From: Caulobacter sp. NIBR2454
Lineage (GTDB): Bacteria > Pseudomonadota > Alphaproteobacteria > Caulobacterales > Caulobacteraceae
Length of the DNA stretch: 64,000 nt
Assembly (NCBI RefSeq): GCF_027474405.1
Contig: NZ_CP114871.1
Span: forward strand, 1,683,001-1,747,000
Reading direction: 5' to 3'
In this document: one piece after another, positions 1 through 64,000 of the stretch
How positions within the stretch are numbered: position 1 is the stretch's first letter
How the letters are laid out: each line of letters begins with the position of its first letter
The notes under the pieces: model-generated
The model's input: the letters and a program-made list of their open reading frames with translations, nothing else
Told to the model about the DNA's origin: nothing
Databases searched by the model: none
Position numbers and translations under genes: made by a program

Positions 1-304
1 GATCGGCGAGGTAGCGCACGCCACCCAGTTCCTGGAACGCCGGGTCGTTCTTGAACACATCGGCCAGCAGGATCGGATCGGCCAACTGACCCTTGCGAAT
101 ATGGGTCTCCAGCGACTGGAACAGGCGCGCGTGGAAGGGCTCGTAGAAGTGAGAGGCGTTGAGCTGGTCGCTCAGCCGCTCATAGGCCGCGTTGTCGTAC
201 AGCAACGATCCCAGCAGGGCTTGCTCGGCCTCGATATTAGAAGGGGCCGTGGCCACGACGACATCATTCGTCGGGCGCAGGTCGAGAGCGGGTGCGATGG
301 CCAT
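1..304 (-). CDS. dnaB: Replicative DNA helicase DnaB, N-terminal part (cut by window edge)
   Basis: Reading leftwards from the ATG at 304, the first 101 codons encode the N-terminal helical domain of the hexameric replicative helicase. It contains the typical stretch NIEAEQALLGSLL followed by a region ending in FQELGGVRYLAD. The ATPase core lies outside the window, so only the helicase-loader and primase-interaction end is visible. There is no obvious Shine-Dalgarno sequence in front of the ATG, so initiation may be weak or leaderless. The upstream gap carries a perfect DnaA box in an inverted pair. The family assignment is secure. Confidence 0.93.
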   Translation of the reverse strand, partial: MAIAPALDLRPTNDVVVATAPSNIEAEQALLGSLLYDNAAYERLSDQLNASHFYEPFHARLFQSLETHIRKGQLADPILLADVFKNDPAFQELGGVRYLAD

Positions 305-353
305 TTACAGAACTTAACGTAGGGAGGAGGGCGACACATGCCGACATCCTGAG

Positions 354-386
354 CGATCCACAAGCAATGCTGCGGGCTGTGGATAA
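354..386. promoter_or_regulatory. Inverted DnaA-box pair between dnaB and the GNAT gene
   Basis: TGTGGATAA at 378-386 is the exact complement of the consensus DnaA box TTATCCACA. CGATCCACA at 354-362 matches seven of nine positions in the opposite orientation. The shared ATCCACA/TGTGGAT arms form a perfect 7-bp inverted repeat with a 15-bp spacer. The site lies 50-82 bases upstream of the dnaB start, where it could let DnaA control dnaB. The sequence match is direct; binding is inferred. Confidence 0.55.
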
Positions 387-427
387 AAGGTCGCGCAAAC
401 GCTGTCTGAGACGCCTAGATCAGGGGC

Positions 428-982
428 ATGCCCCAGCCCCTAGGTCCTGATTGGTCCCATCGTGTCGCCACAGCGGACGACATCCCCGTCTTGCGCCCGC
501 TCATGGATGCCTCGATCAGGGAACAGTTGAAGGCGTTCCTGACGCCCGAGCAGGTGACGGCCTCGTTCGAGGTGATGGGCCTCGACACCCAATTGATCGC
601 CGACGGCACCTATTATGTCATTGAGCGTGCGGGGCAGGTGGCCGGGTGCGGCGGCTGGAGCCGGCGGGCCACCCTGTTCGGCGGCGACCACAGCGCGGGC
701 CGGGATGCGGCTCTGCTGGACCCGGCCGTTGACGCTGCACGTGTCCGCGCCATGTACACCCACCCCGACTTCGCGCGCCGCGGCGTAGGGCGCTACATCC
801 TGGCGCTGCTTGAAGAAGTGGCGGGGCAGGAGGGTTTCACCCGCTTCCAGCTAGCCGCCACCATGGCTGGCGAGCCGCTGTATCGCGCCTGCGGCTACGA
901 GCAGGTGGAGCGTTTCGAGTCCGTCACCTCGACCGGCGTCGGCGTTCCGCTGGTGCGGATGGAGAAAGTCATCGGAACATAG
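428..982 (+). CDS. GNAT family N-acetyltransferase
   Basis: This is a 184-residue single-domain protein of the GCN5-related acetyltransferase superfamily, which transfers acetyl from acetyl-CoA to an amine. The acetyl-CoA pyrophosphate loop is visible as ARRGVGRYIL (motif A) at about residue 116, preceded by the beta strand RVRAMYTHPDF. Motif B follows near GEPLYRACGYEQ, as in many small GNATs. The substrate cannot be predicted. It is transcribed divergently from dnaB and converges on the TonB receptor, with a shared terminator just past its stop. A weak AGGGG precedes the ATG. Confidence 0.88.
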   Translation: MPQPLGPDWSHRVATADDIPVLRPLMDASIREQLKAFLTPEQVTASFEVMGLDTQLIADGTYYVIERAGQVAGCGGWSRRATLFGGDHSAGRDAALLDPAVDAARVRAMYTHPDFARRGVGRYILALLEEVAGQEGFTRFQLAATMAGEPLYRACGYEQVERFESVTSTGVGVPLVRMEKVIGT

Positions 983-1015
983 AAAAAGCCGGACGGTCGC
1001 CCGCCCGGCTTTCCC
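983..1015. terminator. Bidirectional terminator between GNAT gene and TonB receptor
   Basis: AAAGCCGG at 985-992 pairs with CCGGCTTT at 1005-1012. A-rich and T-rich flanks on the two sides make it usable by both convergent genes. Confidence 0.7.
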
Positions 1016-1035
1016 ATTGATCGTGCGCCGCCGCC

Positions 1036-3597
1036 TTAGAAGGTCGCGGTGAACTTGGCGTAGTAGAAGCCGCCCTGCCAATCGACCAGGGTGTCGGAGC
1101 GATAGATGCGGCCGTTGGTGCCGGATTCGCCCGTCGCGTCGGGGTCCGGATACTTGTCGAAGATGTTCCGACCGCCCAGCGTCAGCCGGTAGTTTTCGGT
1201 GACGTCGTAGCTGATCTCGGTGTCGAACTGCACGACCGGGTCCCACTCCTGGACGATCGGCAGGGCGACGCTGAACTGGTTCTTGTAGGGACCCCAGACG
1301 TTGGCGCGGCCCATCAGGGTGAACTTGCCGATGTCGTGGGTGGCCGTGACTGCCCCGCGCCAACGCACGGTGCCGTTCTCGTAGTCGTGGACATATTCCC
1401 GGTCGAAGAAGGCCGCGACCTTGTCCACCTTGGGCTTGTTGTAGTTGAAGCTGCCCATCAGGTTCGTGGACTGGCCGTTCTCCCAGTTGAACCGATAGGT
1501 CGCCACCACATCGATGCCCCGCGTGGAGCTGTCGAATGCGTTCTGGAAGAACTGCACCTGGCCGATGGTGTCGGCGCCGGGTACGCCAGCCGCGATCAGT
1601 TGGGTGCGGATCGCTGGGGTCACGGTGATCGGAGTCACCGCGTAGAACATGTCCTTGATCTTGATGTAGTAGGCGTCGACCGTCAGGCTCAGACCGTCGA
1701 ACAGGGTGGCGGTGAAGCCCAGCGAGAAGTTGGTCGACTTTTCAGGGCCAAGCTCCTCGGCGCCCAGGAACTGCGAGACCGCATTGCTGGCCGGGAAGAG
1801 ACCCGATGCGATGGTCAGGCCGTTCTCGACGCGCGTGGACACGTTGGTCGTGAACAGCTGACCCGGCGTCGGCGCCCGGAAGCCCGAGCCCACCGAACCG
1901 CGAAGACCGAAGGTCGGCGTGATCTTGAACATCGCCGCCAGCTTGCCGTCGAGGGTCGAGCCGAAGTCCGAGAAGTCCTCCGCGCGGACCGAAGCCTGCA
2001 CGAACAGTTGCTCGGTCAGGTCGGTCGAGGCGTCCACATAGACGCCATAAGAGTCACGCGACAGCTTGCCCGAATAGTCAGGCGAGTAGCCGGGGAAGCC
2101 ATTCGAGCCGACAGCCAGGGACGTATAGACCGGGTCCGAAGCCGAGGCGCAGTTGATGCCGGCGGTCTGCGGTGCGGTGGGGCGCAACGTACGCTGGCTG
2201 ACCGTCGCCTCGTTCGTGCAGAAGTCATACGGGTCGGCCGTCGACCAGCGTCCGGCCTCATAGGACGGCACGTCGCCGGTGATGATCTTGTAGGTTTCCT
2301 TGCGGTATTCGCCGCCGAAGGCGACCGTCACCGGCTCCGGCGTGAAGCCGCCAAGCTCATAGACGAAGTCGGCGTTGACCGCGGCTTCCTCGGAGATCAG
2401 GTCGCCGGGATGGAACTCTTCGGGCGATGCCGGACCCATCGACGGGTTCATGGTGTCGGTGAGCTTGTAGGCGATCTTGTTGTACCCGAAGCGTCCGCTG
2501 AGATCGTAGGACAATTTGTCGGTGATATCGCCCTTCCAGCCGCCGGTGAGGCTGTAGTCGGTCACATCGCCGAAGAACTGCGGGGTGAAGCCGCCCGGCC
2601 AGTAAGTGGCGAAGCGGAAGATTGAGCCGTCCTGCAGACGGATCGGGTTGTCGAGCTGGGCCTGGCCCATGGCCGGGAAGCGGTAGTTGAAGTCTTCCTT
2701 GGCATGGCTCTTGGAATAGTTGGCGAAGGCGTAGAGCTTGGAGCCGTTGCCGAGTTCCAGCCCGGTGTTGAGGAAGGCGCGGAAGGCCTCGCTTTCAGGC
2801 TGGCCCCACTTCTGGACGACCGGGCGTTTGACGTTGGCGGCGAAGACCGGGTTGGTGGCCGCGTAGGTGTCCACGCAGAAGCCATTGGCCACGTTTGGAA
2901 TGCCGACATTGCAGTACTGGCGACCGCGCGAGGTGGGCTGGTCGGTGGTGTATTCGAAGGACAGATTGGCGAAGCCGTTTTCGGTCAACGGCATGCCGAT
3001 GTTGCCCGAGACCAGGATGCCTTCGCCGTCCTTTTCATAAAACTGGCCGGCCTGGGCGATCAGCGAGCCCCCTTCGGCGTCGTCCTTCAGGATGAAGTTG
3101 ATGACGCCGGCGATGGCGTCAGAACCGTACTGGGCGCCAGCGCCGTCGCGCAGCACTTCCACGGATTTCAGGGCGGTGGACGGAATGGTCGCGGCGTCGG
3201 CGGCTTGGGAGCCGTCGCCGCCGATGGTCACCAGCGCGGCGCGATGGCGGCGTTTGGAGTTGATCAGCATCAGGGTCTTGTCGGTGGACAGACCACGCAG
3301 CGACGCTGGGCGAATGAAGGTCGCGCCGTCGGAGATTGGCTGACGCGCCAAGGTGTAGGACGGCACTAGGGTTTTCAGGACATCGTTGGTGTCGGTAAAG
3401 CCGGTGGCCTTGATGTCTTCGGCGCTGAAGGAGTCGATTGGGACGGGCGAGTCCTGGACGGTCCGCGGCTTCCCGCGCGAACCGGTGACGACGACTTCTT
3501 CGATGATGTCGGTTTGAGCCATTGCGGCCGATCCCATCAGGACAGCAGCCGTCGAAATGCCGGCCAGCAGGCCGACACGAAGCATTGAATTTCTCAC
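1036..3597 (-). CDS. TonB-dependent outer-membrane receptor
   Basis: This is an 853-residue outer-membrane active transporter that takes up a ligand using energy from TonB-ExbB-ExbD. The chosen start is GTG at 3597, because GAGGGGG lies six bases upstream; ATG at 3585 is the alternative. A signal peptide ends in AMA before residue 28. A TonB-box-like EEVVVTG stretch follows, then the plug domain, with LRGLSTDKTLMLIN and the VEVLRDGAGAQYGSDAIAGVINF plug signature, written here only as a description of its position near residues 130-170. The rest is beta-barrel and ends in the terminal aromatic residue FTATF. There is no N-terminal signalling domain. The substrate is unknown. A 340-base untranslated region precedes it. 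Confidence 0.93.
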   Translation of the reverse strand: MRNSMLRVGLLAGISTAAVLMGSAAMAQTDIIEEVVVTGSRGKPRTVQDSPVPIDSFSAEDIKATGFTDTNDVLKTLVPSYTLARQPISDGATFIRPASLRGLSTDKTLMLINSKRRHRAALVTIGGDGSQAADAATIPSTALKSVEVLRDGAGAQYGSDAIAGVINFILKDDAEGGSLIAQAGQFYEKDGEGILVSGNIGMPLTENGFANLSFEYTTDQPTSRGRQYCNVGIPNVANGFCVDTYAATNPVFAANVKRPVVQKWGQPESEAFRAFLNTGLELGNGSKLYAFANYSKSHAKEDFNYRFPAMGQAQLDNPIRLQDGSIFRFATYWPGGFTPQFFGDVTDYSLTGGWKGDITDKLSYDLSGRFGYNKIAYKLTDTMNPSMGPASPEEFHPGDLISEEAAVNADFVYELGGFTPEPVTVAFGGEYRKETYKIITGDVPSYEAGRWSTADPYDFCTNEATVSQRTLRPTAPQTAGINCASASDPVYTSLAVGSNGFPGYSPDYSGKLSRDSYGVYVDASTDLTEQLFVQASVRAEDFSDFGSTLDGKLAAMFKITPTFGLRGSVGSGFRAPTPGQLFTTNVSTRVENGLTIASGLFPASNAVSQFLGAEELGPEKSTNFSLGFTATLFDGLSLTVDAYYIKIKDMFYAVTPITVTPAIRTQLIAAGVPGADTIGQVQFFQNAFDSSTRGIDVVATYRFNWENGQSTNLMGSFNYNKPKVDKVAAFFDREYVHDYENGTVRWRGAVTATHDIGKFTLMGRANVWGPYKNQFSVALPIVQEWDPVVQFDTEISYDVTENYRLTLGGRNIFDKYPDPDATGESGTNGRIYRSDTLVDWQGGFYYAKFTATF

Positions 3598-3940
3598 TAT
3601 AAACCCCCTCTGCTCTTGCAGTTTCACGCACGCTTGCGGGGCTTCGGCGCGGCGTTTGCCGTGCGGACCTCGAAACCCCAAAACCCTACTGGGCCCTCGA
3701 CGTCTGCGCGTCGTGGAGCGGTACGAACACTTCCTGGAACAGGTCCCGCGGCTGCAGCAGCGGGGGTACGCCTCCCGAGGGTCAGGAGAACATGAGCCGC
3801 AAAGGGTGGAAGGTTTTCCGCAGCGTCAGCGATGCGGAAAGCGTCACAAAGACTGCGATAGCGACGTTTTTCAGCACGCCGTGAATGGGGTGCGCATCAT
3901 TCCTAGGCAGCCAGCTTTCCCTTGCAGGCTCCCGGAAACG
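3598..3940 (-). other. Non-coding leader/promoter region upstream of the TonB receptor
   Basis: About 340 bases hold no gene that I can support. The clearest element is a hairpin with 8-bp perfect arms, TTTCCGCA at 3815-3822 and TGCGGAAA at 3833-3840. The length is large for a simple promoter in this compact chromosome, so a structured leader is possible. I did not recognise a known riboswitch class such as a cobalamin box. Confidence 0.35.
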
Positions 3941-3978
3941 AAAAACGGCGCGGACATGGCCCGCGCCGTTCTCGGTTT
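3941..3978 (-). terminator. Terminator of the rpsF-rpsR-rplI operon
   Basis: AACGGCGCGG at 3944-3953 and CCGCGCCGTT at 3961-3970 form a 10-bp GC-rich stem. Read on the minus strand it is followed by a short T tract. It lies about 27 bases beyond the rplI stop. Confidence 0.8.
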
Positions 3979-3997
3979 TTGCTAGCTGACGCAGCAG

Positions 3998-4576
3998 TTA
4001 GGCGTATTCGCCTTCCTGTTGGCCGGCGCCGCCTTCGAGCAGGTCTTGAGCGGCTTCAGCGTCGGCCGCGCGTTCCTCTTCGAATTGCGAGGCGATGACG
4101 TTCTCGCCGCGCTCTTGGCGATCGGCTTCGTCCTGGCTGCGCGCGATGTTCAGCTTCACGGTGATGGTGACTTCCGCATGGAGCTTCACCTTCACTTCGT
4201 GAACGCCGAGCGTCTTGATCGGCTTGTCCAGCACGACCATCGAGCGTTCGATCTTGCCGCCGTTGGCGTTGACCACGTCAGCGACGTCACGGCCAGCGAC
4301 CGAGCCGTACAGCTGACCGGTTTCACCGGCCGAGCGGATCATCACGTACGACGTGCCGTCCAGCGCTTCACCAGCCTTGGAGGCGGTTTCACGGTTGGCG
4401 ACGTTGCGCTTTTCGATCTCAGCGCGCTGGGCGTCGAAGATCTTCTGGTTGGCGGACGTGGCGCGCAGAGCCTTGTGACGCGGCAGCAGGAAGTTACGGG
4501 CGTAGCCGTCCTTCACGGTGACCGTGTCGCCGAGGCCACCCCAGCCTTCAACGCGTTCGAGCAGAATGACTTTCAT
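3998..4576 (-). CDS. rplI: 50S ribosomal protein L9
   Basis: This protein binds 23S rRNA at the base of the L1 stalk. The N-terminal domain shows the conserved start MKVILLERVEGWGGLGD and the VKDGYARNFLLPRHKA signature (residues 21-36). A long connecting helix (about 45-75) and the C-terminal domain follow. At 192 residues it is about 40 longer than the usual L9. The excess is a C-terminal acidic, Ala/Glu-rich tail (about residues 165-192), common in alphaproteobacterial homologues. It is the last gene of an operon with rpsF and rpsR, 13 bases after rpsR. Confidence 0.98.
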   Translation of the reverse strand: MKVILLERVEGWGGLGDTVTVKDGYARNFLLPRHKALRATSANQKIFDAQRAEIEKRNVANRETASKAGEALDGTSYVMIRSAGETGQLYGSVAGRDVADVVNANGGKIERSMVVLDKPIKTLGVHEVKVKLHAEVTITVKLNIARSQDEADRQERGENVIASQFEEERAADAEAAQDLLEGGAGQQEGEYA

Positions 4577-4589
4577 CGTGGCGTCTCCC

Positions 4590-4868
4590 TTACTTCACGA
4601 CGTAGGGGAGCAGAGCCAGGAAGCGGGCGCGCTTGATGGCCTTGGCCAGTTCGCGTTGCTTCTTGGCCGACACCGCGGTGATGCGCGACGGCACGATCTT
4701 GCCGCGCTCAGAGACGTAGCGCTGCAGGAGCTTGACGTCCTTGTAGTCAATCTTCGGAGCGTTGGCGCCGGAGAACGGGCACACCTTGCGGCGGCGGAAG
4801 AACGGGCGACGGGCGCCGCCAGCGGCGGAACCGGCGGCGGCCGTTTCGGGAGCAGTCGTATCGGTCAT
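4590..4868 (-). CDS. rpsR: 30S ribosomal protein S18
   Basis: This 92-residue small-subunit protein pairs with S6 on the platform of the 30S subunit. The core contains [12 protein letters not shown], the [18 protein letters not shown] stretch and the [29 protein letters not shown]-terminal signature region (approximately residues 35-90). A 20-residue Ala/Gly-rich N-terminal extension precedes the core, so the protein is longer than the 75 residues common elsewhere. It sits 14 bases behind rpsF, consistent with the co-expression expected of the S6-S18 heterodimer. Confidence 0.98.
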
Positions 4869-4882
4869 GATTTCTTTCTCCC

Positions 4883-5248
4883 TTACGCTGCCGGCGTGTA
4901 GTCGTCGCGACGTTCACGGTCGCGGTCACGGCGGGCCAGAACCGGGGACAGTTCCAGGTCGAGTTCCTCGACGCGGACGGTCAGGGTGCGCAGCACGTCT
5001 TCGTTGAGCGACAGCTGGCGTTCCATTTCCTTCACCGCCGCCGCCGGAGCGTCGATGGCGAGCAGGGAATAGTGACCCTTGCGGTTCTTCTTGATGCGGT
5101 AGGTGAGGTTGCGAAGACCCCAGTACTCGATCTTGGCGATCGAGCCGCCTTGTTCTTCGATGAGAGCCTTGAGCTGATCGTTCAGGGCTTCGGCCTGTTG
5201 CGGGGAGATATCCTGCCGCGCAATGACCACGTGTTCGTATAGAGCCAT
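4883..5248 (-). CDS. rpsF: 30S ribosomal protein S6
   Basis: This is a 121-residue S6 starting [15 protein letters not shown] at the ATG at 5248. GGAAGAAGGAAACC lies directly upstream as ribosome binding site, so longer reading-frame extensions upstream were not used. The core contains the [11 protein letters not shown] and [17 protein letters not shown] signatures. The tail (about 105-121) is charged and rich in Arg and Asp. It is the first gene of the S6-S18-L9 operon. Its leader can fold into two hairpins that may take part in autoregulation by the S6:S18 complex, a known mechanism in other bacteria; this is inference here. Confidence 0.98.
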
Positions 5249-5283
5249 GGTTTCCTTCTTCCGGCTTGGAAAGCGGCGCGTCC

Positions 5284-5358
5284 GACGGCGGAAGTCCGTC
5301 GAAAGCGATGGTTCAGACGCGAGCTGGGGGATGATCCCGATCTCGGCGAACCGAGATC
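5284..5358 (-). promoter_or_regulatory. Structured leader of rpsF (candidate autoregulatory hairpins)
   Basis: On the minus strand the leader has GATCTCGG-UUCG-CCGAGATC (5358-5339), an 8-bp perfect stem capped by a UUCG tetraloop. It is followed by GACGG-ACUUCCG-CCGUC (5300-5284), a 5-bp stem 36 bases upstream of the start codon. The second loop contains CCG. S6:S18 leader motifs described in other bacteria include a CCG element, but the match here is too short to prove the class. Confidence 0.35.
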
Positions 5359-5535
5359 CTGCGAATGACCGCCTTCCGTGAGAGGGCGCGCAATTACACG
5401 GCGCACGCCGAATTAGCAAGTTTTCTCGGCCCAGGTGCGGCCCCAGGAGCGCAAAAACGCATCACCCGGGGGAAGGAACGGCGCCAACCGGGACGCCCCC
5501 TGACCTTCTGCGCGGATCATGTTAGAGCCGAAATC

Positions 5536-6186
5536 ATGCGTAAGGCCATATGCAGCTTGGGTTTGGGGCTTTCGGCGTCGTTGATCGGCGCCGCCGCCGT
5601 CGCCGGCGTCGTGGCGCAAAAGCCCGCCCTGGCCGTTTCCGCCAACAACGGCGATCTGGCCAGCTATTCGGCTGCCTTGCCGCTGGATATGTCCAACGTT
5701 CTCGGTGGCGACGACGCTCTGGTGACGGCGCGCGTTGCGGGGGACACGAACCTTGCGACCTATGGCCTGGATTTCCGGGTCACCGAGCGGGCCAGCTACA
5801 CACAAGACGAAAAGCGCAGCCTGTCTTTCGGCGCCAGCTGGAACGAGACCGAAGCGGCGCTGCGATCGTCCATGGGGCGGCGCATGGGCTTCGGCTTGGC
5901 GCCGGCGGCCAACTATCTGCGCTTGTCCATGGACATGAACGCTCTTCGGTCCATGGCTGGCGGCGATACGATGGGGCGCGCCGACATCAGCTCGTCCCTG
6001 ACCCTTGCCGGCCGGCAGGTCGGTTCTTTGGCGCTGGGTGCGGGAAACCGGGGTGAGGAGCGCGTCGCGGTCAGCCTGACGCGCCCCCTCCACATCCCCG
6101 CCGAGTTCACCCTGAGCACGCAGGAACGGCTGGACGGACCTCCCGACCAGCGCGTCGTCCTGCGCCTGCTGAAGGTCGACTGGTAG
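5536..6186 (+). CDS. Exported protein of unknown function
   Basis: This is a 216-residue protein beginning at the ATG at 5536, with a clear Sec-type signal: a short basic start MRK, a hydrophobic core to about residue 25, and a likely cleavage near VAGVVAQ. The mature part is rich in Gly, Ala, Ser and Arg with alternating hydrophobic residues. It includes several short segments that look like extended strands (LATYGLDFRVTERASY, VAVSLTRPLHI) and ends in LRLLKVDW. This suggests an all-beta periplasmic or envelope protein. I do not recognise a family. It is divergent from rpsF, and its stop codon abuts the peroxiredoxin stop with no gap. No good Shine-Dalgarno sequence is visible. Confidence 0.7.
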   Translation: MRKAICSLGLGLSASLIGAAAVAGVVAQKPALAVSANNGDLASYSAALPLDMSNVLGGDDALVTARVAGDTNLATYGLDFRVTERASYTQDEKRSLSFGASWNETEAALRSSMGRRMGFGLAPAANYLRLSMDMNALRSMAGGDTMGRADISSSLTLAGRQVGSLALGAGNRGEERVAVSLTRPLHIPAEFTLSTQERLDGPPDQRVVLRLLKVDW

Positions 6187-6729
6187 CTACTTCTTGGCCT
6201 TCAGGTCCTGAGCGGCCTTCAGGGTCAGCTTGATGTGATCGACCGGGCTCAGGTCGCTGTGAACGAAGGCGATCTTGCCGTTCTTGCCGATGACATAGGA
6301 CGTGCGGTCCGAAAGGTCGGGCTTCAAGGCCAGGACGGCGTCATAGGCCTTGATGGTTTCCTTGTTCACGGCCGCAACCGGGAACTTGTCTCGGCAGGCT
6401 TCCTTGGAGAACGCCGCCAGACGGTCGGTATTGCCGGCGGTGACGCCGATCAGGGTCGCGCCAGCCTTTGCGAAATCGTCCGCGGCCTCGGCGAACTCGT
6501 GCGCCTCAATGGTGCAGCCCTTGGTGAAGGCCGACGGGAAGAAATACAGCACCACCGGCCCCTTCTTCAGAGCTTCAGCCAGGTGGAACTTGAATGGCTT
6601 GCCCGCCAGGGCGCCTTCAGCGGTGAAGTCGGGGGCCTTGGCGCCGACGGGGAGGGCGGCATGGGCCGCGCCGTTCAGGCTGATGGCAGCGACGAAGGCG
6701 GTCAGGGCGCCGACAATGGTCTTTTTCAT
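6187..6729 (-). CDS. Exported peroxiredoxin (AhpC/TSA, Bcp/PrxQ-like)
   Basis: This is a 180-residue thiol peroxidase that reduces peroxides. A signal peptide (residues 1-24, cleavage after AHA) points to the periplasm, unlike typical cytoplasmic Bcp. The peroxidatic cysteine is Cys72 in FTKGCTIEAHEF, the PrxQ-type active site. Cys112 in KEACRDKF is a candidate resolving cysteine. The C-terminal half has the thioredoxin-fold strands SYVIGKNGKIAF. It follows the HAD phosphatase by 27 bases on the same strand, so the two may be co-transcribed, though no functional link is evident. Confidence 0.9.
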   Translation of the reverse strand: MKKTIVGALTAFVAAISLNGAAHAALPVGAKAPDFTAEGALAGKPFKFHLAEALKKGPVVLYFFPSAFTKGCTIEAHEFAEAADDFAKAGATLIGVTAGNTDRLAAFSKEACRDKFPVAAVNKETIKAYDAVLALKPDLSDRTSYVIGKNGKIAFVHSDLSPVDHIKLTLKAAQDLKAKK

Positions 6730-6756
6730 CCGAACGTCTCTCCGGGGTGTCGGCGT

Positions 6757-7383
6757 TCAGCCGATCTGTGTGGCGATGTCTTCCACATGGTGGAAGGTTC
6801 TATCTGGCGCTCTAGCTTGCAAGGCGTCGAGCAAATTATAGCCCCAGGCCACCGCGCCAGCGGCTATGCCGACCTTGCGTGCGGCTTCTATGTCCCGAAT
6901 TTCGTCGCCGATGCTGATCGTCTGGTCGGGAAGCACCTTGAGCTGGGCCATCAGTTTCTTGAACTTGGCGGCCTTGCCGAACATCGACGCGCCGCATTCC
7001 ATGCGGGTGAAAAGCGCGGCGTTTCGGCCCAGAATCTGGCGCACGTTCGCTTCGGAGTTTGAAGAAACAAGGGCCAGGGTGACGCCGCGTCCGTGCAGAT
7101 CGGCCAACATCGCGTCCACCCCCATAAATAGCCGGACCTCGCTCAGCTGGGCCGCCATGCGCTTGTGAGCATGGGCTGCGATGAAGGGCAGTTTCCACAT
7201 GGGCGCCTTCTGATGCGCCATAAGCTCCCGCGCACTCATGCGGCGCAGGGCGTCCATGTTGTCGCGATCCAGACGCCGATAGCCGAACCGATCGGCGCTT
7301 TCGTCGGAAAGCGCGAGGAAGCACTCATAAGTGTCAGCCAACGTGCCGTCGAAATCGAAGATGGCTAGCCTATAGGCGGGCAA
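6757..7383 (-). CDS. HAD-superfamily hydrolase (phosphoglycolate phosphatase-like)
   Basis: This is a 208-residue haloacid-dehalogenase phosphatase. Motif I is IFDFDGTLADT, with Asp10 as nucleophile and Asp12 as acid/base. Motif II is LALVSSNSE. Motif III is the Lys region near GKAAKFKKL, and motif IV is ISIGDEIRDIEAA. A helical cap lies between motifs I and II, as in subclass I Gph/PGP-type enzymes. The substrate is not predictable; 2-phosphoglycolate or another small phosphoester is possible. It is divergent from the fab operon. Confidence 0.88.
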   Translation of the reverse strand: MPAYRLAIFDFDGTLADTYECFLALSDESADRFGYRRLDRDNMDALRRMSARELMAHQKAPMWKLPFIAAHAHKRMAAQLSEVRLFMGVDAMLADLHGRGVTLALVSSNSEANVRQILGRNAALFTRMECGASMFGKAAKFKKLMAQLKVLPDQTISIGDEIRDIEAARKVGIAAGAVAWGYNLLDALQARAPDRTFHHVEDIATQIG

Positions 7384-7500
7384 GTCAGCATCCTTCTGGG
7401 GGTGGCGGGACTGGGCGCTCGCCCAGACGTGGCGGTTGCCCCGCGCGAACCTTTCCCCTAACCCTGCCCGCCGGATTCGTCACCTCAAGGAACGACGCTT

Positions 7501-8445
7501 ATGAGCATCGCCTTCATCTTTCCGGGGCAGGGCAGCCAGGCCGTGGGCATGGGCGCTGAGCTGTCCGAAGCCTTCGCCAGCGCCCGCGAAGTGTTCCAGG
7601 AAGTCGACGAGGCCCTGGGCCAGTCGCTGTCCAAGCTGATGCGCGAAGGCCCCGAGAGCGACCTGACCCTGACTGAGAACGCCCAGCCGGCCTTGATGGC
7701 CGTCAGCTTGGCGGTCATGCGCACCCTGGAGCGTGAGTTCGGCGTCGGCATCGACAAGGCCGCCTGTGTCGCCGGCCATAGCCTGGGCGAATACTCGGCC
7801 CTCGCCGCGGCGGGGGCGATCAGCCTCGCCGACACCGCCCGCCTTTTGAAACTGCGCGGCCAGGCCATGCAGCGCGCCGTTCCGGTGGGCGAGGGGGCGA
7901 TGGCCTCTCTCATCGGTCCAAAGACCGACGTGGCTCTTGCTGAAGAAGCCGCCGCGGCGGGCGCGGAACTGGGCGTCTGCGTGGTCGCCAATGACAACAA
8001 CCAGGGCAACGTGGTCATCAGCGGCTCCAAGGCCGCCGTGGATCGCGCCATCGAAAAGGCCAAGGAGCTTGGCGCGCGGGCGATCCCGCTGAACGTCTCC
8101 GCGCCCTTCCATTGCCCCCTGATGCAGCCGGCGGCCGACGAAATGGCTTCAGCCCTGGCGGCCGCGACCATCGTCGCGCCGCGCGCGCCTCTGGTCGCCA
8201 ATGTCACGGCGCGCCCGATCCATGACCCGGAAGAGATTCGTCGCCTGCTGGTCGAGCAGGTCACCGGCCGCGTTCGCTGGCGCGAATCGATGCTGTGGCT
8301 GGCGGGCGAGGGCGGCGTGACCCGCTTCGCCGAAGCCGGCGCCGGCAAGGTGCTCTCCGGCATGGCCAAACGGATCGCTCCCGACGCAGAAGCCGTTCCC
8401 CTCAACACGCCGGCGGACCTCGAAGCGTTCGCCCAATCCTTCTGA
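7501..8445 (+). CDS. fabD: Malonyl-CoA:ACP transacylase
   Basis: This 314-residue enzyme moves malonyl from CoA to acyl carrier protein in type II fatty acid synthesis. It has the N-terminal FPGQGSQAVGMG signature, the nucleophile Ser94 in GHSLGEYSA, the catalytic His in NVSAPFHCPLM (about residue 203) and the late VRW/ESML segment of the family. AAGGA eight bases before the ATG supports the start. It is the first gene of the fabD-fabG-acpP-fabF cluster, with a small perfect hairpin (CTGGGCG-CT-CGCCCAG, 7411-7426) in the promoter region. Confidence 0.97.
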   Translation: MSIAFIFPGQGSQAVGMGAELSEAFASAREVFQEVDEALGQSLSKLMREGPESDLTLTENAQPALMAVSLAVMRTLEREFGVGIDKAACVAGHSLGEYSALAAAGAISLADTARLLKLRGQAMQRAVPVGEGAMASLIGPKTDVALAEEAAAAGAELGVCVVANDNNQGNVVISGSKAAVDRAIEKAKELGARAIPLNVSAPFHCPLMQPAADEMASALAAATIVAPRAPLVANVTARPIHDPEEIRRLLVEQVTGRVRWRESMLWLAGEGGVTRFAEAGAGKVLSGMAKRIAPDAEAVPLNTPADLEAFAQSF

Positions 8446-8455
8446 GGACACAAAG

Positions 8456-9196
8456 ATGTTCGATCTTACCGGCAAGACCGCCCTGGTGACGGGCGCCACG
8501 GGCGGCATCGGGGGCTCCATCGCCCGCGCCCTGCATGCTCAGGGCGCGCACGTCGTACTCTCAGGCACCCGTAAGGAAGCCTTGGACGCCCTGGCGGGTG
8601 AGCTGGGCGAGCGGGTCAGCACCGTGGCGGCCAACCTTTCCGATCCCGTGGCTGTCGATGGCCTGGTGGCCGCTGCCGAGGAAGCCGCCGGCGCGCCGGT
8701 GGACATTCTGGTCGCCAACGCCGGCATCACCCGTGACGGCCTTCTGTTGCGTATGAAGGACGAGGACTGGGAGACGGTCCTCAAGGTCAATCTGGAGAGC
8801 TATTTCCGCCTCTCCCGCGCCGCCATGAAGGGCATGATGAAGCGCCGCAACGGCCGCATCATCGGCATCACTTCGGTGGTGGGCGTCACTGGCAACCCAG
8901 GTCAGGCCAACTACGCCGCCTCCAAGGCCGGCATGATCGGTTTTTCCAAGGCCGTCGCTCAGGAAGTCGCCAGTCGAGGCGTCACCATCAACTGTGTGGC
9001 GCCTGGTTTCATCGAAAGCCCGATGACCGACTCCTTGAACGAGCAGCAGAAGGCCACCATCATGGGTTCCATCCCGGCCGGTCGTCTCGGTCAGGGGGGC
9101 GACATCGCCGCGGCCTGCGTGTATCTGGCCAGTGATGAGGCGGCTTATGTCACCGGTCAGACCCTACATGTGAATGGCGGGATGGCGATGATCTAA
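8456..9196 (+). CDS. fabG: 3-oxoacyl-ACP reductase
   Basis: This 246-residue short-chain dehydrogenase/reductase uses NADPH to reduce 3-oxoacyl-ACP. It contains the nucleotide-binding TGATGGIGG glycine motif (residues 12-20), the NAGIT motif, the catalytic Ser in ITSVVGVTGNPGQ and the YAASKAG Tyr-Lys pair (about residues 150-154). The C-terminal TGQTLHVNGGMAM is the family ending. It starts ten bases after fabD and is followed by a 138-base gap before acpP. Confidence 0.97.
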   Translation: MFDLTGKTALVTGATGGIGGSIARALHAQGAHVVLSGTRKEALDALAGELGERVSTVAANLSDPVAVDGLVAAAEEAAGAPVDILVANAGITRDGLLLRMKDEDWETVLKVNLESYFRLSRAAMKGMMKRRNGRIIGITSVVGVTGNPGQANYAASKAGMIGFSKAVAQEVASRGVTINCVAPGFIESPMTDSLNEQQKATIMGSIPAGRLGQGGDIAAACVYLASDEAAYVTGQTLHVNGGMAMI

Positions 9197-9197
9197 G

Positions 9198-9209
9198 CCT
9201 GCATGCAGG
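9198..9209. repeat. 12-bp perfect palindrome CCTGCATGCAGG after fabG
   Basis: The palindrome begins two bases after the fabG stop, at the head of the acpP leader. It could be an operator or a fortuitous dyad; the arms are too short for a terminator. Confidence 0.3.
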
Positions 9210-9334
9210 TTGGGGTCTTGTGCTGGTCACTCCGAAAGGAACGTGATAGCGAAAGCCCCGAAGATTCCCGTGACGACTGGCCTCTATGCCAGCCGTTGCG
9301 TCCTAAACAGTCACTAGAGGGACTAGAACTTAAT

Positions 9335-9574
9335 ATGTCCGACATTCTCGAGCGCGTGCGTAAGATCGTCATCGAGCACCTCGATGCCGATCCGGAAAAG
9401 GTCACCGAGAAGGCCAGCTTCATCGACGACCTGGGCGCCGACTCCCTCGACAACGTCGAGCTGGTCATGGCCTTCGAAGAAGAATTCGACATTGAAATTC
9501 CGGACGACGCGGCTGAACACATTCAGACCGTCGGCGACGCCGTGAAATTCATCACCGAGAAGACTGGCTCGTAA
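9335..9574 (+). CDS. acpP: Acyl carrier protein
   Basis: This is a 79-residue acidic four-helix carrier of growing acyl chains. The phosphopantetheine attachment serine is Ser37 in [13 protein letters not shown]. The chosen ATG at 9335 gives the canonical start [12 protein letters not shown]; the open frame extends further upstream but has no family similarity there. The 138-base gap from fabG and a strong terminator after the gene suggest that acpP has its own promoter and makes an abundant short transcript, as is usual for ACP. Confidence 0.98.
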
Positions 9575-9604
9575 GAGCCTGTCGGTCTCGCGACCGTCGT
9601 TTCG

Positions 9605-9653
9605 CCGCCGCGCTGCATCGGGCATTGTCCGGCGCAGCGCGGCGGTTTTCGTT
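9605..9653 (+). terminator. Intrinsic terminator after acpP
   Basis: CCGCCGCGCTGC (9605-9616) pairs perfectly with GCAGCGCGGCGG (9634-9645), followed by TTTTCGTTT. This is a strong 12-bp stem within the fab cluster. fabF would need read-through or its own promoter. Confidence 0.85.
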
Positions 9654-9702
9654 TCGGCCCGAGCTAGCGGGCTGGCCAATCAACACAGGTTGGGAGTGAA
9701 GC

Positions 9703-10986
9703 ATGCGTAGAGTCGTCGTCACCGGGATGGGGCTTTTGACCCCGCTGGGCCAAGGCGTTGAACTGACCTGGAAGGGCATCGTGGCCGGCAAGTCCGGCGC
9801 AGGGCGGATCACCGCCTTCGACACGACCGACTATGCCTGTCAGGTCGCGTGCGAGGTTCCGCGCGTCGATGGTCGCGGCGGCGGCGGTCCTGACGTGCCG
9901 GGCTCCTTCGATCCCGACAAGACCATGAGCCCCAAGGATCAGCGTCGCGTCGACGACTTCATCCTTTACGGCGTCGCGGCCGCCGACGAAGCGGTCAAGG
10001 ACGCGGGTCTCGACGCGGTCGAGGACGAAGACCTCAAGGAACGCATCGGCGTCATCATCGGCTCCGGCATCGGTGGGCTGGCGACCATCGCCGACACCGC
10101 TATCGAGCTGAAGGAACGCGGCCCGCGCAAGGTCAGCCCGTTCTTCATCCCCTCGGCCCTGATCAACCTGATCTCGGGTCAGGTTTCCATCCGTTACGGC
10201 TTCAAGGGTCCGAACCACGCGGTGGTGACGGCCTGCGCCACGGGCGCTCACGCCATTGGCGACGCCATGCGGCTGATCCGCAACGGCGACGCCGACGTGA
10301 TGGTCGCCGGCGGCGCCGAAGCGGCTATCTGCCCCGTCGGTATCGCGGGCTTCATCGCTTGCCGCGCCATGGCGACCGAGTTCAACGACACGCCTGAAAA
10401 GGCCTCGCGCCCCTACGACAAGGACCGCGACGGCTTCGTCATGGGCGAAGGCGCGGGCATGGTGGTGCTGGAAGAATACGAGCACGCCAAGGCTCGCGGC
10501 GCGAAGATCTATGCCGAGGTTGTCGGCTATGGCCTTTCGGGCGACGCCTATCACATCACCGCGCCATCCGAGGACGGCGACGGCGGCTTCCGCGCCATGA
10601 AGGCCGCGCTCAAGAGCGCCGGGCTTGAGCCGACCGCGGTCGACTACATCAACGCCCATGGCACCTCGACCATGGCCGACGGCATCGAAGCCGGGGCGGT
10701 CGAGCGCCTGTTGGGCGATCATGCCGCCAATGTCTCCATGTCCTCGACCAAGTCGATGACCGGGCACCTTCTGGGGGCCGCCGGGGCGATCGAGGCGATC
10801 TTCTCGATCTTGGCCATTCGCGACCAGATTGCGCCGCCGACCATCAATCTCGACAACCCTGCCGTCGAGACGAAGATGGATCTGGTGCCGCATAAGGCCA
10901 AGCCGATGAAGATCGACGTGGTCGTCTCCAACAGCTTCGGCTTCGGCGGCACCAACGCCTCGGTCGTGTTCCGACGGGTCCAGTGA
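9703..10986 (+). CDS. fabF: 3-oxoacyl-ACP synthase II (KAS II)
   Basis: This 427-residue condensing enzyme elongates acyl-ACP with malonyl-ACP. The thiolase fold starts at VVVTGMGLLTPLG. The nucleophile is Cys178 in VVTACATGAHAIGDA. The two catalytic histidines are in NAHGTSTMADG and MTGHLLGAAGAIE, and the GFGGTNAS loop is near the C terminus. The family is usually about 410-420 residues, so this is full length. GGGAG precedes the ATG. The stop overlaps the GTG of mltG (GTGA). Confidence 0.97.
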   Translation: MRRVVVTGMGLLTPLGQGVELTWKGIVAGKSGAGRITAFDTTDYACQVACEVPRVDGRGGGGPDVPGSFDPDKTMSPKDQRRVDDFILYGVAAADEAVKDAGLDAVEDEDLKERIGVIIGSGIGGLATIADTAIELKERGPRKVSPFFIPSALINLISGQVSIRYGFKGPNHAVVTACATGAHAIGDAMRLIRNGDADVMVAGGAEAAICPVGIAGFIACRAMATEFNDTPEKASRPYDKDRDGFVMGEGAGMVVLEEYEHAKARGAKIYAEVVGYGLSGDAYHITAPSEDGDGGFRAMKAALKSAGLEPTAVDYINAHGTSTMADGIEAGAVERLLGDHAANVSMSSTKSMTGHLLGAAGAIEAIFSILAIRDQIAPPTINLDNPAVETKMDLVPHKAKPMKIDVVVSNSFGFGGTNASVVFRRVQ

Positions 10987-12047
10987 GCCGACGCCCCTCC
11001 GCCAAAAAGCGGGCGGGCAAGACCCGCCCTGGCAAGCCCAGGCGCCTGCCGCTGAATCGCCGCGTCGCGGTCGCCCGTGGTGGGGCGGCCCTTGCGACCC
11101 TGACTTTCATCGCGCTGCTGGTCGCCGCCTTTGGCCTGTGGACCTATGCCGGTCCAGGACCCAAGGCGAAGTCCGGCGAGGTGACGGTGGTCATGCTGCG
11201 CAAGGGCGCCGGACTGTCCGAGATCGCCGCGACTCTTCAGCGCGAAGGCGTCGTGCGCTCCAGCTCCGTCTTTCTGGCGGCCGCCCAGTTCACCGGCGGC
11301 TCTCGTCAGCTCAAGGCGGGGGAATACGAATTCGCGTCCGGGGCGTCGATGTCCTCGATCCTACGGGCGATCCGTGAAGGTCGCATCGTCCGCCATCAAG
11401 TGACGATCCCCGAGGGTATGACCGCCGAGATGGTGGTTGATATTCTCAACGCCGAAACCCTGCTCACCGGCGTGGCGCCGACCCCTCCGGAAGGCTCGGT
11501 GTTGCCCGAAACCTATGACATCCAGCGTGGCGAGGACCGCGCCGCGGTGCTCCAGCGCATGATGGACGCCCATGACGCCCTGATGGCGACCTTGTGGGAC
11601 CAGCGCCAAGCCGGCCTGCCGTTCACGACGCAGGAAGAGGCGATCACCCTAGCCTCCATTGTTGAGAAAGAGACCGGCGTCGCCTCCGAGCGGCCCCAGG
11701 TCGCCGCCGTCTTCGTCAACCGCCTGCGCCAGGGGATGCGGCTGGAGAGTGATCCGACGATCATCTACGGCCTGACCCGTGGCCGACCGCTGGGTCGCGG
11801 TCTGCGCGCCTCGGAAGTCGCCAGCGAGACGCCGTACAACACCTATCGCATCGCCGGCCTGCCGCCGACGCCGATCGCAAATCCGGGGCGGGCGGCCATC
11901 GCCGCCGTGCTTGACCCGCCCAAGACGGACGCGCTGTTCTTCGTGGCTGACGGCACGGGCGGGCATGTCTTCGCGCCGACTTACGAAGAGCATCAGAAGA
12001 ACGTCGCCAACTGGCGCCGGATCGAGCGCGAAAGGGCCGGCCAATGA
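10983..12047 (+). CDS. mltG: Endolytic murein transglycosylase MltG (YceG family)
   Basis: This 354-residue inner-membrane lytic transglycosylase cuts nascent glycan strands and helps set their length. It has a basic cytoplasmic N terminus (residues 1-33), one membrane helix (about 34-55), a LysM-like segment (about 65-130) and the YceG catalytic region with the glutamate in ASIVEKETGVASER (about residue 224). The IAGLPPTPIANPG signature and a C-terminal VADGTGGHVF complete the family pattern. The GTG start overlaps the fabF stop by four bases, implying translational coupling. Confidence 0.95.
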   Translation: MSRRPSAKKRAGKTRPGKPRRLPLNRRVAVARGGAALATLTFIALLVAAFGLWTYAGPGPKAKSGEVTVVMLRKGAGLSEIAATLQREGVVRSSSVFLAAAQFTGGSRQLKAGEYEFASGASMSSILRAIREGRIVRHQVTIPEGMTAEMVVDILNAETLLTGVAPTPPEGSVLPETYDIQRGEDRAAVLQRMMDAHDALMATLWDQRQAGLPFTTQEEAITLASIVEKETGVASERPQVAAVFVNRLRQGMRLESDPTIIYGLTRGRPLGRGLRASEVASETPYNTYRIAGLPPTPIANPGRAAIAAVLDPPKTDALFFVADGTGGHVFAPTYEEHQKNVANWRRIERERAGQ

Positions 12048-12922
12048 TCTCCGGAATGACCGGCTTCGCCCGAGCCGAAGGCGCGCTCGGCGCCTGGACC
12101 TGGGCCGTCGAGGCGCGGTCGGTCAACGGCCGCAATCTGGAGACGCGCTTCCGTGGCCCTCCCGGCTTCGACGCCCTCGATCGCGCCGCCCGGGAAGGCT
12201 CCCAGTCGCGCTTCCAGCGTGGTCAGGTCACAATCGGGGTTGTGGCCAAGCAGGCGGACGCCGCCGGCCAGATCAGCGTCAATATCGCCCAGCTGGAGCG
12301 TTACCTAGCGGCCGGTCAGCCTTATGTGGCCACCGGTCTTGCTGAAAAGCCGCGTCTGGATGGGCTGCTGGCCCTCAAGGGCGTGCTGGAAAGCGCCGAG
12401 GAAGGCGAGGACGCCGAGGCCAAGGCCGCTGTCGAGCAGGCGATGGTCGCGACCCTCGCCGTCGCCCTGGACGGGTTGCGCGCCGCGCGGGGCGAGGAGG
12501 GGCGGTCCTTGACCCCCGTCCTGACCGGGCTGGTTGATCGCATCGAAGCCCTGGTCGCCTCGGCTGAGAACGAAGCCGCCGCTCAGCCCGCAGCCCTCAA
12601 GGACAAGCTCGCCCGCCGAATGGCTGAACTGCTGGGGGAGAACGTCTCGGAAGAGAAGATCCTTCAGGAGGCGGCGACCCTTGCCTTGCGTGCTGACGTG
12701 CGCGAGGAACTCGACCGCCTGGCGGGGCACATCGCCTCGGCCCGCACCCTGCTCAGCGGCGACGGCGCGGTTGGCCGCAAGCTGGACTTCCTGACCCAGG
12801 AGTTCATGCGCGAATCCAACACGCTGTGCTCCAAGTCAGGCAGCCCGGGCTTGACCGCCATCGGCCTGGACCTCAAGGCCACGGTCGATCAGTTCCGCGA
12901 ACAGGTCCAGAATGTCGAATAG
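12044..12922 (+). CDS. YicC family endoribonuclease
   Basis: This 292-residue member of the YicC/YloC family, whose E. coli member is an endoribonuclease, starts with the hallmark MTGFARAEG at residue 4. It continues with SVNGRNLETRFRGPPGFD and ends with the DUF1732 segment REEL-DRLAGHI, GRKLDFLTQEFMRESNTL and SGSPGLTAIGLDLKATVDQFREQVQNVE, a very conserved ending. It overlaps mltG by ATGA and gmk by 11 bases. The yicC-gmk order is widespread in proteobacteria. Confidence 0.94.
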   Translation: MISGMTGFARAEGALGAWTWAVEARSVNGRNLETRFRGPPGFDALDRAAREGSQSRFQRGQVTIGVVAKQADAAGQISVNIAQLERYLAAGQPYVATGLAEKPRLDGLLALKGVLESAEEGEDAEAKAAVEQAMVATLAVALDGLRAARGEEGRSLTPVLTGLVDRIEALVASAENEAAAQPAALKDKLARRMAELLGENVSEEKILQEAATLALRADVREELDRLAGHIASARTLLSGDGAVGRKLDFLTQEFMRESNTLCSKSGSPGLTAIGLDLKATVDQFREQVQNVE

Positions 12923-13559
12923 CCATACACACCCTACGCGCGGCCTGATGATGATGGTCGTGGCGCCTTCGGGCGTAGGCAAGACGTCCCTGACCCGCCG
13001 TCTGGTTTCGGATCATCCCGACCTGCACCTGTCGATCAGCGCCACCACCCGCGAGCCGCGCGCCGGGGAACACGAGGGCCGCGACTACCACTTCGTCAGC
13101 CATGATCAGTTCGACCAGATGGTCGAGGACAACGCCTTCCTCGAATGGGCCGAGGTTCACGGCAACAAGTACGGCAGCCCGCGAGCGCCGATCGAGGAAG
13201 CCCTGTCGCGGGGCGAAAGCGTGCTGTTCGATATCGATGACCAAGGGGCCTTCCAGGTCTGCGAGCAGGCCCGCGCCGACTGCGTGATGGTCTATATCCT
13301 GCCGCCGTCCATCGCCGAGATGAACCGGCGGCTGCACACCCGATCGACCGACAGCGACGAGACGATCCGTCGCCGCATCGCTCGGGCCAAGACCGAGATC
13401 ACCAACTGGCAGGCCTTCGACTACGTTCTGCTGAACGACGACTTCGACCGCGCCTATTCGGACCTGGCCCACGTCTATCACGCCGAACGCCTGAAGCGGT
13501 CGCGGGGTGTCTGGATCGGTGACTTCGTCCAGAGCCTGCTGGACGAACCGCTGCCCTAA
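12912..13559 (+). CDS. gmk: Guanylate kinase
   Basis: This 215-residue enzyme phosphorylates GMP to GDP. The P-loop is APSGVGKTSL (residues 18-27). The GMP-binding elements SISATTREPRAGE and GRDYHFVS follow, then the lid region with RRLHTRSTDSDETIRRRIARA. The chosen ATG starts inside yicC; a start at one of the internal methionines (GLMMMVVAP) would also retain the P-loop. Its stop overlaps that of the convergent glutaredoxin-MauE gene in the shared bases CTAA. Confidence 0.96.
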   Translation: MSNSHTHPTRGLMMMVVAPSGVGKTSLTRRLVSDHPDLHLSISATTREPRAGEHEGRDYHFVSHDQFDQMVEDNAFLEWAEVHGNKYGSPRAPIEEALSRGESVLFDIDDQGAFQVCEQARADCVMVYILPPSIAEMNRRLHTRSTDSDETIRRRIARAKTEITNWQAFDYVLLNDDFDRAYSDLAHVYHAERLKRSRGVWIGDFVQSLLDEPLP

Positions 13560-14308
13560 AGGCTGTGTGGCATGGCCAGCATCCAAACGGCCATGGCGAC
13601 CATCATCAGATTCTCGGTCAGCGAGATGAAGCCAAGCGGGACGTTGCTATCGCCGCCCACGCAGGCGCATTTCAGTTCGCGCTTGTCGATATAGACCGCC
13701 TTGAAAACCGACACCGCACCAACGCCGCCGATGAACAGGGCGATCGGCGCTGACAGCCAGGTCAGGGCCCCGGCGACCATCAACACGCCAGCGACCGCCT
13801 CTGCGAACGGGTAGATATATCCATATCGAACCCATCGCTTGGCGAGCAGATCGTAGTTCAGGAACATGGTAGCGAAGCTTTCCACGTCCCTCAGCTTTTG
13901 CATCGCCAGGACGCACATGCTGAAACCGATGAACCACTCGCCCGCCCGGATCGTGAAGACCGAGCCGTTCACGGCATAGCTGGCCGCCATGGCCATCAGG
14001 GCGGTTAGGGCGAATGGGGCCAGTACAGGTGTATAGGTCGCCGCCTTCGGGTCGCGAACTTTCAGGCCGAAATGGCGGCGCAGGTCGTCGTAGCCGCCGA
14101 TCCGCACGCCGCCAATGAAGACCTGTGGCGTCGTCTTCACCTCATGCTCGGCCTTGAAGGCGTCAGTCTCCGCCCGGGTGGTCAGCCAATGATCATCAAC
14201 CGCGTAGCCTTTGCGGCGGAGTAGATCCCGCGCCTTCAACCCGTAGGGACAGACATGCTGCGGCATGACCATGCGGTACAGGACGGCTTGGCGGTTCTCG
14301 GCGGACAT
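13556..14308 (-). CDS. Glutaredoxin-MauE/DoxX fusion membrane protein
   Basis: This is a 250-residue two-domain protein. Residues 8-85 form a glutaredoxin fold with a CPYG active site at Cys20 (the second cysteine is replaced by Gly, so monothiol type) and the cis-proline segment TTPQVFIGG. Residues about 95-250 form a four-helix MauE-like membrane domain ending with a CACVGG pair (Cys214 and Cys216) and NVPLGFISLTENL. MauE proteins serve disulfide chemistry in the envelope, so a membrane thiol-relay role is likely. The ATG at 14308 has AGGAGAA upstream. It is controlled from a MerR-type promoter shared with the divergent regulator. The true substrate is unknown. Confidence 0.85.
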   Translation of the reverse strand: MSAENRQAVLYRMVMPQHVCPYGLKARDLLRRKGYAVDDHWLTTRAETDAFKAEHEVKTTPQVFIGGVRIGGYDDLRRHFGLKVRDPKAATYTPVLAPFALTALMAMAASYAVNGSVFTIRAGEWFIGFSMCVLAMQKLRDVESFATMFLNYDLLAKRWVRYGYIYPFAEAVAGVLMVAGALTWLSAPIALFIGGVGAVSVFKAVYIDKRELKCACVGGDSNVPLGFISLTENLMMVAMAVWMLAMPHSL

Positions 14309-14343
14309 GGTCGTTCTCCTCTTGTGTATGAACGGACCACGGC

Positions 14344-14375
14344 TATGTACGCTCCGTACCATGGTACGGAGTCAA
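14344..14375 (-). promoter_or_regulatory. MerR-type promoter and operator of the glutaredoxin-MauE gene
   Basis: On the minus strand TTGACT (-35, 14375-14370) and TACATA (-10, 14349-14344) are separated by 20 bp. Overlapping this spacer is a perfect 20-bp palindrome, CTCCGTACCATGGTACGGAG (14352-14371). An over-long 19-20 bp spacer carrying the dyad is the signature of promoters untwisted by MerR-family activators. The GGAG of the same palindrome serves as the ribosome binding site of the divergent merR-like gene, so repressor binding would also cover it. Confidence 0.85.
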
Positions 14376-14377
14376 TG

Positions 14378-14776
14378 ATGAATTCGACGACGATCGCGGG
14401 TCTCGCCCGCCAGGGCGGGGTCGGAGTCGAGACGATCCGCTACTACCAGCGACGTGGCCTGCTGGGGACGCCGCAACGCGACGCGGGCGCGGGTGGCGGC
14501 GTCCGGCGCTATGGCGCCGAGGATGCTCGTAGACTCCGCTTCATACGGTCGGCCCAGGCTGCCGGTTTCACCCTGGATCAGATCGCCGAACTGCTGGCGC
14601 TCGATTCCACAGAGGATCGGGCCCGCGCCCGATCGCTGGCCGAAGAGCGCGTTGCGGCGCTGGATGAAAAGATCCTGCAGCTGAAGACGGCGCGGGATGC
14701 GCTCAAGCGTCTGGCCGCCGACTGCGGCGCGTCGGCCGTGGGGCCGTGCCCCATTATCGCGGCTTTTGAAGGCTAG
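14378..14776 (+). CDS. MerR family transcriptional regulator
   Basis: This 132-residue metalloregulator-like protein has a winged helix-turn-helix (about residues 5-60, VETIRYYQRRGLL), a dimerisation helix (about 83-115) and the C-terminal loop DCGASAVGPCPII with Cys116 and Cys124. The sequence resembles mercury-sensing MerR throughout. However, the position of MerR Cys82, at the start of the long helix, is occupied by Asp/Arg (STEDRARARSLAEE), so the three-cysteine Hg(II) site is incomplete. The start ATG at 14378 has GGAG six bases upstream; ATG at 14375 is possible. It is divergent from the glutaredoxin-MauE gene, its likely target. Its stop shares CTAG with rsmA. Confidence 0.9.
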   Translation: MNSTTIAGLARQGGVGVETIRYYQRRGLLGTPQRDAGAGGGVRRYGAEDARRLRFIRSAQAAGFTLDQIAELLALDSTEDRARARSLAEERVAALDEKILQLKTARDALKRLAADCGASAVGPCPIIAAFEG

Positions 14777-15600
14777 AGAGCTGCGGCCAGTCTCAGGAAA
14801 CCATCGACATCGATGGTCTCCGCGCGGGCGTCTGAATCGACTCCGGCTCTCTCGCACAGTTCCGCGCCGCCCAGGGTCTTGAGGCTGGAGCGGAGCATCT
14901 TGCGGCGTTGGCCGAAAGCCGCGCCGGTGACCTTCTCCAGGGCCGACAGCAGAGCGGGGGAGGGCCGACTATCCAGTGGGACCAGTTGCACTACGGCCGA
15001 GGACACCTTGGGCGGAGGCGTGAACGCGCGGGCAGGCAGGTCCATGACGACCTGCGCTTGGCAGACGGCCTGCGAGATCACGCCCAGGCGGCCATAGGCG
15101 TTGTCGCCGGCTGAAGCCGCGACGCGGTCGGCGACTTCCTTCTGGAACATCAGGGTCATGGAGGCGGGGCGAAAGCCGGCGGTCAGCCACTTGATCAGCA
15201 GCGGCGTGCCGACGTTGTAGGGCAGGTTGGAGGCGATCTTGGCGACGGGGCCGAGGCCGCGTTCGGCGAGCAGGGCGGCTTCGTTCACCTCCAGCGCGTC
15301 GCCCTCGACCACGTCGAGACGACCGTCAGCGGCGTCCGACAGTTCAGCCAGCAGCGGCAGGAAGCGGGCGTCCTTCTCCACCGCGATAACGCGGGCGCCG
15401 GTCTCCAGCAGAGCGCGGGTCAGGCCGCCGGGGCCGGGGCCAACCTCGATGACCACATCACCTTCGCCGATGCCGCCCAGGCGGACGATCTTGCGGGTGA
15501 TATTGAGGTCCAGCAGGAAGTGCTGGCCGAAGCTCTTCTTGGCCAGCAGGCCGTGCTCGGTCAGGGTGTCGCGCAGGGGCGGAAGATCGGCGACGCTCAT
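14773..15600 (-). CDS. rsmA: 16S rRNA (adenine-1518/1519-N6) dimethyltransferase
   Basis: This 275-residue KsgA/RsmA enzyme dimethylates two adenines in the 3' terminal helix of 16S rRNA. It has the KKSFGQHFLLDLNI start, the SAM-binding VIEVGPGPGGLTRALLE (about residues 50-66), VEKDARF and the catalytic SNLPYNVGTPLL motif. The C-terminal helical domain has FGQRRKMLRSSLK. The ATG overlaps the pdxA stop (ATGA). It is the last gene of the lptF-lptG-lptD-surA-pdxA-rsmA operon, an order shared by many proteobacteria. Confidence 0.97.
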   Translation of the reverse strand: MSVADLPPLRDTLTEHGLLAKKSFGQHFLLDLNITRKIVRLGGIGEGDVVIEVGPGPGGLTRALLETGARVIAVEKDARFLPLLAELSDAADGRLDVVEGDALEVNEAALLAERGLGPVAKIASNLPYNVGTPLLIKWLTAGFRPASMTLMFQKEVADRVAASAGDNAYGRLGVISQAVCQAQVVMDLPARAFTPPPKVSSAVVQLVPLDSRPSPALLSALEKVTGAAFGQRRKMLRSSLKTLGGAELCERAGVDSDARAETIDVDGFLRLAAAL

Positions 15601-16601
15601 GACTGTGTCCGTCGGCCGGCGATCTGATCGGCCAGGAGGATCGCCTGGACCAAGCTGTCAGGGCGGGCCACGCCGCGCCCCGCGATGTCGAAAGCGGTGC
15701 CGTGGTCGGGAGAGGTACGCACGATGGGTAGGCCCAAAGTCACGTTCACGCCGCCCCAGAAGTCCAGCATCTTAACCGGGATCAAGGCTTGGTCGTGATA
15801 CATGCACAGAACGGCGTCGTACCGGGTCCGAGCCTCTGCATGGAAGAGGCTGTCGGCGGGGGACGGCCCGCGGACGTCGACGCCCTCGGCTCGCAGCACA
15901 TCCACCGCTGGCCGGATCACCTCGATCTCTTCGCGCCCAATGCCGCCGTCTTCACCCGCATGTGGGTTAAGGCCGGCGACGGCCAGGCGCGGCGAGAGGA
16001 TGCCGAAATCCTGCTTCAAAGCCTGAACCGTCACGCGGGCGGCGGCGAGGATGGCTTCGACCGAAAGGGCCTCGGGAACCGCTGAAATCGGCGTGTGGAT
16101 GGTGACCAGGCTGACGCGCAAGTCGCCAGCGGTCAGCATCATCACCGGACCTCGTGAGCCGGTCAGGGGCGCGCCAGCCGTCAATTCGGCCAGAAACTCG
16201 GTGTGACCAGGAAATTTGAAGCCGGCCTCATAGAGCGGAGCCTTGGCGATGGGGGCCGTGACAAGGCCGCCGACCTGTCCCGAGAGCGCCAGGCCGACCC
16301 CTGTCTCGATCCAGCGGATGATGGCGCCGGCATGGGCGCTATTGGGCTGTCCGGCGACGACGGGCGACTGTAGGGGCAGATCCAGCACCGGCAGGGCGTC
16401 GGCGAAGACTTCGAGCGCCTGCTTGGGCCCAGTGACCGCACGCACCGAAGGCGCGCCAGAGGCGGCGCGCAGGGACTGTGCGTCGCCCACCACCATGAAG
16501 GCGGGGCCGCCTGTCCGCAGTTCAGCCCAGGCCTTGGCGACGATCTCCGGACCTACGCCCGCAGGATCGCCAAGGGAAAGGGCGAGTGGTCTCGTGGTCA
16601 A
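15597..16601 (-). CDS. pdxA: 4-hydroxythreonine-4-phosphate dehydrogenase
   Basis: This 334-residue metal-dependent NAD enzyme belongs to the DXP-dependent pyridoxal phosphate pathway. It has the GDPAGVGPEIVAKAW N terminus, GHTEFLAELTGA-like metal-site segment (PGHTEFLAEL), the VAGLNPHAGEDGGIGREE signature and a C-terminal LGLPIVRTSPDHGTAFDIAGRG. The start is TTG at 16601; TTGA overlaps the surA stop, so translation is probably coupled. There is no ATG that would retain the N-terminal GDPAG motif. Confidence 0.96.
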   Translation of the reverse strand: MTTRPLALSLGDPAGVGPEIVAKAWAELRTGGPAFMVVGDAQSLRAASGAPSVRAVTGPKQALEVFADALPVLDLPLQSPVVAGQPNSAHAGAIIRWIETGVGLALSGQVGGLVTAPIAKAPLYEAGFKFPGHTEFLAELTAGAPLTGSRGPVMMLTAGDLRVSLVTIHTPISAVPEALSVEAILAAARVTVQALKQDFGILSPRLAVAGLNPHAGEDGGIGREEIEVIRPAVDVLRAEGVDVRGPSPADSLFHAEARTRYDAVLCMYHDQALIPVKMLDFWGGVNVTLGLPIVRTSPDHGTAFDIAGRGVARPDSLVQAILLADQIAGRRTQS

Positions 16602-17932
16602 CGGGTCTCGATCGTCGCCGAATTGCGCAGGTCACGCAGCGTGCGCTTGGAGATCAGCGACAGCTGCTGGCCGCGTAGACGGTTTTCGATCTGATCGTGC
16701 GACGGTGCGTTCTGGCCGCCCTGCTTCTTGCCGCAGACCGCCACGATATGCAGGCCCGCATCCGTACGGATCGGAGCCGATACCTGACCTATCTCGAGAG
16801 TGCGGGCGGCTTCCTGGAAGGCGGGCGCCAGATCCTTGATTTCGGCTTCACCCAGGTCGCCGGCGATGACGCCGTCGAACTTGGCCGCCGCGGGTTCGAG
16901 CGCCTGGCAGTTGTTCACTTGGGCGCGCAGCTCGTTGAGCTTGGCCGTCGCGGCCGCGACTTCCGACTCTGGCGCATCGGTCGGCAAGGTCAACGCCGCC
17001 TGCTTCAGATCAACCATTAGCGAGTCGGCGCCAGAGCGCTTGTTGCGCAGGAGGACGATATAGACGCCATCGCGGACCGGGATAGGCGCGGACAGCTGAC
17101 CCGGTCGAAGTTGCGCCAGGGCGGCGTCGACTTCCGGCGGCATTTCGCCCGGAGCGACCCAGCCGGCGTCGCCGCCATTGGCGGCCGTGGCCGCGGCGGA
17201 GAACTGGCGGGCGACGGCGGGGAAGGGCGCGCCTTGCTGGATCTGGGCGATCAGCTGGGTCGCGCCGTTCATGGCCACGTCCATGCCGCCGACACGGTTG
17301 GCGTCGAGGAACACTTCGCCGACCTGATACTGCGGCTTGCTGGTGGCTTCCGCCAGGCGTCGCTGGAAAGCGGTTATCTGGTCTTCGCCGATGCGCAGGC
17401 GCGAGCCGTAGCGGCCGGAGATATAATTCTGCCAGCTCTGCTCGGCGCGGAGTTGTTCGCGGAAGGTCTGCGCGCCAACCCCTTGAGCCGCCAGAGAGGC
17501 CAGAAGCTGTTCGGACGAGATGTTGTTGCCGCGCGCGACGTCGGCGATCTGCTCATCGACCTCCTTGTCGGTGGCGATGATCTCGGTCTTGTTCTGCTTT
17601 TCGATCCGCCGCAGTTCCTGGATCTGCAGACGTTCGTCCACCAGCGAGCGCATGGCCTCGGCCTGCAGCTGGGGCAGGGTCTCCTGGGTCGGCTGCACGC
17701 CGGAGGTGACCATCAGCAGGCGCATGCGCTGCATCAGGTCATAGGTGGAGACCAGATCGTCATTGACGACGGCGGCGATGCTCTCGGCGAGCGGCCGCGG
17801 GCCCTCGGCCTGGACTGCTTCCGGAGCCGGCTGGGCCGCCTGCTCCTGAGCGTTCGCCACCGCCGCCGCGTTCAGGGCGAACACGGAAACCGCCGCCAAC
17901 GCCAGGCTCGTCACACTACGCGCCAACCGCAT
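16598..17932 (-). CDS. surA: SurA-like periplasmic chaperone/peptidyl-prolyl isomerase
   Basis: This 444-residue periplasmic chaperone delivers outer-membrane proteins to the BAM complex. ATG at 17932 is preferred over GTG at 17953 because AGAGGAA lies before the ATG and nothing lies before the GTG. Signal peptide residues 1-28 end near ANA. The SurA N-terminal helical domain follows (about 45-170, IAAVVNDDLVSTYDLMQRMRLL start), then parvulin-like regions around residues 180-290 and 300-410, of which the first keeps more of the family pattern. It lies just after lptD, itself a known SurA-dependent outer-membrane protein, which fits the operon. Confidence 0.92.
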   Translation of the reverse strand: MRLARSVTSLALAAVSVFALNAAAVANAQEQAAQPAPEAVQAEGPRPLAESIAAVVNDDLVSTYDLMQRMRLLMVTSGVQPTQETLPQLQAEAMRSLVDERLQIQELRRIEKQNKTEIIATDKEVDEQIADVARGNNISSEQLLASLAAQGVGAQTFREQLRAEQSWQNYISGRYGSRLRIGEDQITAFQRRLAEATSKPQYQVGEVFLDANRVGGMDVAMNGATQLIAQIQQGAPFPAVARQFSAAATAANGGDAGWVAPGEMPPEVDAALAQLRPGQLSAPIPVRDGVYIVLLRNKRSGADSLMVDLKQAALTLPTDAPESEVAAATAKLNELRAQVNNCQALEPAAAKFDGVIAGDLGEAEIKDLAPAFQEAARTLEIGQVSAPIRTDAGLHIVAVCGKKQGGQNAPSHDQIENRLRGQQLSLISKRTLRDLRNSATIETR

Positions 17933-17983
17933 GGATGTTGTCGTTCCTCTCACTCGGGCGCGCGCCCGGAATACTTGCAGGTG

Positions 17984-20263
17984 CTAGTAGCCTGTATCGC
18001 CCAATGTGGCGAGCGTTAGGCGCAGCTGAATGGAGTCGTTGGGGCGAATGCGCACGCCGGTCGGCGTGTTGACGTACTGGTCTTCCCGCTGGAAGACGAC
18101 ATCGACCCGCAGACAGTCGTCTTTCCACACCACGCCGATGTCGCGGCGACGCCAGTTGTCGCTGCGTAGATCGCGTGAACCGACGAACGAGACGCCCCAG
18201 TTCTTGGTGACGAAAAGCTCGCTGTAGACGTCGAAGTTTTCCTGCTTGAACCCGTTGATATCCAGGTCGTCGCGCAGATAGCGAACCACGGCATAGCCAC
18301 GGGCGTGACTGACGTCAGCCCCCGCCTCCAGGCGGCGGATCGACATGGTGTCGTTGTCCAGACGCGAGCGGGTGAACACGGACACGCCCTTGATCGGCTT
18401 GGCGTCGGCGGAGACGACCCAGTCGGACGCCTTGTGCTGCAGCCCTGTGCGGGGCGGGAACAGGTCGTCGCGCTCGGCGCGGAAGCTGCGGCCGATCAGC
18501 AGGCTGGCTTCGCGGCCGTCGTCCATCGAGATGCGGGCGCGGCCGCCAGCGTTCAGGCGTCGGCCGCCCTCATAGAGGTCGAAGCCCGGCGACTTGTTGG
18601 CGCGGAACAGATTGTTCTCGTCGAACTCGAAAGCCAGGCTGTCTTCGTTCGGGATGCGCGAGTCCAGATCGCTGTCAGGCGAGATGGCGATCTGGGCCAC
18701 GGGCTCCAGAACGATCGAACCGGCCGAGAGGCGCTTGAAGAACGGCCAGCTGATATCGGCCCCGGCGACACCCAGGCCCCTCGTGACAGTATCGGAACCC
18801 GACACGCCGGCCAGATCGGACACGTTGTAGGTGTCGAACCGCGTCTGCAGGAAGGGCGTGACCCGCAGACCGCTAGACAGGGTGAAGTCACGGCGCCAGC
18901 TGGCTTCGCCCGTGGCGCGGCGGCTGTCTGCACCAGCGGGGCGCGGATCGGCCGGCGTCGGCGCGATCGATTGCGATTGATCGCGATTGAGGACCACGCC
19001 GCTGGCGCGGATCCGCAGGCGTCCCCCGGCGACGGCGCTCTCAGGCTCCCAGCGCGCCTCCACCAGCGGGGCGACGGTGGGGAAGGTGCGATCCTGGTCG
19101 CCGATCCGCAGGCCCTGAACGCTGACGGCGGCGATGGAGAGGTAGGACCGGGCGTCCTGGCGGGTCGTATAGACCTGCGACATCAGGCGGTGATCGTCCG
19201 GCGTGAACAGGCCGCGCTGCGAGTAGACGTCGTCGACGCTGTAGTTGTCGAACAGGAAGTCGTCAGACGTCCGCTCGGCCGCGAATCCCCAGTCCCACTT
19301 GTCGTCGATCTCGAACTTGCCCTTGGCGAGCAGGTAGCTGCGATGGGTGCGCTCGCCAAAGCGCTCCCCGTTGCCATCCACGTCACGCTCATAGGTGTAA
19401 CCGGCGCGCGCCTCCAGATAGCCGGAATAGAAGCGCTTGCGGTAGGTCATGTTCAGGAACGGATTCACATCCGCGTTGAACTGCGGACTGAGAACCACTT
19501 CCGATGACGGCGACAGAACCTGTAGGTACGGCTGCTCGTAGGAGAAGCCCCGGCGACGGGTCACCTCGACCTTGGGCGGCAGAAAGCCGGACCGGCGCTT
19601 GGCGCTGGGGTCCGCGTGCCAGAACACAGGCAGGTAAGCGACCGGGACGCCCCACATCTCAACGACGGCGTTCTGGTAGTAGACCAGCTGCTTGTTGCGA
19701 TCCTGGACGACCTTGGCGGCTTTGATCTGCCAGGTCGGCGTGTTGTCATCGCCGCCGTCCGCGCAGACAGGGCAGGGGGTGTAGACCGCCCGCGACAGTT
19801 CGTTGACGTTCTCGTTGCGGCGGATCGCGGCGTCGGCCGCGATCTTGACGTTGGGCTGCATGCGCATGGCGAAGCCTCGCGCGAAGCCTGCCGACATGTC
19901 CTCGTCCAAGGTCAGTTCGTCGGCGAACTGGGTGGAGCCATCGGCGTTGACCAGGACGATGTTACCCTTGGCCGTGACGATCTTGGTGCCCTGGTTGTAG
20001 ACGACCTCCTCGGCGCGCAGGGTGCGGCCGTTGCGGCGCGCCTCGACTTCCCCGCGTGCGGTGATGGTGTCGTTCTTGTCGTCGCGGATGACCAGGTCAG
20101 CTTCCAGGTAGAAGCCGTCCTCGCCCAGACCGTCGGTCACCGGCGGTGGAGCGGGCGGAGCGACAGGCAGGGGCGCGGGCGCCTGAGCGCTGGCGCTGCC
20201 GCCGGCGATCAAGAGCGCGATAGCGGCCGCGCCGCCCAGCAACGCCGTCTGGCTGGAACTCAT
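17984..20263 (-). CDS. lptD: LPS-assembly protein LptD
   Basis: This is a 759-residue outer-membrane beta-barrel that inserts LPS into the outer leaflet together with LptE. The ATG at 20263 follows GGAGGA and starts a signal peptide ending in ASAQA. An OstA/LptA-like jellyroll lies at about residues 45-190 (DDKNDTITARGEVEARRNGR, VVYNQGTKIVTAKGNIVLVNADG), followed by the barrel with the VPVAYLPVFWHADPS segment typical of the family. The cysteine pair in PCPVCADGG and Cys in WKDDCLRVD are candidates for the structural disulfides. It lies between lptG and surA in the operon. Confidence 0.95.
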   Translation of the reverse strand: MSSSQTALLGGAAAIALLIAGGSASAQAPAPLPVAPPAPPPVTDGLGEDGFYLEADLVIRDDKNDTITARGEVEARRNGRTLRAEEVVYNQGTKIVTAKGNIVLVNADGSTQFADELTLDEDMSAGFARGFAMRMQPNVKIAADAAIRRNENVNELSRAVYTPCPVCADGGDDNTPTWQIKAAKVVQDRNKQLVYYQNAVVEMWGVPVAYLPVFWHADPSAKRRSGFLPPKVEVTRRRGFSYEQPYLQVLSPSSEVVLSPQFNADVNPFLNMTYRKRFYSGYLEARAGYTYERDVDGNGERFGERTHRSYLLAKGKFEIDDKWDWGFAAERTSDDFLFDNYSVDDVYSQRGLFTPDDHRLMSQVYTTRQDARSYLSIAAVSVQGLRIGDQDRTFPTVAPLVEARWEPESAVAGGRLRIRASGVVLNRDQSQSIAPTPADPRPAGADSRRATGEASWRRDFTLSSGLRVTPFLQTRFDTYNVSDLAGVSGSDTVTRGLGVAGADISWPFFKRLSAGSIVLEPVAQIAISPDSDLDSRIPNEDSLAFEFDENNLFRANKSPGFDLYEGGRRLNAGGRARISMDDGREASLLIGRSFRAERDDLFPPRTGLQHKASDWVVSADAKPIKGVSVFTRSRLDNDTMSIRRLEAGADVSHARGYAVVRYLRDDLDINGFKQENFDVYSELFVTKNWGVSFVGSRDLRSDNWRRRDIGVVWKDDCLRVDVVFQREDQYVNTPTGVRIRPNDSIQLRLTLATLGDTGY

Positions 20264-20312
20264 ACGGACCCATCCTCCACGGGCGGACTCTTGGTGCAAC
20301 GAGGCCACGAAC

Positions 20313-21419
20313 TCAACCATCCTCGGTGTAAGAAAGCAGAATGATCCCGGCGAGCAACGCCAGGGCCGGCGGAGTCCAAGCCGCGGCGAAGGCGGGAATG
20401 ATTCCCGCCCGTCCCAGGGCGCCGCACACCTCGTTGAAGAAGAAGAAGGCGAAACCAAGGGCGACGCCTGATCCAGCCAGCCCCGCCAGCCCTCCCAGGC
20501 GCATCAGGCGAAGCGAGAAGGCCGCCGCCAGCACCGACATTGCGGCGAACAGCAGGGGGGTGGCCAGCAGCTGATGCAGGCGAAGCTCATAGGGCGTGGT
20601 CGAAAAGCCCGCCCGTTTCGTCTCGATGATCGTCTGCGGGAGCCGCCAGAAGGCGATGGCCTGCGGCGAGCCGAATCGCGCCGAAGCCTGGGCAGGGTCT
20701 AGGGTCGAGGGAATCGTCAGGCTTTCCGAGCGGATCGAGCCCGCGCCTGGCGTCGCCTCGCGTACGCCGGTGAGCTGCCAATAGCCGGGCATGAGCTGGG
20801 CTTTTTCGGCCTCCACCCGGCGGCTGAAGCGCATCAGTCCCTCGCGGTCGCGGCTGTAGATGAACAGCGAAACGCCGCGCAGGGTCAGGGCTCCACCCTC
20901 GCGTTCCCGCGATTTGGCGCGAATGACGACCTGGGTGTCGGAGTCGCCCTGGCGCAGCCAGTTCGGTTTGGGCGCGGTGTTGAGATAGTTGTCCATAAGG
21001 CGCGAGCGCGCGTCTTCGAACCGCCCGGCCAGCGTCGCCGCGCCCGGGTTAAGTACGGTCACCGTCAGGATGCCGATGACGAAGGCCGCGCCGGCGGCCG
21101 GGAAGATGAAGCGCCAGGCCGATACGCCCGCCGCGCGCATGGCCACCAGCTCGCTGCGTCGGTTGAGGCCGACGAAGGCGCCGAGAGTCCCAAACAGAAA
21201 AACAAATGGAGTCAGGACCAGGATTGTGGCGGGCGCGCGCAGAAGCGTCAGACCGATCATCTGCAGGAAGCTGACGTCGGTGCGAGTGCCCACTTCACGG
21301 GAGACATCCACGAAGTCGATCAGCAGCACGACGGCCGCGAAGATCGCCGCCGCCACGCCAAGCGCCTTCAGCGTCCTGACCAGGACGTAGCGCTCGATCC
21401 GCCCGCTCATGAGAATCAT
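20313..21419 (-). CDS. lptG: LPS export ABC transporter permease LptG
   Basis: This 368-residue inner-membrane component, with LptB and LptF, extracts LPS and pushes it across the periplasm. It has six predicted membrane helices, three N-terminal (about residues 10-120) and three C-terminal (about 275-365), flanking a periplasmic beta-jellyroll. The segment LRAPATILVLTPFVFLFGTLGAFVGLNRRSELVAMRAAGVS contains the coupling-helix signature (residues about 60-100). The start ATG at 21419 overlaps the lptF stop (ATGA); ATG at 21410 is the alternative. Confidence 0.95.
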   Translation of the reverse strand: MILMSGRIERYVLVRTLKALGVAAAIFAAVVLLIDFVDVSREVGTRTDVSFLQMIGLTLLRAPATILVLTPFVFLFGTLGAFVGLNRRSELVAMRAAGVSAWRFIFPAAGAAFVIGILTVTVLNPGAATLAGRFEDARSRLMDNYLNTAPKPNWLRQGDSDTQVVIRAKSREREGGALTLRGVSLFIYSRDREGLMRFSRRVEAEKAQLMPGYWQLTGVREATPGAGSIRSESLTIPSTLDPAQASARFGSPQAIAFWRLPQTIIETKRAGFSTTPYELRLHQLLATPLLFAAMSVLAAAFSLRLMRLGGLAGLAGSGVALGFAFFFFNEVCGALGRAGIIPAFAAAWTPPALALLAGIILLSYTEDG

Positions 21420-22561
21420 GCTGAGGCCTCGCCGAACAGGTCGCGCGCGCCCCGGTGATGCTCGATGTTGATGAAGCGCCGCACCCGCTGACGGAATAGC
21501 TGGCTGGCGGCCCAAACGATCATCGACAGCGGGATCAGGTACTGCACGATGTTCAGCCACGGCGCGTCGGCACAGGCCGCCTGCACCGCGAAACCGATGA
21601 TCCGCCCGAGGGACGCGGCGGCGGCCACGGCCGCGATGCGCTTGCCATAACCCGCCCGGTTGAATGATCCGGCGATCACGGCCGCCAGGGCCATCATCAT
21701 GAAGGCGATGTTGTAGAGCGGCGACGACAGGCGGAAGTGACCCTCGGCCAGCATCTTTTCACGGTTGCGCTGCTCCCAGGTCTGGGTCAGGTCCGGGAAG
21801 AACAGCTCATGCAGATAGCGGTCCGAAATCTTGTAGTGGACCAGGCTGTCCCGATCGAGGAAGCCGCGCAGGTCGAAGACATATTCGTCGAATGACAGGT
21901 AGTTCAGCACGCCGTCGGCCGAGAACTCCTGGTTGGAGCCCTGCCGCATGATCAGGATCGGCGTCTCGTCCAGCTTGCCAAGGCGGCCTTCGCGAGCGGT
22001 GTAAGTGACCGACGCGCCGTTCTCCTTCTGCTGGTGGACGAACAGGTCGTGGATCAGGCCGTCCCGGTCCACCTGCTTGGCGTAGACCGTCAGGCCAGGC
22101 GAGGGTTCGGAGAACTCGCCCTCGCGCACCAGGGTGGTGACCAAGTCGCCCTGAACCGAAAACAGGATTTCGCGCATGGTTCGCTGCGCCCACGGCTGGA
22201 CCCACAGGTTCAGGACCAGGGCCAGGAGGGCGGCGAAGACGCCGATCCGAATCGCTGGCGAAATCACCCGCCAGCGGCTGATGCCGCCAGCGAAGCAGAC
22301 CACGATCTCCTGTTCGGTATGCAGACGGTTCAACGACACCAGGGCGCCGACGAACACCGCCACCGGCAGGATCAGATTGAACAGCTGGGGCAGGGCGAGC
22401 GCCGTCAGGCCGGCGAACAGAACCGCCGTCTGGCCTTGCTCCACAATGATGTCGAGGCCGCGCAGGCTCTGGCTCAGCACCGCGACCGCGGTGAGCGCCG
22501 TCGCCGCCAGGATCAGGGGGCCCAGCAACTGACGGAAAAGATAGCGCTCGATTAGACGCAT
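21416..22561 (-). CDS. lptF: LPS export ABC transporter permease LptF
   Basis: This 381-residue partner of LptG starts MRLIERYLFRQLLGPLILA, the family N terminus. The first membrane block spans about residues 12-125. The coupling-helix region is LNRLHTEQEIVVCFAGGISRWRV. A periplasmic beta domain spans about 135-265, and the C-terminal helices run from about 285. It is the first gene of the operon. LptB, the ATPase, is not in the window. The 152-base gap to pepA holds the divergent promoters. Confidence 0.95.
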   Translation of the reverse strand: MRLIERYLFRQLLGPLILAATALTAVAVLSQSLRGLDIIVEQGQTAVLFAGLTALALPQLFNLILPVAVFVGALVSLNRLHTEQEIVVCFAGGISRWRVISPAIRIGVFAALLALVLNLWVQPWAQRTMREILFSVQGDLVTTLVREGEFSEPSPGLTVYAKQVDRDGLIHDLFVHQQKENGASVTYTAREGRLGKLDETPILIMRQGSNQEFSADGVLNYLSFDEYVFDLRGFLDRDSLVHYKISDRYLHELFFPDLTQTWEQRNREKMLAEGHFRLSSPLYNIAFMMMALAAVIAGSFNRAGYGKRIAAVAAAASLGRIIGFAVQAACADAPWLNIVQYLIPLSMIVWAASQLFRQRVRRFINIEHHRGARDLFGEASA

Positions 22562-22713
22562 AGGGCGGGGGCGGCTTTTGGCTGTTTGTCCCGCAATGGG
22601 AAGGACCGTTCTATACGCCGCCGCGCCGATGAGACAACCGCATCGCTTTCCTTGCCTCTTCGCTTGGACTATGCCGCCAGCATCCAGTCTTCGTCTGCGA
22701 GCAGGAGTTTTCC

Positions 22714-24186
22714 ATGCGGATCGAGTTTGCGCCTCTGAACACGGCCCCCACTGGCGCGAGCGTGATCGCCGCCCTGGCCTTCGACGGCGGGGCCCTTTCG
22801 GCGGAAGCGCAATCCCTTGACCAGCAAGCCGGCGGCGCCCTGACCCGTGCTGTCTCGGCGGGCCGCTTCAACGGCGGCAAGGGCCAGACCCTGGAGCTCC
22901 TGGCGCCGGGCGGCGTCGAGGCCGGCCGGGTTCTGCTGGTTGGTGCGGGGCCCGCGCCTCTGGACGTCGCCGGCGCGGAGACGGCCGCCGCCCAGGCGTA
23001 TCAGGCGATCAAGGCCAGCGGGTCCAAGGAACTCATCATCCGTATCGGCGGCGACGCCGAAACCGCCGCCAAGGCCGCCTTTGGGGTGAGCTTGGCCGCC
23101 TATCGCTTCGATCGCTATCGCACCACCGAGAAGGCCGAGAAGAAGCCCTCGATCGAGGTGGTGAAGATCGAGACCGCCGACCTCGCCGCCGCTCAGGCCG
23201 CCTTCGAGCCGCTGGCCGCCCTGTCCGATGCGGTGATCTTTAGCCGCGACCTGGTTTCCGAACCCGCCAACATCCTGCACCCGGAAGAGTTCGCCGCGCG
23301 GGTCAAAAGCCTGGAGAAGCTCGGCCTCACCGTTGAAATCCTGGGCGAGGCCGAGATGGCCAAGCTGGGCATGGGCAGCCTGCTGGGCGTGGGCCAGGGC
23401 AGCCGTCGCGAAAGCCAGCTGGTGGTCATCCAGTGGAAGGGCGGCGGCGACGCCCAGCCCGTGGCCTTCGTCGGCAAGGGCGTCTGCTTCGACACCGGCG
23501 GCATCAGCATCAAGCCGGCCGACGGCATGGAAGACATGAAGTGGGACATGGGCGGCGCGGCGGCCGTCTCCGGCCTCATGCACGTGCTGGCGGGCCGCAA
23601 GGCCAAGGTCAACGCGGTCGGCATCCTGGGCCTGGTCGAGAACATGCCGGACGGTAACGCCCAGCGTCCGGGCGACGTGGTCACCTCGATGTCGGGTCAG
23701 ACGATCGAGGTCATCAATACCGACGCCGAAGGCCGCCTCGTGCTGGCCGACGCCCTCTGGTACTGCCAGCAGCGTTTCAAGCCTCAGTTCATGGTCGATC
23801 TGGCCACCCTGACCGGCGCGATCATCATCGCCCTGGGCAACGACTACGCCGGTCTCTTCAGCAACAATGACGAGCTGTCAGGCAATCTTCTGGCCGCTGG
23901 CGAAGCCGAGAACGAGCTGCTGTGGCGCATGCCGCTGCCCGCCGCCTACGAAAAGCAGATCGAGAGCCCGATCGCCGACATCAAGAACGTCGGCGGCCGT
24001 CCGGCCGGTTCGACCACGGCCGCGCTGTTCCTGCAGAAGTTCGTCAACGGTCTGCCTTGGGCGCACCTGGATATCGCCGGTGTCGCCTGGAAGAAGCCCT
24101 CGACCAGCCCGACCATCCCGGACGGCGCCGTGGGCTTTGGCGTGCGCCTTCTGAACCGCATGGTCGCCGACAAGTACGAAGGCTAG
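22714..24186 (+). CDS. pepA: Leucyl aminopeptidase (M17)
   Basis: This is a 490-residue cytosolic di-metal aminopeptidase. The family signature NTDAEGRLVLADAL (about residues 340-353) contains metal ligands and the bicarbonate-binding Arg. Metal ligands are also in GKGVCFDTGGISIKP and MKWDMGGAAAV. The N-terminal macro-like domain covers about residues 1-165. GCAGGAG upstream supports the ATG at 22714. The family can also act as a DNA-binding regulator in enterobacteria. It is followed by holC, as in many proteobacteria. Confidence 0.97.
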   Translation: MRIEFAPLNTAPTGASVIAALAFDGGALSAEAQSLDQQAGGALTRAVSAGRFNGGKGQTLELLAPGGVEAGRVLLVGAGPAPLDVAGAETAAAQAYQAIKASGSKELIIRIGGDAETAAKAAFGVSLAAYRFDRYRTTEKAEKKPSIEVVKIETADLAAAQAAFEPLAALSDAVIFSRDLVSEPANILHPEEFAARVKSLEKLGLTVEILGEAEMAKLGMGSLLGVGQGSRRESQLVVIQWKGGGDAQPVAFVGKGVCFDTGGISIKPADGMEDMKWDMGGAAAVSGLMHVLAGRKAKVNAVGILGLVENMPDGNAQRPGDVVTSMSGQTIEVINTDAEGRLVLADALWYCQQRFKPQFMVDLATLTGAIIIALGNDYAGLFSNNDELSGNLLAAGEAENELLWRMPLPAAYEKQIESPIADIKNVGGRPAGSTTAALFLQKFVNGLPWAHLDIAGVAWKKPSTSPTIPDGAVGFGVRLLNRMVADKYEG

Positions 24187-24208
24187 GCTTAGGGCCAAGA
24201 GGAGCCCC

Positions 24209-24667
24209 ATGGCCGAGACCTGCGAAGTCTGGTTCTACCATCTCGAGCGCAGCACCCTTGATCAGGTGCTGCCCGAGCTGCTGGAAAAGACGCTGCAGCG
24301 CGGCTGGAAGGCCCTGGTCCGCACGTCGGATTCCGACCGCATCGAGCACCTGGACAGCTGGCTATGGAGCTGGCGTGAGGACAGCTTCATAGGTCACGGC
24401 ACGGCGGCCGAGCCCTTCGCGGAGCGGCAACCGGTGTTGTTGAGCGACAAGCTCGACAACCCGAACGGCGCAGAGGCGTTGTTCCTGCTCGATGGAGCTG
24501 AGCCGGGGGACCTTTCCGCCCACGCGCGCTGCATCCTGTTGTTCGACGGCCGCGACGAAGCGGCCCTGGCGACGGCGCGCGGGCGTTGGAAGGGTTTCAA
24601 GGACGCCGGTCATCCGGTGTCCTATTGGCGGCAGGGCGCGGAAAGAGGCTGGGAGAAGCAGGCTTGA
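24209..24667 (+). CDS. holC: DNA polymerase III chi subunit
   Basis: This is a 152-residue clamp-loader accessory protein that contacts SSB. It matches the chi family with CEVWFYHLERSTLDQVLPELLEKTLQRGWKALV at the N terminus (residues 5-37), the LDSWLWSWREDSFIGHGT segment and QPVLLSDKLDNPNGAEALFLLDG. The C-terminal part keeps VSYWRQGAERGWEKQA. Its stop overlaps the TTG start of the next gene. Confidence 0.93.
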   Translation: MAETCEVWFYHLERSTLDQVLPELLEKTLQRGWKALVRTSDSDRIEHLDSWLWSWREDSFIGHGTAAEPFAERQPVLLSDKLDNPNGAEALFLLDGAEPGDLSAHARCILLFDGRDEAALATARGRWKGFKDAGHPVSYWRQGAERGWEKQA

Positions 24668-24999
24668 AACGGATCATCTTCGCAACGACGGCGCTATTGC
24701 TGGCCACCGCCTGCACAACCACGCCCGAGCCGGCGCCCGCACCGCCGCCAGAGACCCCGACGGCTCCCGCCGACGCCATTCTGCCGCCAGCCCCGCCCAA
24801 GCCCAAGGACACCTGCGGCGCGGATGAGCTGCAATACCTGATTGGCAAGCCCAAGACCGAAATCCCTGTGCCGACAGATCCGTCGCGCCGCCGTGTGGCC
24901 TGCACCACCTGTCCCGTGACCATGGATTTCCGCGAGGACCGGACGAACATCCTGTTCGACGCTGACACAGGCATCATCAAGGAAGTGAAGTGCGGCTGA
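24664..24999 (+). CDS. Lipoprotein with I78-family peptidase inhibitor domain
   Basis: This is a 111-residue predicted lipoprotein. Signal MKRIIFATTALLLATAC has a lipobox LATA-C at Cys17. A Pro/Ala-rich linker (about residues 18-45) follows, then a small domain CGADELQYLIGKP ... CTTCPVTMDF ... LFDADTGIIKEVKCG. This fits the I78 inhibitor fold, known from an Aspergillus elastase inhibitor, although the usual RVI/P motif differs: here it reads RRRVACTTCP with two extra cysteines. The start is TTG, overlapping the holC stop as TTGA. It is probably a periplasmic inhibitor of serine proteases. Confidence 0.8.
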   Translation: MKRIIFATTALLLATACTTTPEPAPAPPPETPTAPADAILPPAPPKPKDTCGADELQYLIGKPKTEIPVPTDPSRRRVACTTCPVTMDFREDRTNILFDADTGIIKEVKCG

Positions 25000-25056
25000 G
25001 ATAATCCGCGTAAGCTCTAACGAAGTTTCGCCGCAAATCTGGTAGAGCTTCGTTCC

Positions 25057-25908
25057 ATGAAGCTTTTCCTTGCCGCGGCCCTGTTCGCCGCCTCCGTGTC
25101 GTCAGCCATCGCGGCTGACTCGGTCCCCAAATACGCCGCGTCAGATGCGCCAGCCACTAAGGCGATCCATCTGCCCGCCGATCCCCAGAGCGACATCTTG
25201 CGTGGCGCTGTGGCAAAGCCCGACTTTGCAAGTCGTGACCATCGGATAGCCGCCCGCCTTCAGAATGGCGAGGCGATCGTGGAGGTGGGCTATCACAAGC
25301 CTGCCCAGGGCGAACTCGGCGGTAAATTCATCGCCGCCTGGACCAAACAGGCTAACGGGGCTTGGGCGCTGGCCGCCTATGCCGACAATCCTGCCGTCGT
25401 CAGCCTTCACGAGCAGACAGCCGCGGCGAAAGACACGAGCCTGTCGGTCTCCAGCAAGGTCGCGCCCCATCCCGCCGCACTGGATGACGTCTATGTCCGG
25501 ATGCGGCGCGCCTATGTCGATCTCGACGGGGCCGTGCTCAAGAGCGTCTACGCGCCGGACGGCTGGTATATCTCCCGCTCGTCCAAGGCGCCGGTGGAGA
25601 GCGCCCAGGGTGCGTTCGTGCCGGGCGTCAGCAAGTTCATCGAGCAGTCGCGATCGAACGGCACGACGATGGATATCGCCTTCCGTCTGACCGACCGCCA
25701 GGTCCTCTCGCCGAACGTCGTGGTCGACGCCGGTTACGTCGAATTCGTCATGAAGCCTGGGGATGGCAAGCCGGAGCGCCGCTCCACGGCCAAGTTCCTG
25801 ACTGTCCTGACGCGCCAGGCCGATGGGGGCTGGGCGTTCTGGGCCGACACCGCCAGCGATACGCCTGCTGAAAACTGGGCACGAGGCGATGGACGAGCGG
25901 TCGGCTAG
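25057..25908 (+). CDS. Exported protein, possibly NTF2/SnoaL-like
   Basis: This is a 283-residue protein with a signal peptide (MKLFLAAALFAASVSSAIAA, cleavage near residue 20). The mature part has two halves. Each looks like an alpha+beta unit with Trp-rich strands (FIAAWTKQANGAWALAAYADNP and FLTVLTRQADGGWAFWADTASDTP), which suggests a duplicated NTF2-like fold with the usual strand ending D-GWxFWxDTASD. There are no catalytic residues to name. Its stop shares CTAG with the convergent ABC-F gene. Confidence 0.7.
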   Translation: MKLFLAAALFAASVSSAIAADSVPKYAASDAPATKAIHLPADPQSDILRGAVAKPDFASRDHRIAARLQNGEAIVEVGYHKPAQGELGGKFIAAWTKQANGAWALAAYADNPAVVSLHEQTAAAKDTSLSVSSKVAPHPAALDDVYVRMRRAYVDLDGAVLKSVYAPDGWYISRSSKAPVESAQGAFVPGVSKFIEQSRSNGTTMDIAFRLTDRQVLSPNVVVDAGYVEFVMKPGDGKPERRSTAKFLTVLTRQADGGWAFWADTASDTPAENWARGDGRAVG

Positions 25909-27788
25909 GCGTTCTCGATCAACGCCAACTGCTCGGCGAGGTCCATCCAGACGGCTTCGGCCTCGTTGACCTGTCCCTGCACCTTCTCGCGCTTCTTGCC
26001 CAGTTCCACGGCCTTGGCGGCGTCCTTCACATAGAGTTGCGGGTCGGCGAGCGTCGCGTCGATTTCGGCCAGTTGCTTGGTGACGCGCGCCAGGGTGGTC
26101 TCAGCCGCCTCCAGCTTGCGTTTGAGCGGGCCGGCCTGGGCGGCCGTGACGCGCGGCGCTGCTGGTGCGGCCGGCGCAGGAGCGGGTGCTTCCTCCTTCA
26201 CCTGGGTCGGCGCGCGCAAGGCGGCGCGGGCGCGTTCCAGCACGTATTTGGAGTAGTCCTCCATGTCCCCGTCGAAGGGTTTGATGGTGCCGTCGGCGGC
26301 CAGCCACAGGCGGTCGGCCACCAGCTCCATCAGCGAGCGGTCGTGGGTGATCAGGATCACCGCGCCCTCATAGTCATTCAGGGCGTCCAGCAGGGCGCGG
26401 CGGCTGTCGATATCCAGGTGGTTGGTCGGTTCGTCGAGGATCAGCATGTGCGGAGCCTCCATCGCCACCAGGTTCAGCAACAGGCGGGCGCGTTCGCCGC
26501 CCGACAGGTTGGCGACGGTGGTGTCCTGCTTGTCGAAGCCAAGGCCGAACTGGGCCAGACGAGAGCGGCGGCTGCTTTCCGAGGCCTCCGGCATGGCCCG
26601 GCGGATGATCTCCAGCGGGGTGTCCGTCGGATCGAGCGCCTCAATCTGGTGCTGGTGGAACCAGCCCACCTTCATCTTGCGGTCACGGTGGAACTCGCCC
26701 TGCAGAACATCCAGCGCGCCGGCGATCAGCTTGGCGAAGGTCGACTTGCCGGCGCCGTTGACGCCCAGCAGACCGATGCGGTCGTCCAGGTCCATGCGCA
26801 GGTTCAGGTTCCGCAGCACGACCTTGGAATCATAGCCGACATTGGCCTTCTCCAGCCGGATCAGCGGCGGAGGCAGGGGGCGTTGCGGCGAGGGCAGGGT
26901 GAAGGGTGAAACCTGCTCGCCCTTCACCGCGCTGACGGGCGGCAGTTTGGCGATCATCTTCAGGCGTGACTGGGCCTGGGTCGCCTTCGACGCCTTGGCG
27001 CGGAAGCGGTCGACAAAGGATTGCAGGTGGGCGCGCTGGGCCTCGACCTTGGCGCGATTGGCCTCCTGCAGGCGCTCCTTCTCTGCGCGGCGGATCTCAT
27101 AGTCGTCGTAGCCGCCGGTGTAGAGCTCCAGCTTTCCGTCTCTGAGGTGCAGGATGTGACCCACGGAATTATTTAGCAATTCGCGGTCGTGGCTGATGAC
27201 CAGGGCGGTGTGTGGATACTTCTTCAGCCGCTGCTCCAGCCAAAGGGCGCCTTCCAGATCGAGATAGTTGGTCGGTTCGTCCAGCAGCATGACGTCAGGC
27301 TCGGCGAACAGCGCCGCGGCCAGGGCCACACGCATCCGCCAGCCGCCGGAGAATTCGGCCATGGGTCGGGCCAGGTCGGCCTGGGAGAAGCCCAGACCGA
27401 TCAGGATTTCGGCGGCCCGGCTAGGCGCCGCGTCCGCATCGATCTCGATCAATCGTCCGTAGATTTCGCCCAGTTCCTCCGGCGGGGCGGTGTCCAGACG
27501 GCGGGTAAGGGTCTCGCGCTCCTCGTCGGCGGCCAGGACCGTTTCGAGCAGTGTGACCGGCGTTGCCGGATGTTCCTGGTCCACCGATGTGATGCGGGCG
27601 TTACGGGGCAAGGCGATTTCGCCGCCGCCTGGGGTCAGTTGGCCCAGGATCAGCTTGAACAGAGTGGACTTGCCCACGCCGTTGCGCCCGACCAGGCCGA
27701 CCTTGGCTCCAGGCGGGACCATGACGGTCGCGTTCTCGAAGAAGCGTCGCCCCCAAGCGTCGAAAGTCAGGTCGTTGATCTGAAGCAT
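25905..27788 (-). CDS. ABC-F family ATPase (Uup/YheS type)
   Basis: This is a 627-residue soluble protein with two ABC domains and no membrane segment; ABC-F proteins act on the ribosome. The first Walker A is GRNGVGKST, with signature FSGGWRMR and Walker B MLLDEPTNYLD. The linker (about 235-310) is charged and helical. The second Walker A is GVNGAGKST, with signature LSGGERAR and Walker B LILDEPTNHLD. A coiled-coil tail (about 540-627) follows a Pro/Ala-rich spacer, resembling Uup-type C-terminal domains. ATG at 27788 gives MLQINDLTF, a typical family start. Confidence 0.92.
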   Translation of the reverse strand: MLQINDLTFDAWGRRFFENATVMVPPGAKVGLVGRNGVGKSTLFKLILGQLTPGGGEIALPRNARITSVDQEHPATPVTLLETVLAADEERETLTRRLDTAPPEELGEIYGRLIEIDADAAPSRAAEILIGLGFSQADLARPMAEFSGGWRMRVALAAALFAEPDVMLLDEPTNYLDLEGALWLEQRLKKYPHTALVISHDRELLNNSVGHILHLRDGKLELYTGGYDDYEIRRAEKERLQEANRAKVEAQRAHLQSFVDRFRAKASKATQAQSRLKMIAKLPPVSAVKGEQVSPFTLPSPQRPLPPPLIRLEKANVGYDSKVVLRNLNLRMDLDDRIGLLGVNGAGKSTFAKLIAGALDVLQGEFHRDRKMKVGWFHQHQIEALDPTDTPLEIIRRAMPEASESSRRSRLAQFGLGFDKQDTTVANLSGGERARLLLNLVAMEAPHMLILDEPTNHLDIDSRRALLDALNDYEGAVILITHDRSLMELVADRLWLAADGTIKPFDGDMEDYSKYVLERARAALRAPTQVKEEAPAPAPAAPAAPRVTAAQAGPLKRKLEAAETTLARVTKQLAEIDATLADPQLYVKDAAKAVELGKKREKVQGQVNEAEAVWMDLAEQLALIENA

Positions 27789-27883
27789 GAAACTCGAAGT
27801 CGTGGGAGGTTGGCGTAGACGCGGCCCGCCGCTATAAGCCCGCGACCTCCCATTCCACAACTTAACTAACGAGATTTCGGAAA

Positions 27884-28303
27884 ATGACCGAACGCACCTT
27901 CTCGATCATCAAGCCGGACGCCACGCGTCGCAACCTTACCGGCGAGATCAACGCAGTCATCGAAAAGGCCGGCCTGCGCATCGTCGCCCAGCGCCGCGTC
28001 AAACTCACCGAGGCGCAAGCCAAGAAATTCTACGAAGTTCACGCCGAGCGTCCGTTCTACGGCGAGCTCGTCGGTCAGATGACCGCCGAGCCGGTCGTCG
28101 TCCAGGTTCTGGAAGGCGACAACGCCGTGGCTCGCTACCGCGAAGTCATGGGCGCCACCAACCCGAACGACGCGGCGGAAGGCACGATCCGCAAGCTCTT
28201 CGCCCTGTCGATCGGCGAAAACTCCGTTCACGGCTCGGACAGCCTGGACAACGCCAAGATCGAGATCGCCCAGTTCTTCACCGACGATCAGATCGTCGGC
28301 TAA
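27884..28303 (+). CDS. ndk: Nucleoside diphosphate kinase
   Basis: This 139-residue enzyme exchanges gamma phosphates between NTPs and NDPs. It starts [15 protein letters not shown], has RPFYGELV and the GATNP turn, and carries the phospho-accepting His in [12 protein letters not shown] (about residue 116). It is full length. It is divergent from the ABC-F gene with a 95-base gap and is followed by a strong terminator. Confidence 0.98.
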
Positions 28304-28327
28304 GCTTCGGGCAAGCTTGAGTTTTGA

Positions 28328-28361
28328 AACGGCCGGGGCGGCGACGTCCCGGCCGTTTTCT
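28328..28361 (+). terminator. Intrinsic terminator after ndk
   Basis: AACGGCCGGG (28328-28337) and CCCGGCCGTT (28348-28357) form a 10-bp stem followed by TTTTCTT. Confidence 0.85.
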
Positions 28362-28433
28362 TATGAGCTAAGGTCGGAACCCCGACGCTTTGAACCCCGT
28401 TGGTCAGGCTCCCCGTAAGAAGGAGTCCTCTCC

Positions 28434-28649
28434 ATGTCCCCGATTCTGAAATTCGCCCCGCTGGTTGGCGCAGGCCTGCTTCTCGCCGCCTGTGGCACCA
28501 CGGTTACTGAACGCGCCGCTACAGGCGCATTGGGCGGCGCCGCGGTCGGCGCGGCCGTGGGCGGTGGTGACGGCGCATTGGCTGGCGCGGCCATCGGTGG
28601 TGTCGCCGGCGCGGCGACGACCAACTGCCGCAACACTCGCCGCTGCTAG
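28434..28649 (+). CDS. Small glycine-zipper lipoprotein
   Basis: This is a 71-residue protein with a lipoprotein signal ending LLAAC (Cys20). A Gly/Ala-rich segment (GALGGAAVGAAVGGG and GALAGAAIGGVAGAA) forms a glycine zipper typical of OsmB/SlyB-like envelope lipoproteins, and the end is NCRNTRRC with two cysteines. AAGGAG lies nine bases before the ATG. It likely sits in the outer membrane; the function is unknown. Its stop shares CTAG with purN. Confidence 0.75.
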   Translation: MSPILKFAPLVGAGLLLAACGTTVTERAATGALGGAAVGAAVGGGDGALAGAAIGGVAGAATTNCRNTRRC

Positions 28650-29230
28650 GCGGCGGCCAGTTTCCGGCAGAAGTCGGACAAGGCCTTTGGGTAGAGCTGG
28701 TGCTCAGCGACGAGCACCCGCTCGCTCAAGCTTTGCGCGTCGTCACCCGGCAAGACCGGAACGCGAGCCTGAGCCACAACTGGCCCTTCATCAACGCCCA
28801 CCGTCACCAAATGCACCGTGCAGCCGTGTTCCGCATGACCCGCTGCGATGACGCGGTTGTGGGTGTCCAATCCCGGAAACAGCGGCAGCAATGAGGGGTG
28901 GATGTTCATCATCCGACCTTCCCAGGCCTTTACGAGGAAGGGCGTCAGTACGCGCATATAGCCAGCCAGGGCGATGACCTCGACCCCAGCTCCACGCAGA
29001 GCAGCGTCCAACGCGCGTTCGTGGCCCTCTCGATCCCGAAAGAAATCCTTCTGATCGACGGCCCTGGCCTCGATCCCGGCGGCGCGCGCTGTCTCCAAGC
29101 CGCCGGCGTCCGACTTGTTGGAGAGCACCAACACGATCTCGTAGGGACAGTCAGGCGCCCTGGAGGCTTCGATAAGCGCCTCCATGTTCGATCCCCGGCC
29201 GGAGATCAGCACGCCGACGCGGGTCTTCAT
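28646..29230 (-). CDS. purN: Phosphoribosylglycinamide formyltransferase
   Basis: This 194-residue enzyme formylates GAR from 10-formyl-THF, the third step of purine synthesis. It contains the SGRGSNMEALI phosphate loop, LAGYMRVLTPFLV, the catalytic NIHPSLLPLFPG (Asn and His) and the Asp in VTVGVDEGPVVAQARVPV. Its ATG overlaps the purM stop by one base (TGATG), so the two form an operon. Confidence 0.97.
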   Translation of the reverse strand: MKTRVGVLISGRGSNMEALIEASRAPDCPYEIVLVLSNKSDAGGLETARAAGIEARAVDQKDFFRDREGHERALDAALRGAGVEVIALAGYMRVLTPFLVKAWEGRMMNIHPSLLPLFPGLDTHNRVIAAGHAEHGCTVHLVTVGVDEGPVVAQARVPVLPGDDAQSLSERVLVAEHQLYPKALSDFCRKLAAA

Positions 29231-30255
29231 CAGGCGGCCGCGAGTTCGCCGCAGATGAAGGCGTCCTCGCCCGCGTTCAGCAGGGCAGCCAGGACGGGCT
29301 CGGCGTCGGACGGCGAGCAGATCAGCATGAAACCGACGCCACAGTTGAAGGTGCGGCGAAGTTCATGGTCAGCCACGCCGCCGACTTCCTGAAGCCAGGC
29401 GAATACAGGCGGCAGCGGCCAGGCGTTCCAGTCGATTTTCGGGACCAAACCCTCGGCGATCGCGCGGGGCGGGTTCTCGATAAGGCCGCCGCCGGTGATG
29501 TGGGCGCCGCCCTTGACGCGACCAGCCTGCAGCAGGGGCAGGACCGACTTCACATAGATGCGGGTCGGGGCCATCAGGGCCTCCGCCAGTGTCTGACCCT
29601 CGGCGAAGGGGGCCGGGGCGTCCCAGGACAGGCCCGAGCGTTCCACGATCTTGCGGACCAGCGAATAGCCGTTGGAGTGCGGGCCCGACGAGCCGATCCC
29701 GATCAGCACATCGCCGGCGCGCTGGGCGTCGAGCTTGGGCAGAACGTCGTCACGATCGACGGCGCCCACCGTGAAGCCGGCCAGGTCATATTCGCCGTCC
29801 TTGTACATGTCGGGCATCTCAGCCGTCTCGCCGCCCACCAGGGCCGCGCCAGCCAGCTTGCAACCCTCGGCGATGCCGGCGACCACCCGCTTGGCGATCT
29901 CGACGTCCAGCTTGCCCGTGGCGAAGTAGTCCAGGAACATCAGCGGCTCGGCGCCCTGGGCCAGCAGGTCGTTGACGCACATGGCCACCAGATCGATGCC
30001 GACCGTGTCGTGCAGGCCGCTGTCGATGGCGATCTTCAGCTTGGTGCCGACCCCATCGGTGGTCGAAACGATCAGCGGATCGTCGTAGCCGGCGGCTTTC
30101 AGGTCGAAGAGCGCGCCGAAACCGCCCAGTCCAGCTTCCGCGCCGGGGCGGCGAGTGGCCTTGGCCAAGGGCTTGATGGCCTCGACCAGGGCGTTGCCGG
30201 CGTCGATATCAACACCCGCTTGAGCGTAGGTCAGGCCGTTTGGACGGTCGGTCAT
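29230..30255 (-). CDS. purM: Phosphoribosylformylglycinamidine cyclo-ligase
   Basis: This 341-residue ATP-dependent AIR synthetase closes the imidazole ring. It has the [20 protein letters not shown] start, the substrate loop SFGALF-like [44 protein letters not shown] and the [15 protein letters not shown] signature near residue 255. It is the first gene of purM-purN and is divergent from rnd with a 92-base gap. Confidence 0.98.
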
Positions 30256-30347
30256 GTGATGCGCGCCTTGGCTTCGTATGACGAGATTTCGCCGTACTTT
30301 GCAGTTTGAGCCCTTGCAGACTCCTCGCGCGGGGCTATAGCGGCTCG

Positions 30348-31517
30348 ATGCAGCCTATTACAACTACCGCCGCGCTGTCGGCGTTCTGCAATCAGATCAA
30401 AGGCCAGCCCTTCGTCGCCGTGGACACCGAGTTCATGCGTGAGACGACCTATTGGCCCAAGCTCTGCCTGATCCAGGCCGCCGCGCCAAATGCGGAGGCG
30501 GTGATCGATCCGCTCGCCGAGGGGCTCGACCTTGAGCCGTTCCTCGAAATCCTGCGCGACGAGAGCATCCTCAAGGTGTTTCACGCCGCTCGTCAGGACG
30601 TTGAGATATTCAACAACCTGGACGCCATGCCGCGCCCGCTGTTCGATACCCAGATCGCCGGGATGGCGGCGGGCTTCGGCGAGCAGATCGCCTATGACGC
30701 CCTGGTCCGCCAGATGCTGAAGATTGAGCTGGACAAGTCCAGCCGCTTCACCGACTGGGCCCGCCGCCCGCTGACCGAGGCGCAGCTGACCTACGCCCTG
30801 GCCGACGTGACCCATCTGGCCGCGCTGTTCCCGATGCTGCGCGAACGCCTTCAGAAAGCCGGACGCCTGGCCTGGGTCGAGGAAGAGATGGCCGCGGTCA
30901 CCGATCCGGCCGCCTATGATGTCGATCCGGAAAAGGCCTGGCGCAGGCTGAAGCCGCGCAAGACCCAGGCGAAATATCTGGCCGTGTTCCGCGCCGTGGC
31001 CGCCTGGCGCGAGCGGACCGCCCAGACCCGCGACCAGCCGCGTGGCCGAATCCTGAAGGACGACGCCATCGACGAACTGGCGGCGCAGGCGCCGATCGAC
31101 GTGGCGGGCCTGGATCGCCTTCGTGGCGTGCCGAAAGGCTTCTCAGGTTCGAAGTTCGGCCCGGACCTGCTGGAGGCCATCAGGACGGCCCTGAAAGATC
31201 CGGAGGGCTATGCCCCAGTGATCGAGCGGGGGCCGCCTCCGCCGCAGAACGCCGGCGCGGTGGTCGAACTGCTCAAGGTTCTGCTGAAGGCGCGAGCCGA
31301 AGACGCGGGCGTGGCGTCCAAATTGATCGCCACGGTCTCGGATCTGGACAAGATCGCTTCGGATGACGAGGCGGACACGCCCGCCTTGAAGGGTTGGCGG
31401 TATGACGCGTTCGGCGCCGACGCCCTGAAGCTGAAGCGCGGTGAACTGGCTCTGGTGCTGGATGGCGCCCGGGTTCGGGTCGTCGAAGTGCGCCGGGCCC
31501 CCAAGGCCGCCAGCTAG
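30348..31517 (+). CDS. rnd: Ribonuclease D
   Basis: This 389-residue DEDD-family 3'-5' exoribonuclease has motif ExoI VAVDTEF (Asp and Glu), Exo[14 protein letters not shown] and Exo[12 protein letters not shown] (about residues 155-163) with the Tyr and Asp of DEDDy type. An HRDC domain occupies about residues 205-285 ([18 protein letters not shown]). The start ATG at 30348 gives [14 protein letters not shown]; upstream in-frame codons lack family similarity. Its stop shares CTAG with the convergent ppx gene. Confidence 0.95.
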
Positions 31518-33058
31518 GCGGTCTTCATCTGGAGCTTGAGGCCGAGGACCTGAGCCAGGGTCCCGGCTCGCTTCGCGGTCTGCTCGCCCAGCAGCATGTC
31601 CACCCAGCCCGGTTCGGCGCTGAGGTGAAGCATATTCTTGTCGATGGTCAGGCGCGAACGGCCCAGCAAGGCGGCGCTGCGGCCTGAAAGGTCGCTGCCC
31701 AGGCGAATGGCGGCGCCGAGAGCCCGCGCCCGGCGGATGCGTTCCGGCGACAGGATGCGGGCCAGGGTGTCCGGCTCCGGCGGATTGAAGGTGCCGCTGT
31801 GGCGGGCGTAGGACGCCGCGGCCAGAAAGCCCCGCTCGGCATGGTTCATCCCGGCGATGGGCGCCCGCAGAACCTGTTCGAAAACCAGGGCGGCGCGATG
31901 GTCGGGGTGCAGGCGCGCCCCCAGATTGGCGAGACGACAGGCGGCCGCCAAAAGCACCGCGTCGCGATCGCCGAACAGGGTGGGCAGGGATGAGAAGGCC
32001 GGCTGCAGCCAGTCTTCCAGCGCACCTTCCAAGGTATCGTCGAAATCGTGGACGCCCAGGGTCGCGCAGCCTTCGACCAGGGGGTCCAGCATGCGGATCT
32101 TGGGAGGCATGGCCTCGAACAGCAATCCTTCGCGCAGGCCGAAGGCTGACAGGGCCACGGTCTGCAGGTCTAGATGCTCGATCAGCGCCTCCAGCACCAC
32201 GGCCGCATAGGGCATGGTTTCTGCGCGCTTCTTGGAGACGCCCGGAATGCGTTCGAGCGATTCCTTTGACTGGCTGGCCACGAAGCGGGCGGCGTCGAGG
32301 GTCTCGGCGCGGCTCATTTCGTACTGATGGACCAGCTGCAGCGGATAGCCGTTCATCCGCATGTGCATCAAGGCCAGGTTGCGCCAGGCGCCGCCCACGG
32401 CGTGGAAGTCGGCGGCCCTGAAGCGATCCGCGACGGGCGCCAGAACCGCGTCGACCAGACGGCGTACCCGGGCATGGTCAAAGGCTTCCGCCAGGCCGAG
32501 CGAGAACGGTCCCAGGGGCAGGGTTATGGCGTCGCCGGCCCCCGTGCTGCCCAGGCGAGTCAATTCCAGGCTGGCGCCCCCCAGATCGCCCACGACGCCT
32601 TGCGACGTCGGATCGCCGGCCAGGACGCCGAGGGCGGCGTAACGGCCTTCTTCCTCGCCTGTCAGCAGGCGGACGGTGAAGTCAGCCTCGGCCTTGATGC
32701 GGCGCAGGAAGTCCTGACCATCGGTGGCGTCCCGGACGGCGGCGGTGGCGGCGACGAAGGTCTGGGCCGGCTTGACCGCGTCGATCACGGCGCGGAAGCG
32801 GCGGATGGCGGCCAGAGCGGCGGCGGAGCCCTCAGGCGACAGCCTTCCGGTGACGGCCAGGTCACGACCGAGACCGGCCAGCACCTTTTCGTTGAAGATG
32901 GTCCAGATGGCCCGGCCTTCCAGCCGGTACAGCACCAGACGCACTGAGTTGGAGCCGATGTCGATGACGGCCGCGTCCTGCGGCGCCACGTCGGGCGCGT
33001 CAGAACGGCGCGTCAGGGGCGCCAGCCAGTTGTCCCGAAAGCCGCGGGTCGTCAGCAC
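31514..33058 (-). CDS. ppx: Exopolyphosphatase/guanosine pentaphosphatase (Ppx/GppA)
   Basis: This 514-residue member of the sugar-kinase/actin fold releases phosphate from polyphosphate or pppGpp. It has AVIDIGSNSVRLVLYRLEG (phosphate 1), VVGDLGGASLELTRLG (phosphate 2), ERIPGVSKKRAETMPYAAVVLEAL and a C-terminal HD-like helical domain (about 325-514). The start is GTG at 33058 with AGGAG seven bases upstream. It lies 45 bases after ppk, which makes the polymer, so synthesis and degradation are in one operon. Confidence 0.93.
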   Translation of the reverse strand: MLTTRGFRDNWLAPLTRRSDAPDVAPQDAAVIDIGSNSVRLVLYRLEGRAIWTIFNEKVLAGLGRDLAVTGRLSPEGSAAALAAIRRFRAVIDAVKPAQTFVAATAAVRDATDGQDFLRRIKAEADFTVRLLTGEEEGRYAALGVLAGDPTSQGVVGDLGGASLELTRLGSTGAGDAITLPLGPFSLGLAEAFDHARVRRLVDAVLAPVADRFRAADFHAVGGAWRNLALMHMRMNGYPLQLVHQYEMSRAETLDAARFVASQSKESLERIPGVSKKRAETMPYAAVVLEALIEHLDLQTVALSAFGLREGLLFEAMPPKIRMLDPLVEGCATLGVHDFDDTLEGALEDWLQPAFSSLPTLFGDRDAVLLAAACRLANLGARLHPDHRAALVFEQVLRAPIAGMNHAERGFLAAASYARHSGTFNPPEPDTLARILSPERIRRARALGAAIRLGSDLSGRSAALLGRSRLTIDKNMLHLSAEPGWVDMLLGEQTAKRAGTLAQVLGLKLQMKTA

Positions 33059-33103
33059 TTTGAGGCTCCTGGCGTCGCCGGGGAGGGCGATCCCTGACGC
33101 CGT

Positions 33104-35296
33104 TTAGCCGCGCGGGCCCACGTGGTCAAAGGCTCGCGGCATGTCTTTCACACGAGCCCCCCGGCCGGACAGGCTGGGATTGGTCATGAAGTAGTCATGA
33201 GCGGAGAAGGCGCCCTTGTGGTTCCATGCCGGGTCGCGGCTGTACTCGCCTTCCTCGCTAAGCCGCCAGGACTGGGCCTCGTCGTTGAGGTTGGCGACCA
33301 TGATCTGGTTCAGGACCTGCTGATGGACAGTCGGATTCTCGATCGGCACCAGGGATTCCACCCGCCGGTCGAGGTTGCGCGACATCCAATCGGCGGAGGA
33401 GATGAAGACCCGCGTATGGGGACTGGGCATGGCGTGGCCGTCGGCGAAGGCCACGATCCGGGAATGCTCCAGGAAGCGGCCGACGATGCTCTTGACCCGG
33501 ATGTTCTCGGACAGGCCCTTGATGCCCGGCCGCAGGCAGCAGATGCCACGGATGACCAGATCGATCTCCACGCCGGCCTGACTGGCGACGTAAAGGGCGT
33601 CGATGACGGTGGCGTCCACCAGGCTGTTGAGCTTGGCCCAGATAGCGGCGGGCTTGCCGGCGCGGGCGTTGTCGGCCTCGCGGGCGATCATGGCCAGCAG
33701 ATCGGTCTTGAGGGTGATCGGCGAGAAGGACAGCTTCTCCAGCCGCTCTGGCCGGGCGTAGCCGGTGATGAAGTTGAACAGCAGGCCGGCGTCGCGGGCC
33801 ATTGCTGGGTCGGTCGTGAACAGCGATAGGTCGGTGTAAACCTTGGCCGTCTGGGGGTGATAGTTTCCGGTGCCGAAGTGGCAGTAGGTGCGCAGGGCGT
33901 CGCCCTCGCGGCGGACCACGACGCTGACCTTGGCGTGGGTTTTGAACTCCACGAAGCCGAAGACGACGTGGACGCCGGCGCGCTCCAGGTCCTTGGCCCA
34001 TTTCAGGTTCGCTTCCTCGTCGAAGCGAGCCTTGATCTCGACCACGGCGGTGACGGACTTGCCGTTGTCGGCCGCCTCGATCAGGGCGGCGACGATCGGG
34101 CTGTCGGCGCTGGTGCGGTACAGGGTCTGCTTGATGGCCAGGACGTTGGGATCGTGGGCGGCCTGTTTGAGGAACTGGACCACGACGTCGAAGCTCTCGA
34201 ACGGGTGGTGGACCAGGATGTCCTTCTCGCGGATAGCAGCGAAGCAGTCGCCGCCGTAGTCGCGGATCCGCTCGGGGAAGCGGGCCTGGAACGGCGGGAA
34301 CTTCAGTTCCGGGCGATGGGTCGGGATCAGCTGGGTCATCTGGGCCAGGCCCAGCTTGCCATCGACCAGGATGACGTCCTGCGGTTCGGCGCGCAGGCCT
34401 TCGATGATGAAGTCGCGCAGGTCCTGCGGCATGGCCGTCTGAAGCTTGGCGCGGACGACCGAGCCCAGGCGGCGCTTTTTCAGGCGGGCCTCGAACTCGC
34501 GGACCAGATCTTCGGCCTCTTCCTCGATCTCAACGTCGCTGTCACGGATCAGGCGGAACAGGCCGCGACCCTCGACCTCGTAGCCGGGGAAGATGTGGTC
34601 GAGGAACAGAATGATCAGGGATTCGAGGGCGATGATCCGCCGCTCGCTCTTGCGTGACCGGCTGGAGGCTTCAGTCAGCTGCCAGAAGCGCTCGATCTGG
34701 GCGGGGATCGGGACCAGGGCGTAGAGCGACTTGCCGTCGGCGACGCGCTTGAGCTTCAGCGCCAGGCAGAAGCCCAGGTTCGGGATGAACGGGAAGGGGT
34801 GAGCCGGGTCGATGGCCAGGGGCGTGAGCACCGGGAAGATCCGCGACAGAAAGATTTCCTCGGCCTTGGCGTGGTCGCGGGGCGTCACGTCCTTGGCGTC
34901 CAGCAGGGTCAGGTTCTCGCCCGCCAGTTCGACGCGAATCTGGCTCCAGATGGCCTGTTGGTCGGCCATCAGTTCGGCGGCGGACTCGTTGATGGCGGCC
35001 AGTTGTTCGGACGCGGTCAGGCCGTCCTGGCTGACGGCGCGGACGGCCTCGCGGACCTGGCCCTTCAGGCCGGCCACGCGGACCATGTAGAATTCGTCGA
35101 GGTTGGCCGCCGAGATCGCCAGGAAGCGCAGGCGCTCCAGCAAGGGATGGCGGGGGTTCTGGCTTTCCTCAAGGACCCGGCGGTTGAAGGCCAGCCAGGA
35201 AAGCTCGCGGTTGATGAAGCGATCGGGCGACGCCAGCAAGGCCTCGTCGAGCGCGAGTTGCGGCTCGGTCGGGGCGGTCTGGATCACGTCGGTCAT
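33104..35296 (-). CDS. ppk: Polyphosphate kinase 1
   Basis: This 730-residue membrane-associated kinase polymerises the gamma phosphate of ATP into polyphosphate. The N domain is [19 protein letters not shown] (about residues 26-45) and a helical H domain follows. The two PLD-like C domains contain [35 protein letters not shown], the catalytic-His stretch [17 protein letters not shown] (about residue 455) and, late, [32 protein letters not shown] at 35296 is clear. Its place between hdaA and ppx is the usual Caulobacter-type arrangement. Confidence 0.97.
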
Positions 35297-35341
35297 TCGT
35301 CTACGCCTCTAGGCTTTGGTCACTGGTCGTCGAAGCCACTA

Positions 35342-36016
35342 TCAGTCGAAAAGTTCTAAGTTTTCCGTGTCGTTTTCAAGAATCTGACGCGCGAGCACGC
35401 GGGAAATCGCCTTTTGCTCGGCGTCGGCGGCCTCATCCAGCTTCTTGACGATCTCCAGAGCCTGGGGGACCGACCGCTGCATGCGACGCAGCAGGTAGGG
35501 ATAGACGTCCTCGGCCGGGCGGATGTTGCGTTCGCGGAAGAACTTGCGAAGGACGCCCTCCAGAACGATGTCGTCCGGCTCTTCGATCTCGGCCACCGGC
35601 ATGGCGTTCAGGCGAGAGCGAAGGTCGGGCAGGGTGGTCGTCCACTCCCGAGGCGCCTTGCGCGACGTCAGCAGCAGCGTGCTTTCGTTCTGGGCGGCCA
35701 TGTTGATCAGATGGAACAGGGCCTCGTCGGAAACCCAGTCATCGGCGTTTTCCAGCAGCACGGGGCGACCGGGGAGGGAGGCGAGATCGGCGGGCTCCTT
35801 ACGCGTGGGAGCGACAGCATCGACCTTGGACGCCCATTCGCGAGCCAGATGGCTTTTTCCGACCCCGGCGGGGCCGATCAGCGCTAGGCAGCCGCCATGC
35901 CAGGCCGGCCAGGCGTCGAGGGCGCGCAGAGCTTCCCTGTTCGTTGGAGACGCCACGAAGTCTTCCCGCGCGAACGACGCGGGTCTTTTAAGCTTCAATC
36001 TCAGTTGGCGAGCCAA
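35342..36016 (-). CDS. hdaA: DnaA-related regulatory inactivator HdaA
   Basis: This is a 224-residue AAA+ relative of DnaA that lacks the DNA-binding domain. With the sliding clamp it stimulates ATP hydrolysis by DnaA and prevents re-initiation. The N terminus QLRLKL (residues 4-9) fits a clamp-binding motif. Walker A is IGPAGVGKSH (about 48-57), Walker B is near VLLENADDW and sensor 1 is LLLTSRKAP. Family members also carry a sensor 2 Arg near PQALEIVKKLDE. The start is TTG at 36016; no ATG or GTG is available upstream before an in-frame stop. Confidence 0.92.
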   Translation of the reverse strand: MARQLRLKLKRPASFAREDFVASPTNREALRALDAWPAWHGGCLALIGPAGVGKSHLAREWASKVDAVAPTRKEPADLASLPGRPVLLENADDWVSDEALFHLINMAAQNESTLLLTSRKAPREWTTTLPDLRSRLNAMPVAEIEEPDDIVLEGVLRKFFRERNIRPAEDVYPYLLRRMQRSVPQALEIVKKLDEAADAEQKAISRVLARQILENDTENLELFD

Positions 36017-36527
36017 ATGCGATGACGTCCACGAGCGTTAATCACGTCATGACCTTAACGGGACATCTGTGGCAGGTCGATGTCCTCCGAAGGTCGTTGT
36101 GTGGAAGACTTGACCAAGTTGTGGACGGCAAAGGCTTTTGCCCACGGCTTTTCAGCCTCGCGCGGTTGCTGCGAAGGAAAAGGGAAGGGTGCGGAGCATC
36201 CAGGCCTTCGCCCGGAATTTGTGGAGTTGAGTACCGTTTCGACGAAGGAAGAACGCTCCGCGCGGTCGTTATCCCAGAGGGGGGAGCGCGCGGACGTCTT
36301 AGGCCCTTCACTCCCGGCGGCCCCTGGACGGGCGGATCGCGCGACGACGCTTTCCGATAGGCGAGCTTACGTCCTTCGCCCTCACCCCGGCGGCTTTCGA
36401 CCGCCGGCGATTATCCCGCTCGACCACATCCCATCGCCGCATCAAGTCGCCGGCCGAGCGCCCTTCCCATGCGATGGGACGAGAACAGATTAAGCGAGGT
36501 TTGGAAGGGGTGGATAAGGGGCGTGAT
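36017..36527. other. 511-base gap between hdaA and arsH, no gene recognised
   Basis: Short reading frames here have no family features. One hairpin is clear: CCGGCGG (36387-36393) with CCGCCGG (36401-36407), loop CTTTCGA, without a T tract. Two TTAA tetramers and the octamer GTCATGAC lie near the hdaA start (36038-36059), and may belong to its promoter. The gap marks the boundary of the arsenic cassette. I compared it by eye with RNase P, 6S and tmRNA and saw no match. Confidence 0.4.
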
Positions 36528-37271
36528 TTACCCGGTCTGGGAGCCCGTGGACTCGTGGCTCATGGCCTTGGCGCCCAGGGCGACCTGTTCGGGGATGCGG
36601 CCATCGGCCTTTCGCTCGCTGTAGCGGTCGACGAGGTAGTCGGCGCGGTCACGGGTCAGCAGGGTGAACTTCATCAACTCCTCCATCACATCGACGACGC
36701 GGTCGTAATAGGCGGACGGCTTCATGCGGTCGTTCTCGTCGAACTCCTGCCAGGCCTTGGCGACCGAGGACTGATTGGGAATGGTGATCATGCGCATCCA
36801 GCGGCCGAGAAGGCGCAGGGTGTTGACGGCGTTGAAGGACTGCGAGCCGCCGCTGACCTGCATGACCGCGAGGGTCCGGCCCTGGGTCGGGCGTACGCTG
36901 CCGATCTCCAGCGGGATCCAGTCGATCTGAGCCTTCATGATCCCGGTGATCGCCCCATGCCGTTCGGGGCTGCACCAGACCTGTCCCTCCGACCAGAGAG
37001 ACAGGGCGCGAAGCTCCTGGACCTTCGGATGGTCGGGAGTGGTCGCATCGGGGAGGGGGAGGTCGCGAGGATCGAAGATGCGCGTCTCCGCCCCCAGATG
37101 CTGGAGGATTCGCGCGGCCTCTTCGGTCAGCAGGCGGCTGAACGACCGCTCCCGCAGCGAGCCGTAGAGCAGCAGTATGCGCGGCGGGTGCGTGGCGACG
37201 GCGGCGGGTTGCAGCGCGTCGTGGGTCGGGGTGGGCAGGAACTGCGCCTGAAGGGCGGGAAGGTCGGTCAT
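36528..37271 (-). CDS. arsH: Arsenical resistance protein ArsH
   Basis: This is a 247-residue flavoprotein that oxidises trivalent organoarsenicals using NADPH and FMN. The FMN-binding loop is [15 protein letters not shown] (about residues 34-48). The family signatures [43 protein letters not shown] and [16 protein letters not shown] are intact. ATG at 37271 follows AGGAG; the upstream in-frame ATG at 37295 would fall inside the arsR operator region. It is divergent from arsR. Confidence 0.96.
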
Positions 37272-37301
37272 GGCGGGCTCCTGGCTGTCTTCCAATCATC
37301 G

Positions 37302-37315
37302 TATAGTTCTACTAT
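37302..37315. promoter_or_regulatory. ars promoter/operator between arsH and arsR
   Basis: ATAGT-TCT-ACTAT (37303-37315) is a perfect dyad in the 53-base space between the two divergent starts. TATAGT (37302-37307) could be the -10 of arsR, so an ArsR dimer bound there would block transcription on both sides. The site is visible; the binding is inferred. Confidence 0.55.
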
Positions 37316-37324
37316 TGTGGAAAT

Positions 37325-37696
37325 ATGGAATCGAAAGAAGCCGTTCCCGCGCTCGCCGCTCTGGCCCATGAGGGCCGGCTGGCGATTTTCCGCTTGCTGG
37401 TCCAGGCCGGGCCGGAGGGGCTGGCCGCGGGCGAGGTCGCGCGCCGGCTGGACATTTTGCCCAACACCCTGTCGGCCAGCTTCAATGTGCTGGCCCATGC
37501 CGGCCTGATCGGGTCGCATCGGGAAGGCCGGTCGATCATCTACGCAGCCGACTACGGGCGGATGAGCGCGCTGCTCGGCTTCATGATGGCCGACTGCTGC
37601 AACGGGTCGCCCGAAATCTGCGGGCCGCTCAACCAGATTCTGGAGCAGGCCGCGTGCTGCGCTCCCAACCAAACCAGACAGACGGAACCGGCATGA
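37325..37696 (+). CDS. arsR: ArsR family arsenic-responsive repressor
   Basis: This is a 123-residue winged-helix repressor. The HTH is GLAAGEVARRLDILPNTLSASFNVLAHAGLI (about residues 32-62). The likely As(III) site is the Cys91-Cys92 and Cys99 trio in DCCNGSPEICG, similar to the C-terminal three-cysteine site of Acidithiobacillus ArsR rather than the alpha-3 site of the E. coli plasmid type. A second CC pair is at 111-112. The ribosome binding site is weak (GGAA two bases from the ATG), so the message may be near leaderless. Its stop overlaps arsC (ATGA). Confidence 0.95.
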   Translation: MESKEAVPALAALAHEGRLAIFRLLVQAGPEGLAAGEVARRLDILPNTLSASFNVLAHAGLIGSHREGRSIIYAADYGRMSALLGFMMADCCNGSPEICGPLNQILEQAACCAPNQTRQTEPA

Positions 37697-38190
37697 GCGC
37701 CCCCTTCAACGTCCTTTTTCTCTGCACCGGCAATTCCGCCCGTTCGGTGATCGCCGAGGCCCTGGTCAACAAGCTGGGCGCGGGCAAGTTCAAGGCCTAT
37801 TCGGCGGGATCGATGCCGAAGGGCGAGATCAATCCCCACTCGATACCGGTGGTCGAGAGCCTGGGCTTCAAGGCGCAGGATTTCCGCTCCAAGTCGTGGG
37901 ACGAGTTCGCCGTGCCGGGCGCGCCGAAGCTGGATTTCATCTTCACCGTCTGTGACGACGCCGCGGGCGAGGTCTGCCCGATCTGGCCGGGACAGCCGAT
38001 GACGGCGCACTGGGGCATTCCTGATCCGGCCGCCGCGACCGGCACGCCCGCCGAGATCGCCGTGGCCTTCGCCGAGGCGCGGCGTCAGCTGGAGAACCGT
38101 ATCCAGCTGTTCCTGCAGCTACCCCTCGCATCGCTGGACAGGTTGTCGCTGCAAAGCCGCCTGCGTGACATCGGCAAGACCGTCGACTGA
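37693..38190 (+). CDS. arsC: Arsenate reductase (low-molecular-weight phosphatase type)
   Basis: This 165-residue enzyme reduces arsenate to arsenite using the LMW-PTPase fold. The P-loop CTGNSARS begins at Cys11 (CX5R). Cys87 and Cys95 in VCDDAAGEVCP form the redox relay of thioredoxin-coupled enzymes. The general acid Asp is in HWGIPDPA. Translational overlap with arsR (ATGA) and with the permease (TGATG) shows one operon. Confidence 0.95.
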   Translation: MSAPFNVLFLCTGNSARSVIAEALVNKLGAGKFKAYSAGSMPKGEINPHSIPVVESLGFKAQDFRSKSWDEFAVPGAPKLDFIFTVCDDAAGEVCPIWPGQPMTAHWGIPDPAAATGTPAEIAVAFAEARRQLENRIQLFLQLPLASLDRLSLQSRLRDIGKTVD

Positions 38191-39242
38191 TGTCGGTCTT
38201 CGAGCGCTACCTGACCCTTTGGGTCGCCCTGTGCATCGTGACCGGCATCGTGCTGGGTCACTTCTTCGGGCCGGTCTTCCAGGCCGTCGCGGCCATGGAG
38301 GTCGCGCGGGTCAATCTGCCGATGGCGGGGCTGATCTGGCTGATGATCACGCCCATGCTGATGAAGGTCGACTTCGCGGCGCTGGGGCAGGTGAAGGCGC
38401 ACTGGCGCGGGATCGGGGTGACGCTGTTCATCAACTGGATCGTCAAGCCGTTCGGCATGGCGGCCCTGGCCTGGCTGTTCATCGGCTGGCTGTTTCGGCC
38501 CTGGCTGCCAGCGAACCAGATCGACAGCTATATCGCCGGCCTGATCCTGCTGGCGGCGGCGCCCTGCACGGCGATGGTGTTCGTGTGGAGCAATCTGACC
38601 GATGGCGAGCCGCATTTCACGCTCAGCCAGGTGGCGTTGAACGACACCATCATGGTGGTCGCCTTCGCGCCGATCGTGGGGCTTTTGCTGGGCCTGTCGG
38701 CGATCACCGTGCCGTGGAGCACGCTGGTGCTGTCGGTGGCGCTGTACATCATCGTGCCGGTGGTGGCGGCGCAGCTGATCCGGCGAGCCTTGCTCAAGTC
38801 GGGCGGGCAGGGCGCCCTCCTGCGAGCGCTTGGCTATCTGCAGCCGCTGTCCATCGCGGCCCTGTTGGCGACGCTGGTGCTGCTGTTCGGGTTTCAGGGC
38901 GAGCAGATCATCCGTCAGCCGCTGATCATCGCGCTGCTGGCCGTGCCGATCCTGATCCAGGTCTATCTGAACTCCGGCCTAGCCTATGTGCTGAACCGGG
39001 CCACGGGCGAGGCGCATTGCGTCGCCGGGCCGTCGGCGCTGATCGGGGCGAGCAACTTCTTCGAACTGGCGGTGGCGGCGGCGATCAGCATCTTCGGCTT
39101 TCAGTCGGGCGCGGCCCTGGCGACGGTGGTGGGCGTGCTGATCGAGGTGCCGGTGATGCTGTCCATCGTCGCCATCGTGAACCGCAGCAAGGGCTGGTAC
39201 GAGCGCGGCCCGCGGGTGGGCAGGGGCGTCGGCCCCCGCTGA
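38190..39242 (+). CDS. acr3: Arsenite efflux permease ACR3
   Basis: This 350-residue inner-membrane protein of the bile/arsenite/riboflavin transporter family exports As(III). It has ten predicted membrane helices, starting at about residue 8. The conserved Cys126 lies in [11 protein letters not shown] (TM4), the conserved Glu in GVLIEVPVM (TM9), and TPMLMKVDF is a family signature. The start overlaps the arsC stop by one base. There is no ArsA ATPase gene nearby, so it acts as a secondary transporter. Confidence 0.95.
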
Positions 39243-39357
39243 CGGCGGCGAAACGCACGCCGGCGGCGGTCGCGAAACCTTGACATCACCGGCCTGTCAT
39301 GCGCCCTTCCGCCGCTCGCAAATCAGTGCGTTTTTCTCGAAGATTCCGACGTTTCAC

Positions 39358-41139
39358 ATGCACGCCTATCGCTCTCATAACTGCGGCCAGCTCCGCGCCT
39401 CCGACACCGGCGCCGCGGTGCGCCTGTCCGGCTGGATCCACCGCAAGCGCGATCACGGTGGGCTGGTGTTCATCGACCTGCGCGACCACTACGGTCTGAC
39501 GCAGCTGGTGTTGCACCCCGAAACCCCGGGCTTCGACGTGGTCGAGCGCCTGCGCACCGAGAGCGTGCTGAAGATCGACGGCGAAGTCGTCGCCCGTTCG
39601 CCCGAAACCGTGAACGCCAACCTGCCGACCGGTGAGGTCGAGGTTCGCGTCAAGGCGGTGGAAGTGCTGTCGGAAGCCGCCGAGCTGCCGCTGCCGGTGT
39701 TTGGCGAGCCGGACTATCCGGAAGAAATCCGCCTCAAGCACCGCTATCTCGACCTGCGCCGCGAGACGCTGCACAAGAACATCGTCCTGCGCTCGAAGGT
39801 CATCCAGTCGATCCGCGCGCGGATGTTCGGCCAGGGCTTCAACGAGTTCCAGACGCCGATCCTGACCGCCTCGTCGCCGGAAGGCGCGCGCGACTTCCTG
39901 GTGCCGTCGCGTCTGCATCCGTCGAAATTCTACGCGCTGCCCCAGGCGCCCCAGCAGTTCAAGCAACTGCTGATGGTCTCGGGTTTCGACCGCTATTTCC
40001 AGATCGCGCCGTGCTTCCGCGATGAAGACCTGCGCGCCGACCGTTCGCTGGAATTCTACCAGCTCGACGTCGAGATGAGCTTCGTCACCCAGGAGGACGT
40101 GTTCGCGGCTATCGAGCCGGTGATGCACGGGGTGTTCGAGGAGTTCGCCGACGGCAAGCGCGTCAGCGCCTATCCCTTCGACCGCATCCCGTACCGTGAA
40201 GCGATCTCCAAGTACGGCTCGGACAAGCCGGACCTGCGCAATCCGATCGAGATGCAGGATGTGTCGGAGCATTTCCGCGGCGGCGGTTTCGGTCTGTTCG
40301 CCAAGATCCTGGACGCCGACGCCAAGAACGCGGTGTGGGCCATTCCCGCGCCGACCGGCGGCAGTCGCGCCTTCTGCGACCGCATGAACAGCTGGGCGCA
40401 GGGCGAAGGCCAGCCGGGCCTGGGTTATGTCTTCTGGTCGGAGGACCAGGGCGGCTGGGGCGGCCCGATCGCCAAGAACCTGGGCGCGGAAGCGGCCGAC
40501 AAGCTGATGACCAGCCTGGGCCTGAAGAGCGGCGACGCGGCCTTCTTCGTCGCCGGCGACCCCTCGGTATTCTACAAATTCGCCGGCTCGGCGCGCACCA
40601 AGGTGGGTACGGACCTGAACCTGGTGGACGAGGACCAGTTCAAGTTCTGCTGGATCGTCGACTTCCCGATGTTCGAGTGGAATGAGGACGAGAAGCGCGT
40701 CGACTTCAGCCACAACCCGTTCTCGATGCCGCAGGGCGAGCTGGAGGCCCTGACGACCAAGGACCCGCTGGACATCCTGGCGTACCAGTACGACATCGTC
40801 TGCAACGGCTACGAGCTGTGCTCGGGCGCGATCCGGAACCACAAGCCCGAGATCATGCTCAAGGCCTTCGAGATCGCCGGCTATGGCGCGGAAGTGGTCG
40901 AGGAGCAGTTCGGCGGCATGCTAAACGCTTTCCGCTATGGCGCGCCGCCGCACGGCGGCCTGGCCCCCGGCATCGACCGCATCGTCATGCTGCTGGCTGG
41001 CCAGACGGCGATCCGCGAAGTCATCGCCTTCCCGCTGAATCAGCAGGGCCAGGACCTGCTGATGAACGCGCCGGCCGAGGTGCAGGACCGTCAGCTGAAG
41101 GAACTGCACATCCGCACGGCCCCGCCGATCAAGGCTTGA
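39358..41139 (+). CDS. aspS: Aspartate-tRNA ligase
   Basis: This 593-residue class II synthetase has an OB-fold anticodon domain (residues about 8-100, [26 protein letters not shown]), motif 2 [16 protein letters not shown], a GAD insertion domain (about 285-410), QAPQQFKQ at the flipping loop, and motif 3 [15 protein letters not shown]. Bacterial-type architecture in alphaproteobacteria is usually non-discriminating, also charging tRNA-Asn, but that is not shown here. ATG at 39358 yields the usual N terminus [10 protein letters not shown]. It is followed by a strong bidirectional terminator. Confidence 0.98.
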
Positions 41140-41160
41140 TCGACGGCGACGGCCTGAAAC

Positions 41161-41197
41161 AAAAAACCCTCCGGCTTGCGGGCCGGAGGGTTTTTTT
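41161..41197. terminator. Bidirectional terminator after aspS and pentapeptide gene
   Basis: AAAAAACCCTCCGGC (41161-41175) pairs perfectly over 15 bases with GCCGGAGGGTTTTTT (41182-41196); the loop is TTGCGG. There are T tracts on both strands. Confidence 0.95.
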
Positions 41198-41218
41198 ATC
41201 GGCTGGAGAAGGCGTCGG

Positions 41219-42151
41219 TCAGTTGCGCGGCGGCTTTGGCGGAACCGGCGGCGCCGGTTGCACGCGCACGGCGCGCATCCTGGCGGCGGCTTCGGCTTGG
41301 GCCGCCCGAGCTTCGGCCTGGGCGGCGCGAGCCTCGGCCTGGGCTTCCGCATGGATCACCACGCGGCGATGGCGGCTAGCGCAGCCCTTGGACGTGATGC
41401 CCGACGGCAGGCGGGTGGAGGAATTGCTGCAGGCGTCGTCGATCTGGTCCTGGGTCAGGCCCTTGGCGCGAGACAGGTCCGCGCCATGCAGATTGGCGTT
41501 GCTCAGATCGGCGTTGCGGAAGTCTGCGCCGTCGAAGTCGGCCCCGGTCATGATGGCGCTGTTTAGATCGGTGTTGCGGAAGTCCGCCCCGCTGAAATTG
41601 CCGGCGGACAGGTTCGCGGCGTTCATTTCGGAGTTACGAAAATCGACCCTGCGGGCGTCGGCGCCGACCATGATGACGCCGTGCAGTTCGCTATGGCGCA
41701 GATCGGCCTCGGTCAGCTGGGCCTTGCTGAAGTTCACGCCCTTGAGCTCGGCGCTGCGCAGATCGACGCGGCGGAGGCGCGCGGCCACGAAGTTGGAGCC
41801 GGTGGCCTCGATCCCTTCCATCTGGGCGCCCGAGAACTCGGCGCTCTGGAAGTTGGCGCCCATCATATAGGCCCCGCGCAGATCGACCCGCGACAGGTCG
41901 GCGCTGGCGAAGTTGGAGCCCACGATGCGGGCGCCGCGCATGTCGGCGCCGACCAGGTTGGCGCTCTGAAAATTGGCGCCGTTGATGCGGGCGTTGAGCA
42001 ACTTCTTGCCCGACAGGTCGCACCCGCCGCAGGACCCGCTGAGCGAGATCATGCGGGCCACGTCCTTTTCGCCGTTAGGCGCGCGCGCTTCGGCCACGCC
42101 GGCGGTCGCGGCGAGCAGAAGAGCGGAAAGGGCGAAGGCGATACGCGGCAT
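41219..42151 (-). CDS. Exported pentapeptide-repeat protein
   Basis: This is a 310-residue protein with a signal peptide ending EARA near residue 23. A CGGC motif (Cys41 and Cys44) opens the repeat domain. About 38 tandem pentapeptides A(D/N)LXX follow (about residues 45-235), predicted to form a right-handed quadrilateral beta helix. After a segment with two cysteines (DDACSNSS and KGCASRHRR) comes an Ala/Glu/Gln/Arg-rich helical tail with AEARAAQ repeats, then a Pro-rich end. GGAG lies seven bases before the ATG. It follows the NrdJ-like gene by 58 bases on the same strand. Most pentapeptide-repeat proteins of this type are cytoplasmic, so export is notable. The function is unknown. Confidence 0.85.
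   Translation of the reverse strand: MPRIAFALSALLLAATAGVAEARAPNGEKDVARMISLSGSCGGCDLSGKKLLNARINGANFQSANLVGADMRGARIVGSNFASADLSRVDLRGAYMMGANFQSAEFSGAQMEGIEATGSNFVAARLRRVDLRSAELKGVNFSKAQLTEADLRHSELHGVIMVGADARRVDFRNSEMNAANLSAGNFSGADFRNTDLNSAIMTGADFDGADFRNADLSNANLHGADLSRAKGLTQDQIDDACSNSSTRLPSGITSKGCASRHRRVVIHAEAQAEARAAQAEARAAQAEAAARMRAVRVQPAPPVPPKPPRN
41291..41344. repeat. 21-bp tandem repeat, about 2.5 copies, in the pentapeptide protein tail
   Basis: Two 21-bp units (41291-41311 and 41312-41332) differ at three positions, with a partial third to 41344. They encode the AEARAAQ heptads of the C-terminal helix. The unit is a multiple of three, so copy-number change would keep the frame. Confidence 0.7.
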
Positions 42152-42209
42152 ACATACGCTCCAGCGACTGTTACCAACCCATTTGGTGCCGCTGGGGTGC
42201 TGACGCCAC

Positions 42210-44990
42210 TTAATTCGAGTTAATGGCGCCGCCGTCGCTCCGGCCTGCCTGAACGCCACAGGTGTCGCAGACGCTCAAGCCCCCGCGCTGGACCAGCGCC
42301 TGATCGCCGCAAGCGGGGCACATGCCGGCCAAGGGGCCTGTGACAGCCTGGGTTTCAGCCTTGCGGCCGCCGAAGGGAAGCAGGACCAGGTTGTCGGGCG
42401 CCGCGCCGCGCGAGAAACCCTTGGAGATGAATTTGGACGCCAACTGCGGCGTTTCGTCCTCCGCCCCCTCGGGCGCGTTCTTGCCGGCCCCGAGGCCGTC
42501 GGCGTTGAACTCGGCCGGGTCGGCGTTGGCCAGGTCGTCGCGGCCCAGATAGGACACGCCCAGTTCGCGGAAGATGTAGTCGAGGATCGAGGTCGCCGAG
42601 CGGATGGAGTCGTTGCCCGTGACCGGGCCGGCCGGCTCGAAGCGCGTATAGACGAAGGCGTCGACGAACTCGTCGAGCGGCACGCCATGCTGCAGGCCGA
42701 TGGAGACCGCGATGGCGAAGTTGTTCATCAGCGAGCGGAAGGCGGCGCCTTCCTTGTGCATGTCGATGAAGATCTCGCCCAACTCGCCGTCGTCGTATTC
42801 GCCGGTGTGGATGTAGACCTTGTGTCCGCCCACAGCGGCCTTCTGGATGTAGCCCTTGCGGCGGTCGGGCAGCTTTCGGCGGGCGCGGTCGCGTTCGACG
42901 ATCTTCTCGACGATGCGCTCGCGGATTTCAGGGGCGGATTCCAGCCGGCGACGAGTCGTTTCCTCGACCTCCGGCAGGTCCAGGGCGAAGCTGGCCGGGG
43001 CGGGACCGCGCACCAGACGCAGGGCGCGCACGCCCGCGCGGGCGGCGGCGGCTTGCAGACGGGCGGCCTCGGTCGGGCTGTCGGCGAAGTCCAGCTCCAG
43101 CGCGACGGCGGAGGGGGTGCAGACGAAGGCCTCGATGGCGGCCGTCATGGACAGGCGCGCGGGCAGGGCGATCTCGGCCGGCTCGGCGAACACCGACTGG
43201 GCGCGCTCGCCCAGGAACGGCGCGTCCGACAGGCGCCGAGCGCCCAAGGCGTAGGTCTCGGCGGCGGCGATCTCGTCGGGCGTGAAGCCCGCGAAGGCCA
43301 GGGTGTCGAAGTCCGGATCCATGACCGCGTCGCTGTCGGCGCCCAGGACGTCGCAGACGAAGCCGGCCTCGATCACCGCCGGAGCGAAAGCGGCGCGCAG
43401 GGAGCCAGCCAGGGGCAGGACGGCTTCGGCCGCGGCGATCTCATGGGCGGTGAAGCCCTTGGCCTCCAGCGCTGCGTGGTCGATGGCCGGCGCCTCGCGC
43501 AGATCGCCGACGCCCAGGGCGTGCGCCCGTAGATCGTCAGCCAGACCCAGGGCCTTGGCGCCGGTCAGGGCGGCGTCGGCCAGGACGGGGACGATCTCGC
43601 CGTCGGCGGTCTCGGAGACCGTGACGGCTCCGGTCCAGGGCGCGGCGCCCAAGGGCGCGCCGAGACGCAGGGCGAGCTCGGCGTCTTCGAAGAGAGAGCT
43701 TACGGCGGTGTGGGCCAGCTTTTCGGAGTGCTGCGCGGCGTCGCTGAACAGGGTTGCGGCGCGGGCGGCGATGTCGCCCTTCAGCTTGCGGGCGGCCTGG
43801 GCCCGGCGGCGCAGGGCGGCGGCGAGGGCGGCGCGGTCGTCCTCGGCCAGCGGAGCGGCGGCGGCCCGGGCGGCGATTTCGGCAGAGGCGCGGAAGGCCT
43901 CAGCCGTGAGCAGGGCGAAGAGGACGGAGGCGGCCTTGCGACCGTCTTCCGCGCCATAGGGCAGGCCGAGGGCGACGATGTGATCGCCCAGCCCGGCCAG
44001 GGTCAGGTCGATGCGGCCCGCGGGCAGGCCGGCGGCGGCGCGCTCGATCTCAAGCGCGGCGGTCATCAGGCCGACCACGTGGCTGAAGGCGTCGAGGTCA
44101 AGGCCGCCGTCAGAGACGAAGGCGCGGATGTCGATGGCGGCGGCGGGTGCGGAGGCTTGCAGGGCCGCCGCATCGAGAGGATCGAAGGCCAGGGTCAGGC
44201 GGCCGGTCTCCCAACCCGCCTGGGCGGCGCGGCGGGCGGAGGGCTCGGCGGCCTCCACGGTCTTGCGGATAGCGGAGACGAACAGACGAGCGGGGGCGGC
44301 CAGGGCGGGGGTGGCCTGCGGGATGGGCGCGGCGCCGGCGCGGGCCAGCAGGATGGCGTCGGCGATCTGGGCGTCGTCGGCCCCGGCTTCGCGGGCGGCG
44401 CGAGCGGCGCGGGCCAGCGCCGTGTTGCGACGGGGATCGGCGCAGGCGGCCGCGTCGCCCTCGCAGCGGGCCACGGCGTCCGAAACGGCGGCGAGGCGGG
44501 CGGACAGGTGGCCGGCGGCGCGCTCGGCGCAGGTGGCGGCGCGGGTCTGGGCCACATGGCGCGCGGCGGCGGCGTTGAACTCAAGATCGTCCAGGGCGGC
44601 GCTCTCGGCGCGGCCGGCGGGAGCGAGCGTGGCCGGGGCGACATAGCCGAGGGTCAGGGCGGCGAACAGTTCTTCGCGGAAGGCCTGGGCGTCGGCGGCC
44701 TTTGCGAACAGGCCCTGGGCCAGGCCGAAGGCGGCTAGGCGGCGAGCGTAGCGGTCGGGACCGCCGGCCAGCAGGGCGCCGGTGGGCGATTCGGCGATCA
44801 GGGCCTTTGGCGTATCGGCATGCGGCAGGTCGTGGGGAAGCTGGGCGGCCCAGTCGAGCCAGGCCTGAACCCGAGCGTCAGGCCAGCTCTTGGGGGCGAG
44901 AACCCCGGCCAGAGCGTCCGCGGTCTCGACGGTGCGCAGCTCGACCTCCGCCGCACGCCCATGGGCCGAAAGACGCCTTACGAACCGCAT
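42210..44990 (-). CDS. Degenerate NrdJ-like protein (TSCPD and zinc-ribbon domains)
   Basis: This is a 926-residue relative of the class II (B12-dependent) ribonucleotide reductase. The C-terminal 215 residues are close to Nrd[27 protein letters not shown] (from residue 710), the [20 protein letters not shown] stretch, [15 protein letters not shown], and a zinc ribbon with Cys891/894/908/911. Weaker NrdJ-like segments persist upstream: [17 protein letters not shown] (298-314), [18 protein letters not shown] and [20 protein letters not shown] (493-512). However, the catalytic NPCSE and ACNLASLN motifs are absent, and the PTGTIG loop appears only as PWTGAV (451-456). NrdJ is usually near 1,200 residues. 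It is probably a pseudoenzyme or a protein with a new function. GGGAGA precedes the ATG. Confidence 0.85.
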
Positions 44991-45053
44991 GAAGCGACTC
45001 TCCCGTTAACCTCGCCGCGAAAAGCTAAAGGCCGGGAGGGGTGCGATCAATAG

Positions 45054-45090
45054 ATGTTGGGGTTCGCGCCGGCTTATCCCCAACATGTTG
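45054..45090. promoter_or_regulatory. Inverted repeat between the NrdJ-like gene and NDUFA12 gene
   Basis: ATGTTGGGG (45054-45062) and CCCCAACAT (45078-45086) form 9-bp perfect arms with a 15-base loop. The right arm also overlaps the 10-bp palindrome CAACATGTTG (45081-45090). The element lies in the shared upstream region of two divergent genes, so it is a candidate operator. Confidence 0.45.
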
Positions 45091-45158
45091 CATATTTCGC
45101 GATGCTGGACGCTGCCCGACGCCCCGCCTATATTCCGCGCGCGTCCGCTGACCGGCGG

Positions 45159-45602
45159 ATGTTGCGCCCCCTGTTTTCGGAAGCGATCGCCCGCGTGCTG
45201 AACCTGCTGAAATCGATCTTCACCTGGTGGAACCAAGGCACTGTGGGCCTGCGCTTCACCGTCAGCCGCCTGGGCCGTTTTGTTGGCCAGGATGAGTACG
45301 GCAACCGCTACTTCGAAGCCCGCGACGACCGCGAAAGCTATGACGTGGGCCGCAAGCGCCGCTGGGTGATCTTCCGCGGCTATGCCGACGCGTCGAAGGT
45401 GCCGGCCGAATGGCACGGCTGGCTGCACTACACCCTGGACGAGGTCCCGACCGACGAGCCGCTGGCGCGCAAGGTCTGGGAGAAGGATCACCTGCCCAAT
45501 CTGACCGGCACCGTCCATGCCTGGCGCCCGCAGGGCTCCATCGCGCGAAGCGGTGAGCGTCCGGCCGCCACGGGCGACTATCAGGCCTGGTCGCCGGAGT
45601 AA
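45159..45602 (+). CDS. NADH:ubiquinone oxidoreductase NDUFA12-like subunit
   Basis: This is a small supernumerary complex I subunit (17.2 kDa family) shared by alphaproteobacteria and mitochondria. Family features: LLKSIFTWWNQGTVGLRFTV, LGRFVGQDEYGNRYFEARD, RRWVIFRGYADASKVPAEWHGWLHY and the conserved final YQAWSPE. The start is uncertain. ATG at 45159 (147 residues) lies too close to its GGCGG, and GTG at 45195 (135 residues) fits the family N terminus better but has a distant GGAAG. It is far from any nuo operon in this window. The next gene begins 14 bases after its stop. Confidence 0.9.
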   Translation: MLRPLFSEAIARVLNLLKSIFTWWNQGTVGLRFTVSRLGRFVGQDEYGNRYFEARDDRESYDVGRKRRWVIFRGYADASKVPAEWHGWLHYTLDEVPTDEPLARKVWEKDHLPNLTGTVHAWRPQGSIARSGERPAATGDYQAWSPE

Positions 45603-45616
45603 GGCGCTTGAAGCCC

Positions 45617-46237
45617 ATGCGGATCATCGTCGGCGGCGCGGTTTTGCTGTCGGCCGCCGCCGCAAGCTTGGCCATAGCGCAGCAGACGCCCCCGCCGGCC
45701 GCACAACCCGCGCCGGCTCCAGTTCCCGCCGCGCCGTCGCCCGCGTCGGAAGCGCCGCCGCCGATCGCCGTCATCCCGCTGCCGCCAGCGCCCGCCGCCG
45801 CCCCCGCCGTGGTGACGCCCGCGCCCGAGGCGCCCGCGCCGACCAAGCCCGCCATCGCCCCCAAGCCGGACGAGCCGCTGAAGCGCGGCCGCTCCGGCGT
45901 CGCGATCATGCAGGCCCTGGACAAGATCACAGCCGAGACCATGCGCTTCGAAGCGCCGGTCGGTCAGCCGATCCGCTACAAGAACCTGATCTTCACCGTG
46001 CGGGCCTGCGAGACCAGCGCCCCGGACGAGGTTTCGCCCGACGCCACTGCATATGTACAGGTGGTGTCGCAGAGCCGCGACGACCGGGGCCGGCCGGTGG
46101 GCCCGGTGCGCGACGTGTTCCGTGGCTGGATGTACGCGTCCTCGCCGGGCGTGCGCCCGCTGGAGCATCCGGTCTATGACGCCTGGCTGATCGCCTGCAA
46201 GGCTTCGGCCGCACCGGCCCCGGCCGGAAAGCGGTAG
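45617..46237 (+). CDS. DUF2155 domain exported protein
   Basis: This is a 206-residue protein. A signal peptide (residues 1-22, ending AIAQ) is followed by a long Pro/Ala-rich low-complexity linker (about 23-88) and a C-terminal DUF2155 domain. The domain contains [39 protein letters not shown] with a conserved cysteine, [28 protein letters not shown] and the second cysteine. The domain is found in alphaproteobacterial envelope proteins of unknown role. TTG at 45608 is an alternative start. The last 64 bases overlap the aat gene on the other strand. Confidence 0.85.
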
Positions 46238-46824
46238 AAGTCGGCGTCTGTCGCCAGGGCGGCCTCGAGCCGCCGGCGATACTTGTCCCGAGGCAATTCC
46301 ATCGCCCCGAACGTCGCCAGATGGTCGGTGAGGAACTGCGTGTCCAGCAGGGTGAAGCCGCCGGCCACCAGGCGGGCCACGAGGTGGGTCAGGGCGATCT
46401 TGCTGGCGTCGGTGGCGCGGCTGAACATGCTTTCACCGAAGAAGGCCCCGCCGATCGATACGCCGTAGAGGCCGCCCACCAGCTGGCCGTCGCGCCAGCA
46501 TTCGACGCTGTGAGCCAGACCCAGCAGGTAGAGCTCACGATAGAGCATCTGGATCGGGTGGTTGATCCAGGTCTCGGGCCGGTCGGGACGCGCTTCGGCG
46601 CAGGCTTCAACGACGGCGTCGAAGGCCGTGTCGATGCGGATTGTGAAGGGCTCGCCGCGCAGGGTGCGGGCCAGTCGCCGGGGCACGTGGAACCGTTCGA
46701 AGGGCAGCACGCCCCGACGCTCGGGATCGATCAGGAAGATGCGATCATCGTCGCGGGCGTCCGCCATGGGGAACACGCCGCGACGATAACAGGCGATCAG
46801 GTCCTCGACCGTGAAGGCGTCCAC
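46174..46824 (-). CDS. aat: Leucyl/phenylalanyl-tRNA-protein transferase
   Basis: This 216-residue N-end-rule enzyme attaches Leu or Phe to proteins with N-terminal Lys or Arg, marking them for ClpS/ClpAP. It has the [14 protein letters not shown] start, a Glu-containing [11 protein letters not shown] segment, [39 protein letters not shown] (about residues 95-133) and [30 protein letters not shown]. The start is GTG at 46824, one base beyond the accC stop. The C-terminal 20 residues run antisense into the DUF2155 gene, a 64-base overlap. Confidence 0.95.
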
Positions 46825-46825
46825 G

Positions 46826-48169
46826 TCACGCCTGCGCCTTGATCCAGTTTTCGAGCCAATGGATGTTGTAGTCGCCGTCCAGGATGTCCTGCTGGTTCAG
46901 CAGGTCGATGAACAGCGGCGTCGTGGTTTCGATGCCGCCCACGACCATTTCGCCCAGGCAGCGCTTCAGACGGGCGATGCACTCGGCGCGGTCGCGGCCG
47001 TGGACGATGAGCTTGCCGATCAGGCTGTCGTAGTAGGGCGGGATCGAATAGCCGGCGTAGATGGCGCTATCGAGACGCACGCCCAGGCCGCCGGGAGCGT
47101 GGAAGTCGGTCACCAGGCCCGGCGAGGGCGTGAAGGTGCGGGCGTTCTCGGCGTTGATGCGGCATTCGATGGCGTGGCCTTCGAAGACGACCTCTTCCTG
47201 GGTGAAGCTGAGCGGCAGGCCGGCGGCGATGCGGATCTGCTCGCGCACCAGATCGATGCCGGTGATGGCTTCGGTGACCGGGTGCTCCACCTGCAGGCGG
47301 GTGTTCATCTCGATGAAGAAGAACTCGCCGTCTTCGTACAGGAATTCGATGGTTCCGACGCCGAGGTAGCCGATGGCGCGGACCGCATCGACCACGACCT
47401 TGCCGATCTTGGCGCGGGCGGCGGCGTCGATGGCCGGGGAGGGGGCTTCTTCCAGCACCTTCTGGTGGCGGCGCTGCAGCGAGCAGTCGCGTTCACCCAG
47501 GTGAACCACGTTGCCGTGGCTGTCGGCGATGACCTGAAGCTCGATGTGGCGCGGCTTTTGGAGGTAGCGCTCCATATAGACCGTGCCGTCGCCGAAGGCC
47601 GCGGCGGCCTCGGCCTGGGCGGTGGCGACAGCCTCGCCCAGGGATTCGCGGTCCAGGGCGACCTTCATCCCACGACCGCCGCCGCCGGAGGCGGCCTTGA
47701 TCAGGACGGGGAAGCCGATGGTTTCAGCGGCAGCCATGGCCTCTTCGACCGTGGCCACGCCGCCGTCGGAGCCGGGAACGACAGGGATGCCGGCGTCCTT
47801 GACCGTCTGCTTGGCGGTGATCTTGTCGCCCATGACCCGGATATGCTCGGGCTTGGGGCCGATGAAGGTGAAGCCGTGCGCGCCGACGATCTCGGCGAAG
47901 CGGGCGTTCTCGGACAGGAAGCCATAGCCCGGGTGGATCGCCTGGGCGCCGGTGATCTCGGCGGCGGCGATGATCGACGGGATGTTCAGATAGCTCTTGG
48001 CCGCCGGAGCGGGGCCTATGCAGACGCTTTCGTCGGCCAGGCGCACCCACATGGAGTTGGCGTCGGCTTCGGAGTGAACCGCCACGGTGGCGATGCCCAT
48101 TTCCTTGCAGGCGCGGTGGACCCGCAGGGCGATCTCGCCGCGGTTCGCGATAAGGATCTTGTCGAACAT
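46826..48169 (-). CDS. accC: Acetyl-CoA carboxylase biotin carboxylase subunit
   Basis: This 447-residue ATP-grasp enzyme carboxylates the biotin of AccB using bicarbonate. It has the [18 protein letters not shown] start, the glycine-rich ATP lid [12 protein letters not shown] (about 160-170), [32 protein letters not shown] and [16 protein letters not shown] with the catalytic Glu and Arg. It begins five bases after accB. Full length. Confidence 0.98.
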
Positions 48170-48174
48170 GACCG

Positions 48175-48672
48175 CTACTCGATGACGACGAGCGGCTCGC
48201 CGAACTCGACGGGCTGGGCGTCACCGACCAGAATCTCGATCACGGTACCGCCCTTGGGCGCCGGGATCGGGTTCATGGTCTTCATGGCTTCCACGATCAG
48301 CAGGGTCTGGCCGGCGGTGATCTTGTCGCCGACCTTGATGAAGTTGTCGGCGCCCGGCTGGGGCGCGAGATAGGCCGTGCCGACCATGGGCGACTTGATC
48401 AGCTCGCCACGGGTCGCGGCGGGCGCGGCCTCGACGGCGGGAGCCGCGGCGGCCGGGGTCGGAGCAGCAGCCGGGGCGGCGGCGGCGACCGGAGCCGGAG
48501 CGGCTGCGTAGGTGACCTGCTGCGGGGCGGCGGTCAGCTCGCGAGCCACGCGGATGCGCAACTCGCCCTGCTCGACTTCGATCTCGGTGAGGCCGGTGTC
48601 GGAGAGGATGTCGGCCAGTTTGCGCACCAGACGCGCGTCGATGGAATCCGCTGGGGCCTTGGGCGTGGACAT
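48175..48672 (-). CDS. accB: Acetyl-CoA carboxylase biotin carboxyl carrier protein
   Basis: This 165-residue carrier has an N-terminal region (about 10-50), an Ala/Pro-rich flexible linker (about 55-90) and a C-terminal biotinyl domain. The biotin-accepting lysine is in [13 protein letters not shown] (about residue 131), and the domain opens with [23 protein letters not shown]. It precedes accC, the standard order. Gap to aroQ: 35 bases. Confidence 0.97.
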
Positions 48673-48707
48673 ATTGGAATTAGACCTTGTTCTGTTGGCC
48701 GTGCGGG

Positions 48708-49151
48708 TCAGGCGGCGCCGACGAGGCCGGCCGCGGCCGCGACGGCCAGTTCATAACTCGCCGCGCCGAAGCCGGATACGACTCCCGTCGCCGCGAGCGA
48801 AACGTAGGTGTGACGGCGAAAATCCTCTCGCGCCGCCGGATTCGAAAGATGGCACTCGACGATGGGTATAGCCAAAGTCTTGAGCGCGTCGAGGAGGGCC
48901 ACGGAAGTGTGACCGTAACCGGCCGGGTTGAGCACCAGGGCGCAGCCCTCGGTGCGGGCTTCCTGAACCCAGTCGATCAGTTCGCCTTCATGGTTGGATT
49001 GACGGAAAACGACGCTCAGCCCCCTGGCGTCCGCCGTCCGCTCGCAGCGCGCGCGCACGTCGTCCAGGGTGTCTCTTCCATAAATCTCCGGCTCACGCTG
49101 GCCCAGCAGGTTGAGATTGGGCCCGCTAAGCACATAGATCGGTTTGGACAT
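48708..49151 (-). CDS. aroQ: 3-dehydroquinate dehydratase, type II
   Basis: This 147-residue shikimate-pathway enzyme has [18 protein letters not shown] at the N terminus with the lid residues, the [10 protein letters not shown] loop, [16 protein letters not shown] and the catalytic His in [20 protein letters not shown]. It is the first gene of aroQ-accB-accC, as in many proteobacteria. Confidence 0.97.
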
Positions 49152-49232
49152 TCGGCCCCGCGGTCGATTCCGCCGTCTTGTATCCCCCGAAGGACGGGGT
49201 CACAAGCTTTGCGGCTCAGATGAGGCGATCCG

Positions 49233-49433
49233 ATGCAGTTGATGATCAATGGCGAACAGCGTGCGGTAGAGGGTGTGGGCGACGTCGCCTCCCTCGTGAT
49301 TTCGCTGGGACTGGACGTGCGCAAGGTCGCCGTGGAGCGCAATCTGGAGATCGTTCCCCGGTCGATCTATGCCGACACCCCCCTGATGGACGGGGATCGG
49401 ATCGAGATCGTTCATTTCATCGGGGGCGGGTGA
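49233..49433 (+). CDS. thiS: Sulfur carrier protein ThiS
   Basis: This is a 66-residue ubiquitin-like protein that carries the thiocarboxylate sulfur to the thiazole of thiamin. It has the beta-grasp pattern MQLMINGEQRAV and KVAVERNLEIVPRSIYADTPLMDGDRIEIVHFIGGG. The C terminus ends in three glycines; Gly-Gly is the functional end, so the extra Gly is a small variation. It is divergent from aroQ. thiG, its usual neighbour, is 3.5 kb away. Confidence 0.93.
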   Translation: MQLMINGEQRAVEGVGDVASLVISLGLDVRKVAVERNLEIVPRSIYADTPLMDGDRIEIVHFIGGG

Positions 49434-49442
49434 GGGGGCCTT

Positions 49443-49475
49443 CTCCTGCCCGTACGCTTCGCTACGGGGCAGGAG
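49443..49475. terminator. REP-like hairpin between thiS and the VOC gene
   Basis: CTCCTGCCC (49443-49451) pairs with GGGCAGGAG (49467-49475); the inner bases also pair GTA with TAC, and the tip contains CGCTTCG. It sits in a 50-base convergent gap and would work as a bidirectional terminator. The CGTACGCTTCGCTACGGG core resembles dispersed intergenic repeats of this lineage. Confidence 0.65.
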
Positions 49476-49483
49476 ATCAAGCC

Positions 49484-49903
49484 TTAAGCCTGCTGGTTCA
49501 TGCTCCAGCTCACGCCGAACGGATCGACGAATTCGCCGTAGGTGTCGCCCCAGAACATCTTCTGCGGCTCCATCTTGGCCACAGCGCCCGCGTCGATGGC
49601 GCGTTTGAACTGCTTTTCGATGTCGGTCGCCGGCAGCATCAGGGTAGCGCCCTGCAGCGGCTGGTAAGGCGCGCCGTGCTCGGGGAACGGGTCGCTGAGC
49701 ATCAGCGAGCTGCCGTTGACGTAAAGGTGGATGTGCATGGTCCTGCCGTTCTCGTCCGGCGGGTACTGGGCCGCCACCGTGGCGCCGAAAGCCCTGGCGT
49801 AGAACTCGGCGGCCTTGGCGGCGCCCTCGACGCAAAGATAGGCGACGACGCCGCCTTTCACTTCCACGGCCGGCATGGCCTGGGCTTGCGCTGAATCCGT
49901 CAT
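49484..49903 (-). CDS. VOC/glyoxalase family protein (PhnB-like)
   Basis: This is a 139-residue single VOC domain: VKGGVVAYLCVEGAAKAAEFYARAFGATVAA, SLMLSDPFPEHGAP, and a C-terminal MFWGDTYGEFVDPFGVSWSMNQQ ending typical of PhnB/DUF1428-like proteins. Metal ligands are not complete enough to name an activity. ATG at 49903 follows GGAGAG at five bases. Confidence 0.85.
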   Translation of the reverse strand: MTDSAQAQAMPAVEVKGGVVAYLCVEGAAKAAEFYARAFGATVAAQYPPDENGRTMHIHLYVNGSSLMLSDPFPEHGAPYQPLQGATLMLPATDIEKQFKRAIDAGAVAKMEPQKMFWGDTYGEFVDPFGVSWSMNQQA

Positions 49904-50038
49904 GGGTTCTCTCCGGGTTGAAGGTCGTCCCAAGGACGGTTCGGCCGGCGCATTCCCGACAGGTCGGCGCGATTATTTTCTGGACGGCGACGACCAGCGG
50001 TTTAGGTCGTCGCCAGAATACGCGCTGGAGCTTGAGTG

Positions 50039-50449
50039 ATGATGGACGACGCCGCAGAGCCGGTTTTCGAAGAGGGCGGCTATGACGCCGAGGACTGGAC
50101 CCGGCTGAAGCCGTTCGCGGGCGCTGTGGCGACCCTGGAGGATGTGCAGGCGCGCCGGGCCATCTTCGCGTTGGATGACACGCAGAACGGCCGGCCCATC
50201 GATATGGAACTGCCGCAACCGGTGATCTGGTGGAGCGAGGACGGTGAGGAGGCCGCCGTGGCGGTCCAGGCCGAGGCCCACGAGACCGACGAAGGCGAGA
50301 TCATGGAGGTTCTGGGCCTGGTCATGCCAGACGGCGGCGGGGCCGTGGCCCTGCTGGAGGACGTGGATCTGGTGGACGACAGCGACCCCGTCTGGCGCCG
50401 CCTGGTCACCGATGCGATCGGCGACGAGGCGGGCGACGACGAGGACTAG
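50039..50449 (+). CDS. Acidic hypothetical protein
   Basis: This is a 136-residue strongly acidic protein, with Asp and Glu dominating and a DEAGDDED end. There is no signal peptide. A central stretch GRPIDMELPQPVIWWSEDGEEAAVAVQAEAHETDEGE may be a beta core. GGAG lies eight bases before the ATG at 50039 (GTG at 50036 and ATG at 50042 are also possible). It converges on the acylase gene, sharing CTAG. I do not recognise the family. The acidic surface could mean a nucleic-acid mimic or metal binding, but nothing shows it. Confidence 0.65.
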   Translation: MMDDAAEPVFEEGGYDAEDWTRLKPFAGAVATLEDVQARRAIFALDDTQNGRPIDMELPQPVIWWSEDGEEAAVAVQAEAHETDEGEIMEVLGLVMPDGGGAVALLEDVDLVDDSDPVWRRLVTDAIGDEAGDDED

Positions 50450-52812
50450 CGCTTGGGCGTCAGACGGATGATCGTTTCGGCGTCCGCCTCCACCGCCGGG
50501 CGGGTGTAGCGCAAGGGCACGTAGGACCCGGCGGCCCACAGGGGGAACAGGTCCCGATAATGCGGGCTGGCCGGGTCGGCCGACTGGCCTGGCGCGTTGA
50601 TGGCCATGGAATTGTCCCAGGCGCCGACGTCCAGCACCACGCGTACCGTGGCGCCGGCGCTGAGCCGAAAATCACTGAATCGATAGCCGGCGGCATGGGG
50701 CGTGGAGCCTGAGCCGCCGGTCTGCAGCGGGCCGACGCTCATCTGTTCGGCGGTCTGGGGATCGGCCAGGACCGCCACGGCGGGCTCGAACCGGGCGTGA
50801 TGCAGCCGGCCCCAACGCCAGGTGCTCATGTCTGGACCCATGCGGCGCGACAGCTCGTCCAGGGCGGGCGGCAGGCTTTTCAGCATGATGGCGGCGCGGT
50901 CGGCGGGGGCCATTTCCTCCAGGGTTGAGAGGATGGCGTTCTGGGTCGGAATACCCATGGCGGTCGCCGCCTCGGGGGCGAGGGTCTGGATCAAGCTCGG
51001 CGCAAGGTGCTTCACCGCCCAGACCTCGGCGATGGCGGCAGGGGCGCTGTCGGCCGACATGCTGTTGTTCCAGGCCCGCATGAGGTCGATGGCCTGCTGC
51101 ACGCGGGGCTCGGGCGAGGACAGCCCGACCAGCATGGCGGTCAGGCGGCGGGAATTGACGCTGACATTGTCGTTCTGCAGGGCCATGGAGCCGGCCAGGG
51201 TGGCCTTGGGCGTGGCGGCCAGCACCTCGGTGATGCGGTCGATGCGCGAGCGGTCGCCGTACTCGAAGGCGATCTTGTACTGCTCGTTGGGATAATCCGC
51301 CGGCAGGTTCATCTCGTTGGCGGTGGCGAAGAAGCCGGTCTTGGGATTCTTGACGGACGGGAGCACGCCGGCCGGCTGGAAGCCCGCCCACTCGTAGCGG
51401 CCGTCGCCCGGGACCGGCAGCAGGCCGTCCCAGTTGGCGCGGACCGGAGCGACGCCCGAGGCGGCCCAGCCCGTGGTTCCGTCCGTGTCGGCGTAGATCA
51501 GGTTCAGGGACGGCGCGCCCCAGCCTTGGCTGGCCTTCTCGAAGTCGCTCCAGCTCTTGGCGCCCCACAGCCAGGACGAGGCGAAGTAGCCGGACATGCC
51601 GGGCTGGTTCCAGACGGTGCGCAGGGCGAAGGCGCGCTTCTTGGCGGCGTCGGCGTGCAGGACGGGGCCGTGGCGGGTGAAGCGCAGCTCGACCTCGCGC
51701 GGGGCTTGGCCCTTCACCTCGATGGTCTCGCGGAGCACCGTCATGGGCTCCCAGCCGTCCTTGTAGCGATAGCGGTCGCCATCGGTCTGGTAAGCGTAGA
51801 GGTCTTCCTGGTCGATGGCGAAGATGGTCAGGCCGAAGGCGGCCCTGCCGTTGTGGCCGAAGGACACCCCAGGCGCGGCGGGCTCGCCCGAGCCGATGAT
51901 CGACAGGCCGGGGGCCTCGATATGGGCGATGTAGCGCAGAGACGGCGCGCCGACCGCGCGGTGCGGGTCGTTGGCCAGGATCGGGCGACCGGTGGCGGTG
52001 CGGCTGCCGGCGATGACCCAATTATTGGAGCCTTCGGCGGTGATGCGGTCCACCGTCTCGGCGATGTCCAGCGGGGCGGCGGCAAGCTTGGCGGTCTTCA
52101 TGGGGTCGAAGCTGACCGTGGCCGTGCCGAGCAGGTAGTCCTTCAGCACGTCGGCCGGCACGTCGCAGGGATCGAGGCCTTCGGGAATGATCACTTCGTG
52201 GGTGGGTTCGAGCCTGCGGCGCAGCTTTTCGGCCTTGGCCCCGCCGGCGCAGAGGGTGCGGGCGCGGGCCAACTCCTGGGTGGCGTTGGAGACCAGGGCG
52301 TGGCTGCGGATGCGCAGGACATCCTGCGCCGACCAATCCTCGGGCTGGCTGGCGGTCAAACCGAACTCAACGGGCAGGGGTTTGGTCCCCGCCCGGACCT
52401 CGGCGACATAGGCGTTGATGCCGGAGGCGAAGGCCTCGACGGCGGTTCTGGCGTCGGGCGCGTAGGCGGCCCATTCAGCGGCCATGTCGCCGCGATAGAG
52501 GAACAGGCGGGCGGCGCGATCCTGGTCCACATAGGCGGGGCCGAAGCTGGCCGACAGCCGGCCCAGCCCGCGCTTGCGCCACAGGTCAATCTGCCAGAGC
52601 CGGTCGCGGGCGGCGTTGTAGCCTTGCAGGAAGAAGGCGTCGCGGGTGTTGCGGGCGTAGATGTGTGGAATGCCCCAGCGGTCGACGATCAGCTCGGCCG
52701 GCTCATTGAGGCCGGCAACCGTCCAAGCCTCCTGTCGGACGGCGGTGGACGCCGCCTGAGCCGCACCACCCGTCAAGGCGAGGGTCAGGCCCGCCAGCAG
52801 CATTCCACGCAT
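50446..52812 (-). CDS. Penicillin acylase family N-terminal-nucleophile hydrolase
   Basis: This is a 788-residue periplasmic precursor of the Ntn amidase family, cleaved into alpha and beta chains at the nucleophile. A signal peptide (residues 1-21, ending AQA) follows ATG at 52812, which is preceded by GGGGGAA. The alpha chain carries [34 protein letters not shown]. The beta-chain nucleophile is Ser262 in [15 protein letters not shown], and [11 protein letters not shown] and [12 protein letters not shown] follow. Substrates of this family range from beta-lactam side chains to N-acyl-homoserine lactones and cannot be assigned here. It lies between thiS and thiG. Confidence 0.93.
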
Positions 52813-52913
52813 CTGTTTCCCCCGAGGCTCTTTTAGATACTGACGCACCGGCGGCGAATATCCACCGCCATCGACGGTTTGTTCCGGGCGCGAGGGGGAG
52901 TAAGAACCCAGTC

Positions 52914-53714
52914 ATGAACGCGCATACGCCCACGCCCGAAACCGCCCTCGACACCTGGACCGTCGCCGGCCGCACCTTCAGCTCGCGTCTGATCGTCGGC
53001 ACGGGGAAATACAAGGACTATGCGACCAACGCCGCGGCGGCGCGCGCCGCCGGCGCCGAGATCGTCACTGTGGCGGTGCGGCGGGTGAACCTGACCGATC
53101 CGAACCAGCCGATGCTGGTCGACTATGTGAAGCCCGACGAGTTTACCTATCTGCCCAATACCGCCGGCTGTTTCACCGGCGAGGACGCGGTGCGGACCCT
53201 GCGCCTGGCGCGGGAGGCCGGCGGCTGGGACCTTGTGAAGCTGGAGGTGCTGTCGAACACGCCGCACCTGTTGCCCGACATGGAAGAGACCCTGCGGGCG
53301 CTGAAGCTGCTGATCAGCGACGGCTTCCAGGTGATGGTCTACTGCTCGGACGACCCGGTCTACGCCAAGAAACTGGAGGACGCGGGCGCGGCGGCGATCA
53401 TGCCGGCGGCGGCGCCGATCGGTTCGGGGCGGGGCATCCAGAACGTGTTGAACCTGGGCCTGATCATCGAGCAGAGCACGGTGCCGGTCCTGGTAGACGC
53501 GGGCGTCGGCACGGCGTCGGACGCCGTGATCGCCATGGAGCTGGGCTGCGACGCGGTGCTGATGAACACCGCCATCGCCGAGGCCAAGGACCCGATCCGC
53601 ATGGCCGGCGCGATGCGCCACGCGGTCATCGCCGGACGTGACGCCTATCTGGCGGGACGGATGGCCAAGCGTATGTACGCCGATCCGTCCTCGCCGCTTT
53701 CCGGCCTGATCTAG
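52914..53714 (+). CDS. thiG: Thiazole synthase
   Basis: This is a 266-residue TIM-barrel enzyme that forms the thiazole phosphate from DXP, dehydroglycine and ThiS thiocarboxylate. It has [14 protein letters not shown] at the N terminus, DLVKLEVL with the Schiff-base lysine (about residue 110), [36 protein letters not shown], and [11 protein letters not shown] with [11 protein letters not shown]. It is well preserved. Other thi genes are absent except thiS at 49233. Its stop shares CTAG with the next, convergent gene. Confidence 0.97.
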
Positions 53715-54172
53715 TTGGCCGGAGCCGCCTGGCGCGGCTTTGAGTACCAGAGGGCGTTGACGATCACCCAGCGGTCGCCAAAGCGGCCCAGGTGGAAGTA
53801 GTCGATGAACCAGGGCGTCTCGACGCGCGCCATGGCGATGTTGGCGTCCACCTCCACGACCTTCACCTGACGGTCCCACTTCTCGCGCGGCGTCTTCAGG
53901 ACGCCGTCGGCGGTGAGGGAGACCAGTTCGTCCTTGCTCATGCGGCGCAGAGGGAGAACCTCGTCGCGGTCGGTCGGTTTAATGGCGCGCTTGGCGAGGT
54001 CGGGATGCAGGGCCCGGGCGACGCGGGCAGGATCGCCCTCGAGCTGACCATCGAGATAGTCGTAGGCCACGGCCTCGATCGCGCGGACGGTCTCGGGCGA
54101 AACCTGTTCGGCCGGAAGGGCGAGCGCGAGGGTCGGCGCCGCCAGGGCGGCGGCCAGGATGATCTTGAACAT
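53711..54172 (-). CDS. Exported NTF2-like protein
   Basis: This is a 153-residue protein. The signal peptide [18 protein letters not shown] ends near residue 18. The remainder is an NTF2/lumazine-binding-like fold: [77 protein letters not shown]. It may hold a small ligand; the catalytic role is unknown. It shares CTAG with thiG. Confidence 0.8.
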
Positions 54173-54245
54173 GCGGAACCCCGTTATGACGTTGGTTGGC
54201 GGATACACCGCCGCCCATGATCCCGCAGCTTAAAGTTCTGACAGG

Positions 54246-54968
54246 TCAGCCGGCCTTTTGCTTGGCTTCGGCGATGGCCTTCTTCAGACCCTCCATGTCC
54301 GCGCCGCGCACCACGGTGTCGCCGACGAAGAAGGCCGGGGTGCCGTCGACGCCCAGCGCCACGGCCAGGTCGCGGATGTCCTTGAGCTGCTGGGTGACGG
54401 CGGCGGCCTGGCCGTCCGCCTTGGCCTTGGCCACATCGGCGCCCGCTTCGGCAAGCAGGCGATCGACAGCGGCGGCGTCCAGCGATTTTTCGGCCATGAA
54501 GCGCCCATGTGCGTCCAGGTACTTGCCCTGAGTCTTGGCGCCGAGGGCGGCGCGCGCGGCGGTCTCGGAAGCCGCCCCGAAGATCACGAACTCCTTGAAG
54601 ACGAAGCGGACGTCCGGGTTGTCCTTGATCAGCTGGACCACGGCGGGTGTGGCCAGCTTGCAGAAGCTGCAGCGGTAATCGAAGAACTCAACCACTGTGA
54701 TCTTGCCGTTCGGATTGGCCACGAAGTCGCGTGGGTCCCGTTCCAGCGCCTGGCGATGCTGGGCGAGAGCGCCCTGGACCTTGCTGTTGGCCTCGGCCTG
54801 TTGTTTGGCCTCGAGCTTCTGGCTCATCTCGATGAGGATTTCGGGATTTTCCAGAAGGTAGGCGCGGACCTTCTCGCCGAACGCCTGATCGACCTTGGGC
54901 TCGCCGCAGGCGGCGACGCTGAGGGCGAGGGCGGTGGTCAGGACGGTGGCGAACAGGGTGCGGCGCAA
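54246..54968 (-). CDS. DsbA-family thiol-disulfide lipoprotein
   Basis: This is a 240-residue protein with a lipoprotein signal ending SVAAC (Cys21). The Scs/ByrA-like N-terminal helical region (VRAYLLENPEILIEMSQKLEAKQ) precedes a thioredoxin fold with the active site Cys100-Ser-Phe-Cys103 in FFDYRCSFCKLATP. The cis-proline is in VDGTPAFFVGDT. The DsbA family usually has CPHC; CSFC is less oxidising, as in BdbD/DsbG-like proteins. The start is TTG at 54968 with GGAG eight bases upstream. It is 50 bases downstream of the M48 gene. Confidence 0.9.
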   Translation of the reverse strand: MRRTLFATVLTTALALSVAACGEPKVDQAFGEKVRAYLLENPEILIEMSQKLEAKQQAEANSKVQGALAQHRQALERDPRDFVANPNGKITVVEFFDYRCSFCKLATPAVVQLIKDNPDVRFVFKEFVIFGAASETAARAALGAKTQGKYLDAHGRFMAEKSLDAAAVDRLLAEAGADVAKAKADGQAAAVTQQLKDIRDLAVALGVDGTPAFFVGDTVVRGADMEGLKKAIAEAKQKAG

Positions 54969-55018
54969 GACAGATTCTCCAGGTTCCCGGATGGTCTAGC
55001 CGGGCGTTCGGCCCAGGC

Positions 55019-56404
55019 CTAGCCCTCGCGGGCGATGCGCTTGAGGTCGTCGTCGGATGGCTTGGACGCCAGGACGATGTCGGTGGCGCGTCGCCAGTCG
55101 ATGGTGTCCTTGCTGAGGTTCTCGCGGGCGCGCATGGCGAAAACCCGCGCCTCCTGCAGGGCGCCGACTGAGAAGTAGTACTCGGCGGTGGCCAGGCGGG
55201 CTTTGCCCGGTTCCTTCTGGGTGTCGTAGGCCTGGCCCAGCAGACGCCAGGCGGTGGAGTTGCCAGGGTCCTCGACCAGGGAGCGCTTCAGCTCGGCGAT
55301 GCCTTCGTCGATCTTCTTCGGATCGGGAAGATTGATCAGGGTCTGGCCCAGGTTGGTGCGCAGCAGCGGGGCGTCGGGTTTCAGGGCCACGGACCGGCGC
55401 TGAGGCTCCTCGGCCTCGGCCGCGCGGGCGAATTCGAACAGGATCTGGCCTTTCAGCTCCCACAGATAGGGGTTTTCGGGCTGTTCGGAGAGCAGGGCGT
55501 CGACCAGCTTCAGCGCGCGGTCGGCTTCCTTGGTCTGATAGTAGGCGATCGCCCGGGCGTACCGCGCCGGATAGGAGAGGTCGTTCTCCTTGTAGCGGAT
55601 CAGCGACATCTGCGGATTGAGAAAGCCGTCGAGCTTGGCCTTCATGATCTCATGCTTGGCCACGTCGTCTGGGCTGTCGACGGCGTCGTAATGGGTCAGC
55701 TTCTCGACCCGGCCGCGCAAGGCCTCGATCCGGTCGGACGACAGGGGGTGGCTGCGGAAATAGGCGAACCGCCGGCTTTCGTCGAAGACCTCCTGGTAGC
55801 GGAAGTTGTCGAAGAACTCGACGAGGCCGCGGCCCGACTGGTTGGTCTTCTCCAGCAGGGTGGCGCCGGCCTGGTCGGCGCGGCTTTCCTGTTCGCGGCT
55901 GTAGCCAAGCGCGCCGAGCGTGCCGAAATAGCTGGCGTTGCCGGCCAGGATCGCACCGGCGTCGGGCGCGCCGGCCAGGGCCGCCAGAACGCCCAGGCCC
56001 ATGGTCAGCAGCATGGGCTTGAGGCCCGCGCGCTGCATCTCGCCGCGACGGAAGGAGTGACCGCCCTGAAGGTGGCCGATCTCGTGGGCGATGACCCCGC
56101 GCAGCTGGTTGGGGTTCTCCGACTGCAGGATCAGGCCGGTATAGATGCCCATGACGCCGGGCGCGGCGAAGGCCTGCAGGTCCTTGCCGCCGACAAGGAG
56201 AATCTCGACGCTCTCGGGGTCCATGCCCGCCGCGGCGAACAGGGGCTTGGAATCCTCAAGCAGGATTTCCTCGATCTCGGTGTCGCGGATCAGGGACATG
56301 CCCTGTTGCGCCTGGGCGGCGGCCGGAAGAATCGAGGCGGCCGCCACCACCGCGGCGAGCGCGATGCTTAAAAAGCTGCGGGCGGGTCGCAAGCGCGACG
56401 TCAT
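55019..56404 (-). CDS. M48-family metalloprotease with TPR repeats (BepA/LoiP-like)
   Basis: This is a 461-residue periplasmic protease/chaperone that helps quality control of outer-membrane proteins. A signal peptide (residues 1-30, ending AQA) follows the ATG at 56404, with TGGAG six bases upstream. The zinc site is His107-Glu108-x-x-His111 in GVIAHEIGHLQGGHS, and a third ligand Glu lies in SREQESRADQAG (about residue 167). The C-terminal half (about 265-450) has TPR-like helical pairs, including YARAIAYYQTKEADRALKLVDALLSEQPENPYLWELKGQ. It lies between RNase E and the DsbA-like lipoprotein. Confidence 0.93.
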   Translation of the reverse strand: MTSRLRPARSFLSIALAAVVAAASILPAAAQAQQGMSLIRDTEIEEILLEDSKPLFAAAGMDPESVEILLVGGKDLQAFAAPGVMGIYTGLILQSENPNQLRGVIAHEIGHLQGGHSFRRGEMQRAGLKPMLLTMGLGVLAALAGAPDAGAILAGNASYFGTLGALGYSREQESRADQAGATLLEKTNQSGRGLVEFFDNFRYQEVFDESRRFAYFRSHPLSSDRIEALRGRVEKLTHYDAVDSPDDVAKHEIMKAKLDGFLNPQMSLIRYKENDLSYPARYARAIAYYQTKEADRALKLVDALLSEQPENPYLWELKGQILFEFARAAEAEEPQRRSVALKPDAPLLRTNLGQTLINLPDPKKIDEGIAELKRSLVEDPGNSTAWRLLGQAYDTQKEPGKARLATAEYYFSVGALQEARVFAMRARENLSKDTIDWRRATDIVLASKPSDDDLKRIAREG

Positions 56405-56454
56405 CGAAAACTCCAGACCGCGCCCCCGCGCCCGCCTCACTTAAGCATGCCCTT

Positions 56455-59166
56455 TTAGCGACGCCACCATCCGCGACGCGGTTTTGCCGGAGCAGCACCG
56501 CTGATTTCGCTCGGATCGGGTTCGGCCGGAGCCGCCGGAGCTTCGGGTTCAGCGACGGCTTCGACCACCGGATCCGCCACCGCGGGGGTTTCAGCGACCG
56601 GCGCCTTGGCCTTGGCGCGCGAACGGCGGGCCGGAGCCGGGGCGGGTTCAGCAGCGGCTTCAACCACCGGCGTTTCCACGGGCGCTTCGACCGCAGGGGT
56701 CTCAGCCACCGCCTCTTCGACCGGAGCGTCGCTGTCGGCTTTTTTGCGCGAGCGGCTGCGGCGCGGCTTCTTGGCGGCTTCCTCGGTGGCGGGCAGTTCG
56801 ACCCACACGTCCATGTCCGACGCCGGTTCGGCGGCGATCACGGCGACAGGCGCGGTCTCAGCGACGGCTTCGACCGGAGCAGCCTCGACAGCGCCGCCGC
56901 CCCGGCGACCACGGCCACGGCGGGACCGGGGCGTGTCGGTTGCGGCGACGGGTTCAGCGGAGGCTGCGACAGGCGCAGCCTCGGGGCGCGGTTCGCGAGC
57001 CGGACGCGGCGCGGCGTCATTGGCCGGGCGCGGCTGCGAGCCGTCCAGGTCGGCCACGTCGTGCCAGACGAAGGCGTCGTCGCCGAACGGAACCCGCGGA
57101 CGGGTCCAGGTGAAGCTGTCGGCCGGACGGGAGTCGTCACGCATGCGACGACCACCGCGACGCCCGCGGCGGCGGCGGCGGCGCGGGCCGTCCTCGTCAC
57201 CGTCGTCACCCTCGAGTTCGCTGTCGTAGGTGTCGTTCTCGCCTTCCTCGTCGTCCGAGGGCGCGCGAGCTTCCTGGTCGCCGCGCTCTTCATCGCGACC
57301 TTCGTCGCGGCGACCGCCACGACGGCGACGGCGACGGCCGCGACCGTCACGACCGTTGCGGCCTTCGGATTCTTCGCGGGGGGCGCGGGCTTGAGCGACT
57401 TCCTCGCCGCCTTCTTCCTCGTCCTCGTCGATGATCTCTTCGTCGTCCTCTTCCTCCTCTTCGGCCACGAAGTCGTCTTCGGGCTCGATGGAGGGGGCGG
57501 GCAGGGCGTAGTCGGGCACCGGGCGCGGAGCGGCTTCGCCGTTGCGCTGGATGTCGAAGTCGCCCGAGTGCATCAGCTCGTCGATCACCACCACCACGAA
57601 CAGGCCGTGACGCTGGTGAAGGCCGGCCAGATAGGCGCGCTTCTCGTTGAGGATATAGAGGCCGACCGCGCGGTTGACCTTGAGGATCACTTCGCCGCCG
57701 CCGCGCAGAGCTTCAAGCTCGATGCCGCGCAGGGCGGTCAGGGCCGAGGATTCGACCGTGCGGACCCGGCCGACGCCTTCGCAATGCTCGCAGGTGTGGG
57801 TGGTGGCCTCCAGCACGCCCGAACGGCGACGCTGGCGGCTGATCTCCATCAGGCCAAAGGAGCTGATCTTGCCCATCTGGACCCGAGCGCGGTCGTCCTT
57901 GAGGCAGTCCTTGAGCTTCTTTTCGACGGCGCGGTTGTTCTTGCCCTCGTCCATGTCGATGAAGTCGATCACGACGAGACCGGCCAGATCGCGCAGACGC
58001 AACTGGCGAGCGGCTTCCTCGGCCGCTTCCATGTTGGTCTTCAGGGCCGTCGCCTCGATGTTGCGCTCACGCGTGGCGCGGCCCGAGTTGACGTCCACGG
58101 CCACCAGGGCCTCGGTCTGGTTGATCACCAGATAGCCGCCCGAACGCAGGGGCACGACCGGCGAGTAGATCTGCGACAGGTGGTCTTCGACCTTGTGCGC
58201 CACGTAGAGCGGGGTCGGCTCGCGCCACTGCTGGATCTTCTTGGCCTGGGACGGCATCAGCATGCGCATGAAGTCGCGCGCCTCGCGGAAGCCGGCGTCG
58301 CCCTCCACCCAGATTCCGTCGATGTCCTTGTCGTAGAGATCGCGGATGGCGCGCTTTACGAGGTCTTCCTCCTCGTAGATCAGCGCCGGGGCGACCGAAC
58401 TCATGGTCGTCTCGCGGATATTCTCCCACAGGCGCATCAGGTATTCGTAGTCGCGCTTGATCTCGAGCTTGGTGCGCTTGGCGCCCGCGGTGCGGACGAT
58501 CAGGCCCATGCCCTGGGGCACGTCCAGAGCCTGGACGACGGTCTTCAGGCGCTTGCGGTCGGTGGCCGTGGTGATCTTGCGGCTGATGCCGCCGCCGCGG
58601 GCCGTATTGGGCATCAGGACACCGTAGCGGCCGGCCAGGGACAGGTAGGTGGTGAGCGCTGCGCCCTTGTTGCCGCGCTCTTCCTTGACGACCTGCACCA
58701 GCATGATCTGCCGGCGGCGGATCACTTCCTGGATCTTGTAGCGCTTCATCAAGCGACGGCGACGGCGCTCGACTTCTTCTTCCATGTCGTCGTCATCGTG
58801 GTCCGAGACGGCGCGCACGATCGGCTCGCCATCCTCGTCCAGCTGCGGCGAGGCCGAGCCATGATGATGATCGTCGTCTTCCTCGGCGACCTCGCGCATC
58901 AGCGCTTCGCGGTCGGCGACGGGGATCTGGTAGTAGTCCGGGTGGATTTCGTTGAAGGCCAGGAAGCCGTGACGGTTGCCGCCATATTCGACGAACGCGG
59001 CCTGCAGGCTGGGTTCGACGCGGGTGACCTTGGCTAGATAGATGTTCCCGCGAAGCTGCTTGCGGGTCTGGCTTTCGAAATCGAATTCTTCAACGCGGGT
59101 TCCATCCACGACCACCACACGCGTCTCTTCGGCGTGGGCGGCGTCGATCAACATTTTCTTCGACAT
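56455..59166 (-). CDS. rne: Ribonuclease E
   Basis: This is a 903-residue endoribonuclease, the core of the RNA degradosome. ATG at 59166 starts MSKKMLIDAAHAEETRVVVVDG. An S1 domain (about 35-130) carries an acidic/basic insertion (EEDDDHHHG ... DDDDMEEEVERRRRR), usual in alphaproteobacteria. The catalytic centre is VVIDFIDMDEGKNNRAVE (Asp near residue 400), and the zinc-link CxxC is Cys459 and Cys462. From about residue 560 the protein is acidic, then Arg/Gly-rich, then Ala/Pro/Val repeats, all predicted disordered. It ends GWWRR, the PNPase-binding motif known from Caulobacter. Confidence 0.97.
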   Translation of the reverse strand: MSKKMLIDAAHAEETRVVVVDGTRVEEFDFESQTRKQLRGNIYLAKVTRVEPSLQAAFVEYGGNRHGFLAFNEIHPDYYQIPVADREALMREVAEEDDDHHHGSASPQLDEDGEPIVRAVSDHDDDDMEEEVERRRRRLMKRYKIQEVIRRRQIMLVQVVKEERGNKGAALTTYLSLAGRYGVLMPNTARGGGISRKITTATDRKRLKTVVQALDVPQGMGLIVRTAGAKRTKLEIKRDYEYLMRLWENIRETTMSSVAPALIYEEEDLVKRAIRDLYDKDIDGIWVEGDAGFREARDFMRMLMPSQAKKIQQWREPTPLYVAHKVEDHLSQIYSPVVPLRSGGYLVINQTEALVAVDVNSGRATRERNIEATALKTNMEAAEEAARQLRLRDLAGLVVIDFIDMDEGKNNRAVEKKLKDCLKDDRARVQMGKISSFGLMEISRQRRRSGVLEATTHTCEHCEGVGRVRTVESSALTALRGIELEALRGGGEVILKVNRAVGLYILNEKRAYLAGLHQRHGLFVVVVIDELMHSGDFDIQRNGEAAPRPVPDYALPAPSIEPEDDFVAEEEEEDDEEIIDEDEEEGGEEVAQARAPREESEGRNGRDGRGRRRRRRGGRRDEGRDEERGDQEARAPSDDEEGENDTYDSELEGDDGDEDGPRRRRRRGRRGGRRMRDDSRPADSFTWTRPRVPFGDDAFVWHDVADLDGSQPRPANDAAPRPAREPRPEAAPVAASAEPVAATDTPRSRRGRGRRGGGAVEAAPVEAVAETAPVAVIAAEPASDMDVWVELPATEEAAKKPRRSRSRKKADSDAPVEEAVAETPAVEAPVETPVVEAAAEPAPAPARRSRAKAKAPVAETPAVADPVVEAVAEPEAPAAPAEPDPSEISGAAPAKPRRGWWRR

Positions 59167-59511
59167 TAAGGTAGTCTCCACGGCGCGCGGCAGGCATGCA
59201 GCCCGGGCGCCGGCTTGTGATGAGGGCGCGCGCGACCGCGCTGCTCGCGCCGCCGAAGCGGTCCTTGCGAGCGGCGTTAAGCCGAATGCGGGCGTGTGCG
59301 ACGCAGCCCATGGGTTCAAATTCCCTGACGCGCCAGGAGGGCGCGGATCGGATGACGCGTCGTCGCCGATAATGACGGCTCTGACCCGACGCGGGCCGTG
59401 CTCTTACGGTGTCGTAGACGACACGATGCGGAGCGCGCGCGTACTTTTGCAGCATCGCACCGCAAAAGGAAAGCGTCGCGATGCGCGCGGCGTCTTAACC
59501 ACTTGCTCACC
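59167..59511. other. Divergent promoter/5' leader region between rne and the murein amidase
   Basis: About 345 bases separate the two starts. RNase E transcripts usually carry a long leader used for autoregulation, so much of this is probably rne 5' UTR. The stretch is GC-rich, includes AAGCCGG and CGCGCG motifs, and has no recognisable reading frame or tRNA. I see no clear -10/-35 pair. Confidence 0.4.
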
Positions 59512-60765
59512 ATGATCTGGCCAAATGCCCGCCGCTGCGTCATGGCGTGTGTTTTGGGGCTCTTGTTGATGGGCGCGAGGCTTAAGGCTTCTGGGATCAA
59601 GTGGACGGCGCTCGCGCTTTCGGCGGCGCTCGCCGCTGGCGCGACGGCGGTCGCCTTCGCCCAGGGACCGGCTAGCGCGGGCCTGACCAAGGTTCGATTC
59701 GGCGGCGACCGCTTCGAGACGCGCGTCGTGCTGGAACTGGATCAGGCGACCAGCGCCAAGCTGGTGGCTGATGGCGCTCTGGACCGCCGCGTTATCCTGG
59801 CCATGCCACGCACCAGCGTTTCGGGTGATCTGCAGGGCGCCGGCTATGGTCTGGTGAAGGCCTGGATGGTCGAAGAAGCCGCCGGCGGCGCGCGCCTGAG
59901 CCTGGATCTGCGCCAGGACGCCGAGGTTCGTCGCCGCTTCCTGCTGCCGCCGTCGGACGGCGCGAGCAACTATCGCTATGTCATCGACCTTCGAGCCAAG
60001 GGCGCGCCGAGTACGCCGCCCGTCTCCGCGACGAAGGTTGCGCTGTCGACGCCCGCCCAGGCCATCGCTCCGCCGCCGCTGCGGCTGAAGAAGGTCGTCG
60101 TCATCGACGCCGGCCACGGCGGCAACGATCCAGGCACCATCGGCGCGCACCACAAGGAAAAGGACATCGTCCTGCCCGCGGCTCTGGCGCTGAGGGACCG
60201 CCTGGAACGCAGCGGCAAGTACAAGGTGCTGCTGACCCGCGACACTGACGTCTATGTCCCGCGCGAGGGCCGCGTGCAGATCGCGCGGCGCGCCGATGCG
60301 GACTTGTTCATCTCTCTGCACGCCGACGCCGGCCCGAACCCGGCGACCAAGGGCGCCAGCGTCTATACCCTGTCGGAAAAGGGCGCGGGCCGCGTGGCCG
60401 AGGTCGCCAACAAGAACGACTGGTTCATGAACGCCAGCCTGTCGGGCGGCGACAAGGCGGTCAGCCAGATTCTGTTGGACCTGACCCAGCGCACGACCAA
60501 GAACCGTTCGGCTCTGTTCGCCGAGACCCTGCTGGAAAAGGTCGGAACCGAGACGCCGCTGCTGCGACGCAGCCATCGGGACGCCGGTTTCGTCGTCCTG
60601 CTGGCTCCAGACGTGCCGGCCGTGTTGTTCGAGATGGGCTTCATGACCAATCCGGAAGACGAGGCCCGGCTGTCCGATCCCGTCGCTCGCAGGCGGGTCG
60701 CGAACGCCATCGGCGACGCCATCGACGCCTACTTCGCTCAACAGACCCGCCTGGCCGCGCGCTAG
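59512..60765 (+). CDS. amiC: N-acetylmuramoyl-L-alanine amidase (AmiC-like)
   Basis: This is a 417-residue periplasmic zinc amidase that cleaves cross-linked peptides from glycan during cell separation. ATG at 59512 gives a short hydrophobic segment followed by the true-looking signal ending AVAFA; ATG at 59569 (MGARLKASG) would start directly at that signal and is an alternative. An AMIN domain lies at about residues 55-155. The Amidase_3 domain has VVIDAGHGGNDPG (His202), SLHADAGPNP, and FEMGFMTNPEDEARL. It is divergent from rne and precedes the PBP1a gene. Confidence 0.94.
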   Translation: MIWPNARRCVMACVLGLLLMGARLKASGIKWTALALSAALAAGATAVAFAQGPASAGLTKVRFGGDRFETRVVLELDQATSAKLVADGALDRRVILAMPRTSVSGDLQGAGYGLVKAWMVEEAAGGARLSLDLRQDAEVRRRFLLPPSDGASNYRYVIDLRAKGAPSTPPVSATKVALSTPAQAIAPPPLRLKKVVVIDAGHGGNDPGTIGAHHKEKDIVLPAALALRDRLERSGKYKVLLTRDTDVYVPREGRVQIARRADADLFISLHADAGPNPATKGASVYTLSEKGAGRVAEVANKNDWFMNASLSGGDKAVSQILLDLTQRTTKNRSALFAETLLEKVGTETPLLRRSHRDAGFVVLLAPDVPAVLFEMGFMTNPEDEARLSDPVARRRVANAIGDAIDAYFAQQTRLAAR

Positions 60766-60836
60766 ACCCTCGTTCGACTACGACTGCGGCCACACGCCCG
60801 TTGGCGCCCCGCGCGGAGCACGATAGAGGACGGTCT

Positions 60837-60858
60837 GCGGGACGGTTTCCCGCGGAGG
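60837..60858 (+). promoter_or_regulatory. Hairpin abutting the mrcA ribosome binding site
   Basis: GCGGGA-CGGTT-TCCCGC (60837-60853) is a perfect 6-bp hairpin followed with no gap by GGAGG (60854-60858), the ribosome binding site of the TTG-started PBP1a gene. It may modulate ribosome access. Confidence 0.4.
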
Positions 60859-60868
60859 TCAGTCGAGC

Positions 60869-63220
60869 TTGAAACCGCTGCAAAAGTGGGCTGCGATCGC
60901 CGGCGTGACGGCGCTCAGCGTCGTCGCCTTGGCGGGCTTCGCTCTGGCTGTGTACGCCGCTTGGCTCTTCCACGACATGCCCGATGCCGGGGATCTGCAG
61001 GACTACCGCCCGCCGACGGCCACGCGTGTCTATGCGTGGGACGGCACCCTGATCGGCGAGTTTTCGCGCGAGCGGCGCATCTTCGTTCAATACGATCAGA
61101 TTCCGCCTCACCTGATCTATGCCTTCCTGGCCGCCGAGGACCGCAACTTCTTCGAGCATGGCGGCGTCGATGTGGGCGGCCTGTCGCGGGCCATGATCAA
61201 CAATGTCGGCAACGCCGTGGCCGGCCGCCGCCTGGAGGGCGGATCGACGATCACCCAGCAGGTGGCCAAGAACGTGCTGCTGACGTCCGATCGCACGGTG
61301 GGCCGCAAGCTGAAGGAAGGCATTCTCGCCCAGCGGCTCGAGAACAGCCTGACCAAGCAGCAGATCCTCGAACTGTATCTGAACGAAATCTGGCTGGGCT
61401 ATCGCTCTTACGGCGTGGCCGTGGCCGCCTACAACTACTTCGGCAAGGCGATCAATGACCTGACCTTGTCGGAGGCCGCCTATCTGGCCGCCGTGCCCAA
61501 GGGGCCGGACAACTATCACCCGATCCGCAACAAGGCGCGCGCCATCGGGAGGCGCAACTGGGTGCTGGGCCAGATGGCCGAGGCCGGCTGGATCACCCGC
61601 GCCCAGGCGCAGGCGGCGATGAAGGAGGACTTGAAGGTCCAGCCCGCGCCGACCCGCTCTCAGTACCGGGACGCCGATTATTTCGTCGAAGAGGTGCGTC
61701 GCCGCGCTCTCGACACCCTGGGGCCGCGCCTGAACGAGGGTGGCTATTACATGCGGACCACCCTGGACCCGCGCCTGCAGACCGCCGCGCGTGAGGCCCT
61801 GATGGAGGGGCTGGAGCGCTATGACCGCCGCCATGGCTGGCGTGGCGCATGGGGTCAGGTCGAGGTCGCCCAGGGCTGGGAGAAGGTGGCGCTTAAGAAG
61901 ACCCCGCCGTCGGAGCGTCGCGCCTGGCAGGCCGCGCTTGTGGACAGCGTTTCGGGCGGTTCGGTGCGCGTGCGTCCGGCCAAGGAAGGCGCGCCGGGGC
62001 TTCTGGCGTCGGAAGACGTGGCCTGGGCCCGGGCGGGCAAGGGTCTGGAAGCCGGCGACCTAGTGTTCGTCGAGCCCGCGCAGGGCGGCGGCTATCGCCT
62101 GAAGCAGATCCCGCTGGTCAACGGCGCCCTGGTGGCCATGGAGCCTCATACTGGCCGCGTACTGGCCATGGTGGGCGGCTATTCCTTCTCGCTGTCGAAG
62201 TTCAACCGCGCGACCCAGGCCCAGCGTCAGCCGGGCTCGGCGTTCAAGCCATTCGTTTATGCGACGGCACTGGAGAACGGCTACACGCCAGCCAGCGTCG
62301 TAGCCGACGCCCAGATCAGCCTGGCGGGCGCCAAGGAGGGCGAGGTCTGGAGCCCCGAAAACTACAATCACGAATATTACGGCTCGCTGCCCCTGCGCCG
62401 CGGGCTGGAGCTGTCGCGCAACACCATGACCGTGCGCCTGGCGCAGGGCGTGGGCATGCGCAAGATCTCCGACATGGCGATCCGCACGGGCGTGACCGAC
62501 AAGATGTCGCCGGTTCTGGCCATGGCCCTGGGGGCGGGGGAGACTACCCCGTTCCGTTTGACCGCCGCCTACGCGCCGTTCGTCAATGGCGGCCGCAAGA
62601 TCGAGCCGCACCTGATCGAGCTGGTGCAAGACCGCGAGGGCAAGACCCTGCTACGCGCCGACAAGCGCGAATGCCCCAAATGCGACGCCGGCTTCAACGG
62701 CGAGGAAAGCCCGCGCTTGCCGGTCACCGGGGCGCAGGTGATGGACCCGATCACCGCTTACCAGATCACCTCGATGCTGGAGGGCGTCGTCCAGCGCGGC
62801 ACGGCCACCCAGGCCCGCGTCCTGAACCGCCCGGTGGCGGGCAAGACCGGCACCACCAACGAGTACCGCAGCGCCTGGTTCGTCGGCTACACGCCACAGA
62901 TCGTGGTCAGCGTCTTCATAGGCTTCGACGACAACCGTTCGCTGGGCTCAAGCGAGACCGGCGGCGTGGCCAGCGTGCCGATCTTCATCGACTTCATGAC
63001 CGAGGCGATGAAGGGCGTGCCGCCGACGCCCTTCAAGGAGCCCAAGAACGCCAAGTTCGGCTATGTCCGCGGCATGCGCGAAGCCTTCCGGCCCGGAACC
63101 GAACCCAAGCCTGTCGCGACGCCGCTCATCCCCTCAGGGCCGATACCCTATGGCCAGATCGCGCCGACGCCTGGACAGGCCCCGCCCAAGCGCGAACCGG
63201 ACCTGACCGGATTGTATTGA
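60869..63220 (+). CDS. mrcA: Penicillin-binding protein 1A
   Basis: This is a 783-residue bifunctional peptidoglycan polymerase. An N-terminal membrane anchor (about 8-32) is followed by the glycosyltransferase domain with Glu90 in AAEDRNFFEHGG and the EGGSTITQQVAKN motif. An OB-like insertion (about 330-420) separates it from the transpeptidase domain, where SxxK is Ser457-Ala-Phe-Lys460, SxN is SRN and KTG is Lys659. The start is TTG at 60869, with GGAGG ten bases upstream. It is 103 bases after amiC, a link between synthesis and cutting of the wall. Confidence 0.96.
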   Translation: MKPLQKWAAIAGVTALSVVALAGFALAVYAAWLFHDMPDAGDLQDYRPPTATRVYAWDGTLIGEFSRERRIFVQYDQIPPHLIYAFLAAEDRNFFEHGGVDVGGLSRAMINNVGNAVAGRRLEGGSTITQQVAKNVLLTSDRTVGRKLKEGILAQRLENSLTKQQILELYLNEIWLGYRSYGVAVAAYNYFGKAINDLTLSEAAYLAAVPKGPDNYHPIRNKARAIGRRNWVLGQMAEAGWITRAQAQAAMKEDLKVQPAPTRSQYRDADYFVEEVRRRALDTLGPRLNEGGYYMRTTLDPRLQTAAREALMEGLERYDRRHGWRGAWGQVEVAQGWEKVALKKTPPSERRAWQAALVDSVSGGSVRVRPAKEGAPGLLASEDVAWARAGKGLEAGDLVFVEPAQGGGYRLKQIPLVNGALVAMEPHTGRVLAMVGGYSFSLSKFNRATQAQRQPGSAFKPFVYATALENGYTPASVVADAQISLAGAKEGEVWSPENYNHEYYGSLPLRRGLELSRNTMTVRLAQGVGMRKISDMAIRTGVTDKMSPVLAMALGAGETTPFRLTAAYAPFVNGGRKIEPHLIELVQDREGKTLLRADKRECPKCDAGFNGEESPRLPVTGAQVMDPITAYQITSMLEGVVQRGTATQARVLNRPVAGKTGTTNEYRSAWFVGYTPQIVVSVFIGFDDNRSLGSSETGGVASVPIFIDFMTEAMKGVPPTPFKEPKNAKFGYVRGMREAFRPGTEPKPVATPLIPSGPIPYGQIAPTPGQAPPKREPDLTGLY

Positions 63221-63266
63221 CGGGCAGCGCACGCTATCTGCGCCGCTCGAATTCTAGGAGTTTCAT

Positions 63267-64000
63267 ATGAGACCGGATGTCCAAGCCGCCGCGGCTGACA
63301 TCGAGCAGTCGATCGGGCTGCTGCGCCGGCGTCTCGACTGGGAGCCTGCGCTTCGCAAGCTCGATGAGCTGAACGCCCGGGTCGAGGACCCAACCCTGTG
63401 GGATCGTCCGTCGGAAGCCCAGGCCGTGAGCCGTGAACGCGCCGCCCTGGCCGCGCGCGTGGAGGCCGTGCAGAGCCTTGAGCGCGAGCTTAAGGACGCT
63501 CTGGAATACGCCGAACTGGCGGACATGGAGAGCGACGAAAGCTCTCTGGAGGACGCCCGCGCCCAGCTACGCGCCCTGAAGGAGCGCGCCGCGCGGGCTG
63601 AGCTGGAGGCCCTGCTGTCCGGCGAGGCCGACGGCAACGACTGCTATCTGGAAGTCAATTCGGGGGCTGGCGGCACGGAGTCCAACGACTGGGCCGGGAT
63701 GCTGCTGCGCATGTACACGCGCTGGGCCAACGCCCACGGCTACACGGTCGATCTAATCGAAGAGACCAGCGGCGAACAGGCGGGGATCAAGTCGGCCACC
63801 CTGCAGATCAAGGGGCCCAACGCCTATGGCTGGATGAAGACCGAGGCCGGCGTCCATCGCCTGGTCCGCATCAGCCCCTATGACGCGGCGGCCAAGCGTC
63901 ACACCAGCTTCGCCTCCGCCTGGGTCTATCCCGTGGTGGACGACACCATCGAGATCGAGATCAACCCCGCCGACGTGCGGACCGACACCTATCGCGCCAG
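63267..64000 (+). CDS. prfB: Peptide chain release factor 2, N-terminal part (cut by window edge)
   Basis: This factor terminates translation at UGA and UAA. The first 244 codons are present: the helical N-terminal domain, the conserved [15 protein letters not shown] (about residues 130-144), [35 protein letters not shown] and the run into TDTYRAS, just before the GGQ loop. The stop-recognition SPF tripeptide of E. coli RF2 reads SPY here. The gene is continuous, with no in-frame TGA, so it lacks the programmed +1 frameshift. AGGAG lies six bases before ATG at 63267. Confidence 0.97.

Follow-up and report, generated by a model that had tools for sequence, protein, structure and literature searches.

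What is left for a class II ribonucleotide reductase (RNR) to do once its active site has gone? The question is raised by a gene in a 64,000-nucleotide stretch of DNA from Caulobacter sp. NIBR2454, the whole of which is called the window here. A first-pass annotation, made from the letters alone, had described the gene as a derivative of the class II enzyme NrdJ that is retained as a protein and may read nucleotide or B12 state. We set out below what the gene descends from, what it has lost and kept, where it occurs, how it may be controlled and what its product might do.

The gene and its product

The features discussed are collected in Table 1. The open reading frame has the position, length and normal start that had been reported for it: it runs without a stop from an ATG, with GGGAGAG 8-14 nt upstream. 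A Pfam search of the 926-aa protein identified TSCPD (PF12637) at 42.3 bits against a cut-off of 22.8, with the best stretch at residues 720-810, and detected no ATP-cone. The Pfam RNR barrel reached 23.0 bits in the protein search, slightly below its cut-off of 23.9, and 24.7 bits in the genome search; the NCBIfam NrdJ model NF005736 gave 400.5 bits, far below its cut-off of 1737. Together with the alignments, these searches confirm the TSCPD segment and the four-cysteine zinc ribbon as first described. The AF2 model has the predicted fold of an RNR catalytic subunit. Its pLDDT is about 50 over TSCPD, and the domain modelled separately reaches 76. A further motif, at residues 855-868 (42387-42428), lies between TSCPD and the ribbon, inside the stretch 823-880.

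Table 1. Features of the locus, in positions of the window
Feature	Position	Strand	Evidence or remark
NrdJ orthologue, catalytically dead, 926 aa	42210..44990	minus	ORF; hhalign against 20 true NrdJ; locus of true nrdJ; catalytic motifs absent
Diverged NrdJ N-domain, residues 1-160	44511..44990	minus	Aligns with NrdJ N-domain; AF2 pLDDT 75-97 (blocks of ten)
Helical segment, residues 161-225	44316..44510	minus	Common to alphaproteobacterial NrdJ; resembles YebC/TACO1 N-domain
RNR barrel remnant without finger loop, residues 226-665	42996..44315	minus	
TSCPD domain and lead-in, residues 704-822	42525..42881	minus	PF12637, column conservation, dN/dS
Zinc ribbon CxxC-x13-CxxC, residues 891-911	42258..42320	minus	Sequence alignments, cysteine counts
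Ribosome-binding site GGGAGAG	44998..45004	minus	Read from sequence
Predicted NrdR box 1 (TGCAACATGTTGGG)	45079..45092	minus	-102 from ATG; both conserved GC pairs present
Predicted NrdR box 2 (CCCAACATCTATTG)	45048..45061	minus	-71 from ATG; 31 bp from box 1; T for one conserved G
NDUFA12, divergent neighbour at ancestral nrdJ locus	45201..45602	plus	NF006040 above cut-off; synteny
Pentapeptide-repeat protein	41219..42151	minus	Best model Alr5209, 114.6 bits, slightly below cut-off 125

Descent from NrdJ

In what follows, a 'dead' or 'degenerate' copy is a match to the long-type NrdJ, and a 'true' NrdJ is one with NPCSE present. Aligned with hhalign, 49 dead-type proteins (A1) and 20 true NrdJ (A2) match almost end to end, with a probability of 100 and an E-value of 9e-178. 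The Ala-rich N-terminus is diverged, as had been noted, but it is not foreign, since the profile-profile alignment pairs it with the NrdJ N-domain.

The gene order leads to the same place. The ancestral order is accC-aat-DUF2155-NDUFA12-(gene)-pentapeptide-aspS, and this block is found, whole or in part, at 6 of 10 true NrdJ loci of the order (L064-L069) and at 5 of 10 in other orders (L072-L075, L080). NDUFA12 adjoins the gene in 39 of the 40 dead loci (L082-L121, the exception being L099), and the pentapeptide-repeat gene sits downstream of true and dead nrdJ at many loci. Because it lies in the ancestral nrdJ block, the gene is the ancestral nrdJ, altered in place. Judged by full-length homology and shared locus, it is the orthologue of class II RNR NrdJ by descent; the derivation first proposed is borne out, and chance is excluded as its explanation. 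L062, L063, L070 and L071, the other true NrdJ loci of the order, are without the ancestral block, and it is possible that these are moved or regained genes. We rejected a recent duplication, as no genome of the order set combines a dead copy with a full NrdJ and both occupy the same locus. In one contig (G491:C44), nrdJ and aspS are each broken into two frames, probably through sequencing errors.

When residues 161-225 were compared with YebC using hhalign, the probability was 95% for true NrdJ and 80% for degenerate copies (37 columns), and control comparisons with non-overlapping segments all stayed below 1%. A segment of this kind in an RNR could possibly reflect a link to RNA or the ribosome. 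A YebC/TACO1-like segment was also seen in the true NrdJ of L062, at residues of about 325-405.

Loss of the catalytic residues

The motifs NPCSE, CNLAS, PTGT, GSGTG and HACF are all five present in 20/20 true NrdJ, and not one of them occurs in any of 160 dead copies, a set of 40 loci and 120 database proteins that may overlap. When 171 database proteins were scanned with more permissive patterns, none showed a cysteine motif; there were four tentative hits to a loosened PTGT and one to a loosened GSGTG. The thiyl-radical cysteine of the finger loop is absent from all 160 copies; its site is deleted in the alignments of families f1, f160 and f2, and is Gly in f159. In the family-wise HMM alignments of these four families, the thiyl and redox sites are deleted, uncovered or occupied by another residue, never by cysteine, and the missing stretches, as aligned, vary from family to family. 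The active-site redox cysteines (HACF and ACNL sites) are found in 0/41 dead copies against 20/20 true NrdJ. The C-terminal redox pair gives the same counts, and its positions are Leu905 and Arg917 in the 926-aa protein.

The zinc ribbon has largely been spared, with its four ligand cysteines kept in 39 of 41 dead copies. Within the last 110 residues, true NrdJ have six cysteines (19/20) or eight (1/20), and dead copies have four (158/160) or none (L084 and L085). Among the 171 database proteins, 169 have four tail cysteines, one has five and one has two. The gene product has lost the residue sets known for reduction and for the thiol relay. NPCSE and ACNLASLN are absent, as the first-pass annotation had stated, and neither the four-family alignments nor the motif scan places catalytic cysteines in their usual positions. 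The losses extend further, to the first redox cysteine (HACF), the two tail redox cysteines and the GSGTG loop, which we take to be the specificity site and dimer contact of RNRs. The pairing of PTGTIG with PWTGAV has to be withdrawn, as the HMM alignment puts PTGTIG at EDAELA (435-440), 16 residues ahead of PWTGAV. The excerpted text of a study of Stackebrandtia nassauensis NrdJ, in which the roles of the cysteines are assigned, gives the tail redox pair as Cys933/Cys945 (PMC5704485).

If its catalytic residues had been displaced, the protein could still be an active RNR, which would suit the predicted RNR-like fold, the annotation as a ribonucleotide reductase and the treatment of the protein as NrdJ in PMC6538847. 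However, cysteines outside the zinc ribbon are conserved in 26 of 41 copies at most, the finger-loop position is cysteine-free in all four families and the tail redox pair is absent in 41/41. As the thiyl and redox cysteines are absent from all copies scanned, we discarded this explanation and give it almost no credence. Elsewhere in the genome, the only other PF02867 protein found is the class I NrdA, and both NrdA and NrdB pass their curated cut-offs.

Selection on the protein

The reading frame is open in all three of the closest relatives (L212-L214, at 86-87% identity). Over the six pairs formed by these and the window gene, dN/dS is 0.13-0.22 overall and 0.00-0.024 across residues 704-822 (TSCPD). 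No decay is seen, in keeping with the view that the gene is kept as a protein, and a pseudogene was rejected on the same open frames and ratios.

Constraint is spread unevenly along the protein. Columns conserved at 90% or more make up 9/574 in dead copies and 245/574 in true NrdJ over residues 1-703, 91/119 and 90/119 over TSCPD (704-822; 81 with the same residue), 11/51 and 5/51 over residues 823-880, and 5/39 and 19/39 over residues 881-926. In 25 genomes, mean TSCPD identity is 87% between dead copies, 87% between true copies and 84% between dead and true, the RpoB identities for the same pairs of genomes being 77%, 79% and 75%. The segments 80-280, 284-400 and 481-665 have 24-28% identity between dead copies versus 58-63% between true ones, and the ribbon end (855-915) hardly differs between the two groups, at 42% and 43%. 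By these sequence measures, loss of the enzyme has left the TSCPD domain measurably unaltered, under a constraint equal to that in active NrdJ. A precise RNR-like interface in the barrel or N-domain is disfavoured, because the three segments diverge so fast.

Distribution and origins

Family f1 was taken to be Caulobacteraceae, and the order Caulobacterales, on the strength of the names given to the closest database proteins and to loci with this gene. Among 149 Caulobacteraceae genomes, none has an NrdJ above the cut-off and 137 have a match with an E-value of 1e-48 or better, always below 430 bits; five of the 12 without a match are less than 90% complete. In the order set of 150 genomes, full-length NrdJ is found in 35 (29 above the cut-off and six at 1623-1728 bits), a degenerate match in 106 (E 1.7e-57 or better) and neither form in nine (G063, G335, G352 and six of genus g252). 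TSCPD was found in 141/150; G312, one of the 106 degenerate genomes, was missed, its TSCPD being partly N. All 35 genomes with full NrdJ have one TSCPD match each, and hence no dead copy alongside. Class I NrdB is present in 149/150, with a weak match in G441. At class level, NrdJ is above the cut-off in 166 of 289 genomes.

The gene has been cleanly lost at its locus in G063, G335, G352 and G304; in three g252 genomes, the ancestral block was not found next to aat. The gene must be dispensable in some lineages, since nine of the 150 genomes lack it, some through clean loss. Some genomes have a second, shorter TSCPD frame of ~740-780 aa that resembles a canonical short NrdJ (for example G063:C1, G378:C3, G450:C1), and in G063 it is the sole TSCPD frame found. 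In other alphaproteobacterial families (for example G121, G225, G218, G115, G219), NF005736 scores are intermediate, like those of dead copies, with E-values of about 1e-65 to 1e-85, and there may be more dead NrdJ outside Caulobacterales.

The RpoB tree, which has three changes, two of them forced by starred branches, rejects one common origin for the dead copies (AU p 0.0008); the TSCPD gene tree does not reject it (p 0.375). That dead copies arose several times is likely rather than proven, because the trees disagree and the four true NrdJ loci outside the ancestral block may be regained genes. An AspS tree, with seven real/dead changes, was discarded as a species tree: its outgroup row fell inside the order and families were split. 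This AspRS tree departs from the families as though aspS had been transferred.

Is the gene a relic, decaying slowly since class I RNR took over? The low identity of barrel and N-domain between dead copies (24-28%), the clean losses and a zinc ribbon missing from 2/40 loci would all be expected of one. Against this, dN/dS is below 0.52 in each segment and pair of the window gene and L212-L214, TSCPD constraint is undiminished, and degenerate copies are retained by most of the order set and of the Caulobacteraceae. We consider slow decay very unlikely, and the evidence of descent from NrdJ and of purifying selection across an order supports the earlier description of a pseudoenzyme without the RNR active site.

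Putative NrdR boxes

The window was scanned for NrdR-like boxes 31-33 bp apart, with an assumed box consensus and thresholds that were fixed after a first look. The pair at 45048-45092 scores 19/24 and is the only one in the 64 kb to score at least 19 (spacing 30-34). The longest NDUFA12 ORF begins ~49 codons early (45054-45200), but the boxes probably lie in intergenic DNA, because the NF006040 family match starts at residue 50 of that ORF. Both boxes are conserved in close relatives.

Of 160 loci tried, 146 had a usable, distinct upstream region. A box pair was found in 42/51 dead copies of Caulobacteraceae and near MAGs, 5/19 dead copies of other families, 1/10 true NrdJ of the order, 31/65 true NrdJ of other orders and 0/1 unclear; the same scan hit 52 of 4000 random 500-mers. 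In the window's genome, nrdB and nrdA have box pairs at 31 and 32 bp. Dead nrdJ of Caulobacteraceae thus has tandem putative NrdR boxes like those preceding nrdA and nrdB. Where the gene has been lost, at four loci, the box pair is missing too, although NDUFA12 stays. The genome encodes NrdR itself (L321:1073-1540:-; TIGR00244, 176.7 bits, cut-off 124.65), and excerpts of PMC9110341 describe NrdR tetramers that occupy a pair of boxes separated by about three helix turns and act as repressors once dATP rises. The 31 bp between the boxes of the window's pair agree with that geometry.

The promoter boxes lend indirect support to the nucleotide link that had been suggested. Sensing through the GSGTG site is unlikely and was rejected, as the region is missing or unrecognisable; sensing of B12, for which nothing in the analysis speaks, was rejected too.

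A function unrelated to dNTP supply would make the boxes a leftover: TSCPD, the ribbon and the YebC-like segment might bind nucleic acid or the ribosome, or the protein might traffic metal or sulfur as IscU does. We regard this as rather doubtful. None of the nine cysteines of the protein falls at residues 704-822, so the ligands of the IscU cysteine cluster are absent, and the fold and ribbon matches are all weak. A fixed spacing in 42/51 copies, and the disappearance of the boxes where the gene is gone, would not be expected of a leftover.

A proposed function

Our preferred reading, with a probability of about 0.55, is that dead NrdJ is a non-catalytic scaffold with a predicted RNR-like body, whose TSCPD domain would keep a ligand or partner in common with active NrdJ; this binding would not require RNR catalysis. 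Since NrdR represses at high dATP, cells would express the protein under dNTP shortage, and it would then support dNTP supply or use. The simplest target would be the class I RNR NrdAB, the successor of NrdJ, although naming the direct target is a guess. NrdAB may not be the general partner of TSCPD, because true NrdJ conserves the domain equally well and may occur without NrdAB.

In the window's genome, NrdA lacks the ATP-cone that serves as an activity switch, and the sole ATP-cone match is NrdR. A single ATP-cone match, mostly in an NrdR-sized frame, is found in 148 of the 150 order genomes, with or without a dead copy, and the class I RNR of Caulobacterales seems to be without an ATP-cone. 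Absence of the ATP-cone does not follow the distribution of the dead copy, because genomes with true NrdJ or with no gene likewise have a single match.

The best lead to the role of TSCPD comes, by analogy, from active NrdJ. According to excerpts of PMC5704485, the tail domain of Stackebrandtia NrdJ is needed for tetramers and hexamers induced by dATP or dGTP, and a third nucleotide site is hinted at. Dead NrdJ might then itself be a dNTP-binding oligomer, a buffer or sensor that does not act on NrdAB. These tail-dependent oligomers and the NrdR boxes at the promoter would suit such a role; the GSGTG region is, however, missing in dead NrdJ, and the excerpted discussion of PMC5704485 does not place the nucleotide site. 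We think it unlikely. Returning to the scaffold, we would tentatively go further, at less than even odds: the TSCPD of class II RNRs may do something in its own right that does not depend on reduction. Caulobacterales may have stripped away the enzyme, probably repeatedly, and retained this function in a regulatory subunit for the supply of DNA precursors, under NrdR control and perhaps serving in trans as the dATP/dGTP switch that their class I RNR lacks.

Comparison with known systems

In excerpts of PMC6538847, the nucleotide-reduction pathway shows C. crescentus CCNA_01966 as NrdJ and B12 is said to serve dNTP production; PMC5869019, also in excerpt, lists it as a vitamin B12-dependent ribonucleotide reductase. 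A database protein named 'ribonucleotide reductase [Caulobacter vibrioides]' (P0121) is degenerate, and a C. vibrioides control genome has TSCPD and no NrdJ above the cut-off. Judged from these C. vibrioides relatives, CCNA_01966 is very probably catalytically dead, which puts in question the scheme, as excerpted from PMC6538847, of B12 use for dNTPs through this protein. Among the open-licence PMC matches listed, we found no paper on a catalytically dead NrdJ in Caulobacter, nor, among the literature matches listed, a report on essentiality of the gene.

The closest known system is the long alphaproteobacterial NrdJ (NF005736; R. sphaeroides 7b9p/7b9q), with which dead copies have in common the orthologous locus, N-domain, barrel fold, TSCPD and zinc ribbon. 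They differ from it in lacking the finger-loop cysteine, the core and tail redox cysteines and GSGTG/PTGTIG, and in length, dead frames being mostly 765-1050 aa and true NrdJ 1184-1282 aa. NF005401, 'ribonucleotide reductase-like protein', is likewise related to RNR without being named one, and is matched by 5 of the 49 A1 members. This model of 604 positions, for a family that need not be catalytically dead, reaches a best E-value of 2e-9 versus 4e-139 for NF005736. The R1 pseudo-RNRs of herpesviruses also reuse the RNR large-subunit fold after catalysis was lost; they are viral, class I and without TSCPD, and represent an unrelated event.

With the C-terminal cysteine-rich domain of NrdJ and NrdJb, as excerpted from PMC5704485 and PMC9669993, dead copies share the TSCPD (IscU-like) domain and a zinc finger with its four zinc cysteines; they differ in having lost the redox pair of the electron relay and in joining this tail to a dead barrel. 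The role of the IscU-like (TSCPD) domain in class II RNRs was unreported as of 2022, according to the excerpted text of PMC9669993. Dead copies amount to a natural separation experiment, with the catalytic core ruined and TSCPD intact, in an order that includes a model organism of cell-cycle research. Because they separate the domain from catalysis, the function of TSCPD can be tested in them free of RNR activity.
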